Shown here in pieces: positions 1 to 64,000 of a DNA stretch of 64,000 nucleotides. The notes under the pieces are model-generated. The model saw only the letters and a list, made by a program, of their open reading frames with translations. It had not been told where the DNA came from and searched no databases. The stretch comes from Cyanobacterium sp. HL-69 (GTDB lineage: Bacteria > Cyanobacteriota > Cyanobacteriia > Cyanobacteriales > Cyanobacteriaceae). The translations under genes were made by a program, and so were the position numbers. Numbering within the stretch: the first letter of the stretch is position 1; each line of letters opens with the position of its first letter. The stretch spans positions 372,001-436,000 of the forward strand of contig CP024912.1 in NCBI GenBank assembly GCA_002813895.1, read 5' to 3'.

Positions 1-1
1 G

Positions 2-1210
2 TTTAAGGGTTTATGTCCGCCCCTCGCTCTCAAATACCATGGTTATCAATTTGGACAATATAATCCTTCTCTAGGAGATGGTAGAGGATTTCTATATGGA
101 CAGGTAAGGGGGAAAGATGGTAGGCTCTATGATTTTGGTACCAAGGGTTCTGGACGTACTCCTTATTCTCGCACGGCTGATGGACGATTGACTTTGAAGG
201 GGGGAATAAGAGAAGTTATTGCGGGAGAAACTCTCTATCGTCTGGGGGTAAATACATCTCGTTGTTTTTGTCTGATTGAAACGGGGGAATCTTTATGGCG
301 AGGAGATGAGCCATCCCCTACTCGTTCGTCGGTGATGGTAAGATTTAGCCATTCTCATATTCGTTTTGGTAGCTTTGAACGGTTACATTATTTTCAAAGA
401 CCTGATTTAATCAAAAATTTATTAGATCATGTGATTTTTTATTATTATCCTCATCTTTGTGAGCAGGAAAACCCCTATCGAAAATTTTATGCTGAATTGG
501 TGGAAAGGGTAGCAAAATTAGCAGCTCAATGGATGAGTGCTGGTTTTTGTCATGGGGTTTTGAATACGGATAATATGTCTATTACGGGGGAAAGTTTTGA
601 CTATGGCCCCTATGCTTTTATTGATAGTTATGATCCTAAGTTTATCGCTGCTTATTTTGATTATGGTGGACGATATAGTTATGGGAATCAGCCGATTATT
701 TGTCGTCTAAATGTGGAGAAGTTACAAATACCTTTGTCGTTGGTAATGGCTTCTTCTGAGTTGGAGGAAGGGTTACAAAATTTTGATGGTTATTATGAGC
801 AATACTATCAACAGTTTATGTTGAGAAGGTTGGGTTTTACGAATTTACCTGAAGATTTGGGCAAAAATTTAGTCACGGAAACTGTAAGTTTACTAAAGGA
901 TTCTCAGTATAGTTATCATGATTTTTTTGCTAGTTTAAGCAATGATTTTAATGATGGTTGGTATGATAATGCTGATTTAATTTTGGAAAATCAAAGTATT
1001 AGCTCTCATAATTTTCAAGGGTGGAAAGTTTTATATCATAAGGCTTTATCTTATTTTAAGAGAGAAGATTTAACACAAATAATTTCAATGTTGGAACGGT
1101 TTAATCCCAACAATATTCCTGTGCGTCCTCTTATTGAACAAATTTGGCAACCAATTAATGATGAGGATAATTGGCAGTTATTCTATGATTTTTTGGCGAA
1201 AATTAAATAA
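2..1210 (+). CDS. selO: Protein adenylyltransferase SelO (YdiU/UPF0061), 5' end outside window
   Basis: The frame is open from base 2 without a start codon, so the gene begins before the window. It encodes the SelO pseudokinase, which transfers AMP from ATP to Ser/Thr/Tyr side chains of target proteins, in E. coli and yeast linked to redox stress. The visible part starts in the nucleotide-binding core: a QFG segment followed by LGDGRG, then [12 protein letters not shown] and DGR, all diagnostic of the family. Downstream NTDNMS and the D-Y-G-P-Y-A-F segment match the metal-binding and catalytic loops. The C-terminal helical region is complete and ends at TAA. The TTG at 188 lies inside the conserved core and is not the start. 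Identity is secure; the substrate in this organism is unknown. Confidence 0.93.
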
Positions 1211-1261
1211 TGAAATAGATATTTAAAAGTGGTATGCTGATCAAACTTTTCAGCTTTGTGT

Positions 1262-1293
1262 AAAACAAAAAACCCCCCTTTTTTTAAGGGGGG
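1262..1293 (-). terminator. Rho-independent terminator of crhR
   Basis: An 8-bp G+C-rich stem (1273-1280 with 1286-1293, five-base loop) is followed on the minus strand by TTTTTTG then TTTT. It lies 26 bp beyond the crhR stop and so ends the rimO-crhR transcript. It may also block read-through from selO, although there is no T-run in the plus orientation. Confidence 0.75.
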
Positions 1294-1318
1294 AAAGAAC
1301 AATTTTAAGTATTTAAAA

Positions 1319-2770
1319 TTATCTTACTTGGGGGCGATCGTATTTACGACTAGGTTTTCCACCGCCATAACTGGATTTGCCACGGTTATATTTACCACCG
1401 CCACGGCCGTATTTTTTACCGCCGACGTTGGGTTTAGGAGTAGCTGGGGGTGGTACTTCCCAATCTTGTTGTAACCATGCGGGGCAGTTTTGATCGTAAA
1501 GAATCTGTAAGACTGCTGCCGCGATCGCACTGGAGTCGTATTCTCCATTTAGTTCCTTAACCATAGGAAGGAAGGAAGCCAAACGCTCTCCACTGAGGGA
1601 TTCTTTGATTTGCTCCTTGAGCTTAACCATCCTTTTTGCTTCTACGGTGGAGCGGTTAGGCACAACTTCCACAGTGATAGTTTGTTTTAAACGACGCTCA
1701 ATTTGACGTAATAAGCGGCGATCGCTAGGTTCCACCAAAGCAATAGCTTTACCTTCCTTACCAGCCCTTCCCGTACGCCCGATACGGTGAATATAAGTCT
1801 CGGTGTTATCAGGTAAATCAAAGTTGAAAACGTGGGTTAAATCCGACACATCCAAACCACGGGCAGCAATATCCGTTGCTACCACTACCTTAATTTTTCC
1901 ATCGCGCCAACGCTGAATCAAACGTTCCCTTTGTTGTTGGCTCAAATCACCATGGTATTCATCCACACTTTGCCCCGCTTCTTGTAACTTAGAAGTTAAC
2001 TCGGAGGCAGTACGTTTGGTGCGCACAAAGATGATCGCCGATTGGGGATCTTCAATTTCCAAAATAGGTTGAATGGTCTTGATTTTTGACCAACCACGAG
2101 GCACCATATAAACTACTTGTTCGATGCGAGAAGGAGTATCCTGAGGTTTTTCCCCAGTTACATTAACCGCATCTGTCATAAACTCTTTTACTAACAGTTG
2201 AATCTCTTTGGGCATAGTAGCCGAGAAACAAGTGGTTTGACGAGAATCAGGGGTACGGGAGAGAATGGTTTTAACATCATCAATAAAGCCCATACTCAAC
2301 ATCTCATCGGCTTCGTCTAATACGACATAGCGTAAATTATCGAGCTTAAGGTGTTTACGATTGAGTAAATCAATAATACGTCCGGGAGTACCCACCACAA
2401 TGTGAGATCCCTTTTCTAAAAAGCGAATTTGACGCTCCATAGATTGACCACCATAGACAGTGGTAACAAAGATTTTCTCTCTGCCAATTAAATCCTTAAA
2501 GGCTTCTGCTACCTGCTGAGCTAATTCCCTAGTAGGTGCGAGAATTAGTGCCTGTACACTTTTATCGCTTTTATCAATTCTGTCCAAAATAGGGAGAGAA
2601 TAAGCGGCGGTTTTACCCGTACCAGTTTGCGATTGTCCCACAACATCACGACCTGCAATTAATTCAGGGATTGCGAGAGTTTGAATTTTAGTAGGAGTAT
2701 CAAAACCAATATTTTCTAATTGGTTAACGAGAGTTTCTGAAAGTCCTAAACTTGCGAAAGAAGTTGTCAT
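1319..2770 (-). CDS. crhR: DEAD-box RNA helicase CrhR (cold-inducible)
   Basis: A 483-residue ATP-dependent RNA helicase that unwinds and anneals RNA. In Synechocystis 6803 the orthologue is redox- and cold-regulated. Motifs in order: Walker A SQTGTGKT (47-54), PTRELA (79-84), TPGR (128-131), DEAD (152-155), SAT (183-185), ARGLDV (303-308) and HRIGRTGR (328-335). After the core comes the CrhR-type region with the GERLASFLP segment, then a glycine-, lysine- and arginine-rich tail (about 445-483) likely to bind RNA. Length and tail match CrhR rather than the longer DeaD/CsdA. It lies downstream of rimO in the same orientation, the operon order known in Synechocystis. The ATG at 2770 begins directly before the conserved Q-motif region. 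Confidence 0.93.
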   Translation of the reverse strand: MTTSFASLGLSETLVNQLENIGFDTPTKIQTLAIPELIAGRDVVGQSQTGTGKTAAYSLPILDRIDKSDKSVQALILAPTRELAQQVAEAFKDLIGREKIFVTTVYGGQSMERQIRFLEKGSHIVVGTPGRIIDLLNRKHLKLDNLRYVVLDEADEMLSMGFIDDVKTILSRTPDSRQTTCFSATMPKEIQLLVKEFMTDAVNVTGEKPQDTPSRIEQVVYMVPRGWSKIKTIQPILEIEDPQSAIIFVRTKRTASELTSKLQEAGQSVDEYHGDLSQQQRERLIQRWRDGKIKVVVATDIAARGLDVSDLTHVFNFDLPDNTETYIHRIGRTGRAGKEGKAIALVEPSDRRLLRQIERRLKQTITVEVVPNRSTVEAKRMVKLKEQIKESLSGERLASFLPMVKELNGEYDSSAIAAAVLQILYDQNCPAWLQQDWEVPPPATPKPNVGGKKYGRGGGKYNRGKSSYGGGKPSRKYDRPQVR

Positions 2771-3008
2771 CTGTATTTTATTTTAATTGTGAACTGTAAA
2801 GATGTCTCCACAGATGAATTGGGGGAAAACCTGAAATGAAGCAAAACTGGTTAAGGGTACGGGATCAAAGGATTTACGGAATCTATAATTTCATAATATT
2901 ATGGAATTATTCCCTACTTTTTGGTTCTTACTTCATAGTAAACTCTTCCTTGATATACAAGCCGTAAACGGTTGGTCAACCCAGTGAATAAAACTGGACT
3001 ATAAATAT
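2771..3008 (-). promoter_or_regulatory. AU-rich rimO-crhR intergenic region (5' leader of crhR)
   Basis: The 238 bp between the rimO stop and the crhR ATG hold no ORF. They contain a perfect 12-bp palindrome CATAATATTATG (2892-2903), an adjoining near-palindrome GGAATTATTCC (2903-2913), and a small stem CCAGT/ACTGG (2981-2985 with 2993-2997) just after rimO. In Synechocystis 6803 the rimO-crhR transcript is cut by RNase E at an AU-rich element in this junction, and crhR also has its own promoter. The AU-rich palindrome here is a candidate for the equivalent site; that equivalence is inference. Confidence 0.45.
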
Positions 3009-4331
3009 TTACTGACTTATTTCAATTTCACCATAGAGATCATAGACATCGGCATCAGTAATTCTGACTGATGTTATTGAACCTAGGTTGGCTTCGCCAC
3101 GGACATAGACTATGCCATCTACTTCGGGGGCAAAACGAGGAGAACGACCGATTAATTCTCCAGTGGCAGGGTTTTCTTGCTCGACCAAAACGGGAACTAC
3201 TTTGCCGATTTCGGCTTCATTTTTAGCCGCCGCAATGGGTTGTTGTATTTCCATTAATTCATTTCTACGAGCGATTTTTACCTCTTCGGGAACTTGTTCA
3301 CCTAAGTGGTAGGCTTTGGTTCCTTCTTCGGGGGAAAATGTAAACACTCCCACATGATCAAATTGATGCCTTTTTACAAATTGTAACAAATGTTTGAAGT
3401 TTTGTTGCGTTTCTCCCGGAAATCCGACAATAAATGTCGTCCGCATTACTGCGTCGGGGAGGGCGATCTTGATTCGTTCTATGATGCGATCGTTTACCTG
3501 ACCCTGCCAAGGGCGGTTCATTGCTTTTAAAATATCTGGATCAGAATGTTGTAGGGGTAAATCCAAATAAGGTAGTACATTGGGAGTTTCTCGGATAGCC
3601 TCAATAACTTTGTCCGTCAAACCTGTAGGATAAGCATAATGGATTCTAATCCAAGGAATATCCACTTTCCCCAAAGCCCTTAATAATTCTGCTAATCTGG
3701 GTTCACCATAAATGTCAACGCCATAGTTAGTAGTAATCTGGGAGATCAAAATTAATTCTTGGACTCCTTGATCTGCCAATTGCTTGGCTTCATTTACAAT
3801 AGATTCAATGGTTCTGGATCTTTGTTTGCCCCTTAAATGAGGAATAATACAAAAAGCACAACTATAATCACACCCTTCGGCTACCCGTAAATAGGCAACT
3901 CCTTCGGAGGTGGTGCGATAACGAGGTATATTTTCATCGGCAATATAAGTAGGTTGAGCGGAAACAGCTTTTACTCTTTCTCCTTTTTCAACCCTTTCAA
4001 CGACATCAACAATATTTTGATAATCTCCTGTACCTACCAATGCTACCGCTTCGGGTAGTTCGGCTAGTAACTCTTCTTGGAAGTGTTGAGCCATGCAACC
4101 AGAGATAATAATTTTTTTATTATTTTCGGCTAATTCTATTAAGGTTCTGACAGACTCTTGTCTAGCAGATTCAATAAAACTACAAGTGTTGACGATCACA
4201 TAATCGGCTAATTCCTCGGTATTATCAATTTGATAGCCTGATTGTGCTAGTAAACCGAGCATATGCTCAGAATCGATACGATTTTTTTCACATCCTAAAT
4301 GAGAGACGGCGATGGTTGGCTTATTGCCCAT
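3009..4331 (-). CDS. rimO: Ribosomal protein S12 methylthiotransferase RimO
   Basis: A 440-residue radical-SAM enzyme that adds a methylthio group to the conserved aspartate of ribosomal protein S12. The N-terminal UPF0004 domain carries the auxiliary-cluster cysteines C14, C50 and C79. The radical-SAM motif CxxxCxxC is C154, C158 and C161, followed by PHLRG. A TRAM domain forms the C-terminus (about 370-440), with [10 protein letters not shown] near its end. Length is standard. The region upstream holds a TATACT hexamer on the minus strand that could be the -10 of the rimO-crhR promoter. Confidence 0.95.
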
Positions 4332-4455
4332 ATTCGATTGCGCTTTTTTTCCCTACGACTTTTGTTTTTAATATTTTTAGTATAGCTCTTCTATCATATC
4401 AGACTTTGGGATTTATCGCAGAAAAGATAAAAAGTAATTAATTATTTACAGCTAG

Positions 4456-4506
4456 ATGTTTGTGGCAAACATTCAGAACCCCAGTAAATTGCTGGGGGAT
4501 TTTTAT
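4456..4506 (+). terminator. Tandem hairpins with T-run; orphan terminator or end of a small RNA
   Basis: Two hairpins sit side by side between the divergent side of rimO and the end of prfC. The first is ATGTTTG/CAAACAT (4456-4462 with 4466-4472, three-base loop). The second is CCCCAG/CTGGGG (4479-4484 with 4492-4497), followed on the plus strand by GATTTTTA. No plus-strand gene precedes it. Either a plus-strand small RNA ends here, or the second stem terminates prfC on the minus strand without a T-run. No convincing promoter was seen for either. Confidence 0.4.
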
Positions 4507-4523
4507 TCATCATAAAAGGGTTA

Positions 4524-6119
4524 TCAGGCGATCGCACTTAACCGTAAATCAGGATGATCCCCTTGAACTTGGTTAATGTTCCATTCATTCTTAAATAATA
4601 GTACAGGACGATCTAAAGAATCCTTAACCACCATGGTATTAAATAAACGACCCACCTTTTCAAGGGCTTCCCAACCATCAATTACCCACCGTGCCGCCCC
4701 GTAGCTCATAGGTTCTAGCCTTGAGTCCACATTATACTCATTCAACAAACGATGTTGCACCACTTCAAATTGTAACTGCCCCACTGCCGCCAAAATAGGA
4801 TCACGGATAAATTCATCCTTGGAGTACATAATTTGTACAGCCCCTTCCTCCTGTAACTCCTGTACCCCTTTTTGAAATTGCTTGAACTTAGAAGGATTAG
4901 GGTTTTTGAGAAAAGCGAATAACTCAGGAGAAAAACTAGGTATCTTATCATACTCAATTTTTTTACCTAGATAGATGGTATCCCCAATGGCAAACATCCC
5001 CGGATTATTCAAACCAATCACATCCCCAGGATAGGCCTCATCAATAGACTCTCTCCCTTGGGCGAATAACTTTTGAGGGCGAGAAAGACGAATACTTTTG
5101 CCCGTGCGCGCATGGTTTACAGACATATCCTTCTCAAACTTCCCTGTACATACCCTCACAAAAGCCACCCTGTCACGGTGTCTGGCATCCATATTGGCCT
5201 GTAACTTAAAGACAAAACCACTAAAATCAGGATAAGTAGGCTCTAATTCTCCTAGAGTAGAGTTTCTGGGGGTAGGGGGCAACGCATATTCCAAAAAAGC
5301 ATCGAGGAATAAACGCACCCCGAAGTTAGTCATGGCACTACCGAAAAATACAGGGGTCATTTTTCCTGCGTGAATAGCTTCTAAGTCAAAATCCGAACCA
5401 GCCTCACTGACTAACTCCAATTCCTCCAGGGTTTGCTCATATAAATCAGCTTCCAGATAATCCTTGATACTTTTATCCCCGTCGGGAATAATCATTTCTG
5501 GGGCTTCATCCTTACCATGGACGACTCTATCAAACAGATGATAAGCCTTTTGGCGACGACTATATACCCCTTTAAAGTAGTTACCCATACCCACGGGATA
5601 GTTAACCGCAAAAGTCTTTAGACCCAACTCTTGTTCGATCTCATCCAATAATTCTAGGGGTTCACGACCAGGGCGATCCATTTTATTAACAAATGTAAAG
5701 ATAGGGAGCGATCGCAACTTACACACCTCAAATAACTTGCGGGTTTGAGGCTCTAAACCCTTAGCCGCATCAATCAACATCACCGCATTATCCGCCGCCG
5801 CTAGGGTGCGATAGGTATCCTCACTAAAATCTTGGTGTCCGGGGGTATCCAAAAGATTGATTTGATAATCACGGTAAGCAAACTGTAATACCGTAGAGGT
5901 AATAGAAATTCCCCTCTGCTTCTCCATTTCCATCCAGTCAGAAGTAACCTTTCTTTGTTCTCTTTTTGCCTTCACTGCCCCTGCTTCGTGGATAGCACCC
6001 CCATAAAGTAAAAGTTTTTCCGTCAACGTAGTTTTACCAGCGTCAGGGTGAGAAATAATCGCAAAATTGCGACGCTTACCCACCGCCTTTAATAATTCTT
6101 GTTCAATCGTTAAAGCCAT
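4524..6119 (-). CDS. prfC: Peptide chain release factor 3 (RF3)
   Basis: A 531-residue translational GTPase that recycles RF1 and RF2 from the ribosome after peptide release. The G domain has G1 SHPDAGKT (23-30), the DTPGH motif (91-95) and NKMD (145-148). It is followed by EF-Tu-like domain 2 and the RF3 C-terminal domain. The opening motif SHPDAGKT and overall length separate RF3 from EF-G and LepA. The ATG at 6119 gives the usual short N-terminal extension. It is transcribed alone, with 192 bp to rimO on one side and a 497-bp gap on the other. Confidence 0.95.
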
Positions 6120-6616
6120 ATATTTATTAATTCATATTTACAACAAAAAATCAATCTTTCTTCCCAGTATCCATAGAGTCAGGAAGTTAGATGAAGCAAA
6201 CTTTATCATTCAAATATCTAACTATTTCTCAATTATATTTCTTGGTCTAAAATCAAAATATTATTATTCCAAGTATTCGTAACTATATTACTCGACCCCA
6301 AGTCAGATAGCATATCCCATAACAACTATGGGGGAGAAACAAAATTTTACCCATAAAACAAATTACCAACCGAAGCCTTTTGTTATCCCTAATTATACAC
6401 AAAAGTGGACTCCTATCATTAACCTTAAACTTTAACACAGCTAAAATCAAAGGATACATAGACCCAAGAAAAATGAATAGATAAAGTTAGAATAGATGTG
6501 AACACTAAAATTTAACCATTATTAAACCAATACGCAGGATTTTATGGTTCTTATTTTGATATTATGAACATAATAAATATTCCATCAAATATTATTTTAA
6601 TAGTAATTATAGATCT
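6120..6616. other. 497-bp A+T-rich intergenic region, no gene seen
   Basis: The region lies between the divergent prfC and DUF2854 genes and should hold both promoters. I see no ORF above 20 codons with a plausible start. The only local structure is a weak stem CCCAT/ATGGG near 6316-6331. No tRNA-like or known RNA element was recognised. Confidence 0.6.
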
Positions 6617-7186
6617 ATGTTTCGTAAAATTCCTTTAGCATTAGTTGGTTTAATTATTGGCTCAATCTTGACAGCTGTAGGCTTTGTAGCCTATGCAAAA
6701 GGAAACTCTACCCTGAACTTAGCGGGATTTTTCTACGGAATTCCCCTTTTGTTGGGAGGACTTGCCCTCAAAGCCGCCGAATTGAAACCCGTACCGTTTT
6801 CCAAAGAAACCCCCAAAGAAGTCCTTAGTCTAAGGGAAGCCCAAGCCACCGATACTCAAAACCAGCTAAGAAAAGATGTCACTCGTTATCGCTACGGGCA
6901 AGAAGCCCATCTGGACGAAGCCTTGGAGCGCATAGGATTAAGCCCCACAGATGAAGAAAGACCTATTCTAACTACTCTCAAAGAAATAGAAATTGACGGT
7001 AAATATACCCTAGTCTTACAGTTTCAAACCCCTTTAATTTCCAGAGAAATATGGGAAGAAAAGTTAGACAAAATTACCAAATTCTTTGGTCCAGGTATCA
7101 CTGCTAAAATTCTCAGTTTTGATGATAATGTGATTGACTTAGCCCTTATTGCCTTATCTGAATCTAGTACCGTTGAAGTTGCCTAA
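6617..7186 (+). CDS. DUF2854 family membrane protein
   Basis: A 189-residue protein of a family shared by cyanobacteria and plant chloroplasts; function unknown. Two hydrophobic segments (about 6-26 and 33-52) form an N-terminal hairpin anchor. The rest is a soluble domain with RYRYGQEAHLDEALERIGLS (about 96-115) and IDGKYTLVLQFQTP, both typical of DUF2854. The gene is 15 bp ahead of the response regulator in the same direction, so the two may share a transcript. Confidence 0.85.
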   Translation: MFRKIPLALVGLIIGSILTAVGFVAYAKGNSTLNLAGFFYGIPLLLGGLALKAAELKPVPFSKETPKEVLSLREAQATDTQNQLRKDVTRYRYGQEAHLDEALERIGLSPTDEERPILTTLKEIEIDGKYTLVLQFQTPLISREIWEEKLDKITKFFGPGITAKILSFDDNVIDLALIALSESSTVEVA

Positions 7187-7201
7187 AAACATCCCACAAT
7201 A

Positions 7202-7846
7202 ATGAAAGACACACAAAACTCTAGTCCTAATAAATTACTTCTCATTGATGATGATCCTAACCTAATTTTGTTGGTTAAAGATTATCTCGAATTTAATGGT
7301 TATCAAGTGTTGATAGCGAGTCAGGGCAGAGAAGCCCTCAGTATTTTGGAAAGGGAAACACCGGATTTAATTATTTGTGATGTGATGATGCCCGAAATGG
7401 ATGGCTATACCTTTGTGGAAGAAATACGTCAAAATACCCAATGGAATCAATTACCTATCATCTTTTTATCAGCCAAAACCCAAACTCAAGATAGGATTAA
7501 AGGTTTAAATCAGGGGGCTGATGTATATTTAGTAAAACCTTTTGAGCCTGAAGAATTAGTTGCTCAAGTAAAATCTACTCTTAATTATAGTCAACGTCTG
7601 ATCAATAGTAATGCTGTAGGGGCTGATACCAAAAGGATTCAAGTACCTAAGTCGGTGGAGTTAACTCCCACAGAAACAAGAGTAGTGAGTTTGGTTTCTC
7701 AAGGTTTATCAAATCGGGAAATATCTATTGAGTTGGGGGTAAGTCAGCGCACCATAGAGAGTCATGTGTCGAATATGCTCAACAAAACGGGTTTACATAA
7801 TCGTACAGAGTTATCTCGTTGGGCGATTCAATCTCAGTTAGTCTAA
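7202..7846 (+). CDS. NarL/FixJ-family response regulator (Ycf29-like)
   Basis: A 214-residue DNA-binding response regulator. The receiver domain (about 12-128) has the acidic pocket DDD at 16-18, phosphoacceptor D60 in the CDVMMPEMDGY segment, and K112 in VKPF. The output domain (about 150-214) is a LuxR-type helix-turn-helix with LTPTE, GLSNREIS and VSQRTIESHVSNML. The arrangement resembles Ycf29, a regulator retained in cyanobacteria and red-algal plastids. No kinase is adjacent; the large sensor kinase 3.7 kb away is too distant to be assigned as partner. Confidence 0.85.
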   Translation: MKDTQNSSPNKLLLIDDDPNLILLVKDYLEFNGYQVLIASQGREALSILERETPDLIICDVMMPEMDGYTFVEEIRQNTQWNQLPIIFLSAKTQTQDRIKGLNQGADVYLVKPFEPEELVAQVKSTLNYSQRLINSNAVGADTKRIQVPKSVELTPTETRVVSLVSQGLSNREISIELGVSQRTIESHVSNMLNKTGLHNRTELSRWAIQSQLV

Positions 7847-7854
7847 ATCTTTTC

Positions 7855-7885
7855 TTGACAATCTCCCCACTCTATTGGTTATAAT
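7855..7885 (+). promoter_or_regulatory. Candidate promoter of tRNA-Thr
   Basis: TTGACA (7855-7860) and TATAAT (7880-7885) are both consensus hexamers. The spacer of 19 bp is longer than the optimum of 17. The predicted start near 7892 lies about 57 bp before the tRNA. Confidence 0.5.
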
Positions 7886-7948
7886 GTATTGTGCAAATGA
7901 AAAAAGTAGTTTTTATTCTACTAAAGAGTATTTCACGATACTAAACCT

Positions 7949-8021
7949 GCCATCTTAGCTCAATTGGTAGAGCACATCACTTGTAATGATAAGGTTGTCG
8001 GTTCAAGTCCGATAGATGGCT
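7949..8021 (+). tRNA. trnT: tRNA-Thr (anticodon UGU)
   Basis: A 73-nt cloverleaf. The acceptor stem is GCCATCT/AGATGGC with discriminator T. D arm is GCTC/GAGC. The anticodon loop CTTGTAA gives TGT for ACA codons. T arm is GTCGG/CCGAT with loop TTCAAGT. The outermost anticodon-stem pair is a C-A mismatch. CCA is not encoded. Confidence 0.95.
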
Positions 8022-8040
8022 TACAACGACTAGAGATAGA

Positions 8041-9429
8041 TTACTCCAAACTTTCTCCCCCAATAACTATCTCCTCAATGCGTAAACTAGGGCCGGCGCA
8101 CCCTACCGCCAAGCCAGATTGCCCTCCTTTCCCACAACCCCCTGACTCATCCCAATAAAAGTCATCCCCGATCGCACTTATTTGTGCTAAGGTTTTAAAT
8201 ACATTTCCTGAAAGGGTGACATTTTTTACAGGCTCGGCAATTTGTCCATCTCGAATCATCCACGCCTCCCCCGCGCTAAAAGTAAACATCTCTCCGTTTG
8301 TCATGCCTCCTAACCAATTAGAAGCATATACCCCCTCGGAAATATTGCTAAATAAATCCTGTACAGGAGTTTCACCCCTACCAATCCAAGTGTTAGTCAT
8401 GCGGACGATGGGAGGATAATGGTAGTTGAGACAACGGGCATTGCCTGTGGGTTTTTCTCCCAATTTTCCAGCGGTTTCCCGAGAGTGTAAACGCCCCACC
8501 AAAACACCATCTTTGATTAACTGGGTGGTGGTTGCTTTGGTGCCTTCATCGTCATAATAATAACTGCCCCGATGTCCTTCGGGCATTGCCCCGTCAAAAA
8601 TTTGCAAAAATTCCTCGCCAAATTTGCGCCCCATGGTCATTACTTCTAATAAATCGGGGTTTTCATAGGCCATATCAGCTTCGGAAAGATGCCCAAAAGC
8701 CTCATGGACAAATAACCCTGTCAAAATAGGGTCAATTACTACGGGATATTTGCCACCCTTGACGGAGGGTAAACTGAGGGCATTTACGGCACGAATGGAG
8801 GCACTTTCTACCTGTTTATCAAGGTTGGTTAAATCTTCATAACCTTTCCTTGTACCTGTGGTTTCTCGCCCCGTTTGTATTTGATGGGCTTTTTTGGCGA
8901 TCGCACTAAAGCGCATTTCACTATCAATCCAAGACTGCTGTATCATGCTTCCTTCGGAGGTAGCGAGGATAATTTCTTGTTGGGCATCGTAATAGGTGAC
9001 GGATGCGGAATTGATGTGAGGATGATAATTTTTGAGAATGTGATAGTAATGGTCACATAGTGCTTTTTTATCCCCCAATGGAATTAAACGGGGATTGGTG
9101 CCAATGAGGGGCAACCGACAACTTACCTCCACCGTTTCCACAGGGGCAAGAAGAGTCTCATCATCTCCTATGATACGGGCAAAGGCGATCGCCTCTTCGA
9201 CCCTTTCTTTAAGCTGTGATAAATCATTAAAGGTAGCAAAACCCCAACCCCCTTTATAACAAGCCCTTACCTGCCCCCCTACGGATACCCCTTCGCTGAG
9301 GGTTTCTACCGCCCCATTTCTCAGGGCAATATTGGTACCTTCAGAGTTTTCTAGGCGAATACTTAGGAAATCTACTCGTTTTCGATACTGCTTGATTAAA
9401 TCTGATAATAAATTGCGATAATCTTTCAT
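8041..9429 (-). CDS. tldD: Metalloprotease TldD
   Basis: A 462-residue member of the TldD/PmbA family. TldD forms a heterodimeric zinc protease with TldE/PmbA that degrades unfolded peptides. The zinc motif HEAFGH is at 242-247 inside the conserved VHEAFGHLSEAD segment, which marks TldD rather than PmbA (PmbA lacks it). The C-terminal GGCGKGGQ segment includes the conserved cysteine region of TldD. The partner gene is not in the window. The 3' end stops 20 bp from the convergent tRNA-Thr. Confidence 0.92.
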   Translation of the reverse strand: MKDYRNLLSDLIKQYRKRVDFLSIRLENSEGTNIALRNGAVETLSEGVSVGGQVRACYKGGWGFATFNDLSQLKERVEEAIAFARIIGDDETLLAPVETVEVSCRLPLIGTNPRLIPLGDKKALCDHYYHILKNYHPHINSASVTYYDAQQEIILATSEGSMIQQSWIDSEMRFSAIAKKAHQIQTGRETTGTRKGYEDLTNLDKQVESASIRAVNALSLPSVKGGKYPVVIDPILTGLFVHEAFGHLSEADMAYENPDLLEVMTMGRKFGEEFLQIFDGAMPEGHRGSYYYDDEGTKATTTQLIKDGVLVGRLHSRETAGKLGEKPTGNARCLNYHYPPIVRMTNTWIGRGETPVQDLFSNISEGVYASNWLGGMTNGEMFTFSAGEAWMIRDGQIAEPVKNVTLSGNVFKTLAQISAIGDDFYWDESGGCGKGGQSGLAVGCAGPSLRIEEIVIGGESLE

Positions 9430-9500
9430 TTATGGGGAGTTGCTAAATTGGGCTGTGATTTTTGGTTTAGGTGGAAAATGATAATAATAATTATCAATCA

Positions 9501-9986
9501 TCAATTATCTCTTGTCTCCCAAATTCCTTTATTCATAATTCGGGCATAGTTTTGGGCATTGATTAAAATATCATCATATTTCCCGTCTGTGTAGGTTAAA
9601 TTGGCGATCGCACTTCCATCCTCAATAATTTTTTGATTAATAAAATCATTATTTAGCCATACATAGGCAGAAAGTCGATCAAATGAATCTTTTGCGGTTA
9701 AATCAGTTTTAATGGTGATAGTAACAGAATTAAGAGGATTTTGAAGATTATTTGTAAGTAGATTGAGAATAGTTTTTTCTGCTGTTTCCTGCTGATTTTC
9801 AGGCACATCTAAACCAGTTAAACGCACTCGATAGGCTTGATTGTTGATAGCTACCTCAAGGGTTTGCCCACTGACAACCCGCACCAATTGCCCAGAAACA
9901 AAGTTATCGGATAAAACATTTTGTCCACAGGAGGATAATAGACAACAAAGAATAATTGAAAGCACAAACCCTTTAAAATTAGCCAT
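9501..9986 (-). CDS. Staphylococcal-nuclease-like lipoprotein
   Basis: A 161-residue exported protein with an SNase (thermonuclease) fold domain. Residues 1-20 form a lipoprotein signal ending in the lipobox L-S-S-C, so the mature protein is probably membrane-anchored by its N-terminal cysteine. The domain shows the VRVVSGQTLEV start, RLTGLDVPE (equivalent of RL..ID.PE, usually including catalytic Arg and Asp) and DRLSAYVW, followed by GxA and a final GIW. It is smaller and less acidic than classical nucleases, so activity is likely but unproven. It lies 21 bp downstream of the ferredoxin gene. Confidence 0.75.
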   Translation of the reverse strand: MANFKGFVLSIILCCLLSSCGQNVLSDNFVSGQLVRVVSGQTLEVAINNQAYRVRLTGLDVPENQQETAEKTILNLLTNNLQNPLNSVTITIKTDLTAKDSFDRLSAYVWLNNDFINQKIIEDGSAIANLTYTDGKYDDILINAQNYARIMNKGIWETRDN

Positions 9987-10007
9987 TTTTAACCATCGAG
10001 TCCAAAA

Positions 10008-10373
10008 TTAATCATCCTCAATGGGGAAACCAAAACGAACTTTTCCACGACCAAAATAACGTCCAAATTGTAATTCGTAAACCTCATCTTCGTCTTGGGT
10101 TTCTACCACTAAATCTGAGCGAGGATAACTTACACACAACAAAGCGTAACCCTCTTTTTGTAAATCAGGAGATAATCCCATGGCTTCAGGTTGATATACA
10201 TCTCCTTCAATTACTCTTACCGCGCAGGTGGTACAGGCGCCATTTCGACAGGAAAAAGGGGCATCGGCATCTTGATTTTCGGCGGTTCTTAAAATATATT
10301 GATCTTCAGGTACTATGACAGTTTCCGTGGTGTTGGTTTGGCGGTTATGAATTGTTACCTTATAGTTTCGCAT
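10008..10373 (-). CDS. [2Fe-2S] ferredoxin with C-terminal extension (Fed2/FdC2-like)
   Basis: A 121-residue plant-type ferredoxin. Cluster ligands are C42, C47, C50 and C80 in the pattern CxxxxCxxC...C. Compared with photosynthetic PetF (about 97 residues) it has about 20 extra residues at the C-terminus, ending FGRYFGRGKVRFGFPIEDD. Such extensions mark the FdC2/Fed2 group, which in cyanobacteria has been linked to the low-iron response rather than bulk photosynthetic electron flow. Group assignment rests on the tail and is moderately sure. The gene probably forms one transcript with the nuclease lipoprotein behind it. Confidence 0.85.
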   Translation of the reverse strand: MRNYKVTIHNRQTNTTETVIVPEDQYILRTAENQDADAPFSCRNGACTTCAVRVIEGDVYQPEAMGLSPDLQKEGYALLCVSYPRSDLVVETQDEDEVYELQFGRYFGRGKVRFGFPIEDD

Positions 10374-10431
10374 CGTGAATTATATAATTAAGTAAGTATA
10401 TAGGCTTTCCCATAACAATTATAACTAAACT

Positions 10432-10461
10432 GGTCATTGAACAATGGGTCATTGACAATGG
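10432..10461 (+). repeat. Short tandem heptad-like repeat (STRR type)
   Basis: Two near-identical units, TCATTGAACAATGGG then TCATTGACAATGGAT, stand head to tail just before the CDF-family gene. Similar ATTGACAATGG or GGGAATGGGCAATAG strings recur at other gene borders in this window (27087, 61990) and resemble the heptamer repeats common in cyanobacterial intergenic DNA. Confidence 0.5.
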
Positions 10462-10467
10462 ATAACT

Positions 10468-11385
10468 ATGGCACAAGACATCAGAAAAGAAGTTAAAAAG
10501 GTATTGTTAATTACCCTCGTTTTAAATATGACGGTGGTGATAATTAAGGGGGTAATTGGTGTTTTAACTGGCTCTCTCAGTTTACAAGCAGATGCTCTTC
10601 ATAGTGTCACCGATGGGGTAAATAATATTTTGGGTTTGGTGACAAATCAGCTTTCTTCTCCTATGCCAGATCGAGATCATCCCTATGGACACCAGAAGTT
10701 TGAAGCCCTTGGAGCATTGGGGGTTGCGGTGTTTTTGGGGATTGCTTGTTTTGAAATTTTTAAAAGTGCAATCGCCCGTATTTTTGCTCCCAGTGAAATT
10801 GTAACCATTGAGGTGGCAGAGTTGTGGTTATTGTTCTTAGTTTTGGGTATTAATATCTTTGTGGCTTTTTATGAGCGTAGAGTAGGCAAAAGATTAGGTA
10901 GTCAAATCCTTGTTGCCGATGCTAGTCATACCATGGGTGATGTGTGGGTGACAATCATCGTTTTAGCTGGACTTATGGGCATCTGGGCATCTAATCAGGG
11001 GTTTTTTATTCCTTTTCAAGCCCTTGATGTATGGTTGGCTTTTCCTGTGGCTTTTCTAGTTTTTAAGAGTGGTTGGGATGTCTTACAAAACAATATACCA
11101 TGGCTGGTGGATCAAATGGCGATCGCCCCTGAAGCTATTTATCAAACCGTTATGGAAGTAGATGGAGTTATCAACTGCCACGATATCGCCTCTAGGGGTT
11201 TACTCGGCAGACAAGTATTTATCGAAATGCACCTTATCGTTAAACCCAAGGATGTAGAAACCGCCCATTTAGTTACTGAAGAAGTAGAGAAAAAACTACA
11301 ACAAAAATTCCATCCTGTCCGCACTATTATTCATGTTGAGCCTTCATCCTATCAATCTAATCAAATTACTTTTGAAGAAAATTAA
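10468..11385 (+). CDS. Cation diffusion facilitator (CDF) family transporter
   Basis: A 305-residue inner-membrane divalent-metal/proton antiporter. Six membrane helices fill about 10-205. The transport site is formed by D42 and the HxxxD pair H45/D49 in helix 2, and D151 with the pair H154/D158 in helix 5. The conserved DHPYGH segment follows helix 2 (about 70-75). A cytoplasmic metal-sensing domain makes up 210-305 with HDIASRGLLGRQVFIEMHL. The D-H-D type site is common in Zn2+ and Fe2+/Co2+ transporters; the metal cannot be named from sequence. It starts 94 bp from the divergent ferredoxin gene. Confidence 0.9.
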   Translation: MAQDIRKEVKKVLLITLVLNMTVVIIKGVIGVLTGSLSLQADALHSVTDGVNNILGLVTNQLSSPMPDRDHPYGHQKFEALGALGVAVFLGIACFEIFKSAIARIFAPSEIVTIEVAELWLLFLVLGINIFVAFYERRVGKRLGSQILVADASHTMGDVWVTIIVLAGLMGIWASNQGFFIPFQALDVWLAFPVAFLVFKSGWDVLQNNIPWLVDQMAIAPEAIYQTVMEVDGVINCHDIASRGLLGRQVFIEMHLIVKPKDVETAHLVTEEVEKKLQQKFHPVRTIIHVEPSSYQSNQITFEEN

Positions 11386-11508
11386 GAATCAAGAATTAAT
11401 CACTGAATTATTTATCGAATAAAACCTCTACATCTCAAAACCTTAACGATGTCATACAAGCAATGAAAATTAGACTACCATGAAGATAGGTAATAAAGCT
11501 CCAAACTA

Positions 11509-14500
11509 ATGAATTATCCCACGGTAGAAAATGTCCCTCACATAGAAAATTGGGCAATCATTAATCATCAACCTGTCACAGTTTCCCCCGAAGCTACATT
11601 TTTAGAAGTATTAAGAAAGTTTGATCAAGGATGCGATTGTTTAATTGTTGTTGATTGTCATATTCCTTTAGGGGTTATTACCATCGAAAGAGTAATAAAA
11701 ATAATTACTACTGGGGTTAATATTTATTCTCTACGGGCAAGAAACTTTTGTCAGAGTTTTCCTTGTCAAAAAGAAACAGAATTAATAGACGTTTTTACCA
11801 TTGCCCAAGGAATTTTTCAAGGAAAATATGATGTTTATGGTTGTTTAAATGAAAGGGATAATTTTAATGGTTATATTAATGCTAAAAGTTTAATTCGTTA
11901 TCTTGTCACGGATTCTTTATATCAAAGAGTTACCTTAAACAGCATTTTTAAGCCTAATTTAATTGTAGTGGATCAGGGAGATAGTATTTTAAAAATAGCT
12001 GAAAAATATGTTGATAGCCTTGGGCAACATGGATTTGTTATTAATCATGATCAACAATTAAAAATAGTTTCTCCTCACGATATTGTCAAGGCTTTTATTG
12101 ATACAAGCTGGGAGAATCCGCACCTACAAAGTTTAAGTTTAGGAGAAATTCCTTGTTTTTCTTCTAAAGAAAAAATCCCTACTATTGTAAATGTTTTACA
12201 ACATAAATGGGCTGTTTTGGCACACCATCAAAATGGTACTTTAGAGCAGGAATTATCGAAGTCTTTTTGTGAGTTGGGTATAGGAAATATTTCCCACCAT
12301 AGTTTTGTTGAAAAATTGAGCTTAATCACCCCTTCCCATTTAATAGAGGTACTGAATCCTCTTTGGCAACAAAATTATTTACGACAACAACAGCAAGAAT
12401 TAGACTCTCTTAAAACGGCGGTAAGGTTAGAGCAAAAACAAGTTGAACAGGAAAAGTTATTATCTAGTCTTAGCTCTCGTATTCGCAAATCTTTGAAGTT
12501 AGATGATATTTTGGGGAGTACTGTCAATGAGGTACGTTCTTTTTTAGATTGCGATCGCGTGATAATCTACCAATTATACCCTGACGGAGACGGAGTGATT
12601 ATCGCTGAATCGGCAGGACAAAACGTCATGTCCATTTTAGGTAGAGTAGTGCAAGACCATTGTTTTGCCAAAGACTTTATTAAACCTTATCTAAATGGTA
12701 GAATCCAAGCGACAGACAATGTTTTTACTGCCAATTTATCCCCTTGTCACCTCGATTTATTGTTAGGGATTCAGGTACAGGCAAATTTAGTTGTGCCTAT
12801 TATTTTTCATGATCATCTTTGGGGTTTGTTGGCTGCCCAAAACTCCTTTACTCCCCGTCATTGGCAAAAAGATGAGTTAGATTTATTACAAAAATTAGCG
12901 GCTCAAGTGGCGATCGCCATTCAACAGTCACAGTCAGCCCAGAAAGCCTTTCAAGTGGCGAAATATCAAACAGCCATCGCCCACCTAGGTAATACAGCCC
13001 TTATCACCAACAACTTAGAAATATTACAAAAAACCACCGTCAAAATTATCGCCGAAACCCTCAATGTCAAATATTGTAACCTCCTCGAACTACAAGCCAA
13101 TCAAGCCGCCTTTGTCCTTAAGGCAGGGGTAGGATGGCAGGATATGTGGCTAGGGGTCGCCAGAGTCGGTTCTTCTCCCCGTTGGATGCCGGGGTACACC
13201 ATGACCGTCAAAGAGCCTGTCATTACCGAGGATTTGCTCGTAGAAACAAGATTTAGCCCTCCACCATTTTTGCACAACACCAACATTATTAGTGGGGCGA
13301 TGGTGAATATTGGTAGTAATGATAACTACTTTGGTATCATCGGCGTATATAGCCAAAATCAACGGAAATTTAGCCCCGAAGAAATTAACTTTTTACAAAC
13401 CGTCGCCAACGTTTTAGCTACCGCCACCCTGCGCACCAAATCCCAAAGACAGTTAGACTACTTTTTCAATTTATCCCTTGATATGTTTTGTATTGCGGGG
13501 GTTGACGGCTCATTTATACGGGTGAATTCCAGCTTTTCTACCACCCTCGGTTATGGGGAGGAGGAGATGATTAATAAAAATATGCTCTCCTTTATCCATC
13601 CCGATGATGTGGAAATCACCGCCGAAGAGTTAGAGAGATTGAGTCGAGGTTTTCCTAGTCAAAACTTTGAAAATCGTTGGCGCACCAAGGATGGATTATA
13701 TCGTTGGTTGGCATGGAAGAGTTTACCCTACGAGGAGGGAACCTTTTACGCTGTAGCACGGGATATTACTTTGGCAAAACAAGCCGAGGAACAGTTACGC
13801 AGTTTAAATGAAGAGTTAGAAACTAGGGTAAAAGACCGTACGGAGGAATTAGAGCAAACCACTACCCAGTTACGCACCTTTGTACAAACCGCAGGGACAG
13901 TGTTGGTGGTACTAAATCAAGATTATCGTATCATGGAATGGAATGAGGAGGCGGAAAAAATATTTGGTTGGACGAGGGAGTCGGTATTAGGAGAAGATTA
14001 CTTTTTATTGTTTGTTGCCCCCAGTGATAGGGATATTTTGAGGGAAAAACTAGATATTACCTTGGTAGAAGGTAAGGTACAACGGAATTTAGAAAGTAAG
14101 GTAATGGTGGCTGATGGCACTGAAAGGACTTTGTTATGGAATGTTAATCGCTTTACTGATGGTAAGGGAGAAGGTATTGGTATTATTGCCTGTGGGCAGG
14201 ATATTGAGGAGGTAAGACTGGCACAACTAAGGCTAAAGTTGAGTGAAGAAAGATTCCGCAGTATCTTTAACCAAGCGGCGGTGGGCATTGTGCAGGTAAG
14301 TCTTCCAGGGAAGTTGGTTTTGGTGAATGATAAGTTTACTCAGTTGGTGGGCTACAATCGCCATGAGTTGTCGGAGATGGATTTCCATGCTCTCATTCAT
14401 CCTGATGATGTTTCTGATACCCTCACGGATTTGTCGGAGTTGTTGGCTAGTAATCGGGCTACCTTTGAGCGAGAAATTAGGATAAAACGCCCCCACGGGG

Positions 14501-15657
14501 ATTATCTTTGGATATATCTTACTATGTCGGTGGTGTGGGTATCTGTAGAGCCATCTTACTTTATCGCTGTAATTAATGATATAAGTGATCGCAAACAGGC
14601 GGAAGAATCTTTACAAAAAAGTGAATCCCGTTTGAATAGTGTTCTTAGTTCGTTACAGGATGTAGTATGGTCAATGTCTTTACCAGATATGAATTTGCGC
14701 TACATTAACCCTGCCTGTGAAATATTATATGGTCATTCTCCTGCGTCTATTTTGGCAAATCGGGGATTGTTATTGGATATGGTAGCGCCAGAATATCGTC
14801 AAGATGTGGAGAATACATGGCAGGAGATTTTGGAGGGTTATAAACTAGGAATTTTGCAAAATGAAACCAATAAAAGTTGGGAATTAGAATATAAAATTAT
14901 TTTGTCCACAGGTAAAGAAAGATGGGTTAGAGAGCGATCGCACATAGTCTATGATAGATATGGTAGGGCTGTAAGTATTGACGGAATTTCTACCGATGTT
15001 ACCCAACGTCACGAAGCCGAAGAAAAACTATTCAAATCTCTCCAAGAAAAAGAAGTCCTACTTAAGGAAATCCATCATAGAGTCAAAAATAACCTCTATG
15101 TCATCTCAGGATTACTCAACCTGCAATCAAGCTATGTAGAAGATGAGCAAGTGCGTAACCTTTTCCACGATAGCCAAAACCGTATCCAAACCATGGCAGT
15201 CATCCATGAACAACTATATCAGTCCGATGACCTTTCCGAAATAAATCTTGCCGACTACATAAACCGCCTCGTATCTAACCTTTTCCTCTCTTATAACAAT
15301 AGCCGAGAAGGTATCAAACCCGTAACCAATCTCGCCGAATGTTATCTCAACATTGAAACCGCTATCCCCGCAGGTTTACTCATCAATGAATTAGTTACCA
15401 ATGCTTTTAAACACGCTTTCCCCCACGGCAAAGGGGAAGTAACCATTAATTTATTCCTTAAAAATGAACAACATATTATCCTTGAAGTAAAAGATAACGG
15501 TAAAGGTTTTCCTGATGATTTAAACTGGGAAGAAAGTCCTTCTTTAGGCTTAAGATTAGTAAGGTTATTAACTCAACAATTAGACGCAGAAATTGAGGTT
15601 ACTTCTTTTAAAAATGAAGGTACTTGTTTTTGTTTAGATTTTGCCCCTATTAGTTAA
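11509..15657 (+). CDS. CBS-GAF(cyanobacteriochrome)-GAF-PAS4 sensor histidine kinase
   Basis: A 1382-residue soluble sensor kinase. Order: CBS repeats (about 15-290), a short coiled coil, GAF1 (about 325-478), GAF2 (about 495-640), PAS1 (645-760), coiled coil, PAS2 (790-905), PAS3 (911-1030), PAS4 (1038-1165), HisKA_2 with EIHHRVKNN (phosphoacceptor probably H1190), and HATPase_c with NELVTNAFKHAF (N box) and DNGKGF (G1 box). GAF1 has the DXCF motif D383-H384-C385-F386 and the bilin-attachment pair C413-H414, spaced 28 residues as in TePixJ, plus ANLVVPI and LWGLL. It is therefore predicted to be a bilin-binding DXCF cyanobacteriochrome. GAF2 lacks these cysteines. There is no receiver domain and no adjacent regulator, so its output is unknown. 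Confidence 0.9.
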   Translation: MNYPTVENVPHIENWAIINHQPVTVSPEATFLEVLRKFDQGCDCLIVVDCHIPLGVITIERVIKIITTGVNIYSLRARNFCQSFPCQKETELIDVFTIAQGIFQGKYDVYGCLNERDNFNGYINAKSLIRYLVTDSLYQRVTLNSIFKPNLIVVDQGDSILKIAEKYVDSLGQHGFVINHDQQLKIVSPHDIVKAFIDTSWENPHLQSLSLGEIPCFSSKEKIPTIVNVLQHKWAVLAHHQNGTLEQELSKSFCELGIGNISHHSFVEKLSLITPSHLIEVLNPLWQQNYLRQQQQELDSLKTAVRLEQKQVEQEKLLSSLSSRIRKSLKLDDILGSTVNEVRSFLDCDRVIIYQLYPDGDGVIIAESAGQNVMSILGRVVQDHCFAKDFIKPYLNGRIQATDNVFTANLSPCHLDLLLGIQVQANLVVPIIFHDHLWGLLAAQNSFTPRHWQKDELDLLQKLAAQVAIAIQQSQSAQKAFQVAKYQTAIAHLGNTALITNNLEILQKTTVKIIAETLNVKYCNLLELQANQAAFVLKAGVGWQDMWLGVARVGSSPRWMPGYTMTVKEPVITEDLLVETRFSPPPFLHNTNIISGAMVNIGSNDNYFGIIGVYSQNQRKFSPEEINFLQTVANVLATATLRTKSQRQLDYFFNLSLDMFCIAGVDGSFIRVNSSFSTTLGYGEEEMINKNMLSFIHPDDVEITAEELERLSRGFPSQNFENRWRTKDGLYRWLAWKSLPYEEGTFYAVARDITLAKQAEEQLRSLNEELETRVKDRTEELEQTTTQLRTFVQTAGTVLVVLNQDYRIMEWNEEAEKIFGWTRESVLGEDYFLLFVAPSDRDILREKLDITLVEGKVQRNLESKVMVADGTERTLLWNVNRFTDGKGEGIGIIACGQDIEEVRLAQLRLKLSEERFRSIFNQAAVGIVQVSLPGKLVLVNDKFTQLVGYNRHELSEMDFHALIHPDDVSDTLTDLSELLASNRATFEREIRIKRPHGDYLWIYLTMSVVWVSVEPSYFIAVINDISDRKQAEESLQKSESRLNSVLSSLQDVVWSMSLPDMNLRYINPACEILYGHSPASILANRGLLLDMVAPEYRQDVENTWQEILEGYKLGILQNETNKSWELEYKIILSTGKERWVRERSHIVYDRYGRAVSIDGISTDVTQRHEAEEKLFKSLQEKEVLLKEIHHRVKNNLYVISGLLNLQSSYVEDEQVRNLFHDSQNRIQTMAVIHEQLYQSDDLSEINLADYINRLVSNLFLSYNNSREGIKPVTNLAECYLNIETAIPAGLLINELVTNAFKHAFPHGKGEVTINLFLKNEQHIILEVKDNGKGFPDDLNWEESPSLGLRLVRLLTQQLDAEIEVTSFKNEGTCFCLDFAPIS

Positions 15658-15716
15658 GAAAAGTAGCGTAATAAAGGTGGGGAATAGGCAATATTTTTTT
15701 ATTTAGATATGTCAGT

Positions 15717-16733
15717 CTATCTAATATTTATATCTTCTAATTGTTTCTGTGTTGACTTACTTAAATTATATTGATCTACTGTCAATTTAATTTGTGTGAT
15801 AATATCATTAATTAATGGCACAATGACAGAATTTCCAAACTGTTTATATGCCTGATTATCAGATACTGGAATTATAAAATCATCAGGAAAACCTTGTAAT
15901 TTTGCACACTCACGGGGGGTTAAACGTCGGGGATTTTTATTACTTTGCTCAACTAAGATTTCTGAGCCATCCTTATAGTATCTAGCACTTAAAGTTCTAG
16001 TGTATTCAGATTTGTGATCAATAATTCCGTAGCCAAAACCATTTCCTTTCGCTTTGCTATTCTCTTTATGTTGTTGTAAATAACTCCATAATTTATCTGA
16101 TAAAGTATATTTATTATCTACATTTTCTTCAAAAAGATCTTGTAATTCATACAATCTTTTTTGTGGTGGATTGGGAAAAATAAAATTGAGATCAGGAAAA
16201 TGGTTTTGGTTAAAACAGATAATAAAAATCCTTTCTCTATGTTGAGGAAGATAGTATTTACCATCAATTACTTGAGAAAAAATATTATAACCTCTTTGGG
16301 ATAATTTACTTTTAATCACCTTCCATGTATTTCCTTTATCGTGACTTTTTAAATTTTTGACATTCTCTAAAAAAATTACTTTTGGTTGATGATAGTCAAT
16401 GATTCTTAAAATCTCAAAAAATAAATTACCTTGTTTTTCGTCATCGAAGCCATGCTTTCTGCCTAAAGATTGTTTTTTGCTCACCCCTGCAATGGAAAAG
16501 GGTTGACAAGGAAAACCTCCGCATAATAAATCGAAACTAGGTATTGTTTCTGCGGGAATCTCATTTAAATCGGCACAATGGATGTCTCCAAAGTTTGCTG
16601 AATAAGTTTGACAACTATATTTATTATGATCATTGGAGTAAACGCATTGTATTCCGTTTTTTTCGAGGGCTAGTCTAAATCCCCCAATCCCTGCAAATAA
16701 ATCTATGGCTGTTTTGATTTGTTGTTGATTCAA
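15717..16733 (-). CDS. DNA (cytosine-5)-methyltransferase, Dcm-like, solitary
   Basis: A 338-residue C5-cytosine methyltransferase. Motif I is DLFAGIGGFR (11-20), motif IV is GGFPCQPFS with catalytic C76, motif VI ENV (123-125), motif VIII LPQHRERIF (162-170). The region before the end, with RGYNIFSQ, GNGFGYG and TRTLSARYYKDG, is close to EcoRII/Dcm enzymes. Motif IX/X are RRLTPRECAKLQGFPDDF and QFGNSVIVP. No restriction endonuclease is adjacent: YraN follows 153 bp away. The target is not readable. Dcm-type CCWGG and the HIP1-related CGATCG (methylated by a C5 enzyme in Synechocystis) are the obvious candidates. Confidence 0.92.
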   Translation of the reverse strand: MNQQQIKTAIDLFAGIGGFRLALEKNGIQCVYSNDHNKYSCQTYSANFGDIHCADLNEIPAETIPSFDLLCGGFPCQPFSIAGVSKKQSLGRKHGFDDEKQGNLFFEILRIIDYHQPKVIFLENVKNLKSHDKGNTWKVIKSKLSQRGYNIFSQVIDGKYYLPQHRERIFIICFNQNHFPDLNFIFPNPPQKRLYELQDLFEENVDNKYTLSDKLWSYLQQHKENSKAKGNGFGYGIIDHKSEYTRTLSARYYKDGSEILVEQSNKNPRRLTPRECAKLQGFPDDFIIPVSDNQAYKQFGNSVIVPLINDIITQIKLTVDQYNLSKSTQKQLEDINIR

Positions 16734-16886
16734 CTTTAATCTTTATTAATTAACTTATACATCTAATATTTTTTTATAATATCATATAAAAGGTTTAATA
16801 AATACCCAAACAAGATTTTAAAAGGCACTGTTATTATTTTCTGTTATCTCTTTATACTTTTCTCTTTGCAAGAGAATAAATAGATT

Positions 16887-17312
16887 TTATAAAACATTTT
16901 TTAGATGATCTTTGATAGTAAAAATATGGTTTTTATACATAATTTGATTGCTGTTCAATATTTTTATTGAGCCTTGATTAGAGTTATTTTTTCTTATAAT
17001 ATAAGTAGATAAAATTAAATCAAAACGACAATTATAATTTTGCCAAAGAGGGTTTTTAGAAAGAAATATTTGAGCAGTAGTATAAATTTTTTTCTGTTTA
17101 TTTATATTGAGGGCTTCTAGTCCATTTTGATCCCAATTTTGTGGTTTACGGGTTTTAACTTCAATAAAAACTAGCTCAGAGTTATTGCTATCTAGGGCAA
17201 TCAAATCAATTTCGCCCCATCGGCAATGCCATCGGTGGTGCAATATTTGGTAGTTTTGCGGTTCTAGCCATGTACTGACTATCTTTTCTCCTAACTCCCC
17301 TAGGGTGATCAT
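16887..17312 (-). CDS. YraN family protein (UPF0102)
   Basis: A 141-residue protein with the predicted Holliday-junction-resolvase/restriction-enzyme-like nuclease fold. The family signature is visible: GELGEKI at 5-11, a YQILHHRWHCRWGEIDLIA stretch containing the catalytic E-x-D-L pattern, then FIEVKTR with the E-x-K. Function is still unproven in general. The end (about 118-141) is unlike the family core. It is divergent from petN, sharing an 88-bp promoter region. Confidence 0.88.
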   Translation of the reverse strand: MITLGELGEKIVSTWLEPQNYQILHHRWHCRWGEIDLIALDSNNSELVFIEVKTRKPQNWDQNGLEALNINKQKKIYTTAQIFLSKNPLWQNYNCRFDLILSTYIIRKNNSNQGSIKILNSNQIMYKNHIFTIKDHLKNVL

Positions 17313-17400
17313 GATTGGCTTAATAACTGTTTTCGAGGGATAATAAATGATAAAATATACTATGCTGTTTATTTAAAATAATCTTTAATATTAAGAAAAT

Positions 17401-17490
17401 ATGGATATTCTTACTTTAGGTTGGGTTGGTGTACTTTCTTTATTTACATGGTCTATTGCAATGGTAGTATGGGGGCGCAAAGGTTTTTAA
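17401..17490 (+). CDS. petN: Cytochrome b6f complex subunit VIII (PetN)
   Basis: A 29-residue single-helix thylakoid membrane protein, one of the four small subunits of the cytochrome b6f complex. The translation starts MDILTLGWV and ends VVWGRKGF, almost the same as PetN of Synechocystis and chloroplasts. The transmembrane helix covers about 4-24. The gene was found by direct reading; it is too short for ordinary ORF calling. Its TAA is only three bases ahead of the GTG of the next small gene. Confidence 0.96.
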
Positions 17491-17493
17491 GTT

Positions 17494-17631
17494 GTGGAAT
17501 CGATCTCTATTCTCAATGTTTTATTTTTAGTGGCGATCGCCCTTTTGGTCCTTGTCAGTGGTGGTATATTATACTTAACAACCTTAGAATGGCGGGATCG
17601 TCGTAGGCGCGATCGAGATCAAAAATCTTGA
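17494..17631 (+). CDS. Small single-helix membrane protein downstream of petN
   Basis: A GTG at 17494, three bases after the petN stop and in the same frame, opens 45 codons. The product has a hydrophobic helix (about 6-28: VLFLVAIALLVLVSGG) and a strongly charged C-terminus (EWRDRRRRDRD) that would lie on the negative side of the membrane. I do not recognise the family by name. The close spacing suggests translational coupling with petN, and a terminator follows directly. It may be a thylakoid protein tied to cytochrome b6f or simply co-expressed; this is inference. Confidence 0.7.
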   Translation: MESISILNVLFLVAIALLVLVSGGILYLTTLEWRDRRRRDRDQKS

Positions 17632-17641
17632 ATACAATGAT

Positions 17642-17670
17642 AAAGGGGGGAACAAAGTGTCCCCTTTTTT
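17642..17670 (+). terminator. Rho-independent terminator of the petN transcript
   Basis: The stem AAAGGGG...CCCCTTT with inner ACA/TGT pairs and a small bulge ends in a run of six Ts on the plus strand, 10 bases after the stop of the 45-residue protein. Confidence 0.75.
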
Positions 17671-17767
17671 GTCAAAAAAACAGATGGGGGGATAAACTTT
17701 ACAATCTTGAGTAAGGTTTTATAATAATGTGTAAAAATTGAACTACATACAAAAAAGCATCTAATTT

Positions 17768-19171
17768 ATGACAGTCAGTAATGTTGAGAAAGAAAAAAAT
17801 CCTCTCCCTTGGATTATCGGAGCGATGATTGGGGGGATACTATTACTAGGCGGTGCAACCTATGGTATTTTGAATCGTCCTAATGCCACCAGTCGATTAG
17901 ATGAAAACACAGTATCAGTTACCCAGCGCCCCTTAAACCTCGAAATCAGAGCCAGTGGGGTGGTTCAACCCGTGCAGAGTGTTAATATTAGCCCTAAAAA
18001 TCCAGGTATTTTAACCCGTTTATTAGTAGAGCAGGGTAGCGTAGTAGAAGAAGGGCAACCCATCGCCGTAATGCAAAATGAAGAACTTTTTGCCCAAGGG
18101 GCTAACGCCCAAGCAAGGTTAGCAGAAGCCCAAGCAGGGGCGCAGGAGACGGATATTAGAACTCGTGCCGACTTACAAGTATTAGAGACAAGACTAGCTC
18201 AAGCCGCCGCCACCTTAGAGGAGTCAAGAAGACGCATCCCCCTACGCTCTGAGCAAGCGCGATCGCAACTTAGGGAAGCAGAATCAAGACTTAGACTGGC
18301 TGAGATTCAAGCCCAGAGAAATCAAGCCCTCCTCGAAGAAGGAGTAATTTCCCAAGATGAATTTGATAGAGTCGCCAATGAATTTTTAGTCGCCCAAGCC
18401 CGTATCCAAGAAATAGTCCAACGGATTCAGGAAATAGAAAATACTGCCGAGCCAGAAATTAGACGATTAGAAGCAAATATTGCCGAAATCCAAGCCTCTA
18501 TGCAAGAAAGACAAGCACGGGGAGAAGCAGAAATCGAGCGATTAAGAGCCAACATTCAAGCGGCGGAAGCTAACCTGAAAATAGCAGAAATTCAATTTCA
18601 AGATACTTTTATCACTGCCCCTTTTGATGGCATCGTTACCCAAAAATTTGCCTCAGAGGGTGCTTTTGTCACTCCTACCACTTCCGCTTCGGCAACCACC
18701 TCCGCCACCTCAAGCTCTATTATTGCCCTCGCCAGAGGCTTGGAAGTCATTGCCAAAATTCCCGAAATTGATTTGCGTCAAATAGAAATGGGGCAACCTG
18801 TACAAATTATTGCCGATGCTTATCCTGATGAGGTGTTTGAAGGTATTGTACAAAAAATTGCACCTGAGGCGATCGTGGAACAAAATGTCACCTCTTTTGA
18901 AGTCACCATTGCCATCCCCCAACAACAAGAAAAACTTCTGTCAAGAATGAATGTGGAAGTCACATTTTTAGGGGAGCAACTGAATAGTAGTTTAACAGTG
19001 CCTACCGTTGCGATCGTAACCGAAGAAGGGGAAACTGGGGTAATGGTACCCGATGAAAATAATGAGCCTGAATTTCGCCCCGTAACCATTGGTGTATCGG
19101 TTAATGATCAAACTCAAATTTTAAGCGGATTGAGTTCAGGAGAAAGGGTTTTTGTGGATTTATCCAACTAA
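17768..19171 (+). CDS. HlyD-family periplasmic adaptor of an efflux pump
   Basis: A 467-residue membrane-fusion protein linking an inner-membrane RND or ABC exporter with an outer-membrane channel. One membrane anchor lies at about 14-34. A lipoyl-like half domain (about 65-95, GILTRLLVEQGSVVEEGQPI) is followed by a long alpha-helical hairpin (about 105-270) rich in A, E, Q and R, with the second lipoyl half at about 270-290 (ITAPFDGIV). The beta-barrel domain follows (EVIAKIPEIDLRQIEMGQPV, about 320-345) and a membrane-proximal end. A Ser/Thr/Ala-rich insert (STSAS type, about 303-315) breaks the lipoyl-barrel junction. The transporter partner is not in the window, so the substrate cannot be inferred. 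Confidence 0.88.
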   Translation: MTVSNVEKEKNPLPWIIGAMIGGILLLGGATYGILNRPNATSRLDENTVSVTQRPLNLEIRASGVVQPVQSVNISPKNPGILTRLLVEQGSVVEEGQPIAVMQNEELFAQGANAQARLAEAQAGAQETDIRTRADLQVLETRLAQAAATLEESRRRIPLRSEQARSQLREAESRLRLAEIQAQRNQALLEEGVISQDEFDRVANEFLVAQARIQEIVQRIQEIENTAEPEIRRLEANIAEIQASMQERQARGEAEIERLRANIQAAEANLKIAEIQFQDTFITAPFDGIVTQKFASEGAFVTPTTSASATTSATSSSIIALARGLEVIAKIPEIDLRQIEMGQPVQIIADAYPDEVFEGIVQKIAPEAIVEQNVTSFEVTIAIPQQQEKLLSRMNVEVTFLGEQLNSSLTVPTVAIVTEEGETGVMVPDENNEPEFRPVTIGVSVNDQTQILSGLSSGERVFVDLSN

Positions 19172-19214
19172 TTTTTATAATGACAAAAAATAATACTTTT
19201 AAATAATAGAAATA

Positions 19215-19763
19215 ATGAATATAGATTGGGAACAATTAGCACAAATTGAAGAGTTAAAATCTTATTTTGAAAAAGATGAAAAACACTTTAAGCAACAAGT
19301 GACAGACTATGTGGAGGAATGGGAAAAAATTAGTGCAGAAGACCTTGACAAATTAGCTTTTTTAAGGGCTTTAGAAATTACCAATGGATGTACCCAATGG
19401 GCTTATAGAAGACAGGATAAAGAGTGTCTTTCCCTCGAAAAAACTAGGGAATGTATGCAACTATCTATGTCATCTATTAAAAACAAAAAAATCCCCCTTG
19501 CCAACGGAGAGTTTATTACTTTTTGTCCAGAAATAGAGAAATTGATCGACACAGGTAGAGATTTATATATCGAGGCCTTCAAAAGAAATATAGCTAAAAA
19601 AACTCAAGAATTTTATGCTCTTTCCACGGCTCAGTTTTTAATTTATGGTAAACCAAGAATGGATGAAGCATTTACCAAAATCAAAGATAATTACCTTCAA
19701 TATTTTGGGGAATTTTATATAAACAGGGGTATAAATTACGTTAGACCTTATCTTGTACAGTAA
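19215..19763 (+). CDS. Uncharacterised 182-residue protein
   Basis: I do not recognise this protein. It is soluble, highly charged and predicted to be largely helical, without signal peptide or membrane segment. It has four cysteines spread over the first 105 residues with no metal-binding spacing. Tryptophans are concentrated in the first half. It starts 43 bp after the HlyD gene, so it may be read from the same transcript, but no functional link is visible. The downstream 380 bp contain a decayed antitoxin gene and a tRNA, a setting often associated with gene turnover. Confidence 0.7.
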   Translation: MNIDWEQLAQIEELKSYFEKDEKHFKQQVTDYVEEWEKISAEDLDKLAFLRALEITNGCTQWAYRRQDKECLSLEKTRECMQLSMSSIKNKKIPLANGEFITFCPEIEKLIDTGRDLYIEAFKRNIAKKTQEFYALSTAQFLIYGKPRMDEAFTKIKDNYLQYFGEFYINRGINYVRPYLVQ

Positions 19764-19791
19764 TATTTGTTTTGATGCCCTTGTAACTTAT

Positions 19792-19955
19792 TTAAGATTC
19801 TAATTGTGGCGTATAGTTATTAATAATAGACTCGATTAAATCTTGATAAGAGATACTTTTTGTTTAGGTATTAGTTCAGAAGGTAAAGGCAAAAAATCCT
19901 CTATAACTTCACCAAACTCTAAATTATGGTCTGTGTACTTAATTTTGTTGCTCAT
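19792..19955 (-). pseudogene. Relic of a CopG/BrnA-like antitoxin gene
   Basis: From ATG at 19955 the minus strand encodes MSNKIKYTDH...VIEDFLPLPSELIPKQKVS, the typical N-terminus of a cyanobacterial BrnA/CopG-like antitoxin. The frame then ends at TAA (19836-19838). A second frame continues across that stop with SISYQDLIESIINNYTPQLES and ends at 19792, matching the family's C-terminal helix. The DNA-binding middle part is missing, so the gene carries an internal deletion with a frameshift. No toxin gene is next to it. Family assignment is from memory of the sequence pattern and is moderately sure. Confidence 0.55.
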
Positions 19956-20026
19956 AAATGACAAGTCACTTGTTGATCTACAAATGTACTAACTATGTTA
20001 ATCTTTATTTATGATCATTTTTTAAA

Positions 20027-20100
20027 CGGGCGTGGAGGGACTCGAACCCCCGACCTGCTGATCCGTAGTCAGCCGCTCTAATCCACTAAGCTACACACCC
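20027..20100 (-). tRNA. trnR: tRNA-Arg (anticodon ACG)
   Basis: A 74-nt cloverleaf on the minus strand. Acceptor stem GGGTGTG/CACGCCC with one G-U pair and discriminator G. Anticodon stem GCTGA/TCAGC with loop CTACGGA gives ACG, read as ICG after deamination. T arm GGGGG/CCCTC with loop TTCGAGT. CCA is not encoded. Confidence 0.96.
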
Positions 20101-20142
20101 TTAATTTAAGCACTTATCTATAATAACGAATAGTTTTTTAAA

Positions 20143-20616
20143 ATGCAAGATTTTCCTCAAAAAAGTTTATCCCATTTAGATGAATATGGCTCGGCCCAAA
20201 TGGTTGATATATCCCCAAAGAAAGTGACTGTGCGCGAGGCGATCGCCCTTGGACAGGTAATTATGACCAAATTTACTTTTGAGCAAATACAAGCAGGAAA
20301 CGCCCCCAAAGGGGATGTATTAGGCACTGCCAAAATTGCAGGTATCATGGCCGCCAAACAAACTTCCTCCCTTATTCCCCTATGTCATCCTCTCCCCCTG
20401 AGTAAAATTGAGGTGGAAATAACCCCTGATGAGCATTTATGCGGTTATCATATTCAAGCAAAAGTAAAAACCGAGGCAAAAACGGGGGTAGAAATGGAAG
20501 CCTTAACAGCTGTATCGGTTACGGCACTGACTCTATATGATATGGCAAAGGCACTGGAAAAAACTATCACAATTCAATCAATAAAATTGCTTAGTAAAAC
20601 GGGAGGAAAAAGTTAG
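20143..20616 (+). CDS. moaC: Cyclic pyranopterin monophosphate synthase MoaC
   Basis: A 157-residue enzyme of molybdenum-cofactor synthesis. It converts the 3',8-cyclo-GTP made by MoaA to cyclic pyranopterin monophosphate. Conserved segments are QMVDIS (19-24), [13 protein letters not shown] (71-83), [10 protein letters not shown] (114-123) and the catalytic D-M-A-K-A (133-137). It stands alone here; other moa genes are not in the window. Its stop codon overlaps the stop of the convergent zinc-ribbon gene. Confidence 0.96.
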
Positions 20617-20765
20617 TTATTAATAACTCCTTTTCCCTGACAGTGAAGACATATCTTGTAATAATATTCATCAACCCCCACATAGGCCGATTCTTCTGCC
20701 TTTACTAAAATTTTTCCTTTACCTTGACACACTCGACATACTTTTATACTAGACATTTTGAACAT
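20613..20765 (-). CDS. Small double-CxxCxGKG zinc-ribbon protein
   Basis: A 50-residue protein. It has two knuckles, CRVCQGKGK and CLHCQGKGV, spaced about 27 residues apart. These are CxxCxGxG units like those of the DnaJ zinc centre, sufficient for one four-cysteine zinc site. The start at 20765 is chosen because AAAGGAG lies eight bases upstream on the minus strand; an internal ATG at 20756 lacks this. Such mini zinc proteins are common in cyanobacteria but uncharacterised. The 3' end overlaps that of moaC by three bases. Confidence 0.75.
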
Positions 20766-20902
20766 CTTAATTACTCCTTTACAATGCAATTTGAAAGAAA
20801 AAAATGTTTTATTTGTTAATCCCAGAAGTTCCTCAAAATTATTATTTTTGACAATTTTGTGAGCAAAAATTAACTAGGATATTATTAATCTGTGTGCCAA
20901 TT

Positions 20903-21202
20903 TTATTGACAATAAGGGGTTATATCTTCCCCTATTTCACTGAGAAAAGATAAAGCACGAAAACGCAACATCATCAAATCTTCATACAAAGGATTGAATT
21001 TACATAGGGGAGGAATGGTAAATAATTTTTTGTTAAATAAATAAATATCTTTAGCAAAAGGGCATTGATTAGGAATCAAACTAACAATTTTTTTTGCCAT
21101 GTTTTTTTCCCTAATATCCCAATTACCCAATTTTTCTTTGATGATATTTAAGGGTGCAGAGGGAATTTGCGTGAACAACTGACTATAAGTAAAATTTATC
21201 AT
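20903..21202 (-). CDS. Mo-dependent nitrogenase C-terminal-domain-like protein
   Basis: A 99-residue protein of the Mo_nitro_C family (a domain name derived from a nitrogenase-associated sequence). Visible signatures are LIPNQCPFAKDI and FTIPPLCKFNPLYEDLM followed by LRFRALSFL and EDITPYC. Despite its name, the family is widespread in cyanobacteria that do not fix nitrogen, and its role is unknown. The longer reading to 21268 adds only a low-complexity lead, so I start at the ATG at 21202. No nif gene occurs in the window. Confidence 0.8.
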   Translation of the reverse strand: MINFTYSQLFTQIPSAPLNIIKEKLGNWDIREKNMAKKIVSLIPNQCPFAKDIYLFNKKLFTIPPLCKFNPLYEDLMMLRFRALSFLSEIGEDITPYCQ

Positions 21203-21303
21203 GACAAATTTTATTGATTGCTTTTGCTTAACTATTTTTAGTGTAGCGATGGATAAGCGAAATAACAATATAAGTTCAATATATATTTTTTGTATCTTTG
21301 ATA

Positions 21304-21334
21304 AGAAAAACTAAAGGGTGAGCAATGCCCACCC
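21304..21334 (-). terminator. Terminator of ycf4
   Basis: The hairpin GGGTGAGC/GCCCACCC (21316-21323 with 21327-21334, three-base loop, one mismatch) is followed on the minus strand by TTTAGTTTTTCTT, 58 bp beyond the ycf4 stop. Confidence 0.6.
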
Positions 21335-21391
21335 AAAACGCTAAAGTCTAATTATTGTCCATTCCCTAATGAGCAATGGTGCCTAAACAAT

Positions 21392-21943
21392 TTATAAACC
21401 TTCTAAAGGTACAGTGAGAAAACGAGCTAACTGGGCGCCTTGATTTTCTAGGGTAGAAAGGGCGATAGGCTCACCTACAGGAGTTAGGGGAATATCTCTT
21501 TTAGGTTTTACTCGTAAATAAAGTGTTCTTTTGGGGTTTAATCCTTCTTTTATTTCTGCCCTAATAGCTTGAATATCATCAATATCATAGACGATTTTTA
21601 GTTGACGATTTTTACCTAAAAAACCTTGTCTATAAATGGTTACTTTTCCTTCTTTTTTATCAAATTCATTGTAGCCACTACCCACATTTAAAAAGATGTT
21701 TAACCATAAATAAGAAGCAAGTAATGTACCTGCCACACCATAAAAACTTAGGGCTATTCCTTGGGGTACAAATTGTAGTCCAGAAACATCGGTAACTTTT
21801 AAGAAATCGGTGTGGAAATAACTAGATAATCCTGCGAGTAAAAAGCCGACTCCGCCAATGGTAGATGCGATCGCCACTAAATAATTACCAATACGGCGAG
21901 AGCCTGAAATCTCTTGTTTAAAGATAAAGTCGTTAACTTGCAT
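21392..21943 (-). CDS. ycf4: Photosystem I assembly protein Ycf4
   Basis: A 183-residue thylakoid protein that helps assemble photosystem I. Two membrane helices (about 20-42 and 63-85 in this numbering) are followed by a stromal/cytoplasmic domain with GGVGFLLAGLSSYF, IPQG-like FVPQGIALSFYGVAG and SGYNEFDK. The end shows EIKEGLNPKRTLYLRVK, then RFLTVPLEGL, near-identical to other Ycf4 proteins. The longer frame to 22012 adds a hydrophobic lead not found in homologues, so the ATG at 21943 is preferred; a TAGGA lies directly before it but is closer than usual. Confidence 0.95.
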   Translation of the reverse strand: MQVNDFIFKQEISGSRRIGNYLVAIASTIGGVGFLLAGLSSYFHTDFLKVTDVSGLQFVPQGIALSFYGVAGTLLASYLWLNIFLNVGSGYNEFDKKEGKVTIYRQGFLGKNRQLKIVYDIDDIQAIRAEIKEGLNPKRTLYLRVKPKRDIPLTPVGEPIALSTLENQGAQLARFLTVPLEGL

Positions 21944-22179
21944 TCCTAAAAAAACTAAAATAAAATTGTTTATTAACATGAACGAAAGATTGTTACCTGA
22001 ACAGTTATACAAGCAACAATCTTTTTTATCACATATCCATTATAACCTTTGTTGGACTAGGTTTTTGTTTGAACAATAAATCGAATAATTATAGATAAAC
22101 AGGGTTAAAGAAAATTAACAATTACCTCAAAAATAAGTAAGCTACAATTGAGACTAAAAAGAGATTAAAAATAAAAACC

Positions 22180-22788
22180 ATGGCAATTAATTTACAAAAA
22201 GGACAAAGAATTTCCTTAACAAAAGAAGCTCCCCAATTGCAACAATTAATGTGTGGTTTAGGGTGGGATGTTGTGCAAAAAAAAGGTGGTTTTTTGTCTA
22301 ACTTATTTAGTGAAAGCAATAGTAATTTTGATTTAGATGCTTCGGTAATCTGTATCAGCGAAAATCAAAAAGTGAGACACGAAAAAGATGTTATTTATTT
22401 TGGTAATTTAAGACATTCTTCCTCTGCTATTATGCACCAAGGAGATAATTTGACAGGGGAAGGGCATGGTGATGATGAGCAAATTATGATTAATTTAGCC
22501 CTATTACCAAAAGATATATATAAAATCGTAATTATTGTTAATATTTATGACCCTTTTAATCGTCAACAGGATTTTGGGCAAGTAAAAAATGCTTTTATCC
22601 GTTTGGTTAATTTAACCAATCAAAAAGAAATTGTCCGTTATACCCTCTCTGGGGATGAATACGCAGGGCAAACGGCTATGGTTATGGCAGAATTAACCCG
22701 TAAAGGAAACGACTGGGATATGGATGCAAAAGGAGAGGGTTTAAGAGTAAAAGATTTAGCCGCTGTGGTTAATCTCTATAACAAATAA
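22180..22788 (+). CDS. TerD-family protein
   Basis: A 202-residue Ca2+-binding TerD-domain protein of the tellurite-resistance/stress-response group. It starts with the typical INLQKGQRISLTKEAP and shows FDLDASVIC, the HQGDNLTGEGHGDDEQI segment with calcium-binding acidic residues, and the closing WDMDAKGEG. An insertion after WDVVQKK (a glycine/serine-rich loop) is common in cyanobacterial members. It is encoded alone, without other ter genes. It meets the DUF4230 gene tail to tail 10 bp away. Confidence 0.92.
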   Translation: MAINLQKGQRISLTKEAPQLQQLMCGLGWDVVQKKGGFLSNLFSESNSNFDLDASVICISENQKVRHEKDVIYFGNLRHSSSAIMHQGDNLTGEGHGDDEQIMINLALLPKDIYKIVIIVNIYDPFNRQQDFGQVKNAFIRLVNLTNQKEIVRYTLSGDEYAGQTAMVMAELTRKGNDWDMDAKGEGLRVKDLAAVVNLYNK

Positions 22789-22798
22789 ATCTTCATTG

Positions 22799-23485
22799 TT
22801 ACCCCTTACATTGTTTCGATGGAGTTGTTTTTACATCTACGGAATCATAGCCAGTATTTTCCATTAACTGAGTAACCGTTAATACCGCCTTTTCATTGGC
22901 TTGGTTGAGAATATCCGCCTGACAGGCAGACTGTATCACTTTTTTGAGGGTTTCCCGTTGGGCTTGGGTTTGTAAATCAGGGGCAACATCAGGCCCCAAG
23001 CTCAAAAATCCTCTATCATAATCATATACTTGGGATTCAGTTACATCTATTTTAGAGTCCAAAATTTCGGGGGCAGGTAAAGTAATGGTAAGGTTGTTAT
23101 CTTCTGTGATAATGCTATCCTCATCAATTTTACTCAAATCCAATCCAGCCCTTACTTCCCCTCTGGCAAGATATAGTAAGTTGGTTTCACCTACTACCCA
23201 ATCTCCTATTTTCCGACTAGAGGAAGTTGGCACCACTGCATCCATTACAAATACGGTGGTAGTTAATTCGCTCACTCCCTGAATTTTTTGTATGATTAGC
23301 CTAGATGTATCAATTTCACTGGTAACGGTGGGTAATAAACTTTTCCACCCTTCTAAAATCTTGTTACTGGTATGGAAAAGGGAAAATAAACCAATGGTAA
23401 AAACAATACTGACTCCGCTTTTGGTTAGGAAAGGCAGAAGTTTAAAGGAATCGGAAGAGTAGTTAGGAATTTTTGAACTATTCAT
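22799..23485 (-). CDS. DUF4230 domain protein, membrane-anchored
   Basis: A 228-residue protein with one N-terminal membrane anchor (about 20-40) and an extracytoplasmic DUF4230 domain. The segments STRLIIQKIQGVSELTTTVFVMD, VGETNLLYLARGEVRAGLDLS and LPAPEILDSKIDV are characteristic. Function is unknown. The start at 23485 removes a 16-residue lead seen in the longest reading, because M-N-S-S-K gives a normal cytoplasmic N-terminus. C-terminal PSKQCKG is unusual. Confidence 0.8.
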   Translation of the reverse strand: MNSSKIPNYSSDSFKLLPFLTKSGVSIVFTIGLFSLFHTSNKILEGWKSLLPTVTSEIDTSRLIIQKIQGVSELTTTVFVMDAVVPTSSSRKIGDWVVGETNLLYLARGEVRAGLDLSKIDEDSIITEDNNLTITLPAPEILDSKIDVTESQVYDYDRGFLSLGPDVAPDLQTQAQRETLKKVIQSACQADILNQANEKAVLTVTQLMENTGYDSVDVKTTPSKQCKG

Positions 23486-23555
23486 AGATTTGATAATGGG
23501 GAATGGGTAATTGACAATAAATGCAAAAGACAAAAAGTAAAAAAATAATTATGAA

Positions 23556-24659
23556 TTATTTACTGTCGAGCAAAATAAGGGCACTATAGAGTTGAAATGC
23601 TTCATCCCATAATGTTTCTTCTTTCCTAAAAATATTAATATTTGATTTTACTTGTTTTAGCATTTCAGGAAATTGGATAGCACCTTCGGCAAAGGGAGTA
23701 AAATTATCATGGGATTTTACTTCACTAATTTTATCATTTAAAAATCTAATTAGGGTTAACCATTTCTCTCGGCTAGTTTTATCTTGGTTAAATATGCTGA
23801 TACCTTGGTCAAATTGATAGATATAATCACTAAATCTGAGTATTGTTTTATTTTTCGACAAGTGTAAGTCACAAAAATTGATGTAGTCGAGGGTTTCTTT
23901 TTTTCTGGTCAATTTTCTTTTAACATTGGTATGTAATGTCATCTCAAATATGGGTACAGTACCATTAACTTGATTAATTATGTCTTGATAGTTAAAAGTG
24001 AATTCTATTTCTTGGGATAGTTTATTGTTACAAATTGCCGTTATTTTTTCTTGATTTTGGGCTATGTATTTTACTTGGTAAACGATGGTCTGATTTACTT
24101 CTTTTATGGAATAACAAATAGAGTTAATATTAATAGTTTTAAATTCTTGTTGATAGTAGCTTAATTCTCCGTAATTCCCTGTTTGATATAGCCTTAAGTT
24201 TCTAGTGGGAATTTGTAGTTTAGCGGTGTAGGGATCAACTTTTATTATTTCGGCAAATTGTTTTCCTACTATATTTTTTTCTTCTGGGCTGAGAGGTTTT
24301 AAGACTAATATGGCTAATTCTTTACTATTTTCAGTTTCTTGAAATTCGGCTAAGGTTTGTTGTTTTCTTTCTTCTCTTTTTTTGTTTTCGGCATCTTTTT
24401 GAGCGAGTTTTATTTGTTTAATTCTTTCTAGTCCATCACGGATATTTTTAGTAATTTGAGGATGGGGAAAAACACTATCTTTTATAACTTGACGATATTT
24501 ATTTTCGGCTTCAGTTAATTGATTTGCTTTTTCGGCAATGAGTCCATAATAATAGTTTTTCCAGAGTAATGCTTCCCCTTCTGATGATAATTTATCTATT
24601 AATTCTTTAGCTTTTTCATATTCTTGGTTATCAATCTGGGTAATAATTTCTGGAAACAT
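23556..24659 (-). CDS. Conserved protein with N-terminal TPR-like repeats
   Basis: A 367-residue soluble protein. Residues about 1-75 look like two TPR helix pairs (LWKNYYYGLIAEKANQLTEAENKY). A lysine/glutamate-rich coiled coil covers 80-115. The rest (about 115-367) is a mixed alpha/beta region that I do not recognise. The length and TPR-coiled-coil order are seen in cyanobacterial hypothetical proteins. It starts 65 bp after rsmE in the same direction. No enzymatic motif is evident. Confidence 0.65.
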   Translation of the reverse strand: MFPEIITQIDNQEYEKAKELIDKLSSEGEALLWKNYYYGLIAEKANQLTEAENKYRQVIKDSVFPHPQITKNIRDGLERIKQIKLAQKDAENKKREERKQQTLAEFQETENSKELAILVLKPLSPEEKNIVGKQFAEIIKVDPYTAKLQIPTRNLRLYQTGNYGELSYYQQEFKTININSICYSIKEVNQTIVYQVKYIAQNQEKITAICNNKLSQEIEFTFNYQDIINQVNGTVPIFEMTLHTNVKRKLTRKKETLDYINFCDLHLSKNKTILRFSDYIYQFDQGISIFNQDKTSREKWLTLIRFLNDKISEVKSHDNFTPFAEGAIQFPEMLKQVKSNINIFRKEETLWDEAFQLYSALILLDSK

Positions 24660-24724
24660 TATTTAATCCTCTTTCATTGTTTATTTGATGGCGAATAATG
24701 GTTTTTATCTTGTACTTAAAAAAT

Positions 24725-25435
24725 TTATTTTTCGGCAAGGGAGGCTATTAACGACATAATGGCAATGGGGGCGGTAACTGCCCTTAGTATTCTTTTTCCT
24801 AGGGTGATGGGTTGAAAATTATGCTCGATCGCACTTTGTACTTCATTTGTAGTCCATCCTCCTTCACATCCTGTGGCAATGGTAATCTGGGAAGGTAAAT
24901 CGAGGGGATTAAGATGATTGATAAGGTGCTTTTCGGTGTTACGGGCAACAGCAATAAAACGGGGAGAATTATCTTCTATTTGCTTGATTGCTTCTAAAAA
25001 AGGTAAGGGAGGGGCAATATAAGGTACTATCAATCTCTCACATTGTTCCGATGCTTCCGAGGCAATTTTACGCCATCTTACTAATTTATTTTCATTGGGT
25101 TTGAGTAAAGTGCGATCGCTCATTATGGGGTACAATCTACTTACTCCTAACTCTGTGGTACAACGGACAATATCATCAAAACCACTCCCTTTGGGTAAGG
25201 CAACCATGAGAGAAACTTGAATAGGTAATTCTCGATTATCCTCAAGTTTAGTAATAATTTTACCCCCAGTAGCAGTTAATTCGACTTGCCAACCATCTCC
25301 TTTGCCATTGATAACAATAAAAGATTGTCCGTCATTTAGTCTCACCACACGACGTAAATAATGTTCTTGGTCAGGGTGTAATATAATTTGGTTATCCTGT
25401 CGTTGACTCTCTGTAATCACTAGGCGATATAACAT
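24725..25435 (-). CDS. rsmE: 16S rRNA (uracil-1498-N3)-methyltransferase RsmE
   Basis: A 236-residue SPOUT-fold enzyme that methylates U1498 of 16S rRNA. The N-terminal PUA-like domain includes HYLRRVVRLNDGQ (27-39 region). The catalytic part has KGSGFDDIVRCTTELGV, SEASEQCERL and the knot with GCEGGWTTNEV followed by LGKRILRAVTAPI, the SAM-binding end. All are standard for RsmE. Confidence 0.94.
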   Translation of the reverse strand: MLYRLVITESQRQDNQIILHPDQEHYLRRVVRLNDGQSFIVINGKGDGWQVELTATGGKIITKLEDNRELPIQVSLMVALPKGSGFDDIVRCTTELGVSRLYPIMSDRTLLKPNENKLVRWRKIASEASEQCERLIVPYIAPPLPFLEAIKQIEDNSPRFIAVARNTEKHLINHLNPLDLPSQITIATGCEGGWTTNEVQSAIEHNFQPITLGKRILRAVTAPIAIMSLIASLAEK

Positions 25436-25547
25436 TACGATGATTTTTAGTCAAAAAAATTGATAGTATTTCCCCCTAGGGAAATCAAAAAGAAAAAGAA
25501 TTATTTTATTCAAGTTTTGATCCACAATATTCCCATTATCCATCAAT

Positions 25548-27101
25548 ATGTATTCAAACCAAACTACAATTTTAGTTACCGCCCAAGAAATGAGGCTAAT
25601 TGAGGAAGAAATTTTCTCCGCAGGAATGCCCGTAGCTAGTTTAATGGAAAAAGTAGCCCTGAAAACGGCTCAAAAAATTAAAGAATTATACCCTTTAAAA
25701 GAAAAAAAACTTTCAGTGGGATTTATCATTGGTAGTGGTCATAATGGAGGAGATGCTTTAGTAGTTGCTAGAGAATTATATTGCCATGGTTATGATGTCA
25801 TAATCTATGCCCCTCTCATAGAAAAGTTTAAGGATTTAACAGCCCATCATTTTAAGTATGCTTCTAGTTTAGGGATTACCATTGTTAGTAATCTTGAAGC
25901 CTTAAATACTTGTCATATAATAATTGATGGTTTATTTGGTTTTGGTTTAACTAGAAAAATAATTGATAATTTAGCAGAAGATATAAAAACTCTTAATGGA
26001 TGGCATAAACCTGTTATTAGTATTGATATTCCTTCAGGAATTAATAGCGATACTGGGGCAGTTTTAGGAGTCGCAATAAAGGCAAAATATACCCTTTGTT
26101 TGGGATTGTATAAAAAAGGAATTTGGCAAGATAAAGCCTTAGAATATTTGGGGCAGGTGGAAAGAATAGATTTTGATATTCCCTCCTCCTATGTTCATAA
26201 AATTACATCTGAATCTCCCTCTCCAGAATTATTAACCGCACAAAAAGTAAAAGACATCTTGCCGTTACCCCGTCAGGTGACAACTTATAAGTACAAACAG
26301 GGGCATTTATTGTTAATTTGTGGCTCAAAAGAATACGCTGGGGCAGCTTTATTGTCTGCCTATGGGGCAAGGAGTAGCGGAGTAGGAATGGTGACGATGG
26401 TAGTGCCTGAAAGTTTAACATCCTTTATCAATGCCCAGTTACCAGAAATGTTGGTGATTGGTTGTCGAGAAACTCCCCTCGGTAGTATCGAAACTTTGCC
26501 TTTGTTGGATTGGGATAAATATCAATGGGTATCTTGTGGCATGGGTTTAACAAAGGAAGCTGTTTCGGTGGTGGAAAAAGTAATTAGCAGTAACTGTAAT
26601 ATTCTTTTGGATGCCGATGCTTTAAATATTGTGGCAAATTATTATCTTCTTGAGGTTTTACAAACTAGGCAGGGTGAAACAGTTTTGACTCCCCATGATG
26701 GAGAATTTGAGCGTTTATTTCCTGATTTTTCTTTCGTGGGTATGGCTGATAGAATCGAGGAAACAAGACAAGGGGCGATCGCCCTTAATGCTACAATTTT
26801 AAGGAAAGGTGCTAAAACCATTATTAGCGATAATAGCCATACTTGGATTATCCCCCATGGCACTCCCGCCCTTGCGAGGGGAGGAAGTGGTGATGTATTG
26901 AGCGGATTTATCGGTGGCTTACTTGCCCAAAATAGTTTTACGGATACTCCTGTAATTGATACCGTTGCAGCGGCTGGTTGGTTACATCAACAGGGCGCAA
27001 TTTTAGCCAGTGAAGATTTATCTGTGTTAGGGGTAGATGGGGTTACTTTATCTCGATATATTCTTAAAGCGGTTAATGAATTAAAAGGGAATGGGGAATA
27101 G
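25548..27101 (+). CDS. nnr: Bifunctional NAD(P)H-hydrate epimerase/ADP-dependent dehydratase
   Basis: A 517-residue metabolite-repair enzyme. It restores NADH and NADPH that have become hydrated. The N-terminal YjeF epimerase domain (about 1-215) has GSGHNGGDALVVAREL and the SIDIPSGINSDTG segment. The C-terminal carbohydrate-kinase-like dehydratase (about 225-517) has AYGARSSGVGMVT, DADALNI, LTPHDGEF and ARGGSGDVLSGFI, where the aspartate is catalytic. The fusion is the common bacterial form. The final codons overlap a GGGAATGGGGAATAG heptad repeat. Confidence 0.95.
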   Translation: MYSNQTTILVTAQEMRLIEEEIFSAGMPVASLMEKVALKTAQKIKELYPLKEKKLSVGFIIGSGHNGGDALVVARELYCHGYDVIIYAPLIEKFKDLTAHHFKYASSLGITIVSNLEALNTCHIIIDGLFGFGLTRKIIDNLAEDIKTLNGWHKPVISIDIPSGINSDTGAVLGVAIKAKYTLCLGLYKKGIWQDKALEYLGQVERIDFDIPSSYVHKITSESPSPELLTAQKVKDILPLPRQVTTYKYKQGHLLLICGSKEYAGAALLSAYGARSSGVGMVTMVVPESLTSFINAQLPEMLVIGCRETPLGSIETLPLLDWDKYQWVSCGMGLTKEAVSVVEKVISSNCNILLDADALNIVANYYLLEVLQTRQGETVLTPHDGEFERLFPDFSFVGMADRIEETRQGAIALNATILRKGAKTIISDNSHTWIIPHGTPALARGGSGDVLSGFIGGLLAQNSFTDTPVIDTVAAAGWLHQQGAILASEDLSVLGVDGVTLSRYILKAVNELKGNGE

Positions 27102-27114
27102 GCAATGGGCAATA
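27087..27114 (+). repeat. Heptad repeat at the 3' end of nnr
   Basis: GGGAATGGGGAATAG then GCAATGGGCAATAG form a run of about four 7-base units that covers the last codons and stop of nnr. Confidence 0.45.
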
Positions 27115-27213
27115 GTTTTTTTATTCTTATTGTTGAGGATGGTATTGGTAATTTCACTTGGATTTTTTGCCTTTAATCGTTGATATTAAGTTCAGATAAA
27201 TTATTGCAATGAA

Positions 27214-27262
27214 AAGTCCCCAGAATTGGGGGATTTAGGGGGCTAAAAAGCGATCCTTTTTA
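27214..27262 (+). repeat. 49-bp dispersed repeat, copy 1
   Basis: Two hairpins in sequence, TCCCC-AGAATT-GGGGGA and AAAAAG-CGATC-CTTTTT, joined by TTTAGGGGGC. A diverged second copy stands at 32908-32955. Both copies precede a plus-strand gene (menC here, mtnB there). The first half matches a palindromic repeat frequent in cyanobacterial genomes. Confidence 0.6.
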
Positions 27263-27291
27263 CCACTGATTACTCGAACTCAAGTTTAAAT

Positions 27292-28401
27292 ATGAAAATT
27301 GAAAGAATTGATTTATACTACGTTGAAATACCATTTATTTATCCTTTCAAAACTAACGGCATTAATGTAAATAGTCATAGTTGTTTGATAGTTAAAATTC
27401 ATAGTGAAGGCTTTATAGGTTATGGAGAATGTCCTACTTTTAACCAACCTTTTTACAATTACGAAACCATTACCACTGCCCATCATATTTTAAAAGATTT
27501 TTTGATTCCTTTGTTGCTCCATAAAAAAATAAATTCTCCCCAAGAAGTAATTAAAATATTATCCCCCGTCAGAGGGAATCCAATGGCAAAATCAGCCCTT
27601 GATTGTGCCGTATGGGATTTGTTTGCCAAGAAAAAAAACTTACCTTTATATAAATATATTGGTGGAGTGAGAGAAAAAGTTAGGGTAGGGGTAAGCGTTT
27701 CTTTGCAATCTAGTATAGAGGCTTTAATGGACAGGGTAAATAGTTATTTAGAGGAAGGTTATCAAAGAATAAAGTTAAAAATCGCTCCTGAGAATGCTTT
27801 ATCTTGTTTGACGGCTATTCGTGAAAGTTATCCCAATTTGATGTTGATGGGGGATGCCAATTCGGTTTTCACTTTAGATGATATGGATTTATTCAAACAA
27901 TTGGATGATTTGAATTTGTTGATGATTGAGCAACCTTTGGCTTATGATGATCTGTTAGAACATAGTCGGTTACAGTCACAGATAAAAACCCCCCTATGTC
28001 TCGATGAAAGCATCAATTCTGTTAATGATACCCTAAACGCGATCGCCCTTAAATCATGTCAAATAATAAATTTAAAACAATCCCGTGTGGGCGGTATTAC
28101 TAACACCATTGAAATCCATAATCTTTGTGAAAAAGCAGGTATAAAACTATGGTGCGGAGGGATGTTAGAATCTGGTATTGGTAGGGCAACAAACTTACAT
28201 ATTGCCAGTCTTCCCCAATTTAAATTACCTGCTGATATTTCCGCCACCAATCGTTATTTTGAAGAAGATATTATCACTCAAAATATTAAGTTAAACCCCG
28301 AAGACTCTACCATCAATATCCCTCAAAAAGCAGGAATAGGGGTAGATATTGATGAGGAAAAGTTAGAAAAATTTACCCTCTCTCAAGAATCTTTTACTTA
28401 A
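27292..28401 (+). CDS. menC: o-Succinylbenzoate synthase MenC
   Basis: A 369-residue enolase-superfamily enzyme that dehydrates SHCHC to o-succinylbenzoate in phylloquinone (vitamin K1) synthesis, needed for photosystem I. The barrel residues are visible: K161 and K163 (KLK), metal ligands D188, E213 and D238, and K262 on the other face. The segments GYGECPTF and GGMLESGIGRATNLHIASLP are typical of the MenC/N-acylamino-acid-racemase clade. In a phototroph the MenC role is the most likely; racemase activity as a side reaction is common in this clade. Confidence 0.88.
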   Translation: MKIERIDLYYVEIPFIYPFKTNGINVNSHSCLIVKIHSEGFIGYGECPTFNQPFYNYETITTAHHILKDFLIPLLLHKKINSPQEVIKILSPVRGNPMAKSALDCAVWDLFAKKKNLPLYKYIGGVREKVRVGVSVSLQSSIEALMDRVNSYLEEGYQRIKLKIAPENALSCLTAIRESYPNLMLMGDANSVFTLDDMDLFKQLDDLNLLMIEQPLAYDDLLEHSRLQSQIKTPLCLDESINSVNDTLNAIALKSCQIINLKQSRVGGITNTIEIHNLCEKAGIKLWCGGMLESGIGRATNLHIASLPQFKLPADISATNRYFEEDIITQNIKLNPEDSTINIPQKAGIGVDIDEEKLEKFTLSQESFT

Positions 28402-28547
28402 ATCAAGCAAATTTTCGGCGTTGGTGAATGAGGGTATGGTAGAAAAAGGACAAAAGTGAGGTAAAAAACAGAAAATGTCCAGAAGGTGGCTTCAAGAGTA
28501 TCAATTCCTTGGGTTAACCACTCTTTAAGTTCTAATAATTCTTCCAT
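28398..28547 (-). CDS. Candidate 49-residue membrane protein (doubtful)
   Basis: An ATG at 28547 opens 49 codons on the minus strand. The product has an acidic amphipathic N-terminus (MEELLELKEWLTQGIDTLEA), then a hydrophobic stretch (FWTFSVFYLTFVLFLP). The stop overlaps the end of menC by four bases. No Shine-Dalgarno sequence is visible. I do not recognise it, and it may be chance. Confidence 0.3.
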   Translation of the reverse strand: MEELLELKEWLTQGIDTLEATFWTFSVFYLTFVLFLPYPHSPTPKICLI

Positions 28548-28636
28548 TAGTTCGCTATACTAATCCGATTCTAGCCTGTTCAATAACGTCGAAGCAAAAT
28601 CTAATTTGAATAATTTTATAGCCTTAACATCGCACT

Positions 28637-30271
28637 CTATTTATTACTCAGCTTCCTTTCTTGGGACAAAATAATAAACGTTAAACCCGTGCAAATAACT
28701 AACATTCCAAAAGAAGCTGCCGCCGCCGAGGCAAAACGAGCATCATTGGTGGACTCCCAAATTTCCACAGCGAGGGTTTTGAAACCGATGGGGGATAATA
28801 GTATGGTGGCGGGTAATTCCTTGATAGCGGTCACAAATACTAATACAGCACCGCTAGTGATACCAGGACGCACGAGGGGAATGGTGACTTCTTTGAGGGT
28901 TTGCCATGGGCTACGCCCCAAGCTACGGGCAGATTCTTCGAGGGATGGATTCACCTGTAGTAATGAACTGCGGTTGGTACCAACGGATTGGGGTAAAAAT
29001 AAAATTATGTAGGCAAAAACTAACATGGGCATGGTTTGATAAATCCATGGTAAATAGTTCGCCCCGAAGAAAACAAGGGATAAAGCAACCACAATGCCGG
29101 GTAAACCGTAGCCGAGGTAAGTTCCCCTTTCAATGAGGGTGGTAAGGGTATTGGGAAAGCGAACGGAGAGAATAGCCACAGGTAGAGCCAACAGGGTGGC
29201 AAATATGGCGGCCAGACTGGATGCCCAAGCTGAATTTCGGGCAAATACGAGCATATTTTGTAAAGTGGCGATCGCATCTGAACTCCTGGTCAACCAAAGA
29301 ACAATTACTCCAATGGGTAACACTAAGGAGAAAAAAGACACTATACAACAAAAGGCGATCGCAGGTAATTTCCACCTACCAAGGGGAATTACAACCCCCT
29401 TATTAATCGCCCCAGAGCCACGGGAATAATAATTTGCATTGGTTCTTACTTTTTGTTCAATGATAAGAATTACTAATACTAAAACCACTAACACTATAGA
29501 TAAAGCCGCAGCCAATCCACGATTAAAACTAGAGCGATATTGAGTAAAAATAGCATTAGTGAAAGAATTGAACCGCATGAGAGCAGGAGTTCCAAAATCC
29601 TGTAGGGCATAGAGAGACACCAACAAAGAACCTGCTACGATAGAAGGACGTAACAAAGGTAAAGTTACCCGAAAAAATATGCCCCATGCCCCATAACCCA
29701 AACTACGGGCCGATTCTTCTAAAGCCGGGTCAAGTCCTTGTAAACCAGCCCGAACACTTAATAATAAATATGGATAGGAAAAAAGAGTAATAGCCGCAAT
29801 GGTACCAGTCCAACCATAGATAGAAGGGAGACTTTCCACTCCAAAAGGTTCTAGCCATGATTGTAAAAGACTGCCCCGAGGACCAAAGGTGGCGATAAGG
29901 GCAAAACTACCCACATAGGTAGGAATAGCAAGGGGTAAGGTACTCACCACAGACCAAAATTTACGCCATGGTAAATCGGTTCTAACGGTCAAAAAAGCGT
30001 AAGGAATGGCGATTAAAGCGGCGATCGCCGTTGAAGCTGCCGCCATACCAATGCTATTAAGTAAAATTCTCAGAATACGTACATTAAAAATAAAATTAAT
30101 TAACTCTTGCAATTCCTCAACCGAAGAAACACTTCCTGCCCTGATAATTAGATAAATCAAAGGAATCACAATGGCAATAACCGTTATGATTGCCACTACC
30201 AACAGGAATAATGGGGGCTTAATGTTATTTTGTGGTAATGATTTTGTCTGAAAATCAGGACTATTGGTCAT
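28637..30271 (-). CDS. futB: Ferric iron ABC transporter permease FutB
   Basis: A 544-residue inner-membrane permease with about twelve helices. It is a fused pair of binding-protein-dependent transport domains. Both halves have the EAA loop for the ATPase: ALEESARSLGYGAWGIFFRVTLP at about 180-202 and SLEESARSLGRSPWQTLKEVTIP at about 445-467. Such two-domain permeases serve Fe3+ importers (FutB/SfuB/FbpB). It follows futA by 170 bp in the same direction. The ATPase FutC is not in the window, as in Synechocystis where the fut genes are scattered. Confidence 0.9.
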   Translation of the reverse strand: MTNSPDFQTKSLPQNNIKPPLFLLVVAIITVIAIVIPLIYLIIRAGSVSSVEELQELINFIFNVRILRILLNSIGMAAASTAIAALIAIPYAFLTVRTDLPWRKFWSVVSTLPLAIPTYVGSFALIATFGPRGSLLQSWLEPFGVESLPSIYGWTGTIAAITLFSYPYLLLSVRAGLQGLDPALEESARSLGYGAWGIFFRVTLPLLRPSIVAGSLLVSLYALQDFGTPALMRFNSFTNAIFTQYRSSFNRGLAAALSIVLVVLVLVILIIEQKVRTNANYYSRGSGAINKGVVIPLGRWKLPAIAFCCIVSFFSLVLPIGVIVLWLTRSSDAIATLQNMLVFARNSAWASSLAAIFATLLALPVAILSVRFPNTLTTLIERGTYLGYGLPGIVVALSLVFFGANYLPWIYQTMPMLVFAYIILFLPQSVGTNRSSLLQVNPSLEESARSLGRSPWQTLKEVTIPLVRPGITSGAVLVFVTAIKELPATILLSPIGFKTLAVEIWESTNDARFASAAAASFGMLVICTGLTFIILSQERKLSNK

Positions 30272-30441
30272 GAGAATTAATTAAAGTTTATTGTTACTGG
30301 TACTAATGGGCAAAAAAAATGGGCAAGGTTTTAGGAGATTGGAACTCCAGATCAAAAAGATCTTTTAACTGCCATTACCCATTATTATAAGTTCAAAAGA
30401 AATTTGTCTAGGAAAGATTATTTCTTTGAATTGGTCTTATG

Positions 30442-31515
30442 TTATTCGATCGCACCCATCTCTCTCAATAAATTAAGAGTACCTTCTAAATCCTCTAAAC
30501 TGCTTAAATCGATAGAAGGAGGATTAATTTCCTCAATGGAAACTTGATCTTGGGGAGGTGCGGCCCCTTCAATTAAAGGATATTCATTGGTATTTTCTGC
30601 AAAATAGGCTTGAGATTCATCCGTTAACAAAAAGTCGATAAGGGCGATCGCCACAGCCTCACTGTCAGTACCATCAAGAATAGATACCCCAGCCACATTG
30701 ATCATCGCACCCACATCATTATTAGTGTAATGGTGAGCCACAGGAAAATTAGGATCTTCAGTGGTGAAACGATTTAAATAATAATGATTAACCAAACCGA
30801 TTTCAGCCTCACCTCGTCCCACAGCCTCCACCGTAGTTGTATTGTTAGGGTAAACTTGAGGATTATTATCGATAATGCCTTGTAACCACTCTCTAGTTCT
30901 CTCATCCCCCTCTGTTACTCGCATGGCCGTTACAAAAGATTGAAAAGAACCATTAGTAGGCGCCCAAGCAACCTTTCCACTCCACTGTTCCTCCGTTAAT
31001 GCCCAGATAGAATCAGGAAGCTCAGACTCCTCCACCAAATCAACATTGTAAGCAAGGGTACGCGCCCGACCAGAAATACCAATCCACTGCCCTTCAGGAG
31101 AACGAAAACGAGAATCCACCTTATCCAAAAGCTCTTGAGGAATAGGCTTAGTTCTACCCTCTAGTTGCAATGCTCCTAATGCTCCCGCATCCTGACCAAA
31201 GTATATATCCGCAGGAGTATTTTCGCCTTCTTCTAAAATAGCCGCCGCTAACTCTGCCGTGTCGCCATAACGCACTTGCACTGTTACTCCAGTTTCTTCC
31301 TCAAATCTTTCTAACAAAGGTCCAATTAACTCTTCATTTCTACCAGAATAAATAGTCAGTTCCTGTCCTGCTAAATCAACCGCTTCTCCCGCGGTTTCTC
31401 CAGTGGTTGTTCCTCCTCCTCCGACATCGGTATTATTCGGAGCATTACAAGCAATGGTTAAAGCACTAGACGCAAATACAACCCCGATTAAACCTAATAT
31501 TTTTCTTCTTTTCAT
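30442..31515 (-). CDS. futA: Ferric iron ABC transporter substrate-binding protein FutA
   Basis: A 357-residue periplasmic binding protein of the Fe3+ family. The N-terminus MKRRKILGLIG is followed by a hydrophobic stretch and a cysteine in T-I-A-C, so it is exported and possibly lipid-modified, although the -3 threonine is not ideal for a lipobox. A G/T-rich linker follows. The domain begins ELTIYSGRNEELIGPL, the classic start of this family. The tyrosine pair in LVNHYYLNRF (about 238-247) corresponds to the Fe3+-binding tyrosines. It heads the futA-futB pair. An A+T-rich inverted repeat 18 bp upstream could be a Fur site. Confidence 0.92.
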   Translation of the reverse strand: MKRRKILGLIGVVFASSALTIACNAPNNTDVGGGGTTTGETAGEAVDLAGQELTIYSGRNEELIGPLLERFEEETGVTVQVRYGDTAELAAAILEEGENTPADIYFGQDAGALGALQLEGRTKPIPQELLDKVDSRFRSPEGQWIGISGRARTLAYNVDLVEESELPDSIWALTEEQWSGKVAWAPTNGSFQSFVTAMRVTEGDERTREWLQGIIDNNPQVYPNNTTTVEAVGRGEAEIGLVNHYYLNRFTTEDPNFPVAHHYTNNDVGAMINVAGVSILDGTDSEAVAIALIDFLLTDESQAYFAENTNEYPLIEGAAPPQDQVSIEEINPPSIDLSSLEDLEGTLNLLREMGAIE

Positions 31516-31532
31516 TGTTTATCTTCTTTATT

Positions 31533-31548
31533 AATAAAAATTCTTATT
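31533..31548 (-). promoter_or_regulatory. Candidate Fur-type operator upstream of futA
   Basis: The inverted repeat AATAA-AAATTC-TTATT lies 18-33 bp before the futA start. It has the A+T-rich palindromic form of Fur boxes but fits the consensus only loosely. The iron-uptake role of futA makes Fur control likely; the exact site is inference. Confidence 0.3.
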
Positions 31549-31910
31549 TAGGTATCTTATAGGCTATCTCATATTGTTATTACTTGTCAATGTTAATGCT
31601 AATAAATAGCAACAAAAAGTATGTAAAGACTTCACCACAAAAGTTATGAAGTGATTCAAAGGGAATAAACAGCGTTCTAATGTTGAAATATTCTGTTAAC
31701 CTGAGTTCGGATTAAATTGATTGAGTGAGGAAAAAAAATTTTACAAAAAGAGTAGGCTTGTTGAACTCATGAGAGTGTGTATTCCGTCCACAAAGAATGT
31801 TGGGACAAAAATTAACTGATGAATGATAATAATAATATTCCCATGCACTTTTGCTCCTTAAATCTCAAGTAATCTAATTGCATAGAAGCTTCTAACAACA
31901 AAAACTTAGG
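31549..31910. other. Intergenic region upstream of futA, no gene seen
   Basis: About 360 bp without a usable ORF. It must contain the futA promoter on the minus strand; TTGACA is present on that strand near 31585-31590 but without a well-placed -10. One small inverted repeat ACTTCA/TGAAGT occurs at 31629-31652. Confidence 0.5.
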
Positions 31911-32843
31911 TTAGTTAGTTATCAAAAGCTCATTAATAATGCCTCTTTTATTTCCTTTACTATTAATCATTCTGGTAGCAGGAATTCGGTAAATATTAAA
32001 ACCTTGATAAAGTTCATCAAAAAAATTATCGTTAGGATTTTCATTTTTTGGATCAGAATTACTGAGCATTAAGTCAACAGAATAGTTATTATTTAATTGT
32101 TTATAAAAGTTAGCTAATCTTTTTTGTTCGTTATCATCAAACATCATTTTAGAATAAGAGTTAAAGTTAGAAGTCTCATTTAAAGGACGATAGGGTGGAT
32201 CAAAATATATAAAAGAATTATTTTTAATATGCTGAATAATTTGCGAATAGTCAGCAATTTTAATATCTGTATTTTGTAGAATAATCGATACATTCAGAAG
32301 GTTATTTTTATCAACAATATTGGGATTTTTATATTTTCCATGGGGAACATTAAAACCTCCTTTTTTGTTAGTCCTAAATAACCCATTAAAACACGTTTTG
32401 TTTAAAAAGATTAATAATGCAGATCTTTTAATCCATGCTTCAGAAAAGTCTATATAATTAAAGTCTATTCTTTCTAAGTTATAAATATCTCTTTTTAGGT
32501 AGAAAAATTGTTTTCTTTGTTCTACATTTAATGATTTATATTCTTCAGATAATTCGGTTAATTGTTCTATTAATTGATCAACTGATTTTTGAATTGTTTT
32601 ATAAACTATAACTATTTCTGGATTTATGTCTGATAAATGACTTTGTTTAATATTATAGTTTTGTACTAAATCAAAAAAAACTGCACCACCACCAATAAAG
32701 GGTTCTATATAATTAAACTGTTCACCTTTTAATAAGGATTTGGGGTAATATTGTCTAAAAGTTTCTAGGAGTTGACTTTTTCCCCCTGCCCATTTTAAAA
32801 AAGGTTTTGCTTTATTATTATCTTTTATTTTTATTAATTTCAT
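31911..32843 (-). CDS. DNA adenine methylase (Dam/D12 class)
   Basis: A 310-residue N6-adenine methyltransferase of the alpha group. It has the SAM-binding FLKWAGGK (15-22), EPFIGGGAVFF (47-57), and catalytic DPPY (215-218). RTNKKGGFNVPHGKY matches the target-recognition part of GATC-specific Dam/DpnM enzymes. GATC methylation would also affect the centre of every HIP1 octamer. No cognate nuclease is adjacent. The 307 bp beyond its start contain dispersed repeats. The GATC target is inferred from family resemblance. Confidence 0.9.
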   Translation of the reverse strand: MKLIKIKDNNKAKPFLKWAGGKSQLLETFRQYYPKSLLKGEQFNYIEPFIGGGAVFFDLVQNYNIKQSHLSDINPEIVIVYKTIQKSVDQLIEQLTELSEEYKSLNVEQRKQFFYLKRDIYNLERIDFNYIDFSEAWIKRSALLIFLNKTCFNGLFRTNKKGGFNVPHGKYKNPNIVDKNNLLNVSIILQNTDIKIADYSQIIQHIKNNSFIYFDPPYRPLNETSNFNSYSKMMFDDNEQKRLANFYKQLNNNYSVDLMLSNSDPKNENPNDNFFDELYQGFNIYRIPATRMINSKGNKRGIINELLITN

Positions 32844-32907
32844 TCAATATTAAGAGAGCTTTTTCAGAGTTTATTTTATACTAGAATTGGATAAAAAATG
32901 ACAATAC

Positions 32908-32955
32908 AAGTCACCCATAATTAGGGGATTTTGGGGCAAAAAACGACCTTTTTTG
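32908..32955 (+). repeat. 49-bp dispersed repeat, copy 2
   Basis: This copy shares the AAGTC start, the ATAATT/GGGGATTT centre and the AAAAARCGA(T)CCTTTTT end with 27214-27262. The first stem has changed on both sides (ACCCAT/TAGGGG), so its pairing is weaker. Confidence 0.55.
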
Positions 32956-32960
32956 TTATT

Positions 32961-33022
32961 AACAAGGGGCTTAAGCCCCTTGCCTTTATGTTTTCAGTAA
33001 GCCCCTTGGCTTGGGCTTTTAA
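32961..33022 (+). repeat. Dispersed palindrome AAGGGG-N6-CCCCTT with partial second copy
   Basis: A perfect 18-bp palindrome AAGGGGCTTAAGCCCCTT (32964-32981) is followed by GCCTT and, from 32997, a degenerate copy TAAGCCCCTTGGCTTGGGC. The same unit with TTTAAA in the centre stands at 63257-63274, also followed by GCCT. It probably belongs to a small dispersed palindromic family. Confidence 0.65.
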
Positions 33023-33140
33023 TAGATCTCTTGCCTTGATGTTTCAATAAGAAGGGAATTTGATTACATATTTTGACAAATTATTTAACCTTATAATTGA
33101 TTATAAGATGGATAAATTTGGATAAAATATATCAGTAATT

Positions 33141-33794
33141 TTGATTGTCATTGAGAAGACGTTGAATAAATATTCTGTGGATGAGTTTAGGAAGGTTGGT
33201 AATGCTATTATTCAAACGGCTAGTTTTCTTAATAGTAAAGGATGGACTCCTGCGACGAGTAGTAATTTTTCCCATGTGATGAGTAATAATTTGTGTGCCA
33301 TTACGGTATCGGGAAAGCATAAGAGTAGATTAACCCTTGATGATATTATGGTGGTGGATTTTGATGGTGTACCTGTGGATGATAAAAAACCATCGGCAGA
33401 AACTTTGTTACACACTACTTTATATAAATGGGATGAAAAAATTACTTCTATACTTCATACTCATTCTGTAAATAGTACGATATTGAGTAGATTGATAGAT
33501 AAACCTTACTGGGAAATAGAAGGCTATGAATTGCAAAAAGCTTTTACAGGAATTAACACCCATGAAAGTTGCATCACTATTCCCATTTTTGACAATAGCC
33601 AAGATATTCCTACCCTCGCCCAAGAAGTGATTGAGTATTTAGATAAGGGTAATCCCTGTTGGGCTTATCTCATTCGGGGACATGGGGTTTATACTTGGGG
33701 TAAGGATATGGACAGCGCCCTTAGACACTTAGAAGCGATAGAATATTTAATGGAGTGTGAATTGGAAATGATTAAGATAACAGGAAAAAGATGA
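33141..33794 (+). CDS. mtnB: Methylthioribulose-1-phosphate dehydratase MtnB
   Basis: A 217-residue class II aldolase-like zinc enzyme of the methionine salvage pathway. It dehydrates methylthioribulose-1-phosphate to the diketo form. GWTPATSSNFS (35-45), a KHKSRLT segment, the ILHTHSVNST zinc motif (about 101-110) and LIRGHGVYTWG (about 175-185) are characteristic. No ATG precedes the domain; the TTG at 33141 is the best in-frame start. A later GTG at 33177 would cut into the domain. It overlaps mtnD by four bases (ATGA), showing translational coupling. Confidence 0.9.
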   Translation: MIVIEKTLNKYSVDEFRKVGNAIIQTASFLNSKGWTPATSSNFSHVMSNNLCAITVSGKHKSRLTLDDIMVVDFDGVPVDDKKPSAETLLHTTLYKWDEKITSILHTHSVNSTILSRLIDKPYWEIEGYELQKAFTGINTHESCITIPIFDNSQDIPTLAQEVIEYLDKGNPCWAYLIRGHGVYTWGKDMDSALRHLEAIEYLMECELEMIKITGKR

Positions 33795-34357
33795 CTAGCT
33801 TAAAAATATTTGACGAAAATAACCCTACAGCGCCAATTTTTGATAGCCACGAAGTTACTAATCACAGGGAGAAAATAGATAAAATCGTTCACCATCTCAA
33901 CCAAGTGGGGGTAAATTTTGAACAGTGGCAAACTGACGATAAGATTCAGTTAGGGGCTACCCAAGAGGAAGTTTTGAAAGCCTATGATAGCGATGTGCAA
34001 AGGTTGATAAATGAGGCTGGTTATCAGGCGGTAGATGTGGTTAGTTTAACCAGTGATAATCCTAATAAAAATGTTTTTAGGGAGAAATTTTTGAACGAGC
34101 ATACCCACAGTGAGGATGAAGTGCGCTTTTTTGTGGCGGGGGAAGGTTTATTTAGTTTGCACCTTGATAATAAGGTATTTGAGGTTTTATGCACTAGGGG
34201 AGATTTGATTAGTGTACCAGCAAATACTCCCCATTGGTTTGACATGGGGCCAAATCCTAATTTTGTAGCTATTCGTCTGTTTAATAATCCTGAAGGGTGG
34301 GTGGCTAATTTTACAGGGGCAGATATTGCTTCAAAATTTTCTCGTCTTGAAAATTAA
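33791..34357 (+). CDS. mtnD: Acireductone dioxygenase MtnD
   Basis: A 188-residue cupin. It oxidises acireductone to the 2-oxo acid precursor of methionine plus formate when iron is bound. Metal ligands are H104, H106 and E110 in HTHSEDEVRFF, with H148 in PHWFD. The gene begins in the ATGA overlap with mtnB and ends 13 bp ahead of mtnC. Confidence 0.95.
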   Translation: MTSLKIFDENNPTAPIFDSHEVTNHREKIDKIVHHLNQVGVNFEQWQTDDKIQLGATQEEVLKAYDSDVQRLINEAGYQAVDVVSLTSDNPNKNVFREKFLNEHTHSEDEVRFFVAGEGLFSLHLDNKVFEVLCTRGDLISVPANTPHWFDMGPNPNFVAIRLFNNPEGWVANFTGADIASKFSRLEN

Positions 34358-34370
34358 CTGTTGATTTTTT

Positions 34371-35054
34371 ATGATTAAAGCAATTTTAACTGATATTGAG
34401 GGAACTACAAGTTCTATTTCTTTTGTTAAAGATGTCTTGTTTCCCTATGCTTATCAAGAAATGGAAAATTTTCTTGTTCAACATTTTAATAATGATTTTG
34501 TTTATAAACAGGCTAAAATGGTTTGTGAATTGGAGGGGTTAAAAGATGGTTGTCAACCCCGTCAAATTGCTGAAATTTTGAGGGAATGGATTAAGTGCGA
34601 TCGCAAATTAGCCCCATTAAAAGAATTACAAGGAATGATATGGGAAAAGGGCTATAAAAATGGTGATTACCAAGCCCATATCTATGAAGATGCTTATGAA
34701 AAATTAAAACACTGGCATCGACAAAATATCCCTATCTATATATATTCATCTGGCTCAGTGTATGCTCAAAAACTATTTTTTGGCTACTCAAATTATGGTA
34801 ACTTACTAAACTTATTCTCTGGTTTTTTTGATACCAATGTAGGCTATAAACAAGAAGTAGATTCTTATAATTTAATAGCAGAAAAAATGGAGTTTAAGCC
34901 AGAAGAAATATTATTTTTGTCAGACATAGAAGACGAAATAATATCAGCAGATAAAGCAGGAATGAAAACGATTTGGATAATCAGAGATGAGCAACAATTA
35001 CCAGAAAATAAACCCTACAAAATAGTTAGAAATTTTCATGAAATTAGTTTTTAG
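34371..35054 (+). CDS. mtnC: Enolase-phosphatase MtnC (E1)
   Basis: A 227-residue HAD-superfamily enzyme. It enolises and dephosphorylates diketo-methylthiopentyl-1-phosphate to acireductone, the step between MtnB and MtnD. The nucleophile motif is DIEGT with D8 and E10. YIYSSGSVYAQKLFFGYS is HAD motif II and FLSDIEDEI motif IV. With mtnB and mtnD it completes the lower salvage pathway; mtnA and the MTA phosphorylase or nucleosidase must be elsewhere. Confidence 0.95.
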   Translation: MIKAILTDIEGTTSSISFVKDVLFPYAYQEMENFLVQHFNNDFVYKQAKMVCELEGLKDGCQPRQIAEILREWIKCDRKLAPLKELQGMIWEKGYKNGDYQAHIYEDAYEKLKHWHRQNIPIYIYSSGSVYAQKLFFGYSNYGNLLNLFSGFFDTNVGYKQEVDSYNLIAEKMEFKPEEILFLSDIEDEIISADKAGMKTIWIIRDEQQLPENKPYKIVRNFHEISF

Positions 35055-35078
35055 TGAAAAAATACAAGGTATCAAACC

Positions 35079-35633
35079 ATGATTAGACAAATCTTGCCCC
35101 TTGCCCTAACCCTAACTACCCTCGTAGGTATTTCCGCCCAAGCCCAAATTCTACCATCCCCCATCAATCAAAATTCCCGTGTACCATGGTCAGAAGTAGT
35201 GGAAGATCCCTTTGATGGTAACATTGTCTATGACAAAGATTTTGGCTCTAATCATGCCACCGTCAGCAGTTGGGCAAAGGATTCTATTCGCCTCAGCTAC
35301 TTTAGGCGAGAGCAAGAAATAACCTCCTATCGTAACGTCAGGCGCACTCGAAAAGTATGGCGAAAAGATAGATATATAGAAGAAGTATATTGGGAAACAG
35401 AACCTGTTTATCGTAGTTATTGGGTGAGTAATACTCCCAAACAAATTCTATTTTCCATTAATGGGGTAGTGTATAGATATGATGGACAGAGAGTTTCTGA
35501 TGAGTTAGCCAGTGCGCTCGCCAATGCCCCAGAAGGTAATATGAGAATACGCCTAGTGTGGGAAGACCAACGTACCCAAGATGTTATGATTGGTGGAGGT
35601 ACAGTCAGGGCATGGCAACAAATTTTTATGTAG
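35079..35633 (+). CDS. Uncharacterised exported protein
   Basis: A 184-residue protein with a clear signal peptide (about 1-22, cleaved after AQA). The mature part is rich in aromatic and charged residues (YRNVRRTRKVWRKDRYIEEVYWE) and ends in a beta-rich region with INGVVYRYDGQRVSDELA. I do not recognise a named family, though similar proteins seem to exist in other cyanobacteria. It lies 24 bp after mtnC and may be transcribed with the mtn genes, but no pathway link is apparent. Confidence 0.75.
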   Translation: MIRQILPLALTLTTLVGISAQAQILPSPINQNSRVPWSEVVEDPFDGNIVYDKDFGSNHATVSSWAKDSIRLSYFRREQEITSYRNVRRTRKVWRKDRYIEEVYWETEPVYRSYWVSNTPKQILFSINGVVYRYDGQRVSDELASALANAPEGNMRIRLVWEDQRTQDVMIGGGTVRAWQQIFM

Positions 35634-35650
35634 CTTAGAGGAAAATAAAT

Positions 35651-36511
35651 TTAATCGTCAATACTGCAATTAGGGCGATTATTAATAAATCTATCAGCAA
35701 CTCCAAACCAATCCCCAACTATCTCCCTTTCCTCACTCGAATTAATAACCCTATCAATCAACTCCTTCCAATCAGGATCATTTTCTGGCAAAATTAAACC
35801 ATACCTTTCGCAAGTAACAGGAGTTTCAGGTAATAAAATAAAATCTCTTGTTAAAGACATACTCAAAGAAGTAGCCGCCCCCAAAAGAAGAATACCATCA
35901 TCAGCAAAAGCATCTATCCTGTCATTTTCTACTGCCCTAACCCCTAAAGCACTACCATTCGCCCCTCGATATAAACTAATTTGGGCTTGGGGGAATCTTT
36001 GTCTAACATATTCCTCCGTTGTCGTATCGCCTAAAACTCCAATTCTTATATCCTCAATGGCTGTATCATCAATTAATTGTCTCGCCTTATCCCTTGCTAC
36101 CAAAAATTGAGTACCTGTCACAAAAAAAGGTTGAGAAAAGGACACCTGATAATTTTCTACTTCTCGGATAGTATTTGCACCACATTCCAAGTCAACAATG
36201 CCATCCTGTACAATTTGAAAACGATTACTTAAATTAGAGCTAAAAATATGAGTGGTAATAATATTACGATTTAAACTTTGCTTTAACTCCTTTTTAATTA
36301 GATTAACTAAATCTAAGCAAATCCCCTGCAACTCTCCATTATTATCCCTATAACTAAGGGGAATTTCATTGGGATTAATACCAATTCTTAACAAACCCTT
36401 TGATTCTATTCTTTCTAATACCGTATCCGCCCTCACAGAAGAATTAACAAACAAATTAATTCCTGAAAGAAGACTAATAGTTAAGACTTTGATCAGTTTT
36501 TTCCCTATCAT
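35651..36511 (-). CDS. Amino-acid-type (family 3) extracellular solute-binding protein
   Basis: A 286-residue periplasmic binding protein with a signal peptide (about 1-28, cleavage after VRA). The SBP_bac_3 fold shows LLRIGINPNEIPLSYRDNNGELQGICLDLV, the domain-crossing FSQPFFVTGTQFLVA and IRIGVLGDTTTEEYVRQRFP. GANG and DAFADDGILL belong to the second lobe. The C-terminal DWFGVADRF is near its normal end. No permease or ATPase is adjacent, so ligand and transporter are unknown; amino acids are typical for the family. Confidence 0.85.
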   Translation of the reverse strand: MIGKKLIKVLTISLLSGINLFVNSSVRADTVLERIESKGLLRIGINPNEIPLSYRDNNGELQGICLDLVNLIKKELKQSLNRNIITTHIFSSNLSNRFQIVQDGIVDLECGANTIREVENYQVSFSQPFFVTGTQFLVARDKARQLIDDTAIEDIRIGVLGDTTTEEYVRQRFPQAQISLYRGANGSALGVRAVENDRIDAFADDGILLLGAATSLSMSLTRDFILLPETPVTCERYGLILPENDPDWKELIDRVINSSEEREIVGDWFGVADRFINNRPNCSIDD

Positions 36512-36614
36512 TTATATCAGTAAAGCAAAGATTTCACTATAACTATAGTCCATCTTATTTGATTTTTAGTTCTGAACAACATAGCTTTATAAAGGCATTG
36601 CTAAATTTTGCCAT

Positions 36615-36644
36615 AAAAAAATCCCCTCTCCCGTAGGAGAAGGG
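36615..36644 (-). terminator. Terminator of ndhD
   Basis: The stem CCCCTCTCC/GGAGAAGGG (36623-36631 with 36636-36644, one bulge) is followed on the minus strand by ATTTTTTTATGG, 43 bp beyond the ndhD stop. Confidence 0.7.
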
Positions 36645-36686
36645 TTGATGATGAAAATTTTAAAAAGTTAACAACGAAACCTTTTA

Positions 36687-38393
36687 TTAATCGTTAATCT
36701 TTAAATCCTGATTCATTGCCACTTTTTCCACTACATCAGGAGAATTGACAAACTTATTACCAAAACGAGGATTAGTAACGGCAACCTGCTGATAAGATTC
36801 CGTAACATGGGCATTTATTGCTACAGTTTTGACATCATATAACTGAGTCGCCAACTTAGGATATAAACCCACCCCAATGATGAGGATAAGGAAAGAAGCG
36901 GCAATAAAAATCTCTCTGGGTTTAGCATCTTCATATTTTGCATTCATGGGCAAAATACAATCATTACCAAAACAAACAGGCTCATCATTATCTTCGTCAG
37001 AGTTAATTATATTAGTAGGTACTCCTAAATTACACATCAAAGTTTGGTCTGAGCTATAAAATAGTTGTCTTAACATGGAGAGTAGGTAAATAGGAGTTAA
37101 AATTAAACCCACAGCACTTAGGAGGATGGTTACGGTGCGGAAAGTTGAGCCGTAAATATCACTATTGCTATAACCCACAAATACTGCTAATTCACTGACA
37201 AAACCACTCATCCCGGGTAGGGCAAGGGATGCCATGGCACCTGCGGTGAAGAGGGCAAAAACTTTGGGCATTACTTTTCCGATATTACCCATTTCGTCTA
37301 AGTACATGGTCTTAGTGCGATCGTATGTTACCCCAGCGAGGAAGAATAGTAAAGCGGCAATTAGTCCATGGGATAACATTTGTAACATTGCCCCACTAAT
37401 ACCTAAGTCAGTAAACGAGGCGATACCAATCAAGACAAATCCCATGTGAGATACGGAGGAGTAAGCTAGACGGCGTTTCATGTTGGTTTGTCCAAAGGAA
37501 GCGAAAGCACCATAGACAATGTTTACTACTCCTAGGATAACAAGGAGAGGAGCATAATAAACATGGGCTTCGGAAAGTAAACCGAGGTTTAGACGAATTA
37601 AGCCATAACCACCCATTTTTAATAGTACCCCTGCCAAAATCATTGATACGGGGGAAGATGCTTCTCCATGGGCATCTGGTAGCCATGTATGGAGGGGGAA
37701 AACGGCCAATTTTACGCCGAAGGCAACTAATAAACCACCGTAAAGAAGTAATTCTAGGCTGAGAGGATAGTCTTTAATGCCTAGTTGCACCATATCAAAG
37801 GTGATTTCTCCTCCACCGTATAATGCCATGCCCAATCCTGCGATGAGAATGAAGATGGATGCAAGGGCGGTATAGAGTAGAAATTTGGTAGCAGCGTAGC
37901 GACGTTTTTTACCACCCCAAATGGAGACGAGGAGATATACTGGAACTAATTCTAGTTCCCACATGATAAAGAGTAATAATATATCTTGGGCTACAAATAC
38001 GCCGATTTGGGCGGAATAAAGTAATAATAATAAAAAATAAAATAGTTTTGGTTTACGATCTACTTGCCAAGCGGAAAAAATAGCTAGGGTGCTTACAAAT
38101 CCTGCTAATAAGACTAGGGGCATGGATAAACCATCTACGGACACAGCCCAATTTAACCCGATATTGGGTATCCAGCTATAACTTTCGACTAATTGTAAGT
38201 TGGGGTTGTTGATGTAGTAGTGTTGCCAAAAAACGTAACACATTAAAACGAAGTCTGCTATGCCTACTCCTAACGCATACCATCGAAGGGCTTTGCTTTT
38301 CTTATCGGGAATGAGGGGTATGGGTAAGGCTGCGATTAGGGGCAGGGCTATAATTGCGGTGAGCCAAGGAAATTGATCCGCTATCATATACAC
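36687..38393 (-). CDS. ndhD: NAD(P)H-quinone oxidoreductase subunit 4 (NdhD1/D2 type)
   Basis: A 568-residue membrane subunit of the NDH-1 complex. It belongs to the proton-pumping antiporter-like family. About fourteen helices are present. The [18 protein letters not shown] segment holds the key glutamate of helix 5, and [28 protein letters not shown] is the helix 7-8 signature. The length and end match NdhD1/NdhD2 used in respiration and cyclic electron flow, not the CO2-uptake forms D3/D4. A hydrophilic loop with [14 protein letters not shown] (about 475-490) precedes the last helix. The gene stands alone, typical of ndhD2; which paralogue it is cannot be settled here. Confidence 0.92.
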
Positions 38394-38604
38394 TTTTTCT
38401 ATATTTTCTTGAGTGGATAAACTATATCATAGTTTTGTTACGTTTTGTAAAATCTTGTAAAAAGTTTTTTTTCTTTTCTTTGAAGATGACTAATTATCAA
38501 GTTTTTTAGAGTTTTTGTTATCGGTTTTCCGTAAGTCGTAGAGAGATATTCTGAACTAAAATAGTAGTTATAGTAATAATATTTAGGTTCTAAAAACAAA
38601 ATAT

Positions 38605-39333
38605 ATGGCTACAAGTAGTAATTTTCGTGGGGCTATTAAAAACGCCCAAAATAAAGCCTTAGTAGGCCCTAACGTCATCCCCAATGCGTTACCATACTTG
38701 GGTGGTGGCTTAGTTTTAACCGCTGTGGGTACTTATGGGGGTTTGGGTGTAATTCGCTCTAATCCTGGTATTTTTATGACCACTTTTTTTGTGGCTTTGG
38801 TGGCTGAATTGGTCTTATTTTTCGTGGTGAGAGGCATTGCGGAGAGGGCTAACAATTCTACTGCTTTACCTTTGTTGGCGGTGTACAGTCTTTTGTCTGG
38901 TTATACTCTCAGTGGTCTAGTTTTCGTTGCTTTGGGTACTGATGGGGTAGGAATTAATGGCGTTGCGATCGCAGCTTTGGGTTGTGGTGTAACGTTCATT
39001 GCAGCCCGAAATATTGGCTCTAACCTATCAGAAGAGGATGGTTTAGCCCTCACAAAAACTGTATCTATGGCCATGATTGGTTTGGTGGTGGTATTGGTAG
39101 GACAGTTAATTTTTAGCCTCTTTGGAGTATATACTCCTAGTTGGCTAGAGGTAGGAATTTCTGGTTTTGGAGTATTTCTTTTTGCGGGGGTTTCTGTGGT
39201 AGATTTTTACATTTTACCCCGTACTTACAGAGATGAGCAGTATCTTAGCGCTGCTTTATCGATGTATTTAACCTACATTAACTTGTTTATATTTATCCTT
39301 AGATTACTTATTGCCATCAACGGCCGTGACTAA
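38605..39333 (+). CDS. Bax inhibitor-1/YccA-family membrane protein
   Basis: A 242-residue protein with seven predicted helices (first at about 29-48). The family pattern is visible in YSLLSGYTLSGLVFVALG and in the end region FGVFLFAGVSVVDFYILPRTYRDEQYLSAALSMYLTYINLFIFILRLL, with the conserved aspartates of the di-aspartyl pH sensor. BI-1 proteins are Ca2+/H+ leak channels or protease regulators; the role in cyanobacteria is unknown. It is transcribed alone and ends at a good terminator. Confidence 0.88.
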   Translation: MATSSNFRGAIKNAQNKALVGPNVIPNALPYLGGGLVLTAVGTYGGLGVIRSNPGIFMTTFFVALVAELVLFFVVRGIAERANNSTALPLLAVYSLLSGYTLSGLVFVALGTDGVGINGVAIAALGCGVTFIAARNIGSNLSEEDGLALTKTVSMAMIGLVVVLVGQLIFSLFGVYTPSWLEVGISGFGVFLFAGVSVVDFYILPRTYRDEQYLSAALSMYLTYINLFIFILRLLIAINGRD

Positions 39334-39372
39334 TCATTCATTCCTCTAAAGATTTTTTTTCATACTAATCAT

Positions 39373-39415
39373 AAAACCCTTAAAGTCTTTATTTGAAGAG
39401 TTTGAGGGTTTTTTA
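39373..39415 (+). terminator. Terminator of the BI-1 gene
   Basis: AAAACCCT (39373-39380) pairs with AGGGTTTT (39405-39412), giving a stem with a 24-base loop that contains smaller pairs. A T-run follows. It lies 40 bp after the stop. Confidence 0.7.
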
Positions 39416-39656
39416 TTGCAGTAATTTATAGTTATTAATTTTCAGTATTATTTTTGATTTATTCTCTTAATAAATATCAAATTAAGATGAACATTAACCG
39501 AACATCCTTAGAGGGATTACCGTTCTATTAATATGTTTTTATTTTTAGAAAAGTATCGTAACATAGTAATAGCAATATTAAATATTATTTTTAATAATCG
39601 TCTTCCTAAAACAAGCGATTTAAATTATTCACTCAATCAAGGAGACATCTCAATAC
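39416..39656 (+). other. A+T-rich leader region before the S2P protease gene
   Basis: About 240 bp with no ORF. It must contain the promoter of the protease gene. The only clear element is AAGGAGA at 39642-39648, a Shine-Dalgarno sequence about 9 bases before the ATG. Confidence 0.5.
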
Positions 39657-40835
39657 ATGAACAACAATAATATTAGAGTGGGAAACTTATTTGGAATTCC
39701 CTTTTATATCAACCCCTCATGGTTTTTTATCTTAGGTTTAATGACTCTTACCTATGGGGGGCAATTGGCGTTTACCACACAACTTCCTGGGATAATTCCT
39801 TGGTTAGTAGGTTTATTCGCTTCCTTGTTACTTTTTGCCTCCGTATTAGCCCATGAATTAGGTCATAGTTTTGTGGCAATTTCTCAGGGTATTGAAGTCA
39901 AATCTATTACATTATTTATCTTTGGGGGTTTAGCATCCCTAGAAAGAGAATCTAAATCTCCAGGAGAAGCCTTTGCCGTTGCGATCGCAGGACCCCTTGT
40001 AAGTATAATATTATTTGCTATCTTTACCGTTATTCAAACAACTACTCCCCTGCCTCTAGCCCTATCCTTGGTAGTATCCTTACTAGCTTACATCAACCTC
40101 ATCTTGGCATTATTCAACATGATTCCTGGCTTACCCCTCGATGGTGGTAACGTACTAAAAGCAATCGTGTGGAAAATTACAGGAAATCCCCAAAAAGGAG
40201 TTATCTTTGCTGGACGTTTTGGACAGTTTTTCGGTTGGACAGCGGTTATCATCGGTGCTTTAGGTACACTAAACGTTTTACCCTTTGGTAACTTTTGGAC
40301 AGTTTTAATCGGTTGGTTTTTACTACAAAATGCAGGAAATGCAGCCCAGTCAGCCCAATTAGAAGATAAATTAAACCACTTCAGCGCCGCAGAAGCCGTC
40401 ACCGAAGAAAGCCCTATAGTAAAACAAGATATAACCCTCAGAGAATTTGCTAATAACTATATTATCGGGAAACAACCTTGGCGCAAATTTCTTGTTACCG
40501 ACGAAGAAAGTATCTTGGTAGGAGTGTTAGAAGTAGAAGACTTAAAAAGTATTTCCACCCATCTTTGGGGTGAAACCACAGTGAAAGAGTTAATGAAATC
40601 CTATGAAGACGTCAAAACCGTCAGCGATACAGAAACCCTTCTCGAAGTAGTTAAAATGCTCGAACTACAAAAAGAATCCGAATTAGCCGTCGTAAAAGAA
40701 GATGGTACCCTATTAGGATTAGTAGAGAAAAAAGGAATCACCCAACTGTTACAATCTCGGAGAGAACAACAAGTTTCTCAAAAACAACCACAAGCGGTGG
40801 AATCTTCTTTCCAAAAGTCTAGCAGTAGTGAGTAA
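39657..40835 (+). CDS. Site-2 protease family (M50B) protein with CBS pair
   Basis: A 392-residue membrane zinc protease. The zinc motif HELGH is at 66-70 and the third ligand lies in GLPLDGGN (D162). Six helices span about 18-225. A CBS pair (about 250-375) is attached to the C-terminus and likely binds adenine nucleotides, as in SpoIVFB-like proteases where CBS domains link proteolysis to ATP. The ending is glutamine- and serine-rich. The substrate is unknown; regulated release of a membrane-bound factor is the usual role. Confidence 0.9.
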   Translation: MNNNNIRVGNLFGIPFYINPSWFFILGLMTLTYGGQLAFTTQLPGIIPWLVGLFASLLLFASVLAHELGHSFVAISQGIEVKSITLFIFGGLASLERESKSPGEAFAVAIAGPLVSIILFAIFTVIQTTTPLPLALSLVVSLLAYINLILALFNMIPGLPLDGGNVLKAIVWKITGNPQKGVIFAGRFGQFFGWTAVIIGALGTLNVLPFGNFWTVLIGWFLLQNAGNAAQSAQLEDKLNHFSAAEAVTEESPIVKQDITLREFANNYIIGKQPWRKFLVTDEESILVGVLEVEDLKSISTHLWGETTVKELMKSYEDVKTVSDTETLLEVVKMLELQKESELAVVKEDGTLLGLVEKKGITQLLQSRREQQVSQKQPQAVESSFQKSSSSE

Positions 40836-40871
40836 TCCCAAGGGAAAACAAAATTAATTAGTTTTCCCCAT

Positions 40872-40899
40872 CCCCCTCCATAAGGAGGAGGGATTTTTT
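40872..40899 (+). terminator. Terminator of the S2P protease gene
   Basis: CCCCCTCC (40872-40879) pairs with GGAGG/AGGG (40884-40892), loop ATAA, followed by ATTTTTT on the plus strand. Confidence 0.8.
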
Positions 40900-40918
40900 G
40901 TAGAAAAAAAAGCTAAAA

Positions 40919-41224
40919 CTACTCCTCTTCATCCTCTTGTAATAGCTTTTCACACAAACTTTTTAGCCTCATTCGGGGAATATAAGGCCATCCGCCCATT
41001 TCTTCCATATGACGTACCAAAAGATAGAGACGATGGCGATTAGTAGGTAACGCAGGGGACAAAAAATTGTCATTAACGCCACGATGGGTTGCTTCTAACT
41101 CTCTTAAAACGTGTAATATTTTTAGGCAGTCTCCCTCACAGCTTTCTGCCAATTCTGTTATTTGCTTGTTAATTGATTCTATTTTGTCTTGTAGTTCGTG
41201 ATGTTTTAGTTCTTGATTTTCCAT
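40919..41224 (-). CDS. Conserved cyanobacterial protein, 101 residues
   Basis: A small soluble helical protein. N-terminal heptads (LQDKIESINKQITELAES) suggest a coiled coil. The block GDCLKILHVLRELEATHR, then FLSPALPTNRHRLYLLVRHMEEMGGWPYIPRMRL, is strongly conserved-looking and recalls hypothetical proteins found throughout cyanobacteria. Function unknown. It is divergent from the ArsA/Get3 gene. Confidence 0.8.
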   Translation of the reverse strand: MENQELKHHELQDKIESINKQITELAESCEGDCLKILHVLRELEATHRGVNDNFLSPALPTNRHRLYLLVRHMEEMGGWPYIPRMRLKSLCEKLLQEDEEE

Positions 41225-41236
41225 TCCTGTTAATAT

Positions 41237-41261
41237 GATTATCCCACTGTCAATGATAATC
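41237..41261. promoter_or_regulatory. Inverted repeat GATTATC-N11-GATAATC
   Basis: The two 7-base arms (41237-41243 and 41255-41261) form an inverted repeat 13 bp upstream of the 101-residue gene on the minus strand. The right half (AATGATAATC) resembles half of a Fur box. A repressor site is possible but unproven. Confidence 0.25.
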
Positions 41262-41427
41262 AGTTGAGCTTAGATTTATCTAGTTTTTTTGAAAATATTT
41301 GAGTAGAGTTAATTTTTAAAAGCCCAGATTTCGGTAAACACCCCACAAGTTCGTTACAAAACGTTATATTCTAAAGGAATAGAAATAATAATATCTTCAA
41401 TCATAAAAAGTATAGTTAGGTATAAAA

Positions 41428-42609
41428 ATGCGAGTAATTTTGATGACAGGGAAAGGTGGAGTTGGAAAAACCTCCGTTGCTGCCGCCACTGGTTTAAGGT
41501 GCGCTGAATTAGGACATAAAACGTTAGTACTAAGTACAGATCCAGCCCATTCCCTAGCAGACAGTTTTGATCTAGAATTAGGTCATGAACCCAAAAAAGT
41601 GAAAGAAAATCTTTGGGGTGCCGAATTAGATGCTCTCATGGAGTTAGAAGGTAATTGGGGTGCAGTCAAAAAATATATTACCGAAGTTTTACAGGCAAGA
41701 GGCTTGGATGGGGTACAGGCAGAAGAATTAGCTATCTTACCAGGGATGGATGAAATTTTTGGCTTGGTAAGGATGAAACGCCATTATGATGAAGGGGAAT
41801 TTGATGTTTTAATCATTGATTCTGCACCCACTGGCACCGCCCTCAGACTCCTTAGTCTTCCTGAAGTGGGGGGATGGTACATGAGAAGGTTTTATAAACC
41901 TTTACAGAGTATGTCAGCCACTTTAAGACCTTTATTTGAGCCTTTCTTTAAGCCTATTACAGGTTTTTCTTTGCCCACCAATGAGGTAATGGATGCCCCC
42001 TATGAGTTTTATCAGCAAATAGAGGCGCTGGAAAAAGTATTGACGGATAATACTCAAACCTCTGTACGGTTAGTGACGAATCCTGAAAAAATGGTTATTA
42101 AGGAGTCTTTGAGAGCCCATGCTTATCTTAGTCTTTATGGTGTTTCTGTGGATTTAGTAATAGCTAATAGAATTATACCTGATCAAGTGGATGATCCTTT
42201 TTTCCAAAAATGGAAAGAAAATCAATCGGTTTATAAAGAGGAAATCCATGAAAATTTCCATCCTCTACCAGTGAAGGAGGTGCCTTTATTCTCTGAGGAG
42301 ATGTGCGGTTTAGAGGCGTTAGAGCGTTTGAAGGATACTTTATATAAAGATGAGGATCCTAGTCAGGTGTATTATGAAGAAAATACGATTAGGGTGATTC
42401 AAGAGGATTCTAATTATAGTTTGGAGTTGTATTTACCTGGTATTCCCAAAGATCAAATTAAGCTCAATAAAACAGGGGATGAGTTGAATGTGAGAATTGG
42501 TAATCACCGTCGTAATTTGGTATTACCTCAAGCCTTGGCTGCTTTACAACCTTCGGGGGCAAAAATTGAGGATGATTATCTGAAAATTAAGTTTGCTAGT
42601 GCTTCTTAA
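41428..42609 (+). CDS. ArsA/Get3-family ATPase with C-terminal HSP20-like domain
   Basis: A 393-residue P-loop ATPase of the SIMIBI class. It has deviant Walker [11 protein letters not shown] (7-16), switch [11 protein letters not shown] (about 38-47) and switch [16 protein letters not shown] (about 129-142). The helical insert and A-loop follow. The last 85 residues (about 310-393), starting [28 protein letters not shown], form the ArsA_HSP20 (alpha-crystallin-like) domain. Chloroplast and cyanobacterial homologues of this type are implicated in tail-anchored protein targeting rather than arsenite export, and no ars genes are adjacent. Confidence 0.9.
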
Positions 42610-42639
42610 GAGTTAAAGGTATCTGAGAATTGAGTTTTT

Positions 42640-42672
42640 GGTGGGTATTTATTGCCCACCTTATTTTTTTTT
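42640..42672 (+). terminator. Terminator of the ArsA/Get3 gene
   Basis: GGTGGG (42640-42645) pairs with CCCACC (42655-42660), followed by TTATTTTTTTTT. The T-run overlaps the stop of the convergent permease gene. Confidence 0.85.
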
Positions 42673-43696
42673 AATAGCGAATTCTAGGATCAATATAAGC
42701 ATTGATGATGTCAATGGCTATACTGGCTATAACTACAATAATGCCGAAAAATACCATAATTCCTTGTACGGTGGGATAGTCTCTTTGGGATATGGCCTCA
42801 TATAGTCTGTTGCCTAAACCAGGCCAAGAAAAGGTTACTTCTGTTAACACAGCCCCTCCGAGTAGGGCAGCAAAGGTTAAACCCATGACGGTGATAACGG
42901 GAATGAGGGCGTTTTTAAAGGCATGGGCAAAAAGAATACGACTTTTGGGAATACCTCTGGCCCTAGCGGCTTCTACATAGTCTGATTGAAGGGTTTTTTT
43001 GAGGTTTACTCTGACTATCCTTTCAAAAATGCCACTGATTAAGATGCCGAGGGTAAGGGAGGGCAGCGCTACGTAGTGGAGGGCTGTAAAAAATTGACCA
43101 ACATTAAGGGTTAGAAGACTGTCTAAGACGTATAAGCCTGTTATTTTTGTGGGGGTTGTCATGCCTACGGGGAAGCGGGTGCCGAGGGGAAACCATTTTA
43201 GTTGTACGGAAAAGACAATTTGCATTACCATACCCATCCAAAACAAAGGCAAGGCGTAGGTGATGATGCCGAATAGTCTCCCCGCCACATCAAAAATAGT
43301 ATTGGGTTTTGAGGCGGAAATTAGTCCTATTCCCACTCCAAGGGCTATCGCCACTACCATGGCAAACAAGGATAATTCAACGGTGGCAGGAAAATATTGA
43401 CCAATAACTTCCTTTACTTCCAAGCCACGGCTGGTAATGGAAGAACCTAAATCAAAGCGCAATAACTGCCCTAAATAAGTAAGATATTGTACCCACAAAG
43501 GCTGATTTAAGCCCATTTGTTCTCTTAGTGCTTGTTTGGCTGATTCTGGCGCTCTACCACCCAAGATAGCATCGGCTGGGTCTCCGGGGGTAGCTCTTAG
43601 CAACAAAAAAACGATTGTTACAATAGTCCACAACATTAATGGAGCGAGTAAAATACGGGCAACTATATAATACTGTAAAGACTTGGAACGGGACAT
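42671..43696 (-). CDS. ABC transporter permease, DppB/OppB type
   Basis: A 341-residue inner-membrane permease for peptides, nickel or related solutes. It has six helices. The N-terminal LLRATPGDPADAILGG and REQMGLNQPLWVQYLTYLGQLLRFDLG are typical of the DppB group, and the EAA loop is DYVEAARARGIPKSRILFAHAFKNAL (about 240-265). The expected DppC, ATPases and binding protein are not next to it, which is common in cyanobacteria. The ATG at 43696 gives a normal N-terminus. Confidence 0.9.
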   Translation of the reverse strand: MSRSKSLQYYIVARILLAPLMLWTIVTIVFLLLRATPGDPADAILGGRAPESAKQALREQMGLNQPLWVQYLTYLGQLLRFDLGSSITSRGLEVKEVIGQYFPATVELSLFAMVVAIALGVGIGLISASKPNTIFDVAGRLFGIITYALPLFWMGMVMQIVFSVQLKWFPLGTRFPVGMTTPTKITGLYVLDSLLTLNVGQFFTALHYVALPSLTLGILISGIFERIVRVNLKKTLQSDYVEAARARGIPKSRILFAHAFKNALIPVITVMGLTFAALLGGAVLTEVTFSWPGLGNRLYEAISQRDYPTVQGIMVFFGIIVVIASIAIDIINAYIDPRIRY

Positions 43697-43772
43697 GGGT
43701 TAATATTTTATTGTCAAAACCTTTGAAATATATCTTACAGTATGCTTTGCTTAACAGATCTCTTCGAGAATA

Positions 43773-44396
43773 TTAACTATTAAAACTTTTTTTCTGTTGG
43801 TAATATTTGATGAGGAAAGAAGCACCAATCCAAACTCCCACAATGAGTAAACCCAATAAACCAAACTTAGCGATTAATGATACTAATTCGGGTAAGGGAA
43901 CAATTCTACCCACAAAGTAAGAAAGGGTAACAATCACTGATGCCCAAACCGTTGCCCCTGTAAAGTTGAAAAATAAAAATTTACCGTAATTCATCTCGGT
44001 AATTCCTGCAATGGGACCGGCAAAAATTCTTAATAAGGTAACAAAACGCCCGAAAAATATCGCTTTTCCAGCATTCTCATTAAATTTATGCTTGGCGATC
44101 GCCAATTGTGTCTCTTCAAGACGAAAAATTCTGGCAAACTTCACAAAAAGTGACCATCCCCCAATCCTGCCCAACCAATAACCACAGTTATCACCGATAA
44201 CGGCACCGAGAATGGCACTAAATAAAACCCACCAATAATTTAACTCACCGCTACCTGCTAAAAATCCTCCGATTACGGTGATAGTTTCTCCAGGTAAAGG
44301 AATACCAGTATTTTCTAGGGCAATACCTACAAAAACTGCCCAGTAACCATATTCTTGAGCTAATTCCTGCATTTGCTCTAATGAGAAAAATTCCAT
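43773..44396 (-). CDS. DedA-family membrane protein
   Basis: A 207-residue VTT/DedA protein, a likely flippase for polyprenyl phosphate or phospholipid. It shows the family markers ENTGIPLPGETITVIGGFLAG (28-48), IGDNCGYWLGRIGG (66-79) and FFGRFVTLLRIFAGPIAG (about 113-130), including the conserved R-x3-R pattern. Four to five hydrophobic segments are predicted. It is transcribed in the same direction as the DppB-type permease, 76 bp away. Confidence 0.92.
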   Translation of the reverse strand: MEFFSLEQMQELAQEYGYWAVFVGIALENTGIPLPGETITVIGGFLAGSGELNYWWVLFSAILGAVIGDNCGYWLGRIGGWSLFVKFARIFRLEETQLAIAKHKFNENAGKAIFFGRFVTLLRIFAGPIAGITEMNYGKFLFFNFTGATVWASVIVTLSYFVGRIVPLPELVSLIAKFGLLGLLIVGVWIGASFLIKYYQQKKSFNS

Positions 44397-44528
44397 AATG
44401 ATAAGACTTTTTGATTACTTGACAGATACATAACTTAATTAATCTTAACTCAATGAGAGGGCTTTTAGGGCAAGAAAAACACCCTGATTACTTGATTTAC
44501 CTTGAATCAGTGCCACGGGATAAGATAG

Positions 44529-45824
44529 TTATTTTTTCTCAGGAATCGATGTACACATAAAATCAATGATTTCACCATAACGATTTAAATCAGTGGATGA
44601 AGGTAAGTTAAAATAATTTAATTCACCACCGATTCTCGTTGCCATGGAGTGAATGGTATGAGTGGGGCGATATTTCATCACCTGTTGGGCAAAGTTAATA
44701 ATTGCCTCGGCACACATTTTGGGTTGATGATTTTCTTCAAGGATTTTTTTACCTTCTATGCCCATTAGAGCAAATTTTTCGGGATTATTTAAAAAATCAT
44801 TTAAATGGTGAGTTAAATCTTCTAATTCATGGTTTGGGCGTACAAAAGCCACGGCGTTGGAGTCTAAACTGCCATACCATTCTGTTTGGGATGCTATACT
44901 AGGCAAGCTATAACTCCAGAGGTGTAGTTGACTGGCAGAGGCTTCTCCCATGGAAGGATAACGCAGATTGATGGCAAGATTGGCATTATTTAAGGCGTGG
45001 TGTAATTCATCGTCACTGACAAAACCATGAAGAGTAATAATATTTTCGAGTCCTAATTCTTGAATTTGGCTAAAGATATAGTCTTCATCCCACATTTCAC
45101 CGTAAATATGAAGGCGAAATTGCTCTCGACGGGGAAGCATGGCAAGGGCTTTAAATACGGAGTTTAAACAACGATTTTGCCCCATAAAGCCAAACATGAT
45201 TATTTGATAGGGAGTTTGACTTTTTCGACGATTAATTTGCCCTAGGTTATCGGCAAGGTAAGGTAAGGGAGTGTATCCCGTCATCCAGTGATTTTCTTGG
45301 CTCAGTTGTTGATAGGATTCTCTATTATGGGTCATAAGGGCGATCGCACTTTCAAGGGCAAGGGGAGTCATGGGGTATTTATCTGCCATGGTTGCCATGG
45401 AAACAAAACCATCTAAAAATTTTTGGGCATTTTCTAATCCTTCTTCCCCATAAAGCTTAAAAACTTGATTAAGATAATTTTTTTTATCGTCTGATAACAT
45501 ATAGAAAAAATCTTGTAATTTGTAATCATGAAGAATTACTAAACCAGGAGATTTTTTACTAATTTGCCAAATATCGCCATGAAAAAGATGATTATTTCCT
45601 AACTGATAAATATTCAAATCTGCCTGATTAATTTCATACCAAGAAATATTATGGGGTTGATAATATCTAATGGACATATAATCATTTAACTCACTCTGCC
45701 AAGAATCTTGACTTGTCCAGACAGTAACTTTTACAAACTCTTGTAATAAAGGAACTATTTTACAGGTATATTTACCAATTTCTGTTTTGGCAGGGGGCAG
45801 GGGAGAAAACCAATTTATTTTCAT
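44529..45824 (-). CDS. Glycosyltransferase, group 1 type
   Basis: A 431-residue GT-B enzyme. The N-terminal lobe starts INWFSPLPPAKTEIGKY, typical of GT4 proteins acting on surface or extracellular glycans. The C-terminal lobe has IIMFGFMGQNRCL (about 207-219), LHIYGEMWDEDY, ITLHGFVSDDELHHAL and, near the nucleotide-sugar site, RYPSMGEASASQLHLWSYSLPSIAS in place of the common EG.G. Sugar and acceptor cannot be read. It is 112 bp downstream of a second glycosyltransferase with the same orientation. Confidence 0.82.
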   Translation of the reverse strand: MKINWFSPLPPAKTEIGKYTCKIVPLLQEFVKVTVWTSQDSWQSELNDYMSIRYYQPHNISWYEINQADLNIYQLGNNHLFHGDIWQISKKSPGLVILHDYKLQDFFYMLSDDKKNYLNQVFKLYGEEGLENAQKFLDGFVSMATMADKYPMTPLALESAIALMTHNRESYQQLSQENHWMTGYTPLPYLADNLGQINRRKSQTPYQIIMFGFMGQNRCLNSVFKALAMLPRREQFRLHIYGEMWDEDYIFSQIQELGLENIITLHGFVSDDELHHALNNANLAINLRYPSMGEASASQLHLWSYSLPSIASQTEWYGSLDSNAVAFVRPNHELEDLTHHLNDFLNNPEKFALMGIEGKKILEENHQPKMCAEAIINFAQQVMKYRPTHTIHSMATRIGGELNYFNLPSSTDLNRYGEIIDFMCTSIPEKK

Positions 45825-45936
45825 AGTATTAAAAATGAGAATAATTAAATTATCTTTACTTTTAAATAGGGCATTTTATAGTTTAGATAATTTTTTTTAG
45901 AAAAACTTATTGTAGAAACACAATATATTAAAAAAA

Positions 45937-46986
45937 CTAACAATTAGTTAATTTATTAACAACATTAGTCCAAGTAATATCTAATTCTTGATAATGTTTT
46001 CGTGCATTTTTGCCCAAGTGAGAAGCTAAACGATGATTTTCCCATAATTGATCCATTGCCCTAGCTAGAGCAAAAGAATCTGGTTTTGTAACAACCCCTG
46101 TTTCTTGATCTGTGATAAATTCTAAAGGGCCTCCAGAGTCGGTACAGGTGATAATAGGCTTAGATGATAACATCCCCTCTAAGGTTACATAACCATAGTC
46201 TTCATCGAGGGGAGGATAAATAACCCCCATAGATTCGGCATAGTATTTGATTTTTTCAGCTTCGGAAATTTGACCCACAAAAATCGCTCTATGGGTAATG
46301 TCTAATTTTTCGGCAATTTGTTTTAATTCATTTTCATATAGTCCGTTATCAGATGAACCTGCAAACACTACTTTGACAGGATTACGGGTTTTGGAGATCG
46401 CCTCTAGGACTAAATGTTGTCTTTTTACCAAATTTAAACGACTAGGGAAAAAGAAGTAACCTTGAGCCTCCTCACAGGTAAAAGTATCAGCATTTTTAGG
46501 AGGATGATAAAGGGGAATAGAATCAAGCCCATTAAACTTTTTCAATCGGTTTGCCACATTTTGGGAATTACTAAAAATTTGACGACATTCCCCCAAAGCC
46601 TTTGTATCCCCATTAATAATCGTTTCTCGAAACTGCACCGCATCGGAATTATGTACCAAACCACCAAATTTTTGTTCCCAAAGATCATATACATCCCTAT
46701 GTTGATGCAATAACCAAGCTACCTGATTAGGATGACTGTTAAAATAAGCAGGAAACTTGAGAGGAATAATCAAATCAATATTTCTGCCCGAAAAAGTAGA
46801 AAAATCAAGAAGACGAAATATAAACATTAAATCTAACATTCGCTGGGGAGGATGAGCTTCAAAAGGAAGGGCAACTATTTCCGCACTATGTCCATGATTT
46901 CGTAAGGCTTGAACTAATGACTCGGCATGAATTTCCGCCCCTCCTCGGATAAAAGGTACTTGAACAGTGGTAACTAATATGTCCAT
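45937..46986 (-). CDS. GT4-family glycosyltransferase
   Basis: A 349-residue GT-B enzyme. The acceptor lobe begins MDILVTTVQVPFIRGGAEIHAESLVQAL, with the glycine-rich RGGAE loop of GT4 enzymes. The donor lobe has FFPSRLNLVKRQHLVLEAI, VVFAGSS, AIFVGQISEAEKIKYYAES, YPPLDEDYGYVTLEGML (the E-x7-E motif) and ITCTDSGGPLEFI. It probably acts with the gene downstream in making an extracellular polysaccharide or glycolipid. Confidence 0.88.
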   Translation of the reverse strand: MDILVTTVQVPFIRGGAEIHAESLVQALRNHGHSAEIVALPFEAHPPQRMLDLMFIFRLLDFSTFSGRNIDLIIPLKFPAYFNSHPNQVAWLLHQHRDVYDLWEQKFGGLVHNSDAVQFRETIINGDTKALGECRQIFSNSQNVANRLKKFNGLDSIPLYHPPKNADTFTCEEAQGYFFFPSRLNLVKRQHLVLEAISKTRNPVKVVFAGSSDNGLYENELKQIAEKLDITHRAIFVGQISEAEKIKYYAESMGVIYPPLDEDYGYVTLEGMLSSKPIITCTDSGGPLEFITDQETGVVTKPDSFALARAMDQLWENHRLASHLGKNARKHYQELDITWTNVVNKLTNC

Positions 46987-47038
46987 CTAATCTGATTATT
47001 ATTTATCTTGTCGGCTAAACTGAGCATCAATATTACCA

Positions 47039-47815
47039 TTATCTTTGATTAAGGGGAGTTGTTAATTCTCTGACTCGGTAAAAAGTTTCTAAGCTATGGC
47101 GATCGCCCACAAAACGCCAGTGCCAAGGTTCATAACTGATACCCTGTAAGTTATCTCTGGGAAAAGAAAGCTCAAAACTGTAACGAGAAGCATTAGCCTC
47201 TAACCATCTATAAGCGGCAGTATTTTCAAAACTTTCTTGTAAATTGGTACTAGGGTTATTACCATCGCCAATATCCACCGCATAGCCCGTATGATGCTCA
47301 CTATGGCCTGGAGGAGCGCTCACTTCTGCTCTTTTTCTTGCGTCCTGATTTCTTTGCTCTTTTAGTTCAAAAAATAAATATTCTTGGTCAGAAATGGATC
47401 TAAATCCTGAAATGGGGTTGAGAATAATTCCTTGGTTTCGAGCATCCCTAACCATGGCATTAAATCTCTCAGCGGCTGCTTGTCTCAATTGAATGCCACC
47501 ATCAGTATTAATAGCTCTTAACTCTGATTGAGGGGCTTCTTCATAGGCTATATGCCCGAGGATATTTTCGGGAATGGTTACTTCTTCTATTTCTTCTTGT
47601 GGAGGTTGAATTTCTGTTTCTTGAACCACTACAGGCTCTGAACTAGGGTTATTTGTAATACCATTGATAAAGAAAGAAATTATGGTCACTAACAATATAC
47701 CCCCCATAAACCAGATTATATATTTCTGGACTAAAGGGCGATCGCCCGAAAAAACTTTTTTATTACCCTTAGAATTAGAACTGGTATCTCTTAGGGCGGT
47801 AGGGATTTCATCCAT
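47039..47815 (-). CDS. D-alanyl-D-alanine carboxypeptidase, VanY/M15B family
   Basis: A 258-residue membrane-anchored zinc peptidase that trims the terminal D-Ala of peptidoglycan. A cytoplasmic tail is followed by one membrane helix (about 31-50) and an acidic linker. The catalytic domain has GFRSISDQEYLF, the zinc motif in GHSEHHTGYAVDIGD (His and Asp ligands) and EPWHWRFVG with the catalytic Glu and last His. The active site is complete. Confidence 0.9.
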   Translation of the reverse strand: MDEIPTALRDTSSNSKGNKKVFSGDRPLVQKYIIWFMGGILLVTIISFFINGITNNPSSEPVVVQETEIQPPQEEIEEVTIPENILGHIAYEEAPQSELRAINTDGGIQLRQAAAERFNAMVRDARNQGIILNPISGFRSISDQEYLFFELKEQRNQDARKRAEVSAPPGHSEHHTGYAVDIGDGNNPSTNLQESFENTAAYRWLEANASRYSFELSFPRDNLQGISYEPWHWRFVGDRHSLETFYRVRELTTPLNQR

Positions 47816-47933
47816 AAACCTAATAACCTTTGATTTTCTTACCTATTGTATCGATTATTTGGCAAATCTTGATTACTAAACATAATGCTATACTCAAAAA
47901 CAAGAAAACACACCTTTAAATCTTGATACTCAT

Positions 47934-48680
47934 TTGTCTAATCCAAACTCAGATTCCCCCCTAGATATTGACGAGCAAAACTGGGTAGATGAAATAGATG
48001 ACTCTACCGACAGTGCTTTTACCTATAGCCCCTATCAACCGCCCCAAAAAAACTACAACGTCAGTCCCAAAACCATCGCCTTAGTAGAAAGTGCCTTTTT
48101 AGCTAGTACCGCTAGTTTAATTTGGTTAATTGATTACTACTTCCGCCTAGGCCCATTTTTGAGGATGCTATACCCGTTACCCATCGCCCTTGTTTATATG
48201 AGAAGGGGCAGACGGGCATCAATCATGACAACCATCGTCTCAGGTTTATTACTAAGTATTTTAATGGGTCCCCCTCGCAGCATCGTTTATATAATTCCCT
48301 ATGGTTTAATGGGTATTCAGCTAGGGGGAATGTGGCGAAATGGTTCTAATTGGCACCTCTCTTTACTTACAGGGTCAATTATCGGTAGTTTTGGCTTTTT
48401 CTTTCGTTTTTGGCTTTTTTCCATCCTACTAGGGGAAGATTTATGGATTTATGTTATTAATCAGATTACAGGGTTAGCCGATTGGATGTTCTTACAACTA
48501 GGTATTCTTTCTCAACCAAGCCCCCTCATAATTCAGTTACTTATTCTACTGGTGGTATTTGTTAACAATCTCATTTATTGTTTTACCGTCCATCTCGTCG
48601 CATTATTAATGTTGGATAGACTGAAAAACCCCATTCCTCGCCCTCCCCAGTGGCTCAAGGTTATTTTGGATTATGAATAA
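47934..48680 (+). CDS. DUF2232 membrane protein
   Basis: A 248-residue protein. About 45 acidic soluble residues precede six hydrophobic segments (from about 50). The block LGPFLRMLYPLPIALVYMRRGRRASI is typical for DUF2232, and the start codon is TTG because no ATG precedes the domain. Members are related to energy-coupling S components and to plastid proteins, but the function is not established. Confidence 0.82.
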   Translation: MSNPNSDSPLDIDEQNWVDEIDDSTDSAFTYSPYQPPQKNYNVSPKTIALVESAFLASTASLIWLIDYYFRLGPFLRMLYPLPIALVYMRRGRRASIMTTIVSGLLLSILMGPPRSIVYIIPYGLMGIQLGGMWRNGSNWHLSLLTGSIIGSFGFFFRFWLFSILLGEDLWIYVINQITGLADWMFLQLGILSQPSPLIIQLLILLVVFVNNLIYCFTVHLVALLMLDRLKNPIPRPPQWLKVILDYE

Positions 48681-48718
48681 GGATTATATCTGGCAAAAAT
48701 GCAAAGAAATATTGTTAT

Positions 48719-48759
48719 GTAGGTTGAATTTTATGGATCAAAGCAACCTACTCTTTTTT
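48719..48759 (+). terminator. Terminator of the DUF2232 gene
   Basis: GTAGGTTG (48719-48726) pairs perfectly with CAACCTAC (48744-48751), followed by TCTTTTTTC. Confidence 0.8.
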
Positions 48760-48769
48760 CAAATCTTAT

Positions 48770-49723
48770 CTAAAGACTGTAGCCATTATTTCTTAAAAAA
48801 GTTTCTAAATTAGTAATAAAATCATTACTAAAATAACCCGTGGCGGTATTATCAATTTCCATACGTCTTTGTATCAAGGATTTTGCGCTGTCATATTCCC
48901 CCAACAAACTTTTTACCCCTGCATAGGCCGCCATATAGCCAAAATATTCCACATTTTCCTCACCGCTACGCTCAATTACCGTATTCCATAAACTCTCGGC
49001 TTGTTGTCTCAGATGACTAGGATTTTGTTGGGTAACATCTTCTAATCCCGTAGGAGTAAAACTCATAATCCTTCTGGGTGCAGCGGAGGCGGCCCCTGAG
49101 CTAAATTGATAGCCAAATCTGCCATCAAAGGCAACGGCTTCGAGGATTCCATTGTTATTGATGTCTTCAAAGTTGAAACAAGCGTTAAAGCCGTGGGGGT
49201 TTTGTCTATCTACCTCGGAAACATTAAGGTTAGTGGCATTGATTCTAATGGCACCAGAGGGGATATTCTCATCGAAAACTACCATGTTGTTAACGGTACA
49301 GTTGTTAAAACCATTGCCGTAGGTGACGTAGTCAATTAGTAGGGAAGGTTTTTCTTGATTATAGAAGGGTAAAAGACTAACGGTAATGCTGGTAGAAATG
49401 CCAATAAATTCGTCAATGGCAACAGTGTGGTTTCTACCTTGGTTGTCCAATACTTCGATACGGGAGTTATTTTTATTATTTCCCACATCAAATTTTAGTT
49501 GATAAGTGCCAGAATCATGGGTAATTTCTTCTTCAAATTGACAACCATTCGCACCGCTAGGAAAAACACTAAAGAGTGATTTGTCATGGGTGTTGTCGGT
49601 TACGGTGCATTCTTCTATGTCACGATATTCTGGGGACTGTGCTAGGGTGGATTTCCCGAAAAGCAGAAGGGCAAGAAGGTTATAAAATAGTATTTGTGAG
49701 CATAAAGTTATAGATTTGTGCAT
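48770..49723 (-). CDS. Uncharacterised exported protein
   Basis: A 317-residue protein with a signal peptide (about 1-29, cleaved after LAQ). The mature part has six cysteines, several within tyrosine- and asparagine-rich beta-strand-like sequence, plus the ENIPSGAIRINATNLNVSEVDRQNPHGFNACFNFEDINNNG block. The Asp/Asn-rich FNFEDINNNGILE resembles a calcium-binding loop. The end (about 215-317) is helical and TPR-like. I recognise no named family. An ATG at 49723 is preferred to the TTG at 49750 because it gives a normal signal peptide. Confidence 0.7.
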   Translation of the reverse strand: MHKSITLCSQILFYNLLALLLFGKSTLAQSPEYRDIEECTVTDNTHDKSLFSVFPSGANGCQFEEEITHDSGTYQLKFDVGNNKNNSRIEVLDNQGRNHTVAIDEFIGISTSITVSLLPFYNQEKPSLLIDYVTYGNGFNNCTVNNMVVFDENIPSGAIRINATNLNVSEVDRQNPHGFNACFNFEDINNNGILEAVAFDGRFGYQFSSGAASAAPRRIMSFTPTGLEDVTQQNPSHLRQQAESLWNTVIERSGEENVEYFGYMAAYAGVKSLLGEYDSAKSLIQRRMEIDNTATGYFSNDFITNLETFLRNNGYSL

Positions 49724-49840
49724 GGTCAATGGTTTTTTATGGTTGGACAAAATCTCTTTTTTTACTTGTCATAATAATTTCGGGTAAGATTAGAAAGTAA
49801 ATAAAATTATTATAGGAATTTTAATAGTTAGGAAAAAATT

Positions 49841-50125
49841 ATGTCTAGTGTAAGTTATTTAATTGTTAATACGGTTGTTAATTTTATTCAATTATATTTG
49901 GTGCTAATTTTCGTCCGTATTTTATTAAGTTGGTTTCAAACTGCCGAATGGGCAGGGAAAGTTATTTCTTTTTTAGCACCAATTACAGATCCTTATCTTA
50001 ATATTTTTCGTTCAGTGATACCCCCCTTGGGAGGCATTGATTTTTCAGCTATTTTGGCTATTTTTGTTTTACAGTTAATTCCTGGACTTTTAACTTCTTT
50101 GGTTCGCACTGGCGGTGGTTTTTAG
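49841..50125 (+). CDS. YggT family protein (Ycf19)
   Basis: A 94-residue membrane protein with two helices (about 8-30 and 68-88). ILLSWF and the ITDPYLNIFRSVIPPLGGIDFSAI segment mark the family. Ycf19/YggT proteins occur in cyanobacteria and plastids; plant homologues (CCB3/YLMG) work in thylakoid organisation or heme attachment. It ends one base from the convergent exported-protein gene. Confidence 0.9.
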   Translation: MSSVSYLIVNTVVNFIQLYLVLIFVRILLSWFQTAEWAGKVISFLAPITDPYLNIFRSVIPPLGGIDFSAILAIFVLQLIPGLLTSLVRTGGGF

Positions 50126-50126
50126 T

Positions 50127-50567
50127 TTAGAAGGAAGGATAAACGCTACTGGAAAATCCTGTGGCTTTAAACTGTTTTAATTTAAGGGGAGTGGGTTGAT
50201 TTGAGGGAACACTGATTCTAAGTTCAAAGTCGCTCACTCCAGGGGGTACTTCTGGTAATGCCCCTAAACGAGTTCTATTTTGTAAGGCTGGTTCGTTATT
50301 TGCGTCGTATATTCTCCCAAATACATCAGCATCATAGAGGGTTTTTCCTGATGTGTTGTTGGTTTTTCCTGTAACAAGATAACAGGTGGCTGGTAAGGCA
50401 CTACCCCCACTGGTGACGCTTCCTTCTCCTACTCCTTCGGGACAGTCTTTGTAACCAATGTCGGTGATTTTTATTTGGATTAGGGCTTGGGCTGGCCTAG
50501 GGGCGATCGCACTTATGCCTAAACAAAAGATAGTAACAGTTAAGATAATAAAAAGTTTTTTGAACAT
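50127..50567 (-). CDS. Conserved exported protein
   Basis: A 146-residue protein with a signal peptide (about 1-28, AQA cleavage). The mature domain starts LIQIKITDIGYKDCPEG, has a pair of cysteines (C42 and C62 region) likely to form a disulfide, and contains LYDADVFGRIYDANNEPALQNRTRLG and EVPPGVSDFELRISVPSNQPTPLKLKQFKATGF, blocks that look strongly conserved in cyanobacteria. Its beta-rich pattern suggests an Ig-like fold. Function unknown. Confidence 0.78.
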   Translation of the reverse strand: MFKKLFIILTVTIFCLGISAIAPRPAQALIQIKITDIGYKDCPEGVGEGSVTSGGSALPATCYLVTGKTNNTSGKTLYDADVFGRIYDANNEPALQNRTRLGALPEVPPGVSDFELRISVPSNQPTPLKLKQFKATGFSSSVYPSF

Positions 50568-50635
50568 AAAATATTTTTAAATGAAAATTAAGATCCATTT
50601 CATGATAACTCTAGTTAGGAAGTAGCGACATTTCG

Positions 50636-51178
50636 TTAAATTTTCAAATCTAATAAGCCATCTTCTTTTAATTTAGGGTTAAAACGCACTTCAAATTTTA
50701 CACCCCGTTCATCCAATTGATTTTTAATAATTTCCTCATATCTACGGGCTACTTTTTTGAGCAGTTTAATTTTTCCCAATTCATCCAATGAATTATACTG
50801 CTGTTTATCGTCATCATTCATGGTTGTCTTTGTGTCAATGGGTTGAGTCCATAAACCTTCGTCTTCCCCATTACCTGACGGTGTCGAGCCATTTTCCTCT
50901 AGCCACTTTTGTTTAATTTCTTCGAGGATACTACGACTAGGACGCTCAATTACATGATATTTCAACCAATAACATTTATCAGGTTGTCTAATTAAATGTT
51001 GTTTGAGACTCAATAATAAATTACGAGAATAGCCAATATATTCTAGTTTTTTGTAATAATTGAAAATAGCATACAAGCCTATTTTTCCCGTTAATTTATC
51101 ATTTATATCTCCATTATCATTCAAATAAGAAATATATGGTAAGTTACTTAATACAATTTGTTCTATGTTATTAATCAT
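50636..51178 (-). CDS. GIY-YIG nuclease-family protein
   Basis: A 180-residue protein. The GIY-YIG core is at about 34-62 with GLYAIFN and YIGYSRN in the normal spacing. The family arginine may be R54. The long C-terminal part (about 90-180) is charged, with the ERPSRSILEEIKQKWLEENG segment and a DELGKIKLLKKVARRYEEII helix. Such proteins are shared by cyanobacteria and plant chloroplasts. Nuclease activity has not been shown for this type. Confidence 0.75.
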   Translation of the reverse strand: MINNIEQIVLSNLPYISYLNDNGDINDKLTGKIGLYAIFNYYKKLEYIGYSRNLLLSLKQHLIRQPDKCYWLKYHVIERPSRSILEEIKQKWLEENGSTPSGNGEDEGLWTQPIDTKTTMNDDDKQQYNSLDELGKIKLLKKVARRYEEIIKNQLDERGVKFEVRFNPKLKEDGLLDLKI

Positions 51179-51255
51179 TTTAAAAGTTTAATAAAAAATC
51201 AGCTTTTAGTTTAATCAAATAAAAACCAAAAACTGATTTATGGTGACAAGAAATA

Positions 51256-51624
51256 TTACTTATTTATTTGCGAAGCAATATCTTTAAAAAGTTTAAGACT
51301 ACCGCCGGGGCGACGACGAGCTTGGGGAACATCATTACTGATATATTGCCCTGCAAAGTTGGTATTTTCTGCGGGGGTACTATTATCAGGATTAGGGGTA
51401 CTATAATTTTTAATAGCTTTTACCCATTCAGGTTGATCGCTGTAGCTGTTTACAGAGGTTTTGGGGGCAGATGGTGCTGATTTTTTAGCTTGATCTTGGG
51501 TAGTTTCGGGAGCTTTTTCCGAAGACTCCACAACAGGGGTTTCGGGAGCTTGATCTTTTACTTCTACTTCTAAAAAGTATTTAGGTTGACCTTTTTTTTT
51601 GGACAAAATCTTTTTTAATACCAT
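51256..51624 (-). CDS. Low-complexity conserved protein
   Basis: A 122-residue hydrophilic protein. A basic start (VLKKILSKKKGQPKYFLEVE) is followed by a Pro/Glu/Ala-rich disordered linker (about 28-60), then EWVKAIKNYS and a C-terminal QARRRPGGSLKLFKDIASQI. The order basic head, disordered linker and short conserved tail suggests a scaffold or adaptor. No family recognised. It lies 78 bp upstream of the GIY-YIG gene on the same strand. Confidence 0.6.
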   Translation of the reverse strand: MVLKKILSKKKGQPKYFLEVEVKDQAPETPVVESSEKAPETTQDQAKKSAPSAPKTSVNSYSDQPEWVKAIKNYSTPNPDNSTPAENTNFAGQYISNDVPQARRRPGGSLKLFKDIASQINK

Positions 51625-51848
51625 GATTGCGTGGGATATATTTTGTTAAAAATTGATGATTTATTCTCTATGTAAGGAGGTTTTTCCCTATACCTAAAAA
51701 TATATCAGAATATGTCACACTCTACAATTTAATAATGATATTGATTCTTTACTTTCTTTGGAGTTGAGCTATTTTGGACTATGAGTAATTATACGCATAT
51801 ATTTTTAATAAAAGTTATGGTTGATTTAAGTTTGAGGGCAGAATCTAA

Positions 51849-51877
51849 TTGACAATAAATCAGAGGTAATTGATAAT
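51849..51877 (+). promoter_or_regulatory. Promoter of trmJ
   Basis: TTGACA (51849-51854), a 17-bp spacer and GATAAT (51872-51877). The predicted start near 51884 gives a 35-nt leader with AGGAG about ten bases before the ATG. Confidence 0.7.
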
Positions 51878-51918
51878 AAACAGGGAGTATAAAAGGGGCA
51901 AATTAGGAGTTATCTTTA

Positions 51919-52656
51919 ATGAGTTTTGGTGATGAGGTCAAAATTGTATTGGTTGAACCTGCCGGAGAGCGTAATATTGGTTCTATTGCACGGGTTATGA
52001 AAAATATGGGTTTAACTTATTTGGTGTTGGTAAATCCTCAGGGTGACCATTTGTCCGAAGATGCTCAGGTTATGGCGGTTCATGCTACGGATATTTTAGA
52101 GAAGGCTTTGGTGGTGGAATCTTTGCCCGATGCTCTCAAGGATTGCCAAAGGGCGATCGCCACTACTGCCCGTCCGAGGGGAATCCCTACCAAGTTAGAA
52201 ACTCCGAGGGAAGCGTTGCCATGGTTAATGGAAAAAAATATATCCTCTGCTCTAATTTTTGGTCCTGAAGATAGAGGATTGAGTAACCAAGAATTGAGCC
52301 ATGCCCAGCGTTTTATTTGTATTCCTAGTAACCCAGCATATCCCTCCCTCAACCTTGCCCAAGCCGTGGGTGTGTGTGCCTATGAACTGTATCAACACTA
52401 CCATGAACAAGCTAACCCCCAAGAGGTGGAAGACACCCCAGAAATGGCTTCCCTGGAGGCGATCGAAGGATATTATCAACACCTAGAATCTGTTTTACTA
52501 AAAATCAACTATCTCTATCCCCACACAGCACCCACCAAAATGGAAAAATTTCGCCGCCTGATAAATCGAACCAAACTACAACCCCAAGAAGTAGCTATGC
52601 TTAGGGGAATATTACGCCAAGCCGAATGGGCTATCAAGGAGCGTCCCGAAAATTGA
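51919..52656 (+). CDS. trmJ: tRNA (cytidine/uridine-2'-O)-methyltransferase TrmJ
   Basis: A 245-residue SPOUT enzyme that methylates the ribose at position 32 of tRNAs. KIVLVEPAGERNIGSIARVMKNMG (8-31) is the N-terminal motif, IATTARPRG motif 1/2, and the knot has ALIFGPEDRGLSNQEL and SLNLAQAVGVCAYEL. The C-terminal helices (about 175-245) fit TrmJ rather than the shorter TrmL. The gene is preceded by a near-consensus promoter. Confidence 0.92.
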   Translation: MSFGDEVKIVLVEPAGERNIGSIARVMKNMGLTYLVLVNPQGDHLSEDAQVMAVHATDILEKALVVESLPDALKDCQRAIATTARPRGIPTKLETPREALPWLMEKNISSALIFGPEDRGLSNQELSHAQRFICIPSNPAYPSLNLAQAVGVCAYELYQHYHEQANPQEVEDTPEMASLEAIEGYYQHLESVLLKINYLYPHTAPTKMEKFRRLINRTKLQPQEVAMLRGILRQAEWAIKERPEN

Positions 52657-52657
52657 G

Positions 52658-52756
52658 GAAAAAAAAACCGACAGCGATGTCGGTAAAATCTTTGTTGTCA
52701 TATAATCTTGAGGAAACCTTTGTAACGATTATCCAAGTCGTCTTTAGATTTCTTTA
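52658..52756 (-). ncRNA. Candidate trans-acting small RNA (about 100 nt)
   Basis: A promoter with a 17-bp spacer (52763-52791) predicts a start near 52756, and a strong terminator (52659-52684) ends the RNA about 98 nt later. No ORF of more than a few codons lies between them. The RNA contains the unpaired GGTTTCCTC, whose TTTCCTC core is complementary to GAGGAAA-type Shine-Dalgarno sites. It lies tail to tail with trmJ and its last bases touch the trmJ stop. I could not match it to a named cyanobacterial sRNA (PsrR1, IsaR1, NsiR4, Yfr1 or Yfr2). Confidence 0.55.
52659..52684 (-). terminator. Terminator of the candidate small RNA
   Basis: ACCGACA (52667-52673) pairs with TGTCGGT (52678-52684) around loop GCGA. 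On the minus strand nine Ts follow. The A-run on the plus strand starts three bases after the trmJ stop, so it is not a terminator for trmJ itself. Confidence 0.85.
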
Positions 52757-52762
52757 CATTTA

Positions 52763-52791
52763 ATTGTAACAAAAAGTACATATTTTGCCAA
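52763..52791 (-). promoter_or_regulatory. Promoter of the candidate small RNA
   Basis: On the minus strand TTGGCA (52786-52791), spacer 17 bp, TACAAT (52763-52768). The -10 overlaps the inverted repeat TTACA-N6-TGTAA (plus-strand 52754-52769). Its arms resemble HLR1 half-sites of the regulator RpaB, though HLR1 is normally a direct repeat. Confidence 0.6.
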
Positions 52792-52844
52792 TGTAGTTGT
52801 CATCGTTCCCTCAAAATTGTTCAGCATAAACAAAAAAATACTCA

Positions 52845-52866
52845 TTAAAAAAGGGCTTTAGCCCTT
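52845..52866 (-). terminator. Terminator of the DUF502 gene
   Basis: The perfect hairpin AAGGGC-TTTA-GCCCTT (52851-52866) is followed on the minus strand by six Ts, 60 bp beyond the DUF502 stop. It isolates the small RNA from upstream transcription. Confidence 0.75.
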
Positions 52867-52926
52867 ATAAAATAAAACGATTACCCACACAAAATAGATT
52901 TTATCAGCCCAAAAACATTTAAAAGG

Positions 52927-53658
52927 TTAACCCATATTATTTTCTGGGTCTAAAGTTACGGGGGTAGGGGGAGTAGAAACTAGATTTTCTTTGGTTTTAA
53001 CATTTCTAGATCTATTAACGGTCAAAGACTTATCGTCAGGGCTGACTATTCCTCCAGAAATTAGAACCTTAAAAGCATCTTCGATGGATATAGGAATAGT
53101 TTTAACCTCATCCTCTGGGGCGATGACATACCAGCCAGAAGTAGGATTAGGAGTAGTAGGTACAAATACACTAAGCATAGTTTTCGGAAAATTGCCCTGA
53201 ATAACTGTACTTACTTTTCCTGTGACAAATCCCATGGTCCATAATCCTTTTCGGGGATATTCAACCAATACGACTCGGCGAAATTTCGTTTGGGAATCTT
53301 GAAATAAAGTTTCCAGAATTTGCTTCAAAGTTTTGTAAACTGAACCAGCTAAAGGAATAGCTTGAAGAATTCTCTCCCCTACGTCAAGTAACCATCGTCC
53401 CGCAATATTACGAGCCATCAAGCCGATAATCATGATAAACACTAGGGGGACGGTTAAACCGACGGCAAAATTGAGGAAGTTGGTTAAAAGGGGATTGAAT
53501 CCGTCAAAAGGGTTAATTTGCTTCGGTATTCTGGTAAGAAATTTAATCGCCCAGTTAGCCATTAGATAGCTCAACCAGATGGTGGTGGCTAGGGGAATGA
53601 CCACTAATAGACCAGCGATTAAATCATTTTTTAAGTCTTGTTTTATGCGTTCTAACAC
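52927..53658 (-). CDS. DUF502 membrane protein
   Basis: A 243-residue protein with two membrane helices (about 13-37 and 55-82), separated by a loop with IPKQINPFDG. The soluble part shows IPLAGSVYKTLKQILETLF, VVLVEYPRKGLWTMGFVTG and SVFVPTTPNPTSGWYVIAPEDEV, the DUF502 signature. Plant homologues are the COV/LCV proteins with trafficking roles. Bacterial function is unknown. The C-terminal 30 residues are Pro/Thr-rich. Confidence 0.88.
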   Translation of the reverse strand: MLERIKQDLKNDLIAGLLVVIPLATTIWLSYLMANWAIKFLTRIPKQINPFDGFNPLLTNFLNFAVGLTVPLVFIMIIGLMARNIAGRWLLDVGERILQAIPLAGSVYKTLKQILETLFQDSQTKFRRVVLVEYPRKGLWTMGFVTGKVSTVIQGNFPKTMLSVFVPTTPNPTSGWYVIAPEDEVKTIPISIEDAFKVLISGGIVSPDDKSLTVNRSRNVKTKENLVSTPPTPVTLDPENNMG

Positions 53659-53748
53659 AAACTACCTACTTATTTTTTGAGGGTTATTTATAAATGATGG
53701 TATGAATCCATTATTGATCTTCCATTATCCACTTTTGCTTATTTAGTG

Positions 53749-54552
53749 TCAACTAGAGGGCTTTCTAGGACTTCCATACATAGAGTTTTTAATCCCTAGC
53801 CAACCGAGAACAATATAACCCACTGATAACATAAAACTGTTTATTCCTGTGCGTAGGGTTTGTCTGAGGGCTTGGGTTTGCGCTCTTTGTTTTTCTTGTC
53901 TTTGTAAGTCTCTTAGTTCGGTTTGTAAACGGGTTCTGGTTTCTTCTAGTCTAGCTTCTAAGTCGCTAGGGCTTTGGGATAATGTTAGTAATTCTTGGAG
54001 TTGATCTCTTTGGGAGGTGATGGCTTGTAATTCTTCTGGGTTTAGTTGTCTTCCTTGAATGTTGCCGCCGCTATCGATAACTTGGTTTCTTTGTTCAATT
54101 TCTGATTGGATTTGTTGGGGGTTACGGGCGATCGCATCTAACTGCTCAATAAAACCCTGAATTTCTTCTTCTTGGGCAGAAGCTCTTTGATCAATTTCTT
54201 GAATAAACTGGGCGCTAACATTACTAATATTGCTCAAATGAATAGGTACTAAAAGCAAGAAAAGTAAGCCCAAAAGACTAGAAATAATAAATACAGGTAA
54301 TCTAACCGCCTTTGAAGGGGGAGCAGAATTAGGGGTATTATCAGTTATCCACCATCCGAGTACCAATAAACTAACCGCCAAGAGGGGTACAACCCCCCGA
54401 TCAACAATGGTATTCGTAAAATCGATCTGCCAGTTCCTATTTGACAATTGAAGGGGGATAGCAAGAAATAAATAGTCAATCAAAGCAGAGACTAAGATAA
54501 TAACCCCCACTAACTTCAGTGCCAAAGAGGTAAAAGTTGTAGTAATTTTCAT
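53749..54552 (-). CDS. HpsJ-like membrane protein
   Basis: A 267-residue protein with three N-terminal helices (about 11-31, 52-70, 85-105), a long glutamine/glutamate-rich coiled coil (about 112-225), and one C-terminal helix (about 238-256). This order fits HpsJ of filamentous cyanobacteria, encoded in the hormogonium polysaccharide locus. Here no other hps gene is adjacent, so a wider envelope role is possible. Assignment is by architecture. Confidence 0.7.
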   Translation of the reverse strand: MKITTTFTSLALKLVGVIILVSALIDYLFLAIPLQLSNRNWQIDFTNTIVDRGVVPLLAVSLLVLGWWITDNTPNSAPPSKAVRLPVFIISSLLGLLFLLLVPIHLSNISNVSAQFIQEIDQRASAQEEEIQGFIEQLDAIARNPQQIQSEIEQRNQVIDSGGNIQGRQLNPEELQAITSQRDQLQELLTLSQSPSDLEARLEETRTRLQTELRDLQRQEKQRAQTQALRQTLRTGINSFMLSVGYIVLGWLGIKNSMYGSPRKPSS

Positions 54553-54613
54553 AAAATTTTACGTAAGTATTTTTTAAATTAGCTAATATTATCATGGCAG
54601 AGCATGAACTGCC

Positions 54614-54730
54614 ATGGCAGAAAAATTAAAGATATTCCCAGGAGAATATAGTTTTTGTGATTACATCAGTAACCTAACAGAAACTAATTTTAAAGTAAGG
54701 GATTTCGTCCAATTTGGAGTATTTCCTTAA
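54614..54730 (+). CDS. Candidate 38-residue protein (doubtful)
   Basis: An ATG inside the 12-bp palindrome CTGCCATGGCAG (54609-54620) opens 38 codons: the product starts MAEKLKIFPGEYSF and ends FVQFGVFP. There is no convincing ribosome-binding site and no family match I can name. It may be part of the leader of the next genes. Confidence 0.25.
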   Translation: MAEKLKIFPGEYSFCDYISNLTETNFKVRDFVQFGVFP

Positions 54731-54845
54731 AATATTGATGTGAAAGCCGTAAACTTCTCCATGGTAAAAAAATCATCAAAAAAAAGAATAATCTTTGATA
54801 TATTTGCTAGTATTAGTAAGTTCAATTTTAATCGAGAATAGATGT

Positions 54846-55385
54846 ATGTTAGCTCCTGATAGACCTTCTCCACGAAAACCATTGAGTTCTATTAAACAGA
54901 GGAATTATGTGAGTTCTCAATCGGTGACTTATTCTAGGGAAAATACAGTAAGCACGAAAAAGATTAAAAGTCGGAAAAGGTCAGATATTAAACCCGTTGT
55001 CATTACGCCGAAAAAAGTTGAAGTTCCTTTTTGGTTAAAGTGTTTTAACTTTGTGACCCATACATCCAGCGGGTTCTCGATTATCACCGTCATCGGTTGT
55101 TTTGTGGTTTATGGTTTAACAGTATCAGCCCCTAGTGAATGGACAAAAAAATATGGCAATTTACAAGAGTTGCAAAAAAGAGAAAGACAACTTATTTTTA
55201 ATAATGAAGTTTTGAAAAATCAGTTAGCCGAAGAAGCGAATGAAGCAAATTCGGGGTTAGTCACTCCAGATTTAAGTCAATCTCCTGTTTTTTTACCTCA
55301 AACTGATGTCGAACCTTTGCCAAAAGAAGAGCCTGTGATTTCTTCTCCTAAAAAGATTGAACCTATTTTTCCCATCGCCTATTAA
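54846..55385 (+). CDS. Bitopic membrane protein upstream of ftsI (FtsL-like topology)
   Basis: A 179-residue protein. About 58 basic residues in the cytoplasm are followed by one helix (about 75-95), a short coiled coil (WTKKYGNLQELQKRERQLIFNNEVLKNQLAEEA) and a Pro/Glu/Ser-rich end. FtsL and DivIC have the same layout, and ftsL commonly stands directly before ftsI. The next gene starts 17 bp away, so the two are cotranscribed. I infer a septal role from topology and position; sequence alone does not prove it. The ATG at 54846 is preferred to an upstream in-frame start at 54795 whose added residues look non-coding. Confidence 0.7.
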   Translation: MLAPDRPSPRKPLSSIKQRNYVSSQSVTYSRENTVSTKKIKSRKRSDIKPVVITPKKVEVPFWLKCFNFVTHTSSGFSIITVIGCFVVYGLTVSAPSEWTKKYGNLQELQKRERQLIFNNEVLKNQLAEEANEANSGLVTPDLSQSPVFLPQTDVEPLPKEEPVISSPKKIEPIFPIAY

Positions 55386-55402
55386 TTTTTTTGTATGGTG
55401 TA

Positions 55403-57229
55403 ATGAAGTTTTTGAAGCCTAATTTTTTAAATGCCCTTGATTCTCCTACTTTCAGAAAAAAAAACTCTCGCCGAGTTAAGTCTCACAAGGTCAAGAGAGG
55501 AAATTTCACTCTGAGAAAGTCATGGGGAAGCGTCGTCCGAATTATTTTGGTTTGGCTTGTGTTAATCATGGGCATGGTGGGCATTGGCTATCGGCTTTAT
55601 CATTTGCAAATAGTTAAGGGTCAAGAATATTTTGATAGGGCAGAAGGTCAACAAAAGACCAATTTAAGACGTTATATTCCCAGACGTTCTATTATCGACT
55701 CTGATGGTCGTGTAATCGCCTCGGATCAACTGGTTTATGATGTGTATGCCCATCGATTATTGTTGGAGAAAGATATTAATAGTGTTGCCCGAGATTTAGC
55801 ACAGATTATTCCTGAGTTAGATGTGAATGGTTTAGTGCAAAGAATTAATGCCCAAGAAACAGGGGTAATAGTTGCTCGTAATTTAACGGAAAATCAGGCT
55901 GATCGAGTCAGGGGTTTGGGTATAATCGGAGTTGATTTGGACCAACGTTATAGTCGTTTTTATCCTCAGGATGATTTATGGGCTGATGTGGTCGGTTATG
56001 TGGATATGGATCATAATGGTCAGGCGGGGATAGAGCATAGCCAAGGAGATTTATTGCAAAGGGATTTATCTTCTCCTGAGGTTCGGGGAATGCTTCAGGT
56101 TAGGAGGAATGCCCTAGGCTCAATTATCCCTGCCAGTTTACCAGATAAGGCGACTGAGTTGGACGATCTCAGTGTTAAGTTGACGGTGGATTCTCGTTTG
56201 CAAAGGGCTGTACGCGATCGCCTTCGGGTACAAATGGATCAATTTAAGGCAAAAAAAGGAGCGGTAATTGTTTTGGATGCTCAAACGGGGGGAATATTAG
56301 CCCTTGCCTGTGAGCCTACTTATAATCCGAATAATTATTCTGCTTATGATTTTGCTTTGTTTAAAAATTGGTCTGTTACGGATACCTATGAACCTGGTTC
56401 AACCTTTAAACCTATCAATGTGGCGATCGCCCTTGATGAGGAAGTTATTAACCCTGATTCCTATGTATCGGATCCCGCCCAAGTAATGGTGGATGGGTGG
56501 CCCATTGCCAATGCTTCACGGACAGGGCTAGGTAGGGTAACGATTACCAAAGCCTTGGATGTTTCGAGTAATACTGCCATGATTGATATTATGCGTCGCA
56601 TTCCTCGCTCTCGTTATTTTGAGAGGTTGGAGGAGTTGGGTATCAATGAGCGCATGGGCTTAGATTTGCCTTTTGAGGGGGTCGGTTTTCTCAAATCAGA
56701 GGAAGTTTTTACCGCCCGAGATATTGAAATGGCAGTATCTTCTTTTGGTCAGGGTTTATCCCTCACACCGATGAAACTGGTACAAATACAAGGGGCGATC
56801 GCCAATGGTGGTAAATTGATCACTCCCCATGTAGTAGAAGGTTTAGTGGATTCTAACGGTCAAATTCAAGTTTATCCAGACATAGAAGAAACGCAAGTAT
56901 TTAAAGAAAGTTCTGCCGATGCCGTGGTGAAAATGATGGAATCAGTGGTAAAAAATGGTACCGGTGCCGCTGCTCAAATAGAAGGTTACAATATTGGCGG
57001 AAAAACAGGAACCGCCCAAAAACACGATGGTAGAGGACGATATTCTACCACCGCGCGTATTACTAGCTTTGTCAGTATTTTACCCACCGACAACCCCCGT
57101 TATGTAGTCCTTGCCGTCATAGATGAGCCCCAAGGGGACAGTCTTTTTGGCTCTACTGTGGCAGCTCCCATCGTCAAAGATGTAATGAAATCCTTGATCC
57201 GCATTAAGGGAATACCTCCTAGTAACTAG
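55403..57229 (+). CDS. ftsI: Septal peptidoglycan transpeptidase FtsI (PBP3)
   Basis: A 608-residue class B penicillin-binding protein. A basic cytoplasmic tail of about 45 residues precedes one helix (about 47-70). The PBP dimerisation domain (RRSIIDSDGRVIASD, about 90-104) is followed by the transpeptidase domain with active-site S333 in STFK (333-336), SSN (388-390) and KTGT (534-537). All three catalytic motifs are intact. It cross-links peptidoglycan at the division site. The start is ATG 55403; a TTG four codons upstream is less likely. Confidence 0.93.
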   Translation: MKFLKPNFLNALDSPTFRKKNSRRVKSHKVKRGNFTLRKSWGSVVRIILVWLVLIMGMVGIGYRLYHLQIVKGQEYFDRAEGQQKTNLRRYIPRRSIIDSDGRVIASDQLVYDVYAHRLLLEKDINSVARDLAQIIPELDVNGLVQRINAQETGVIVARNLTENQADRVRGLGIIGVDLDQRYSRFYPQDDLWADVVGYVDMDHNGQAGIEHSQGDLLQRDLSSPEVRGMLQVRRNALGSIIPASLPDKATELDDLSVKLTVDSRLQRAVRDRLRVQMDQFKAKKGAVIVLDAQTGGILALACEPTYNPNNYSAYDFALFKNWSVTDTYEPGSTFKPINVAIALDEEVINPDSYVSDPAQVMVDGWPIANASRTGLGRVTITKALDVSSNTAMIDIMRRIPRSRYFERLEELGINERMGLDLPFEGVGFLKSEEVFTARDIEMAVSSFGQGLSLTPMKLVQIQGAIANGGKLITPHVVEGLVDSNGQIQVYPDIEETQVFKESSADAVVKMMESVVKNGTGAAAQIEGYNIGGKTGTAQKHDGRGRYSTTARITSFVSILPTDNPRYVVLAVIDEPQGDSLFGSTVAAPIVKDVMKSLIRIKGIPPSN

Positions 57230-57237
57230 GGTATTTT
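57211..57237 (+). terminator. Terminator of ftsI
   Basis: A stem AATACC(TC)CTAG/CTAGGGTATT overlaps the last codons and stop of ftsI and runs into TTTTT. It covers the whole gap to the convergent EGY-like gene. Confidence 0.65.
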
Positions 57238-57244
57238 TTCCCTC

Positions 57245-58771
57245 TTAAAGGTTCATCCACTGGGTGATAACGGGAGGCACAGGTAAAAGAATAAAAACCA
57301 GTAGCAGTAAAGACACTAACCCCAAAAAGTCCCTAGTATTATCCAACTCCGTAACATCATTGAGGGCAGGTTGATCGGCGATGGGCATAAAAATCAAAAT
57401 GATTGCCCACAACAAAAATTCAGGACGAATAAAAGCAAGGAGAATGACCAATAAACGGGCAAATTGCCCGATCGCCACGGCTTTTCCTTGCCCAAACATG
57501 GCATGGACGATATGCCCCCCGTCCAGTTGTCCCACAGGCATCAGATTCAGGGCAGTCACGATCAAACCAATATAACCAGCCACCGCCGCTGGATGTAACG
57601 CTACGGCATCTCCAGTCCCCAATTCAGAGCCAAAAATTATTTTACTAATTATGGCAAAAATCATCGAAAAGCGGGGGTCTAGGGCAGTAAAGTCGAGCAT
57701 ACTAGCATTTTCTGCCATGGGTACCACCCTAGAAAAAATCAAACCCCAAACTAACACGGGAATAGTCACTAGAAATCCGCCCACAGGGCCTGCTAAAGCG
57801 ACATCAAATACAGCTTTACGGTTTGGCATGGGAGATTTAATGGAGATAAATGCCCCAAAAGTACCGAGGAAAAAGGGCAAGGGGATAAAGTACGGTAGAG
57901 TAGTTTTGATACGATGAAAAACGGCAAAAAGATAATGGCTTAATTCATGTACTCCCAAAATACCTAGTAAACAAAGACTGTAGGGTAGTCCTTGGAATAC
58001 TAAACTAAAGTTATTTTCTAATTCTTCCACGGTAACGCCACTTATTTCTGCCCCAATGATGGTGGTAGTAACTAAGGTTAACAGTAAAAGGGCGATCGCA
58101 GTTAGGGGTTTAGTTAATTTTTCAGGGGCTTGTTTACTCTTGTTTTCCTCAGAATACGGATTCGGCACGAGGGCAAAAAAAGGTTTTCCCTGCATCGTTT
58201 CCTGAAAAACCACCAAAAATCGATCCTGAAATACCCTTTCTAAATTCTTCTTTACCGTAGGATAAGCCTTTTCTGGTTCAGTGCGCAACTTGCCCACACA
58301 GACGATAGCTTGGGGTAGATAGTCAATTTTTTGTAGATAATAAACCCCCCAAGGGAAACAATCTTTGAGGGCTTTTTCCTCCTCCGCATTAATAGGGCGT
58401 TTAACATTCTTTTTACTCAGAAAAGGTAAATTATCGGGATTAAAGTCTGGGGAATCTTGTTTAGTCATAAAATTGAGAGGTTGTGATAGCTGAGAATCCT
58501 TCTTTTCTTTTTCTTCTTTGTGCTTCGGCTTTCCTTTTTGAATTAACCAAATGTAGATAATGGGGGAAATAATCAGAGGTACATAAATTAATAAAGCAGG
58601 GGGGTTACTTTCTCCTGGGTTTAATAATTGCCATATCAACCAGATAAAACTAGGAATCATCAGGGCAAACCACAACAACAAAGGAGGGGTATTTGTTATC
58701 TTAGTTACGGTGCGATTGATGACAAAGTAAACAAAAATACTTAATAATAGAAAAAGAACGATTGATTCCAT
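57245..58771 (-). CDS. EGY-like site-2 protease family protein (M50)
   Basis: A 508-residue integral membrane zinc protease. Two N-terminal helices, a soluble region of about 130 residues (90-215), then about seven helices. The zinc motif HELSH is at 275-279 and the third ligand lies in NLMPVGQLDGGH (409-420). The general arrangement and the GxLR-like VGKLR segment (159-163) agree with EGY proteases of cyanobacteria and plant chloroplasts, which affect thylakoid development. Substrate unknown. Confidence 0.88.
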   Translation of the reverse strand: MESIVLFLLLSIFVYFVINRTVTKITNTPPLLLWFALMIPSFIWLIWQLLNPGESNPPALLIYVPLIISPIIYIWLIQKGKPKHKEEKEKKDSQLSQPLNFMTKQDSPDFNPDNLPFLSKKNVKRPINAEEEKALKDCFPWGVYYLQKIDYLPQAIVCVGKLRTEPEKAYPTVKKNLERVFQDRFLVVFQETMQGKPFFALVPNPYSEENKSKQAPEKLTKPLTAIALLLLTLVTTTIIGAEISGVTVEELENNFSLVFQGLPYSLCLLGILGVHELSHYLFAVFHRIKTTLPYFIPLPFFLGTFGAFISIKSPMPNRKAVFDVALAGPVGGFLVTIPVLVWGLIFSRVVPMAENASMLDFTALDPRFSMIFAIISKIIFGSELGTGDAVALHPAAVAGYIGLIVTALNLMPVGQLDGGHIVHAMFGQGKAVAIGQFARLLVILLAFIRPEFLLWAIILIFMPIADQPALNDVTELDNTRDFLGLVSLLLLVFILLPVPPVITQWMNL

Positions 58772-58878
58772 TTTTTACCTACAGTAACGAGTCTATCCTG
58801 ATTGTTTAGGATACCTCTATATAACTACAATATGGGATTGACAATCACCACATCCAGAGGACTATTTAACCTATAAAG

Positions 58879-59526
58879 ATGACCCCTATTCATAATTCTA
58901 CAGAAAAAAACCAGCAAACGGAGAAAATCTCAACTCCCAAAGCACCCAAATTGATTTTAGAAAATATCTGGGCTTTTCCACCGAATCGAGATATTTTGGG
59001 GGGTACATCTTATTTGATAACTAGCACCACTGGAAATATTCTCATCGATTCCCCCCCTTGGCATCCCGAAACCATTGATTTTTGTAATCAACAAGGAGGA
59101 GTAAAATATTTATTTATCACCAACCGAGATGGTATTAGTAAGCATATTGGTAAAATAAAACAGGAGTTTGATTGTCAGCTAATTTCCCAAGAGCAAGAAG
59201 TTTATTTATTACCCCACTTAGATGCTCTTTCTTTTGGCGATGAATATGAGTTAAGCCCTGATTGTAAATTAATTTGGACATCGGGTTATTCTCCTGGTTC
59301 ATCTTGTTTATACTATCAAGGTAATGAAGGGGTATTATTTACAGGAAGACATTTATTACCGACCAAAGATGGTAAGGTTGCCCCCCTGAAATTGAAAAAA
59401 ACCTTCCATTGGCGCCGACAACAACTCAACGCAAAAACCATTATGGAAAAAGTGCAACCTTTAACCTACATCTGCCCGGGGGCTAGTACGGGTTATTTGA
59501 GAGGACGAGGTTATGTTATAGTCTAG
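58879..59526 (+). CDS. Metallo-beta-lactamase-fold protein lacking metal ligands
   Basis: A 215-residue protein with the MBL fold pattern: GGTSYLITSTTGNILIDSPPW (41-61), then KYLFITNRDGISKH (76-89), GYSPGSSCLYYQGNEGVLFTG and a closing CPGAS. The canonical zinc motif THxHxDH is replaced by T81-N82-R83-D84-G85, the PGH(T) histidine by P-G-S, and the GD of GDxLF by TG. It should therefore be catalytically dead or use another chemistry. Related proteins without ligands seem to exist in cyanobacteria. Function unknown. Confidence 0.78.
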   Translation: MTPIHNSTEKNQQTEKISTPKAPKLILENIWAFPPNRDILGGTSYLITSTTGNILIDSPPWHPETIDFCNQQGGVKYLFITNRDGISKHIGKIKQEFDCQLISQEQEVYLLPHLDALSFGDEYELSPDCKLIWTSGYSPGSSCLYYQGNEGVLFTGRHLLPTKDGKVAPLKLKKTFHWRRQQLNAKTIMEKVQPLTYICPGASTGYLRGRGYVIV

Positions 59527-59869
59527 GGGGAAAGTTAGATTAAGAAAATCACCCCTAATTAATTCTTGATGCCCCAGAAGAAGCGGTGAGATGGGCATAG
59601 CAGGTGGATCTTTCGTTAGTAAATTCTTACTGTGCGATCGCCTTTTCTGACTTAACTATCATCAACGCAGCGACAAGGGCGACAAAAAATGATGTAAATT
59701 TGAGCAGATTGGTTTTATGTTCTTCTTGGAAGTTTTCTGAGCATATTAAATAATAATCTAATTCTTGTGAAGGAAACTAAAATTGTTTATTTTCTCTTAA
59801 CTATTACTTCTCCAATTAAGGTAAGATCAAGGGATAGTGCTTTTCAATAATTGATATTTAATAGAATAG
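59527..59869. other. 343-bp region between MBL and MFS genes
   Basis: No intact gene. A 49-codon open frame without start (59627-59776, listed separately) lies on the minus strand. A stem ATGCCC/GGGCAT lies near 59569-59598. The plus strand must hold the promoter of the MFS gene. Confidence 0.5.
59627..59776 (-). pseudogene. Start-less remnant of a small membrane protein gene
   Basis: From a stop at 59777 the minus strand stays open for 49 codons to TAA at 59627. The encoded FPSQELDYYLICSENFQEEH, then KTNLLKFTSFFVALVAALMIVKSEKAIAQ, looks like a protein with a helix and a membrane segment. There is no ATG, GTG or TTG before the hydrophobic part, so it is either decayed or uses a non-standard start. 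Low certainty. Confidence 0.3.
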
Positions 59870-61231
59870 ATGCAACTTTTTGAGCAGAAAAAAGAGAATA
59901 ATAAAGAGGAAGAGTCAAGCTCAATAAAAGACGAGAAAGGCTCTATGCAAACAGTTAGTAAACATGGCTTTATTAGTGTTTTAAAAAACAGCGATTTTTT
60001 AACCTTATGGCTAGGTCAAGTTTTTTCCCAATTAGCAGATAAAATATACCTAGTTTTAATGATTGCAATTATTAGTAATGATTTTCATCGAGACGGTGAA
60101 GCTATTAGTAGTTGGGTATCTGGCATTATGATTGCCTTTACTATTCCAGCAATTTTATTTGGTTCATTAGCAGGGGTATATGTAGATCGTTGGTCAAAAA
60201 AACTGGTTTTGGTTATATCTAATTTAGGTCGAGGATTATTAGTTTTTATAATTCCTTTTTTTGTTTATCAAGAAACTTTAGGAGTAGGTTGGTTTAATTT
60301 ACCGTGGGAATTTTGGTTGCTATTATCCATCACCTTTCTTGTTTCTACTTTAACTCAGTTTTTTGCCCCCGCTGAACAATCTTCTATACCTTTAATTGTG
60401 AGAAGGGGTAATTTATTGGCTGCCAATTCTCTTTATACCACTACCATGATGGTAATGTTAATCATTGGTTTTGCCATCGGTAATCCTTTGTTAGAGTTGG
60501 TAACTACCTTATGTAATAATTTTTCTTTTAACTACGGAAGGGAGTTGTTAGTAGGGGGAGGATACACCATGGCGGGTTTAATACTTATAGTAGTCAATAC
60601 GAAAGAAAGGGAACAGGATAAACAAACCCAAGAAAATCACATTTTTGAAGACATAAAAGATGGTTTAATTTATCTACAAAAAAATCATCGGGTGCGCAAC
60701 GCTTTATTTCAATTGATAATTCTTTTTTCTATTTTCGCTGCCCTAGCAGTATTAGCAGTAAGTGTAGCGGAGGAAATTCCTGGCATTGAAGCCGAGGAGT
60801 TTGGTTATTTACTAGCCGCGGCAGGGGTTGGCATTGCCGTAGGGGCTGCTTTTGTTACTCAGCAGGGAAAATCTATCAGTCATGGAAGACTCAGTTTTTA
60901 TGGCTCTATGGGAATGGCGATCGCCCTTATGGGGCTATCATTTTCTACAGGTAGTCTGGTCTGGGCTTTACTAATGATAGCTATTGTGGGAGGATTTGCT
61001 GCCCTTGTAGGAGTGCCAATGCAAACTACCATCCAAGCGGAAACCCCCCCAGATATGCGCGGAAAAGTATTTGGTTTACAAAATAATGCCGTTAATATTG
61101 CCCTTTCTTTACCCCTCGCCCTCGCGGGAATTGCTGAGACATTATTAGGTTTGCAAGGAGTTTTGATAATCTTAGCATTATCTTCCGTGGGAGGAGGGGT
61201 GTTAACATCTTTTCTCACCCTCAGAAAATAA
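59870..61231 (+). CDS. MFS transporter, exporter type
   Basis: A 453-residue 12-helix transporter. A charged 30-residue lead (EKKENNKEEESSS) precedes the first helix. SDFLTLWLGQVFSQLADKIY and GVYVDRWSKKLVLVISNLGRG (motif A) resemble the MFS_3/EntS-like exporters. The central loop (about 240-265) is short and hydrophilic. DMRGKVFGLQNNAVN is the matching motif in the second half. The substrate is unknown. An internal ATG at residue 26 is an alternative start. Confidence 0.88.
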   Translation: MQLFEQKKENNKEEESSSIKDEKGSMQTVSKHGFISVLKNSDFLTLWLGQVFSQLADKIYLVLMIAIISNDFHRDGEAISSWVSGIMIAFTIPAILFGSLAGVYVDRWSKKLVLVISNLGRGLLVFIIPFFVYQETLGVGWFNLPWEFWLLLSITFLVSTLTQFFAPAEQSSIPLIVRRGNLLAANSLYTTTMMVMLIIGFAIGNPLLELVTTLCNNFSFNYGRELLVGGGYTMAGLILIVVNTKEREQDKQTQENHIFEDIKDGLIYLQKNHRVRNALFQLIILFSIFAALAVLAVSVAEEIPGIEAEEFGYLLAAAGVGIAVGAAFVTQQGKSISHGRLSFYGSMGMAIALMGLSFSTGSLVWALLMIAIVGGFAALVGVPMQTTIQAETPPDMRGKVFGLQNNAVNIALSLPLALAGIAETLLGLQGVLIILALSSVGGGVLTSFLTLRK

Positions 61232-61332
61232 CTAAGCCAAAATCCCTAAACGGGGAACTAAAAATTAAACAAATCAATCATAATTAACAACTGGGACATT
61301 ACCTTTTTTAGCATTAGCATAGTTAAAATCAT

Positions 61333-61370
61333 GGGGCAACTTGTAATAAATTCATAAATCATGCCCCTTT
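61333..61370 (+). terminator. Possible terminator after the MFS gene
   Basis: GGGGCA (61333-61338) pairs with TGCCCC (61362-61367), with a 23-base loop and only a short T-run. Weak. Confidence 0.35.
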
Positions 61371-61473
61371 GTATAGATGGGATTATTGTTTAAAATTATC
61401 CCTCGTAAAATTACCTTGTCACTATCAACCCTCTTGAAGCCAATAAAATAAATACTATTATTTTTTATCAATT

Positions 61474-61950
61474 ATGATCAATAAAAAAATTAACAGTTTA
61501 TCAAAAATTAAATTATCAACCAGTAAAATTGTTTTAATGGTAGGTTTAAGCACCTTCGGTATTCTTGCAGGATTAACCCCCGAATATAATACCCAGTCTA
61601 ATACTATTAAAATCAGTAATCAAGCCCTAGCTCAAAACTTCTCCGATGCCGAATTAAGCCGATATGCCCAAGCCGCCGTAGATATTGAGAGATTGAGACG
61701 CTCTACCTTTGCTAATATTGAAAGCATCGTCGGACAACAAAGAAGTAGTCAATTAGCCTGTCATCAAAAAGATACTATTAATGATTTACCTAGCAATGCC
61801 CGTACATTGATGAATGATTTTTGTCAAAATTCCGAGGTGATTGTTAGACGTAATGGATTAAGTATGAATCAGTTTAACCAAATAACCCAACAGGTTAGAC
61901 AAGATGATGAGTTGAGAAGTCGTTTAAGGGATATTACCCGTCAATTATAA
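61474..61950 (+). CDS. DUF4168 exported protein
   Basis: A 158-residue protein with a long basic signal region (about 1-52, ending ALA-QNF). The mature domain FSDAELSRYAQAAVDIERLR, LACHQKDTINDLPSNARTLMNDFCQ and IVRRNGLSMNQFNQITQQVRQDDELRSRL fits DUF4168. Two cysteines (C95 and C117) probably form a disulfide. The family is widespread in cyanobacteria; function unknown. Confidence 0.82.
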   Translation: MINKKINSLSKIKLSTSKIVLMVGLSTFGILAGLTPEYNTQSNTIKISNQALAQNFSDAELSRYAQAAVDIERLRRSTFANIESIVGQQRSSQLACHQKDTINDLPSNARTLMNDFCQNSEVIVRRNGLSMNQFNQITQQVRQDDELRSRLRDITRQL

Positions 61951-61989
61951 ATAGCATTGTTGAATTTAGATACCATTTTTTGTTGAGGT

Positions 61990-62012
61990 AGGGAATGGGC
62001 AACGGGGAATAG
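61990..62012 (+). repeat. Heptad repeat
   Basis: AGGGAATGGGCAACGGGGAA plus TAG: about three 7-base units of the same type as at 27087-27114. Confidence 0.45.
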
Positions 62013-62143
62013 TAATCATCTTTTGAATATGAAATACTGATCATAATTCGATAGTATTTCATACCATAATTGAACAACACCAATTCAGAATTATTATCTC
62101 TTGCTTCTTGCTTACCCTCACGACTCCAATTTTTCATCAACCC

Positions 62144-63082
62144 CTATTTATCTTTTGGTTTAGGTAATTGACTATAGTAATTATCTTTAGGAGATGGTTT
62201 TTTCTTTTTAAATAAACCAGTAACCAAGTTCCAGCCTGTAAAGCCCAATTGACGACTGATGCGAGTTACTCCTGTGACTACTTCTGTATCTTGACTGACA
62301 TTTAATTTTTCTTCTAATAATTCTTTTAGTTTAGTGCTGGTGAGGGGACGATTTAAAACTCCTTTTTCCCCCAGAGAAATTGAGCCTGTTTCTTCGGAAA
62401 CTACCACACATACACAGTTTTCCACTAACTCCGTGATGCCCATAGCTGCCCGATGACGGGTACCTAATCTTTTGGATGCAGTTTTTTCTGATAGGGGTAG
62501 GATAACACTAGCGGCGACAATTTCTGAGCCTCGAATGAAAACGGCGCCATCATGCAAGAGGGTTTTGGTTTGGAAGATGGTTTGTAATAATTCCTTGGTA
62601 ATTTCGGCGTTTAATGGTACCCCCGGGCTTAGGAATACCCTTTCTTCTACGGTATTAAAGGTTTCGATGATAATTAACGCCCCTGTACGATTTTGGGATA
62701 ATTCTTTGACTGCGTCAACTATTTCGTCAATAATGGTATCTCCTTTTGGAATAATATTATCGGATTTCCACAGTGATTTTATTTCTCCTTTTCCTAGTTG
62801 TTCTAAAAAACGTCTAAAATCTGACTGGAAAACTACCCCCATAGATAGGGAACAGATTAAGATTAATTGTTCTAAAAAAAAGCTAATTATTGTTAGCTCT
62901 AAGAGGCGATCGCACAGTAAATAAAGTATAATTAAAAACAGTAAACCCCTTACCATTCTTTGCGCTCGACGTTCTTGGAGAAGGGTTATAATTAGATAGA
63001 AAAAAAGACTAACTAAACCGACATCGAGAAAAAATAGCAAAAAAATTTTTAAATTGTCAGGAAAAAAACCCGACCAAAACAT
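62144..63082 (-). CDS. cdaA: Diadenylate cyclase CdaA
   Basis: A 312-residue enzyme that makes the second messenger c-di-AMP from two ATP. Three membrane helices (about 12-34, 45-63, 66-83) precede the DAC domain (about 105-235). The catalytic DGA is at 178-180 and RHRAA at 209-213, both intact. The C-terminal region (about 250-312) is basic and reaches further than in Firmicutes CdaA. In cyanobacteria c-di-AMP controls osmotic and day-night responses. There is no adjacent cdaR or glmM. Confidence 0.94.
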   Translation of the reverse strand: MFWSGFFPDNLKIFLLFFLDVGLVSLFFYLIITLLQERRAQRMVRGLLFLIILYLLCDRLLELTIISFFLEQLILICSLSMGVVFQSDFRRFLEQLGKGEIKSLWKSDNIIPKGDTIIDEIVDAVKELSQNRTGALIIIETFNTVEERVFLSPGVPLNAEITKELLQTIFQTKTLLHDGAVFIRGSEIVAASVILPLSEKTASKRLGTRHRAAMGITELVENCVCVVVSEETGSISLGEKGVLNRPLTSTKLKELLEEKLNVSQDTEVVTGVTRISRQLGFTGWNLVTGLFKKKKPSPKDNYYSQLPKPKDK

Positions 63083-63256
63083 TAAATTCTAACCCGTTTT
63101 ATTATGTTGTTTACTCAAAGCTAATTACTATATTTTAATTCTAAATCAACAACCATCTAATATGTCATGAAATTATCTAACAACCACTGAGATGAAATTA
63201 TTAAGTAGGTTGGCGAAATTAATTATAGCTCTTATTTTATTAAGACTCTTATGAAC

Positions 63257-63274
63257 AAGGGGTTTAAACCCCTT
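63257..63274 (+). repeat. Dispersed palindrome AAGGGG-N6-CCCCTT, second locus
   Basis: AAGGGGTTTAAACCCCTT, a perfect 18-bp palindrome preceded by AAC and followed by GCCT, as at 32964-32981. Only the central six bases differ (CTTAAG there, TTTAAA here), and in both cases the palindrome is preserved. Confidence 0.65.
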
Positions 63275-63411
63275 GCCTAAATCGATTTAATTATGCCTAC
63301 TTACTTATCACCATTCAGGGGAAGAAATAAAGAGAGTAAAAACATAGTGATTATTTCTCGAAAGATTACTCCTTATGGTTTTTAATAGTTAATCCCACTT
63401 TTTTTATGATA

Positions 63412-63432
63412 ACAGGGGTATTTTAATCCCTT
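63412..63432 (+). repeat. Degenerate copy of the AAGGGG palindrome
   Basis: ACAGGGGTATTTTAATCCCTT followed by GCCTTG keeps the flanks and arm positions of the family but has mismatches in the arms. Confidence 0.45.
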
Positions 63433-63496
63433 GCCTTGAACTATTTACTTGATAAATAGTGTGACTGAAATATGATTTATGTTAAAAGATAATATT

Positions 63497-63549
63497 TTCC
63501 GTGGGGGCGTAGTTTTCTACGCCCCGACAATAAAAACTATTTCACGGAA
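63497..63549. repeat. Nested inverted repeat
   Basis: An inner perfect hairpin GGGGCGTAG-TTTT-CTACGCCCC (63504-63525) is enclosed by an outer pair TTCCGTG (63497-63503) and CACGGAA (63543-63549). It lies about 75-125 bp beyond the lysA stop. No T-run follows on either strand, so a mobile or protein-binding palindrome is as likely as a terminator. Confidence 0.6.
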
Positions 63550-63623
63550 GTTCATCTTGGATACTATGGCAGAAAAAACAAATCCGAGTAATTAAAATTC
63601 AGTAATATTTACTAAATTTAAGC

Positions 63624-64000
63624 CTATGCCAAACGACTAGGTAATAAATCTTGTTTTACCAAATCATCATAGGTTTCACGACGAATAATCAAATTTGCTT
63701 CTCCTTCATTTACTAAAACAGCGGCAGGACGTGCTAGACGGTTGTAGTTAGAAGCCATACTATAGTTATAAGCCCCTGTTGCTAATACTACCAGAATATC
63801 TCCCTGTTTTGTCTCGGGAAGGGCAACATTTTTCACTAAAATATCTCCTGATTCACAATGCTTTCCTGCTACCGTCACGGTTTCGGTATTAGCGTTTGTC
63901 ATTTTATTGGCGATGACGACTTCATAAAGGGATTGATAGGTAATAGGACGAGGATTATCGGACATTCCACCATCTACGGAAATATAAGTCCTCACATTGG
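63624..64000 (-). CDS. lysA: Diaminopimelate decarboxylase LysA, 5' part outside window
   Basis: The frame is open to the end of the window, so only the C-terminal 125 residues are seen. LysA is a PLP enzyme that makes lysine from meso-diaminopimelate. The visible SVDGGMSDNPRPITY, the CESGDIL motif with the active-site cysteine from the opposite subunit, and GAYNYSMASNYN, where the tyrosine contacts PLP, are all standard. The end is complete. The GTG at 63995 is internal and not a start. Confidence 0.95.
   Translation of the reverse strand, partial: NVRTYISVDGGMSDNPRPITYQSLYEVVIANKMTNANTETVTVAGKHCESGDILVKNVALPETKQGDILVVLATGAYNYSMASNYNRLARPAAVLVNEGEANLIIRRETYDDLVKQDLLPSRLA

Follow-up and report, generated by a model that had tools for sequence, protein, structure and literature searches.

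The locus considered here raises the question of whether the first of two GAF domains in a very large sensor kinase is an ordinary GAF domain or a bilin-binding light sensor and, if the latter, which colours of light it would distinguish.

Architecture and annotation of the kinase

The gene for the 1382-residue sensor kinase is located at positions 11509..15657 on the + strand of the window, which is the whole 64,000-nucleotide stretch of DNA that was analysed, and all features of the kinase described below lie on this same strand. The gene is defined by its open reading frame, by Pfam matches and by full-length orthologues. Its product carries, in order, an N-terminal region modelled as four CBS repeats, two GAF domains (GAF1 and GAF2), four PAS domains, a HisKA_2 domain and a HATPase domain. 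The GAF1 domain spans residues 325-478 (12481..12942), as indicated by phmmer matches to PDB sequences, by an AlphaFold model searched with Foldseek, and by conservation. A preliminary description of this DNA had bounded the domain at 12481-12943, wherein the start coincides with codon 325 and the end falls one base past codon 478. The GAF2 domain (residues 490-650, 12976..13458) is recognized by Pfam as GAF at 44.1 bits. Neither a DXCF nor a Cys-His motif is present in its sequence, and GAF2 is probably a non-bilin-binding domain.

The four PAS domains (residues about 658-1172, 13480..15024) are matched by Pfam PAS families and by TIGR00229 in four stretches. They are followed by the HisKA_2 dimerisation and phosphoacceptor domain with its EIHHRVKNN motif (residues 1187-1262, 15067..15294, Pfam 104.2 bits) and by a HATPase_c domain that carries the N, G1 and G2 boxes (residues 1290-1377, 15376..15639, Pfam 48.1 bits and alignment). 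There is also a match to the Pfam family HWE_HK at 24.0 bits against a cut-off of 22.8. The HHRVKNN sequence is conserved across 10 aligned orthologous kinases, and the kinase boxes are intact in these 10 sequences, although one of them is truncated past the G1 box where its contig stops. With both domains and the H, N and G boxes present, the protein is a histidine kinase of the HisKA_2 type. The PixJ class of phototaxis receptors was rejected, since the output here is HisKA_2 plus HATPase and there is no methyl-accepting chemotaxis output.

The available domain models give little hint of a light sensor. Pfam names GAF1 as GAF and nothing more specific, and no PHY domain was found after GAF1 among the 14 Pfam families that match the kinase at E up to 0.01. 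There is no cyanobacteriochrome model among the 25 NCBIfam matches listed of 40, and the NCBIfam bacteriophytochrome (BphP) model scores 34.2 bits, far below its cut-off of 1040. Thus, the expectation in the preliminary description that a plain GAF annotation would overlook a cyanobacteriochrome here is borne out. No paper on this kinase or its orthologues was found among the matches listed in a search of open-licence literature by titles and the starts of abstracts, and PMC7504144, PMC10151467 and PMC13383048, as excerpted, have no bearing on it.

The first GAF domain as a very probable DXCF cyanobacteriochrome

The residues D383-H384-C385-F386 (12655..12666) form a DXCF motif that aligns with D492-P-C494-F of the TePixJ photoreceptor. 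Within this motif, C385 (12661-12663) is the counterpart of TePixJ C494 and is predicted to be the second cysteine that adds to C10 of the bilin. The pair C413-H414 (12745..12750) aligns with TePixJ C522-H523 and is predicted to supply the canonical cysteine for ring A together with the next His. The spacing of 28 residues between the two cysteines (413-385) equals that between C494 and C522. Both motifs and this spacing had been reported in the preliminary description, along with other marks of the class, and SILG, ANLVVPI and LWGLL are indeed located at residues 375-378, 425-431 and 437-441, respectively. The check it had proposed, alignment to a characterised cyanobacteriochrome, places C385 on C494 and C413 on C522 in a phmmer alignment with TePixJ that runs through residues 336-473 with no gap and with 52 of 138 residues identical. 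An insert-Cys cyanobacteriochrome is thereby excluded because there is no insertion relative to TePixJ.

A phmmer search of PDB sequences with GAF1 yields 99 matches at E up to 0.001, among which the TePixJ entries score E 6.5e-30 to 2.2e-29 (4fof, E 7e-30). The AlphaFold model of GAF1, computed from an alignment of this domain with 44 of 80 named loci, has a mean pLDDT of 86.7 and a pTM of 0.84. Foldseek places at the top of the 50 best of 1078 PDB matches the entries 6oap, 6oaq and 6ob8, TePixJ (4fof and 4glq), miRFP670nano and AnPixJg2 (3w2z), with a TM score to target of 0.91 and an rmsd of 1.4 for 4glq. Wherever titles tell, the best 60 of the 99 sequence matches and the best 50 of the 1078 fold matches are cyanobacteriochromes, phytochromes or fluorescent proteins derived from them. 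A viral fold library returned at best distant GAF matches among its 50 best. The model was built without a chromophore, and so it supports the fold and is silent on colour.

The best match by sequence (6oap, E 3.8e-42) and by fold (6oap, 6oaq and 6ob8, TM score to query up to 0.94, 43% identity) is a dual sensor histidine kinase wherein a bilin GAF domain resides inside a histidine kinase, as it would here. However, this protein carries D-Q-Y-F at the DXCF site and thus has no second cysteine there, unlike GAF1, and its solved state is named green-absorbing. The TePixJ GAF domain (4fof, 4glq, 3vv4 and 2m7u) shares with GAF1 the fold, the DXCF and CH motifs and the pocket Asp, Phe, His and Asn, and the counterparts of TePixJ D492, F495, R507, H523 and N535 are all retained. 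The two proteins differ in output, which is a chemotaxis receptor for TePixJ and a histidine kinase here, and also at several positions in the pocket. According to the part of PMC6955287 that treats this pocket, the B-ring propionate of TePixJ is held by H498 and W499; in GAF1 these two are replaced by D389 and F390, Q526 by L417, P493 by H384 and I551 by A442. The H498, W499 and Q526 replacements could affect the stability and the dark reversion of GAF1.

Cyanobacteriochromes of the extended red/green (XRG) lineage, such as AnPixJg2, NpR6012g4 and Slr1393g3, share the canonical cysteine and the overall fold with GAF1. In contrast to these proteins, GAF1 reads V381-Q-D383-H-C-F, wherein the Trp of the WXDXXL motif is missing; it also lacks the trapped-twist Phe residues and has the second cysteine. 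Membership of the XRG lineage was therefore rejected.

Matches to the kinase that begin at residues 1-17 and reach residue 486 are found in 14 of the 15 genomes of the family (this genome included), and the sole genome without a long match is 67% complete. None of the 14 sequences (the kinase and 13 orthologues) departs from D383, C385, F386 or C413, whereas position 414 is occupied by His in 12 of them and by Tyr in two. Outside the family, a long match is present in at least four of 195 genomes of the order, in a scan at E up to 1e-55 with no more than six candidates scored per genome, so that orthologues may be missed. Each of these four matches contains DXCF together with a Cys whose next residue is His or Tyr. 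The orthologue group used for residue counts has 17 rows that represent 14 distinct GAF1 sequences, since the named loci L059 (a cyanobacterial MAG), L060 (Geminocystis sp. GBBB08) and L061 (a MAG) equal L016, L019 and L026. Within this group, all 17 rows have Asp at the TePixJ H498 position, and the W499 position holds Phe in 15 rows and Ser in two.

This conservation bears on a rival explanation, which is that GAF1 is a degenerate cyanobacteriochrome that has lost bilin binding and persists as a GAF domain with a structural or small-ligand role. A degenerate-looking relative (L003/L006) in this genome carries DPCI and lacks the canonical cysteine, and the B-ring propionate residues of GAF1 are unlike those of TePixJ. 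However, both cysteines and the Asp and Phe of the motif are identical in 14 of 14 sequences, and GAF1 has the lowest dN/dS of the three regions compared. By the NG86 method, GAF1 has a ratio of 0.029-0.045 in seven of eight comparisons, with no computable value in the eighth. GAF2 gives 0.079-0.125 in the four of eight comparisons with a computable value, and residues 17-300 give 0.226-0.634 in all eight. These values are rough, since most dS values exceed 1. Invariant positions number 79 of 154 in GAF1 vs 29 of 284 in residues 17-300. We consider loss of bilin binding very unlikely.

Chromophore supply is consistent with a functional photoreceptor. The genome has a single match to the Fe_bilin_red family, at C1:254312-254971, and this gene is a PcyA equivalog by NCBIfam (358 bits, cut-off 206), with five other listed reductase models scoring below their own cut-offs on it. 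A heme oxygenase is also encoded (297.5 bits). With heme oxygenase and PcyA both present, phycocyanobilin (PCB) should be available. Thus, the DXCF motif, the canonical Cys-His pair, the stand-alone bilin GAF fold and a PCB-capable host are found together, and GAF1 is very probably a DXCF cyanobacteriochrome with two cysteines, whose dark state is predicted to absorb blue light. This would provide a blue-light input for a large kinase that is otherwise annotated as a GAF/PAS kinase and whose gene is found in 14 of the 15 family genomes searched.

DXCF domains are common, and GAF1 joins an established type. At least three other large frames in this genome contain GAF domains with DXCF plus Cys-His, with two such domains in one frame, one in the next and one in the third. 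A comparison set was assembled from the best 80 named loci by DNA patterns for CDRVI[VI]YQ and [QE][VI][QR]ANLVVP, and for this reason residue counts from it are biased. By a simple pattern, the best GAF domain has DXCF plus Cys-His or Cys-Tyr in 45 of these 80 loci, a sample picked for similar motifs. A tree of 112 rows, from which one short row (L075) was left out, recovers the orthologue group as a clade with support 100/99, with L055 and L057 adjoining it (96/95), and joins TePixJ to three GAF domains from two of the other DXCF frames of this genome (100/98). Above the orthologue group, the deep forks are weak and the placement is uninformative. Several points weigh against our preferred explanation: GAF1 and TePixJ are not united in the tree, TePixJ H498, W499, Q526, I551 and P493 are replaced, and Tyr follows the canonical cysteine in two of 14 sequences.

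Predicted colours of the photocycle

According to the part of PMC6955287 on this chromophore, ring A of the TePixJ bilin is held by C522 and C10 by C494, and the shorter conjugated system that results absorbs blue light. By the same chemistry, GAF1 would take up PCB made by the heme oxygenase and PcyA of the cell, with C413 joined permanently to ring A through a thioether. C385 is predicted to add to C10 in the dark-adapted 15Z state and to split the conjugated system, so that the domain absorbs blue light. Blue light would then flip the C15=C16 bond, and the C385 link would break. The resulting photoproduct would absorb green light if the pocket has turned PCB into its isomer phycoviolobilin (PVB), orange or red light if PCB is kept, or both if a mixture is bound. 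The blue state would be restored by longer-wavelength light or by dark reversion.

A close parallel for this uncertainty in colour is Tlr0924 (SesA), a DXCF blue/green receptor of the dual-cysteine type with a blue dark state, in which a mixture of PCB and PVB is possible. According to the account of its photochemistry in PMC4067208, as excerpted, the PCB-bound and PVB-bound blue states share the same visible maximum, the photoproduct is green with PVB and red with PCB, and isomerisation of PCB to PVB is only partial. Because the two blue states look alike in Tlr0924, the blue dark state is the firm prediction for GAF1 and the photoproduct is less sure.

Residues that steer the isomerisation are known for AnPixJg2, where W289, T292 and A350 are named in sections of PMC11284453, and these sites correspond to V381, H384 and A442 in the kinase and to I490, P493 and I551 in TePixJ. 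The Trp at the W289 site is said there to be the strongest brake on PCB-to-PVB isomerisation. GAF1 has no Trp at this site (V381), its H384 is unlike the hydrophobic residue near ring A in TePixJ, and A442 is like the residue of PCB binders. The position of A442 (12832..12834) was assigned from the C413+29 register and is equivalent to AnPixJg2 A350, TePixJ I551 and MCC3606390g2 I1076 near ring D.

These residues bear on a rival explanation in which GAF1 is a DXCF cyanobacteriochrome that retains PCB, or a PCB/PVB mixture, and is blue/orange or blue/red but not blue/green. A442 matches A350 of AnPixJg2, which binds PCB, whereas the PVB binders TePixJ and MCC3606390g2 have Ile. The C413+29 site is Ala in 17 of 17 orthologue-group rows (14 distinct sequences) vs Ile in 44 and Ala in one (L055, a near relative) of 55 other DXCF rows, a count composed of 47 rows plus eight DXCF rows with other spacing and excluding TePixJ. 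Ala at this site is not unique to the orthologue lineage, as it also occurs in 13 of 18 DPCI, DPCV or DPCL rows, in AnPixJg2 and in NpR6012g4. In addition, H384 replaces Pro or Val near ring A, and the partial isomerisation in Tlr0924 (PMC4067208, in part) provides a precedent. The mutants of MCC3606390g2 listed in PMC11284453 cut both ways: C1015W alone retains 14.7% PCB and C1015W with I1076A 33.9%, but I1076A alone is still 99.4% PVB (Table 1 of that paper). Moreover, MCC3606390g2 lacks the DXCF cysteine, so its rules may not transfer, and the Trp that most hinders isomerisation is missing from GAF1. Taken as a whole, retention of PCB is a plausible explanation, although we judge it to be somewhat less likely than not.

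Another rival explanation is that GAF1 is a teal-type DXCF receptor with a trapped-twist 15E photoproduct. Teal DXCF receptors do exist, and Phe residues at a strand-beta2 and a helix-4 position give trapped-twist products in red/green and teal types, as covered in part of PMC5240096. However, these two sites in GAF1 are I364 (12598..12600, register from the AnPixJg2 alignment) and I421 (12769..12771, C413+8). Since neither is Phe, a teal photoproduct has only a slight chance of being correct.

The preliminary description had called the kinase a blue/green photoreceptor. The blue part is upheld by the two-cysteine arrangement, whichever bilin is bound, whereas the green part was overstated given V381, H384 and A442 in place of I490, P493 and I551. 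Green and orange or red photoproducts are both plausible. Assuming that GAF1 works as proposed, we give a green PVB product approximately a little better than even chances and an orange/red PCB or clearly mixed product chances somewhat short of even, and we see very little prospect of a teal or other product. A violet photocycle, which had also been mentioned, found no support. Ala is fixed in the orthologue lineage at a site that is Ile in most of the relatives sampled, and this offers a clean test of PVB vs PCB in DXCF receptors.

Proposed signal output, a probable second input and a candidate partner

From GAF1, the switch would be passed along GAF2 and the PAS domains until it reaches the HisKA_2 kinase, whose phosphate most likely goes to a receiver domain encoded elsewhere. 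We consider this explanation as a whole, from a bilin-binding DXCF GAF1 domain to a kinase relay, to be highly likely. Its direct basis comprises the motifs, the register, the fold match, conservation, the kinase boxes, the bilin enzymes and the linkage of a partner gene in a related genus; we infer bilin binding, adduct chemistry, colours, kinase control, phosphotransfer and the CBS ligand. The diguanylate cyclase output of Tlr0924/SesA differs from the HisKA_2 kinase here; PMC8846402 describes, in the section concerned, the outputs of SesA, SesB and SesC.

The N-terminal region of the kinase (residues 17-283, 11557..12357) is modelled as four CBS repeats, or two Bateman modules, that resemble AMPK gamma. 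Pfam CBS matches the N-terminus at 45.1 bits, in two stretches at E up to 1, and Pfam also places CBS at residues 17-66. AlphaFold models of the first 310 residues were made from a four-row alignment (the kinase and three named orthologues), and one of the five is confident, with a mean pLDDT of 76.8, whereas the others range from 37.7 to 40.7. The archaeal AMPK gamma homologue MJ1225 is the best Foldseek match for this region (E 1.1e-13, TM score to query 0.62), and many AMPK gamma chains are returned as well. Residues 17-300 are the same poorly conserved stretch noted above. SesA reportedly has an N-terminal CBS domain.

The CBS array is probably a second input. Nucleotide binding by the array, if it occurs, would bring light colour and energy state together in a single protein. 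A more elaborate proposal is that the kinase is a two-input phosphorelay head, wherein an AMPK-gamma-like adenylate module and a PCB-retaining blue GAF1 together govern a HisKA_2 domain that drives a partner with receiver (REC), HisKA and HATPase domains. If true, one pathway would weigh light colour vs cell energy in this cyanobacterial family, but we regard this proposal as unlikely. Relative to the preliminary description, from which the CBS region was absent, the modelled four-CBS N-terminus and the candidate partner are new.

There is no response regulator adjoining the kinase within the 64-kb window. The neighbours of the kinase are mostly unshared, as only one of nine orthologous loci (L141 from genome G004, of the same genus) keeps four upstream genes, and the downstream side of that locus ends at a contig end. 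In other relatives, a gene of 365-378 codons is located directly 3' of the kinase on the same strand, at a distance of 163 bases in L144 (genome G008), 46 in L146 (G010) and 20 in L060. The L060 copy encodes a receiver followed by HisKA and HATPase domains. By coordinates, this gene follows the kinase on the same strand in all five genomes of genus g3 (G007, G008, G009, G010 and G011), where the gaps in G007 and G009, estimated from match ends, are at most about 0.3 kb. In the nine other genomes with both genes, this one included, the two are apart or on different contigs.

Full-length homologues of the REC-HisKA-HATPase protein are found in 15 of 15 family genomes at 44-100% identity. The 44% homologue, in the incomplete genome G012, has an internal stop, and in the other 14 genomes the match scores well above the next match listed. 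The copy in this genome is a 366-codon ORF in L159 (1495-2595), at about 319583-320683 of C1, where the homology match covers C1:319589-320662. It is 68% identical, keeps the receiver LMDIM and HisKA SHDLR motifs, and lies beyond the window at a distance of about 63 kb from the kinase. This protein is the best candidate for a receiver partner of the kinase. Since one evolutionary event could account for the linkage in this single genus, we consider the protein as a candidate partner only. With this candidate from the comparison of relatives, the pathway becomes accessible to in vitro work.

Two other views of the neighbourhood were rejected. An orphan kinase without a linked regulator does not fit the REC-HisKA-HATPase gene seen among the genes beside nine orthologous kinases. 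A NarL-type regulator at 7202-7846 lies 3.7 kb upstream of the kinase with opposite-strand genes between, and beside orthologous kinases it has only partial matches that are 33-35% identical. One of these partial matches is the receiver of the REC-HisKA-HATPase gene itself.

A candidate partner for the kinase

In all five genomes of the related genus g3, the orthologous kinase is followed by a gene for a homologue of a REC-HisKA-HATPase protein that is encoded outside the window in the HL-69 genome (G000:C1:319589-320662; locus L159). This gene association causes us to consider the L159 protein as a candidate partner of the kinase. In HL-69, the end of its gene is overlapped by the gene for a 372-residue protein.

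Neighbouring genes and the N-terminal region

A NarL-type response regulator (REC and GerE domains; window 7202-7846, + strand) is encoded 3.7 kb upstream of the kinase, and only weak partial matches to it are found near orthologous kinases. Located 4.3 kb upstream is a DUF2854 gene (window 6617-7186, + strand; 225.6 bits). In the related genome G014, the orthologous kinase is followed after 146 bases by a gene with 72% identity to this DUF2854 gene (L145 11455-12000), and the presence of such a gene near the kinase in both genomes may be due to chance. Directly downstream of the kinase is a gene for a C5 cytosine DNA methylase (window 15717-16733, - strand; 316 bits), for which there is no match beside orthologous kinases in the compared stretches, wherein the downstream side of L141, the orthologue locus in G004, ends at the contig end. 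Kinase residues 1-310 (window 11509-12438), which are modelled as a predicted four-CBS, AMPK-gamma-like region, have diverged much faster than the GAF domains.

Other GAF domains with DXCF or DPCI

Two large adjacent frames at G000:C1:819740-824156 (L002-L004 and L006) carry DXCF GAF domains that cluster with TePixJ. A further GAF domain in this region looks degenerate, since it carries DPCI and the canonical Cys is missing. Another large frame, of 1356 amino acids (G000:C1:2238055-2239914; L005 and L010), includes a GAF domain with DACF and CH, and its second GAF domain is degenerate.

There is also a group of GAF domains, found mainly in Nostocaceae, wherein DPCI replaces DPCF, Cys-His is retained and Ala occupies the position 29 residues after the canonical Cys (L066, L077, L082, L084, L087, L088, L090, L098, L104, L106, L107, L113 and L118). 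This group possibly represents a DXCI subtype.
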